Below, one piece after another: positions 1 through 8,142 of a DNA stretch of 8,142 bases. The notes under the pieces are model-generated. The model saw only the letters and a program-made list of their open reading frames with translations. It made no database searches and was not told the DNA's origin. The position numbers were made by a program, and so were the translations under genes. Each line of letters opens with the position of its first letter. Within the stretch, counting starts at the first letter, position 1. Origin of the DNA: Bacteroidales bacterium (GTDB taxonomy: Bacteria > Bacteroidota > Bacteroidia > Bacteroidales > UBA932); assembly GCA_017548805.1 (NCBI GenBank), contig JAFYZE010000303.1, positions 1 through 8,142 of the forward strand, read 5' to 3'.

Positions 1-119
1 GCTTCGGCAGCTTCGTTGACCTCGGCCTCGACTGCGTCGGCGGCCTGGTTCACTTCGTCGCGGATCTCATCCTTGATCTCCTCGACGTTCTCCTTGATGT
101 TCTCGAATTCTTCTGACAT
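1..119 (-). CDS. Acidic amphipathic-helix protein, N-terminal part only (C-terminus outside window)
   Basis: An open frame starts at an ATG whose complement is at 117-119 and stays open to the window edge, giving 40 residues that begin MSEEFENIKENVEEIKDEIR. Hydrophobic residues fall at 5, 8, 12, 15, 19, 23, 26, 30 and 34, a 3-4 spacing that predicts an amphipathic helix or coiled coil. Nearly all other positions are Glu, Asp, Lys, Asn or Ala, and the protein is strongly acidic. No signal peptide is present, so at least the N-terminus should be cytoplasmic. The start sits just after an AT-rich spacer shared with the divergent nuclease gene. I do not recognise the family; the pattern resembles LEA/apolipoprotein-like or helical linker proteins, but low-complexity helices look alike and no function is assigned. 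Moderate confidence that it is a real gene, because the open frame is short and truncated. Confidence 0.6.
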   Translation of the reverse strand, partial: MSEEFENIKENVEEIKDEIRDEVNQAADAVEAEVNEAAE

Positions 120-198
120 AAGCTTAATATTTAGTTTGTTGGATCATCGGCGCGTATTTGCGAATATAATGATTATTTTTGCAAAAACATCCCGACAG
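120..198. promoter_or_regulatory. Divergent promoter region between acidic-helix gene and nuclease gene
   Basis: This 79-nt AT-rich spacer lies between two divergent starts. On the plus strand, TATTTTTG at 174-181 matches the Bacteroidota -7 consensus TAnnTTTG exactly and ends 17 nt before the nuclease ATG at 199. A TTTG at 157-160 is rather close (13 nt) to serve as its -33 element. On the minus strand, TATATTCG (complement of 161-168) is a one-mismatch -7 candidate about 41 nt before the other start. The 12-nt palindrome TTTTTGCAAAAA at 176-187 overlaps the plus -7 box and could supply the minus -33 TTTG. The calls are by motif only. Confidence 0.45.
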
Positions 199-1026
199 AT
201 GAAAAAACGCACCTCATATATCTACGGAGCATTGCTCGTCCTGATATGTGCCATTTACCTCCTTCAGGAGGAGACAGGCCTCATCTCCAAGGTTTTCCCC
301 GGATTGACAAGTCCGGAAGAGCCTCTCCCCGAAGGGCTGATGGAACTCCCCGCCACATCCGGCGATGACATCATCCTCACGCACACGGGATTCATCATTT
401 CGTACAATGCCGAGGCACGACTCCCCGAATGGGTGGCGTACGAGTTAACGGCCGACGAGACGCGCGGCGACGTGGACCGGGACGAATCCGTTTTCAGGAT
501 GGACCCGACATACAAGGGCACCCAGGCAATGCGTGAGGACTATTTCGACTCGGGATGGACGCGCGGGCACATGGCTTGCGCCGCTGATTTCCAATGGGAT
601 GAAGAGGCCATGAATGATACGTTCTACCTCACCAACATCTGTCCCCAGGACGAGGAGCTTAATAAGGGCGACTGGAATTATCTGGAGAAGCAGGTGCGCC
701 GCTGGGCCAGGGACTACGGAAAGGTATGGGTCGTCTCAGGGCCCATCGTCGGCACCAACCGCTACGGCATCATCGGGGACCGGGGCGTCACCGTTCCGGA
801 CAGTTTCTTCAAGGCCGTCCTAGCCGAGAACAGGGGCAAATACCACGCGATAGCATTCGTGATGGACAATGACGACAAGCGCTATTGGCTGGACGACTGC
901 GCCATGACCGTGGACGAACTCGAGGACATCACAGGACTGGACTTCTTCCCCATGCTTCCGGACGAAGTGGAGAAGAATGTAGAATCGAAAATCACCCTTT
1001 CTTTCTGGGATATCAAGGAGCGCTAG
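199..1026 (+). CDS. Membrane-anchored DNA/RNA non-specific endonuclease (NUC1/EndoG-like)
   Basis: This 275-residue protein belongs to the DNA/RNA non-specific endonuclease family (Serratia nuclease, EndoG, EXOG), Mg-dependent beta-beta-alpha-metal nucleases that cut single- and double-stranded nucleic acid. Residues 1-5 are basic (MKKRT), followed by a hydrophobic segment at about 7-22 without a clear signal-peptidase site. The nuclease is therefore probably anchored in the inner membrane with its domain (about 60-270) in the periplasm. The active-site signature is TRGH at 121-124, with His124 as the general base. Asn146, Asn155 and Glu163 follow in YLTNICPQ and in NKGDWNYLE; their 9- and 8-residue spacing equals that of Asn110, Asn119 and Glu127 in the Serratia enzyme. 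The usual DRGH has Thr in place of Asp. The start at 199 was chosen over in-frame upstream ATGs because it gives MKKR plus a membrane segment and follows a good -7 box. Likely roles are extracytoplasmic nucleic-acid degradation or nutrient scavenging (inference). Confidence 0.9.
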   Translation: MKKRTSYIYGALLVLICAIYLLQEETGLISKVFPGLTSPEEPLPEGLMELPATSGDDIILTHTGFIISYNAEARLPEWVAYELTADETRGDVDRDESVFRMDPTYKGTQAMREDYFDSGWTRGHMACAADFQWDEEAMNDTFYLTNICPQDEELNKGDWNYLEKQVRRWARDYGKVWVVSGPIVGTNRYGIIGDRGVTVPDSFFKAVLAENRGKYHAIAFVMDNDDKRYWLDDCAMTVDELEDITGLDFFPMLPDEVEKNVESKITLSFWDIKER

Positions 1027-1799
1027 CAGCCGTGAAGCATACGGTATAGCGAGAGAGTCTCGCGGGCGGCGGCGACATCGTGTACGCGAAGGATGTCGGC
1101 GCCGCGCTCAAGCGCAGCCATATGCATCACTTGCGTGGCGGTCAGCACATCTTCCGGCTTAAGGCCCAAAGGCTTGTATATAAAGCTCTTGCGGGAGATG
1201 CCCACCAGCACGGGGCGTCCGAGAGAGGTGAAACTCTCCAGCCCTTCCATCAACTGGTAGTTCTGCTCTACTGTCTTGGCAAAGCCGAAGCCCGGATCGA
1301 GGATCCAGTCCGAGATGCCGTTCTCCGCAGCCTTCACTGCAAAGGCGCGGAAATAATCCAGCACATCCCCGACCACATCGTCATAATCGCACATGGACTG
1401 CATGGTCGAAGGTGTCCCGCGTTTGTGCATGGCTATGTACTCCAGGCCAAGATGCCCTACGGTGGAGAGCATGGCGGGATCGTCCTCGCCGGCCGAGATG
1501 TCGTTGACGATGACCGGCCGGCCGAGCAGGTCGCAGGCGCGCTCTATGATCGCGGCGCGCGTCGTGTCAATGGACACCGCGACGCCGGTGTCAAGCGTCC
1601 TCAGGACGGGCTTGAGCCGCGACCACTCGTCCTCCTCGGAAACCTCGCCGGCCCCGGGACGTGTGGATACCGCTCCGATGTCCACTATGTCGGGGCCGGC
1701 GTCCATGACCGACATGTTGTAACGGCTGGGAGCGTAGAAGGAATCCCCGTTGAGGTTGAGGATGCCCATGATTCTGACTGTTCTGCCTGGATCTGTCAT
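1023..1799 (-). CDS. folP: Dihydropteroate synthase
   Basis: This cytoplasmic TIM-barrel enzyme of folate synthesis condenses 6-hydroxymethyl-dihydropterin pyrophosphate with p-aminobenzoate to form dihydropteroate; it is the sulfonamide target. The 258 residues show the family motifs in order: GILNLNGDSF (12-21), DIGAVSTRPGA (40-50), SIDTTRAA (76-83), VNDISAG (98-104), MHKRGTPSTMQ (124-134), LDPGFGFAK (167-175), GISRKSF (200-206) and RVHDV (238-242). Metal-ligand Asn15, loop-1 Asp19, Lys204, Arg238 and His240 are all kept. Loop 1 reads LNGDSF where most enzymes have VTPDSF. The stretch between DSF and IVDIG is about nine residues shorter than in E. coli FolP, so helix 1 looks trimmed, and the protein is shorter than the usual 270-285. 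The start at 1799 puts MTDPGRTVRI just before strand 1; longer in-frame starts would run through the promoter. The gene is monocistronic here, divergent from tmk, and shares its stop codon bases with the nuclease gene. Confidence 0.95.
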   Translation of the reverse strand: MTDPGRTVRIMGILNLNGDSFYAPSRYNMSVMDAGPDIVDIGAVSTRPGAGEVSEEDEWSRLKPVLRTLDTGVAVSIDTTRAAIIERACDLLGRPVIVNDISAGEDDPAMLSTVGHLGLEYIAMHKRGTPSTMQSMCDYDDVVGDVLDYFRAFAVKAAENGISDWILDPGFGFAKTVEQNYQLMEGLESFTSLGRPVLVGISRKSFIYKPLGLKPEDVLTATQVMHMAALERGADILRVHDVAAARETLSLYRMLHGC

Positions 1800-1869
1800 A
1801 GCTGAGTCTTTATCTGATACAAAAGTATGGATTTTTTTGAATATCTTTGTACCGATATACACGTTGTCT
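1800..1869. promoter_or_regulatory. Divergent folP/tmk promoter region
   Basis: This 70-nt spacer contains two opposed -7 boxes that match TAnnTTTG exactly. TATCTTTG at 1842-1849 faces tmk and ends 20 nt before its ATG. TACTTTTG, the complement of 1820-1827, faces folP and also ends 20 nt before its ATG. The two boxes are only 14 nt apart, so the -33 region of each promoter overlaps the other promoter and polymerase should not bind both at once (inference). No good TTTG -33 element was found at the expected distance for either. Predicted leaders are very short, roughly 15 nt. Confidence 0.55.
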
Positions 1870-2556
1870 ATGCTTGTTGTATTGGAAGGTCTTGACGGCG
1901 CCGGCAAATCCACGCAGGTCAAGAAACTCAGAACCTATCTCGAGTCCGTCTGCGGCGGTCTCGAGTACATCCACTTCCCCCGTTATGACGCTCCCGTATA
2001 CGGAGACCTCATCAGCCGTTTCCTAAGGGGGGATTTCGGGTCCAACGACACCGTCCATCCCCAGCTCGTGGCCCTTCTCTTTGCGGAAGACAGGCACGGC
2101 GCGGCGGCGTACATCCGCGAGCGGTTGGAGCGCGGCGAGACAGTCCTCCTGGACCGGTACGTATACTCCAACATAGCATACCAGTGCGCCAAGCTCCATA
2201 CTGACGAGGAAGCGGAAGCTCTCCGCAAATGGATTTTCGACACCGAATATGGCGACTTCGGGCTTCCCAAGCCCGACCTCAACCTCTTCCTCGACGTCCC
2301 CATCGGCTTCGTCGAGGCCAACCTCGCCTCGCAGCGCGAGGGCGACGACCGCAGCTACCTCTCCGGAGGGCGTGACATACATGAGGCGGATATAGCATTC
2401 CAGAAACGCGTCAGGTCCATCTACCTCAGGCAGGCGGCCTTGGACAGCAGCTTCCGGGTCGTAGACTGCATGGACGAAAATGGTGCGATGCTCGGTCCCG
2501 AAGAGATATTCGGAAGGATCAGGGGCATAGTTGACAAATACTTGGAACGGATATGA
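1870..2556 (+). CDS. tmk: Thymidylate kinase (dTMP kinase)
   Basis: This cytoplasmic enzyme phosphorylates dTMP to dTDP with ATP, an essential step toward dTTP. The 228-residue protein has a P-loop GLDGAGKST at 7-15, the substrate-site FPR at 36-38, FAEDR at 71-75 and the DRY motif at 95-97 (DRYVYSNIAYQ). The acceptor/LID segment is at about 152-186, with Arg156, Arg161, GGRDIHEAD at 166-174 and FQKRVRSIYL. This LID, rich in Ser/Gly and containing an HEAD element, is of the type seen in Bacteroidota and eukaryote-like enzymes rather than the short E. coli form. The length is slightly above the usual 205-215. The start at 1870 places the P-loop strand at the N-terminus, as in the family, and follows the -7 box. 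It is the first gene of a three-gene cluster; its TGA overlaps the next ATG as ATGA, which suggests translational coupling to the membrane protein downstream. Confidence 0.95.
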   Translation: MLVVLEGLDGAGKSTQVKKLRTYLESVCGGLEYIHFPRYDAPVYGDLISRFLRGDFGSNDTVHPQLVALLFAEDRHGAAAYIRERLERGETVLLDRYVYSNIAYQCAKLHTDEEAEALRKWIFDTEYGDFGLPKPDLNLFLDVPIGFVEANLASQREGDDRSYLSGGRDIHEADIAFQKRVRSIYLRQAALDSSFRVVDCMDENGAMLGPEEIFGRIRGIVDKYLERI

Positions 2557-3746
2557 AAGGCTTTCACTTAGGATTGAGACGGCTATGCTCCATACTTCTG
2601 GGGCTGGTGTTCTTCATCGCGGGCATGCTCAAGCTCATGGACCCCGTAGGGGCCGGACTGGTGGTCGAGGAGTACCTCGAGTTCCTCCATTTCGGATGGC
2701 TTGCATTCGCCGCCAAAGGGCTTGGCGTAGCCCTGGCGCTGGTCGAAACCCTCACGGGCGCAGCGCTTATCGCCGGCGTATGGCGCAGGCAGACGGCCGC
2801 CATCGCCAGCATTCTCACGCTCGGCTTCACCTTCCTTACCCTTCTCCTTGTCATCTTCAACCCCGAGATGGACTGCGGATGCTTTGGAGAGGCCGTCCAC
2901 CTGACGCACATGCAGACCTTCCTCAAGAACCTCGTACTCTGCCTCCTGTGCGCCGGGGCCTTCCTCCCGGTCCGTGATTACGGAAGGAACCGCAAGTCCA
3001 AGGTCATCGCTTTCTGCCTTGTAGCAGTGACGGTGCTGCTGTTCACGGTGATGTCGCTCATCTCGGTCCCGCTCATGGACTTCACCGAATTCGCACCCGG
3101 AGCCTCGCTGGCCGCAAACGGCGATGAGGAGTACACGGACGGCGGCATCTCCCTCGGAGGAGAGAACGACACCAAACAGGAGTATTTCGTAATCTACGAG
3201 AAGAACGGCCAGGAAGGCGCGTTCACCCTCGACAACCTTCCCGACTCCACCTGGACCTTCGTCCGAGTGGAGAACATGGAGACGAGTATCTCCGACTACG
3301 AGAAGTCGATGCCGGTCTTCTACATCTCGGATACTGACGGCAATTATTACAACGACATGCTGATGGACGGGAAAGTCATGGTCCTGTCCATATACGACGT
3401 CCCCGGATTCAAGGACACCGGGCGCGCGGAGCAGTTCCTGCGCGACGCGGAGGTGGCGGGCTTCACCGCCATAGCCGTCGCGCGCGAGCCGGTCCCCGGG
3501 TTAAGCGCCTATCTCTCCGATTTCAAGAAAATCATCACTTTCAACCGCTCGAACGGCGGCGCGACCTACCTCGCCGACGGAGAAATCATATGCAAATGGC
3601 CGGTAAGGAGGCTTCCGGACTCGGAAGAGCTCTCCAAAGTCGCAGCACGCAATCCCATGGAACAGCTGGTCGGCAGGTCCTCCCGCCGGCGCATAGCTTT
3701 CCAGGGCGTCGTCCTATATTCCCTCGCTTTACTGCTAATCCTTTGA
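2553..3746 (+). CDS. DoxX/MauE-like membrane protein with C-terminal extracytoplasmic domain
   Basis: This 397-residue integral membrane protein has an N-terminal DoxX/MauE-like domain. Membrane segments are predicted at about 10-28, 47-73, 82-102, 122-140 and 149-173. The hallmark DCGCFG motif sits at 107-112 after the third segment. Residues about 175-378 form a soluble domain, followed by a basic patch RSSRRR (375-380) and a final hydrophobic stretch at 383-397. Within the soluble domain, GKVMVLSIYDVPG (273-285) through GEIICKWPVRRLPD (343-356) resembles a thioredoxin-like fold but lacks CxxC; Cys347 is its only cysteine. It most resembles a Bacteroidales family of DoxX-domain proteins (I believe NCBI labels it BT_3928 family; not verified here). 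DoxX and MauE relatives are linked to respiratory or thiol redox chemistry and disulfide formation, but the function of this family is not established. It overlaps tmk by ATGA and lies 4 nt before the protease gene. Confidence 0.8.
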   Translation: MKGFHLGLRRLCSILLGLVFFIAGMLKLMDPVGAGLVVEEYLEFLHFGWLAFAAKGLGVALALVETLTGAALIAGVWRRQTAAIASILTLGFTFLTLLLVIFNPEMDCGCFGEAVHLTHMQTFLKNLVLCLLCAGAFLPVRDYGRNRKSKVIAFCLVAVTVLLFTVMSLISVPLMDFTEFAPGASLAANGDEEYTDGGISLGGENDTKQEYFVIYEKNGQEGAFTLDNLPDSTWTFVRVENMETSISDYEKSMPVFYISDTDGNYYNDMLMDGKVMVLSIYDVPGFKDTGRAEQFLRDAEVAGFTAIAVAREPVPGLSAYLSDFKKIITFNRSNGGATYLADGEIICKWPVRRLPDSEELSKVAARNPMEQLVGRSSRRRIAFQGVVLYSLALLLIL

Positions 3747-3750
3747 TCCA

Positions 3751-4674
3751 ATGGCACATAGAAAAATCCAGAAGAACTACGAATTCTTCTCCAATTACGA
3801 TTACTATACCCCTGGTCCCGCAGGGATGTTTACCCTGCTTTTCCTCCTTCTGGCCGGCGCGCTTCTGGGAGGCCTCATCGCAGCTCCGTTCACGCTGTTC
3901 ATGAAGGACAGCCCCGATGCGGAGACTTATGCCATGCTCATCTCCTATCCGATCATGTTCATCCCGCCGATGATCTATGCTTCGTACAGGAGCCGGGGCA
4001 ATTCCTTTTTCGGAAAGGGATACAAACTCTCCAACAAGCACTACTCCCCTCTCGGGATTGCACTGTGTGCCGTGCTGGTGATCGTCGCCACCCTGGCCAC
4101 CTCATTCCTGTCCGATTCCGTCATCTCCCTCCTACCTCCGATGCCGGAGTGGCTTGAGAAGTGGCTTTCCAGCGTAACCCAGGGAAACCTCATTCTTAAT
4201 TTCCTGTGCGTCAGCATATTCGCACCTTTCTTCGAGGAGTGGCTATGCCGGGGCATGGTGCTGCGCGGGCTCCTGAATTACGAGCACAAGAACAAAGCCG
4301 GAGAGACAGTCAGGGGCTTGAAGCCGGTGTGGGCCATCGTCATCTCAGCCGCATTCTTCGCCCTGATCCATTTCAACTCCTATCAGGCCATCGCCGCGTT
4401 TGCCATGGGACTGGTCTTCGGATATGTATATTACAGGACAGGCTCTATCTGGCTCACGATGCTCATGCATTTCGCCAACAATACCTTTGCGCTGATACTG
4501 AGCAATATAGATTCGCTCAAGGACATCGACAGCATCGGGGAAGTCCTGCCGGCTCCCCTTTATTGGGCGATATTCGTATTCTGCATCGCCTTCTTGGTCT
4601 ATTTCGTCAAGAAATTCCTGGCTATCAAGCCCCTTGACAAGCAGGGAAGCTGCGCGGAGATCGTTTCTGAATAA
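3751..4674 (+). CDS. CPBP-family intramembrane glutamic endopeptidase (CAAX protease/Abi-like)
   Basis: This 307-residue multi-pass membrane protein belongs to the CPBP (CAAX protease and bacteriocin-processing, Rce1-like) family of intramembrane proteases. All three catalytic motifs are present: EEWLCR with Glu162, Glu163 and Arg167 (EExxxR); FALIH with Phe203 and His207 (FxxxH); and HFANN with His240 and Asn244 (HxxxN). About eight membrane segments are predicted, near 25-50, 62-78, 101-121, 147-161, 191-207, 211-228, 232-250 and 270-289. A soluble N-terminus rich in Tyr and Asn (residues 1-22) precedes them. Bacterial members process or degrade membrane peptides, serve bacteriocin immunity or have unknown substrates; the substrate here cannot be told. 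The gene follows the DoxX-like gene after 4 nt, so it is probably cotranscribed from the tmk promoter. Its last 16 codons overlap, on the opposite strand, the end of the nucleotidyltransferase gene. Confidence 0.88.
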   Translation: MAHRKIQKNYEFFSNYDYYTPGPAGMFTLLFLLLAGALLGGLIAAPFTLFMKDSPDAETYAMLISYPIMFIPPMIYASYRSRGNSFFGKGYKLSNKHYSPLGIALCAVLVIVATLATSFLSDSVISLLPPMPEWLEKWLSSVTQGNLILNFLCVSIFAPFFEEWLCRGMVLRGLLNYEHKNKAGETVRGLKPVWAIVISAAFFALIHFNSYQAIAAFAMGLVFGYVYYRTGSIWLTMLMHFANNTFALILSNIDSLKDIDSIGEVLPAPLYWAIFVFCIAFLVYFVKKFLAIKPLDKQGSCAEIVSE

Positions 4675-5395
4675 ACTCCTCGGCTAAGGCCAGGGTGTCC
4701 AGCTTGCCGACGTCGATCAGTTCGAGCGACGCCGGCTTGATGCCGCATATGGGATAACGGTCGCAGACCTTGAGATAGAAATCCATTATCGGGAAACGCT
4801 CCCCCATCCCCTCTGACTCCATCACTCCGAAAACGTCATCCGACATCTGGTGGATGCCGGAAAAAGCCAGCATCGTATACCCTGACGGATCGAGGCCGGG
4901 ATATGGAGAGCGAATCTCGCCGGTGGAGAGATTGGTCCATCCGACCAGACGCATGTCATTGTCGAAGAGCAGGTAACGCTGGGTCTTGCGGGGGCTGACG
5001 AGCAGCGAAGCCAGCGCGCCGGGACGCCAGGCGTCCATGAAGGCGCGGATGTCGAGGTCGGAAAGGATGTCCACGTTGTGGACGAGGAAACGGCCTTCGG
5101 GACTGAGGAGCAGGTCGCGGGCGTGGAAGATGCCGCCGCCTGTCTCCAGCAGGCGGTCCGATTCGTCGGACACCGATATCCTTACGCCGAAATCATTCTG
5201 CTCGAGATAGCTTATGATCTGGTCCGCGAAATGATGGACGTTGACGACGATGTCGTCGATGCCGGCAGCTTTCAGGCGGGTGATCACATGCTTCAGGAGA
5301 GGCTCGCCGCAGACGGGTACAAGCGCTTTGGGAATGGTGTCGGTAATGGGTTTCAGGCGGGTTCCGAGGCCGGCCGCGAAGATCATTGCTTTCAT
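4625..5395 (-). CDS. MurU-like sugar-1-phosphate nucleotidyltransferase
   Basis: This 256-residue cytoplasmic protein has the left-handed beta-helix-free nucleotidyltransferase fold of NDP-sugar pyrophosphorylases. The nucleotide-binding signature AAGLGTRLKPITDTIPKAL is at 7-25, with Arg13 and Lys23 in the usual places. LETGGGI at 83-89 matches the MurU/GlmU-like uracil-binding segment. VDI at 108-110 carries the metal-binding Asp109, and a second aspartate is at 228 in IDVGK. In Pseudomonas, MurU converts N-acetylmuramate-1-phosphate plus UTP to UDP-MurNAc, downstream of the kinase AmgK. The gene here directly follows an AmgK-like kinase with an ATGA overlap, which supports the same pathway. 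The sugar specificity (MurNAc, GlcNAc or another) is inferred, so no gene symbol is given. The last 16 residues, after the conserved EEFIQ, form a tail encoded entirely within the 50-nt overlap with the convergent protease gene. Confidence 0.85.
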   Translation of the reverse strand: MKAMIFAAGLGTRLKPITDTIPKALVPVCGEPLLKHVITRLKAAGIDDIVVNVHHFADQIISYLEQNDFGVRISVSDESDRLLETGGGIFHARDLLLSPEGRFLVHNVDILSDLDIRAFMDAWRPGALASLLVSPRKTQRYLLFDNDMRLVGWTNLSTGEIRSPYPGLDPSGYTMLAFSGIHQMSDDVFGVMESEGMGERFPIMDFYLKVCDRYPICGIKPASLELIDVGKLDTLALAEEFIQKRSPRSFPACQGA

Positions 5396-6807
5396 AGCGT
5401 CCGTTCGATTCCGAGTTCGCGATGATGGAGGTGCACCTTTACTCCGGGGCGGCCGGCGAGGTGCTCCGCAAGCTTCTGGGCGCTGTACGCCGAGCGGTGC
5501 TGGCCTCCGGTACAGCCGAACGACACCTGGATGTGCGTGAAACCGCGACTGACGAACCTGTCCACATGGGCGTCGACGAGCGGGAAGACATGCCCGAGGA
5601 AAGTGAATATCTCGCCGTCCTCCTCCAGGAAATCCTGCACCGGCTTGTCAAGCCCGGTCATGGTGCGGAAACGCTCATACTTGCCGGGGTTATGGACGGA
5701 ACGGCAGTCGAAGACATAGCCCCCGCCGTTGCCGGAAAGGTCCTCGGGTATCCCTTTCTTGTAAGAGAAACTATAGATATGCACATGCAGCAACCCGTCT
5801 GCCGGCTGAGGCAGGCCGGGGCCGTCCTGGGCGAGCCGCGCGAGGACGTCCGAAAGATATGGATAGCGTCCGAAAGGCTCGGCAAGGAGCTCCCTTAGAT
5901 TCTCCAGCGCATACGGGATGCTCTCGAGGAAGTGCGCACGCTTCTCGATACGCCCCCGGAAGCCGTATGCGCCCAGGACCTGGAGCGTGCGGAACAACAC
6001 GAAAGTGCGGAGCCGCTCGCGGAAGGCATCCCTGTCGACGGATATCAGCTTCTCCAGCGCATCGAGGTACGCGTCGACGAGGGCGCGCTTGAGATCCTCC
6101 GGATACCTGGCGCGCGCCTGCCATACGAACGACGCGAGATCGTATTCGAGCGGACCGCGGCGGCCTCCCTGGAAGTCGATGTACCATAGTTCTCCGTCGT
6201 GGATCATTATGTTCCTTGCCTGGAAATCCCTGTACATGAAAGCGTCAGGGACATCCTGCAGGAGATCGGCTTTCAGGCGCTCGAAATCGTCCTGAAGCAT
6301 CTCTTCGTTGAACTCCACGGAAGTGGGTTTGAGGAAGCAGTATTTGAAATAATTGAGGTCGAAGTCGACCATCCGTGCGTTGAAGGCCTCGGAAGGATAG
6401 CAGACGGAGAAGTCCAGCCCGCGGGCCCCTTCGACCTGGATCGAAGGCAGCTCGGAGACCGCGCGCAGCAGCAGGGCGCGATCGGCAGGGCCGTAGGCAC
6501 CGGTACTGCGCGCCTCCGCAAGGGCGTCATAGAGCAGACTGTCACCAAGGTCCTGCTGGAGGTAGCACATGCCGTCTTCACCGACTGCCAGCACCTCGGG
6601 GACGCGAAGACCCTTCGAGCGGAAATGCCGGGACAGGGCGATGAAAGCGCGGTTCTCGTCCAGGTCCGTCCCGTAGACCCCGATGAGCGATATATCGCCG
6701 GCTGTGAGCCGGAAATACCTCCTCCGGCTGCCGGACGGGGACAAGGCCAGGCATTTTTCTGCATCCTTGCCTGTATATGAGCGGAATAACGCTGTCAGAC
6801 GGTCCAT
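5392..6807 (-). CDS. AmgK-like sugar kinase fused to RapZ C-terminal domain
   Basis: This 471-residue two-domain protein starts with an aminoglycoside-phosphotransferase-fold kinase (about 1-325) like AmgK, the anomeric MurNAc/GlcNAc 1-kinase of wall recycling. Visible motifs are the nucleotide loop SGSRRRYFRL (25-34), LQQDLGD (83-89), the catalytic loop YRDFQARN (192-199) with catalytic Asp194 and Asn199, and the metal-binding IDFQGGRRGPLEYDLAS (210-226) with Asp211. A linker at about 326-338 leads to a RapZ/YvcJ C-terminal domain (339-465): HVHIYSFSYKKGIPED (341-356), YVFDCRSVHNP (364-374), MTGLDKPVQDFL (383-394) and FGCTGGQHRS (430-439). The N-terminal Walker-A P-loop domain of true RapZ is absent and replaced by the kinase. 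In E. coli RapZ this C-terminal domain binds glucosamine-6-phosphate and small RNA. The gene is first in an operon and overlaps the MurU-like gene by ATGA. Regulation of the kinase by an amino-sugar phosphate is my inference. Confidence 0.88.
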   Translation of the reverse strand: MDRLTALFRSYTGKDAEKCLALSPSGSRRRYFRLTAGDISLIGVYGTDLDENRAFIALSRHFRSKGLRVPEVLAVGEDGMCYLQQDLGDSLLYDALAEARSTGAYGPADRALLLRAVSELPSIQVEGARGLDFSVCYPSEAFNARMVDFDLNYFKYCFLKPTSVEFNEEMLQDDFERLKADLLQDVPDAFMYRDFQARNIMIHDGELWYIDFQGGRRGPLEYDLASFVWQARARYPEDLKRALVDAYLDALEKLISVDRDAFRERLRTFVLFRTLQVLGAYGFRGRIEKRAHFLESIPYALENLRELLAEPFGRYPYLSDVLARLAQDGPGLPQPADGLLHVHIYSFSYKKGIPEDLSGNGGGYVFDCRSVHNPGKYERFRTMTGLDKPVQDFLEEDGEIFTFLGHVFPLVDAHVDRFVSRGFTHIQVSFGCTGGQHRSAYSAQKLAEHLAGRPGVKVHLHHRELGIERTL

Positions 6808-6888
6808 ATCAAACGCTTTGAGGATTCGAATTTACGAATTTATTCCGAGTAATCTCGCAAAAAGTGCTTAACTTTGTAAATTGTATAT
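6808..6888. promoter_or_regulatory. Divergent promoter region between kinase-RapZ operon and porin gene
   Basis: This is an 81-nt AT-rich spacer. On the plus strand, TAACTTTG at 6869-6876 matches TAnnTTTG exactly and ends 12 nt before the porin ATG, which implies a leader under about 10 nt. No TTTG is found at the expected -33 distance. On the minus strand, two tandem copies of TAAATTCG (complements of 6835-6842 and 6827-6834) each differ from the -7 consensus at one base. A TTTTTG (complement of 6858-6863) lies 15 or 23 nt upstream of them. Which copy, if either, drives the kinase operon cannot be decided from sequence. Confidence 0.45.
6827..6842. repeat. Tandem 8-bp direct repeat CGAATTTA x2
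   Basis: CGAATTTA occurs twice back to back at 6827-6834 and 6835-6842, in the spacer upstream of the kinase-RapZ operon. On the minus strand each copy reads TAAATTCG, close to a Bacteroidota -7 box. It may be a duplicated promoter element or operator half-sites; it may also be chance in AT-rich DNA. Confidence 0.6.
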
Positions 6889-8142
6889 ATGAAGAGTTTG
6901 CTTTCCAGATTTTGGCTCCCGGTCGCCGTGACCGCCATCGCAGCCGTCCACACCGTCGCTTCTGATCCCGGTGTAGACGCTCACATGGGCCTGTCCGGCA
7001 TCCCCGTCCCGGTGATCTCGGAGCGGCCCGACACCGTCATATATCCGCCCGACGGATACAGGCGCGGATGGACCGAGGAGGATTTCCGCATGGATGCCAA
7101 CCCACTGGAAGACTCTCTTTTCACGGATACAGACAGCCTCGTGGTCTCCGACTCCATCGCGGTCCTTGACACTCTGCCCAAACTCACTGCAAGGGACACC
7201 ATTCCAGTCCCGGATTCCCTCCGTTTCACGGACCCCTTCCGTTACAAGTACTATGTCGCCCTGCGCGACCGTCCCACCTACAACCTCGTCCGCGACTCGC
7301 TCATAGCAGCCGGGGATTCGCTCGACTGGCCTGTGCTCGACTCGCTCTACCTGTCTGATTCCCTGCTCCGCGAGAAACTCGAATACGAGCGTTGGTACGC
7401 GGGGCTCTCCAAGGAGGAAAGGAAGAAACTCCGCATGGAGGAGCTCACCCAGCAGAAGATCGCCAAGATGAACCGCGACAAGGAGCGCAAGGACAGCCTC
7501 AAGGCGGCAAAGGACAGTATTCTCAAGAATACCCCCCGCATCCTGGAGACCTTCGCCTTCGCCGATTCGCTGCAATACAAGCGCATCATCAAGTGGACGC
7601 ACGAACAGGAGTTCCACAAGCTTGCGCTCGCGCCGAACGATACAGGATTCAACTACCGCTTCCACGACTATCCGTTCCTGAGGGAGGACGTCAATGCCAC
7701 ATGGCTCGGCGTAGCGGGATCGCCTGTGCAGTACTACAACTGGTTCAACCGCAAGTCCAAGGACAAGGTATCCTTCTACGAAGCCCTCGAGAGCTGGAGC
7801 CACACTCCCTCCGACGTGGTCATGTACAATACCAAGACCCCGTACACCGAGCTAGGCTATTTCGGAACTCTAATGGCCGGGACTGAAAGGGAGTCCGACA
7901 ACCTCCACCTTCTTACCACCCAGAACATCACGCCTGAACTCAACTTCACCCTCGCGTATGACCGTTTCGGAGGCGGAGGCATACTCAACAACGAGGCTAC
8001 GACCAACAAGAACACCCAGGTGACGGCCAATTATCTTGGCCGCCGTTACATGGCCCACGCCGGATACCTTTACAACGGCGTCAGCAGGACGGAGAACGGC
8101 GGTCTGAGGGATCTCGGCGGCATCAGGGACACCACCGTGAAC
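6889..8142 (+). CDS. Putative outer-membrane porin, N-terminal part (3' end outside window)
   Basis: A frame open from the ATG at 6889 to the window edge gives 418 residues without a stop. Residues 1-24 form a signal peptide (MKSLLSRF, a hydrophobic core and a likely cut after HTVA). Residues about 70-230 are a periplasmic extension with 13 Asp-Ser/Thr-Leu/Ile triplets. A highly charged Lys/Glu/Arg helix at 174-215 lies within this extension. From about 310 the sequence becomes beta-barrel-like: YNTKTPYTELGYFGT (313-327), HLLTTQNITPELNFTLAYD (340-358) and ANYLGRRYMAHAGYLYN (380-396), with alternating aromatic strands and Asn/Gly turns. This pattern fits the Bacteroidota putative porin family (Pfam Porin_10, from memory). 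Such proteins are outer-membrane barrels of largely unknown substrate. It has its own -7 box at 6869-6876 and is divergent from the wall-recycling operon. A 311-codon open frame on the opposite strand is a shadow. Confidence 0.85.
   Translation, partial: MKSLLSRFWLPVAVTAIAAVHTVASDPGVDAHMGLSGIPVPVISERPDTVIYPPDGYRRGWTEEDFRMDANPLEDSLFTDTDSLVVSDSIAVLDTLPKLTARDTIPVPDSLRFTDPFRYKYYVALRDRPTYNLVRDSLIAAGDSLDWPVLDSLYLSDSLLREKLEYERWYAGLSKEERKKLRMEELTQQKIAKMNRDKERKDSLKAAKDSILKNTPRILETFAFADSLQYKRIIKWTHEQEFHKLALAPNDTGFNYRFHDYPFLREDVNATWLGVAGSPVQYYNWFNRKSKDKVSFYEALESWSHTPSDVVMYNTKTPYTELGYFGTLMAGTERESDNLHLLTTQNITPELNFTLAYDRFGGGGILNNEATTNKNTQVTANYLGRRYMAHAGYLYNGVSRTENGGLRDLGGIRDTTVN

Follow-up and report, generated by a model that had tools for sequence, protein, structure and literature searches.

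Gene content of the locus

The window, i.e., the whole stretch of 8,142 nucleotides of a Bacteroidales contig that was analysed, carries the following features:

5392..6807, minus strand: gene for a 471-aa fusion of an AmgK-like kinase with RapZ_C (ORF, Pfam APH and RapZ_C, PDB sequence matches, structure models)
6052..6663, minus strand: APH kinase domain (Pfam match to residues 49-252), containing the motifs YRDFQARN and IDFQGG
5413..5787, minus strand: RapZ C-terminal domain, residues 341-465 (Pfam RapZ_C, PF22740)
5491..5514, minus strand: CX5RS loop C432-T-G-G-Q-H-R438-S439, equivalent to E. coli C247-S254 (alignment)
4625..5395, minus strand: MurU-like nucleotidyltransferase gene, 256 aa (ORF, NF045761, PF00483)

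The open reading frame and the Pfam matches agree with a preliminary description of this DNA, which had placed an AmgK-like kinase and a RapZ C-terminal domain in one frame, and the start of the MurU-like gene overlaps the stop of the fusion by 4 bases. The kinase part displays the APH fold with intact catalytic motifs, and R193, D194, F195, R198, N199 and D211 are invariant among 15 aligned kinases. AmgK is its top NCBIfam match, although its 58 bits fall below the cut-off of the AmgK equivalog (NF045759, 550 bits), and the enzyme is a putative kinase of cell-wall sugar salvage. Likewise, MurU (NF045761) is the top NCBIfam match of the nucleotidyltransferase (E 2.3e-35; its 122 bits do not reach the cut-off of 250), which is also matched by heptose and hexose nucleotidyltransferase models. 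The fusion holds the C-terminal domain fold of RapZ (PF22740), and the RapZ equivalog (NF003828) matches its C-terminal half only, with 95 bits for a cut-off of 244 bits. The Pfam scan detected only APH and RapZ_C in the fusion, with neither the RapZ P-loop N-terminal domain (PF03668) nor a HAD domain, and with the HAD phosphatase MupP only the function could be common.

The C-terminal domain of E. coli RapZ (PDB 5o5s, 5o5o, 8b0i) and its B. subtilis homologue YvcJ is among the closest known relatives and is common to the fusion, from which both proteins nevertheless differ, since the fusion carries a sugar kinase instead of the P-loop domain, has lost several RNA-contact residues, replaces the pocket residue H190 by Gly and has gained a Gly-rich insert. 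An AmgK-like and a MurU-like enzyme are also found together in the AmgK-MurU pathway of Pseudomonas, which excerpts of PMC5371407 describe as served by MupP; here they belong to one operon, but RapZ_C stands where the MurNAc-6P phosphatase is needed, and kinase and MurU lie far under the equivalog cut-offs.

Elsewhere in the window, a divergent gene upstream of the fusion (6889-8142) encodes a Porin_10 outer-membrane protein (PF14121) and continues past the window edge, and positions 2553-3746 encode a MauE-type protein of the BT_3928 family, which scores under the NCBIfam cut-off and adjoins a CAAX-type protease gene (3751-4674).

A three-part module of kinase, RapZ_C and MurU

Domain and genome searches revealed that the fusion is widespread, as the preliminary description had expected for other Bacteroidales. 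Indeed, the best 8000 candidates by shared words in a protein search were all homologous, with both domains in 120 of the 120 matches listed, and at least 595 of 596 candidate stretches from a genome collection encoded a relative. The best 80 loci of this collection, whose titles name Bacteroidales, Bacteroidia or taxa therein with few exceptions, were taken for study, and the fusion ORF was present in all 83 loci first taken, these 80 included. Among the matches listed, those named for Tannerella were solely Tannerella sp. MAGs, and two records of a plasmid collection, from Bacteroides finegoldii and Parabacteroides distasonis, are annotated 'RNase adapter RapZ'. The preliminary description knew of no experimental account of the kinase-RapZ_C fusion, and none was found among the papers listed by our searches of the open-licence literature.

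In 74 of the 80 genome loci, the fusion is followed within 300 bases by the start of a MurU-like gene, frequently with an overlap of a few bases (as judged by alignment start). In the other six loci, it was in frame with the fusion (two loci, L078 and L079), about 1.1 kb away (one) or not found (three). The two in-frame cases form single frames of 773 codons (L078:5962-8280) and 794 codons (L079:5875-8256), and Pfam identified kinase, RapZ_C and nucleotidyltransferase within one protein in both. Conversely, among the 20 genomes with RapZ_C in the first 148 sampled (see below), three encode it as a free protein of 133-135 residues, whose gene is flanked by one for the kinase and one for MurU, and genome G215 provides a fourth case of this arrangement. 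A search with the free RapZ_C retrieved 1492 proteins of about 73 to 233 residues, with PF22740 in 120 of the 120 matches listed, some of which are probably fragments of fusions. In genome G185, the free RapZ_C (L119, about 5950-6330, minus strand) and the kinase (L120:4214-5191) lie on different contigs, and MurU was absent among the genes read beside this kinase, which is possibly a binning effect.

Kinase, RapZ_C and MurU are thus a three-part module that occurs as a fusion, as adjacent genes or as one protein. Because the free form and the triple fusion exist, RapZ_C appears as a portable pathway part and not merely as a swapped RapZ half. The preliminary proposal that the P-loop half had been exchanged for a kinase is consequently supported as regards the missing half, and not as regards the exchange.

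Conserved pocket and lost RNA contacts

Our alignment comprised 105 domains, one from the window and 104 from the loci (three of these are free forms, and two loci are represented twice), together with 89 standalone-length homologues (120-150 residues, among the matches listed in a short-word search) and four canonical RapZ; positions below follow E. coli numbering. C247, T248, G249, G250, H252, R253 and S254 were unchanged in 105/105 locus rows, 89/89 standalone-length homologues and 4/4 canonical RapZ, where the 105 domains were picked by a pattern containing the loop and the genome search was probed with part of it; among loci L086-L104, which were picked by Pfam profile alone, the loop was missing in none. 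Of the RapZ pocket residues (H190, T248, G249, H252 and R253, together with C247), the fusion keeps all but H190, whose equivalent is Gly in 105/105 domains and 89/89 standalone-length homologues. In addition, a Gly-rich insert follows E. coli position 176 (GGG in 105/105, GNGGG in 95 of these), is absent from the four canonical RapZ, and may have reshaped the pocket to fit a larger sugar. The dimer strand YVFD is mostly retained, and position 191, an NTD-CTD contact occupied by W or Y in RapZ, carries Lys or Arg in 104/105.

The C-T-G-G-x-H-R-S (CX5RS) loop follows the CX5R(S/T) pattern of PTP-type cysteine phosphatases; the residue before its Cys is Gly and not the His of HCX5R, given as the tyrosine-phosphatase signature in an excerpt of PMC6355987. 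Foldseek and VIA searches listed no significant match to a PTP-type fold, and a phosphatase idea thus relies on the loop, the context and the literature rather than on the fold. This literature, taken here in excerpts, describes a pocket of E. coli RapZ that holds sulphate or malonate (PMC5737377) and a C-terminal domain that binds GlcN6P (PMC9841335, PMC7073468), the crystals with GlcN6P likely containing a transformed product (PMC9841335). Replacement of C247 by Ser kills the function of E. coli RapZ, which its authors regarded as unexpected and as a possible sign of catalysis, and the tested variants also lost GlmZ binding (PMC9841335). YvcJ is credited with NTPase and phosphatase activities, and its RNA binding is described as being without evidence (PMC7525490). 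Note that in three RapZ papers, including PMC5737377 and PMC9841335, the word 'phosphatase' occurs in a reference title only. HpaP of Xanthomonas is described as a virulence regulator, with 'ATPase and phosphatase activity' in the title of the work. It is a probable RapZ/YvcJ homologue, since it is cited together with work on these proteins, and differs from the fusion in that the excerpts mention no sugar kinase for it. A 'PTP loop' has reportedly been described for HpaP (Cui 2018), in which case the loop idea would not be new for that protein.

The fusion could still bind a small RNA and bring in a nuclease as RapZ does, a role in keeping with the common domain, with the annotation of the two plasmid-collection relatives and with RNA-contact positions that are still basic (170 in 104/105, 184 in 105/105 and 196 in 84/105). 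However, a basic residue is found in 0/105 at positions 238 and 270, in 8/105 at 251 and in 11/105 at 211, and the C-terminal KRK positions are basic in only 10/105 (281), 20/105 (282) and 39/105 (283); the fusion of the window is basic at 170, 184, 194, 196 and 283, and not at 211, 238, 251, 270, 281 and 282. Moreover, Lys or Arg occupies position 191, the site of an NTD-CTD contact in RapZ, and the RapZ N-terminal domain, absent from the protein, was not found in 9 genomes with fusion-bearing loci that were searched. Three non-enteric RapZ are also without a basic residue at 270 and in parts of the tail, and the RNA-binding region of RapZ is confined to Enterobacteriaceae according to excerpts of PMC7073468, so that these losses count against an E. 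coli-type sRNA role without being a special mark of the fusion. The loss of several RNA-contact residues and the lack of an N-terminal domain in the 9 genomes make an sRNA circuit of the E. coli type unlikely, in line with the preliminary description, and a RapZ-like RNA regulator appears very improbable here.

Genome distribution and the putative role of RapZ_C

Our sample consisted of 247 Bacteroidota genomes (148 first and 99 added later), in which an AmgK-like kinase (threshold E < 1e-10) was found in 81, RapZ_C in 27 and AnmK, whose product is MurNAc-6-phosphate, in 170. RapZ_C was present solely in genomes with an AmgK-like kinase (27/27), and among the latter, AnmK occurred in 17 of 27 genomes with RapZ_C against 0 of 54 without (p 7e-11, kinship ignored). 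Before the 99 genomes were added, it was predicted that genomes with AmgK-like kinase and AnmK would hold RapZ_C, and that those with the kinase and without RapZ_C would lack AnmK. In these later genomes, RapZ_C was present in 3/3 of the former and AnmK absent from 24/24 of the latter, giving AnmK in 3/7 with RapZ_C versus 0/24 without (p 0.008, kinship ignored), with AnmK absent from the other 4 of the 7 RapZ_C genomes. It should be mentioned that the RapZ_C sequences of G017, G100 and G215 are 83-88% identical and therefore not independent, and that identities of 43-59% were obtained for the other pairs compared.

AnmK alone fails as a predictor of RapZ_C over all genomes, as no association was observed across the first 148 (14/20 vs 89/128, p 1.0), and the association is confined to AmgK-bearing genomes.

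MurQ scores in the first 148 genomes were weak in 42 and strong in 106. Among the 103 of these genomes with AnmK, RapZ_C was found in 6/6 without strong MurQ versus 8/97 with MurQ (p 2e-6, kinship ignored), a comparison based on the first 148 because the MurQ scores cover just 7 of the 99 genomes added later. Regarding the 10 of 27 RapZ_C genomes in which AnmK is missing, a match to PF01869 was found post hoc in 10/10 (eight below 1e-20), which might perhaps correspond to MurK or NagK-type kinases; matches below 1e-20 were also found in 6 of 30 RapZ_C-less kinase genomes.

The AmgK-like kinases without RapZ_C display another context. Neighbourhoods were studied for 10 of the 30 such kinases of the first 148 genomes (the remaining 44 of the sample being known by score only): a MurU-like gene was adjacent in 10/10 and RapZ_C in 0/10, and a NamZ-like gene adjoined MurU in nine, with a symporter-like gene beyond it, inside the region retrieved, in eight of those nine (Pfam confirmed NamZ in three loci and the symporter in one). 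These nine clusters (L106-L114, e.g., L109:2602-6500) thus combine an AmgK-like kinase, a MurU-like enzyme, a NamZ exo-muramidase and, in 8/9, a sodium symporter. They share the adjacent AmgK-like and MurU-like genes with the locus of the window, but are without RapZ_C, and AnmK is absent from their genomes. They look like a route of free-MurNAc import and activation, in which unphosphorylated MurNAc would be expected to be supplied. The tenth locus (G014, L105:2084-3798), in a genome with neither RapZ_C nor AnmK, holds a main-class AmgK-like kinase with MurU adjacent and no NamZ-like neighbour, and this kinase is the sole one above 240 bits without RapZ_C.

Based on these patterns, and with a confidence somewhat short of even, we favour a role of RapZ_C in acting on a sugar 6-phosphate ahead of the kinase, most likely as a putative phosphatase that replaces MupP. 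The gene pair at 6807-4625 (minus strand) would then serve the salvage of N-acetylmuramic acid (MurNAc) or of a closely related amino sugar. In this scheme, RapZ_C would bind, in the pocket of its CX5RS loop, the 6-phosphorylated sugar that AnmK or a MurK-type kinase produces and strip the 6-phosphate, as MupP does in Pseudomonas. By analogy with their families, the AmgK-like domain would phosphorylate the free sugar at C1 and the MurU-like enzyme would turn the sugar 1-phosphate into the UDP-sugar, and fusion and operon coupling would hold the unphosphorylated intermediate local.

The serious rival of a phosphatase is allosteric sensing, by which RapZ_C would bind an amino-sugar 6-phosphate (GlcN6P or MurNAc-6P) without turnover and tune the fused kinase in a protein-level feedback, in line with the idea of the preliminary description. 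The conserved pocket and the GlcN6P binding of E. coli RapZ-CTD speak for a sensor, and the largely kept YVFD strand offers a route for dimer-based control. Nevertheless, RapZ_C and the kinase are in some genomes the products of two neighbouring genes, and in G185 of genes on different contigs; genomes with RapZ_C and AnmK and without MurQ still require dephosphorylation of MurNAc-6P; and the irreplaceable Cys of E. coli would be odd in a pure sensor, with the caveat that the tested variants had lost RNA binding as well. We regard sensing as somewhat less likely than a phosphatase, though as its main competitor; the invariant CX5RS loop and the genomes with RapZ_C and AnmK and without MurQ fit a candidate sugar-6-phosphate enzyme at least as well.

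If RapZ_C merely dimerised the kinase and docked MurU for channelling, with the pocket as a relic, the retained dimer strand, the coupling to MurU and the triple fusions would find an explanation, but a relic pocket should drift, and the seven loop residues did not in any of the 89 standalone-length homologues, making such a scaffold quite unlikely. It is also conceivable, if unlikely, that the module salvages GlcNAc, glucosamine or heptose instead of MurNAc and that RapZ_C acts on the corresponding 6-phosphate, given that kinase and nucleotidyltransferase stay under the AmgK and MurU cut-offs and the latter matches heptose and hexose models. Against this, AmgK and MurU remain the top NCBIfam matches, the distribution tracks AnmK and MurQ, and the fusion occurs in Tannerella sp. 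MAGs, T. forsythia being a MurNAc salvager by the excerpted literature. Regarding a feedback on GlmS in particular, T. forsythia is described as being without glmS (PMC5790795), the Tannerella matches to the fusion among those listed being from Tannerella sp. MAGs. The probabilities given to these readings overlap, through the one on another sugar, and do not sum to one.

More tentatively than the favoured role itself, RapZ_C may be at its root a candidate cysteine-based amino-sugar 6-phosphate phosphatase, providing the missing MupP step in much of the Bacteroidales through its fusion between AmgK and MurU, whose active site E. coli RapZ would have turned into a GlcN6P sensor and an RNA clamp. 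Such an original phosphatase site would explain why the Cys of E. coli RapZ cannot become Ser.

Altogether, the new elements here are the three-part module, the pocket kept against lost RNA contacts and the genome distribution; pocket, gene neighbours and distribution suggest that the domain handles a phosphorylated sugar here rather than RNA. So far, RapZ has been known for RNA binding and metabolite sensing, and a large natural family that places its pocket within a metabolic pathway provides a direct handle on the role of the domain. If RapZ_C proves to be a MurNAc-6P phosphatase, fusions annotated 'RNase adapter RapZ' would be misnamed, a missing step of wall recycling would be filled in gut and oral bacteria, and the family would point to a transition from an enzyme to an RNA regulator.
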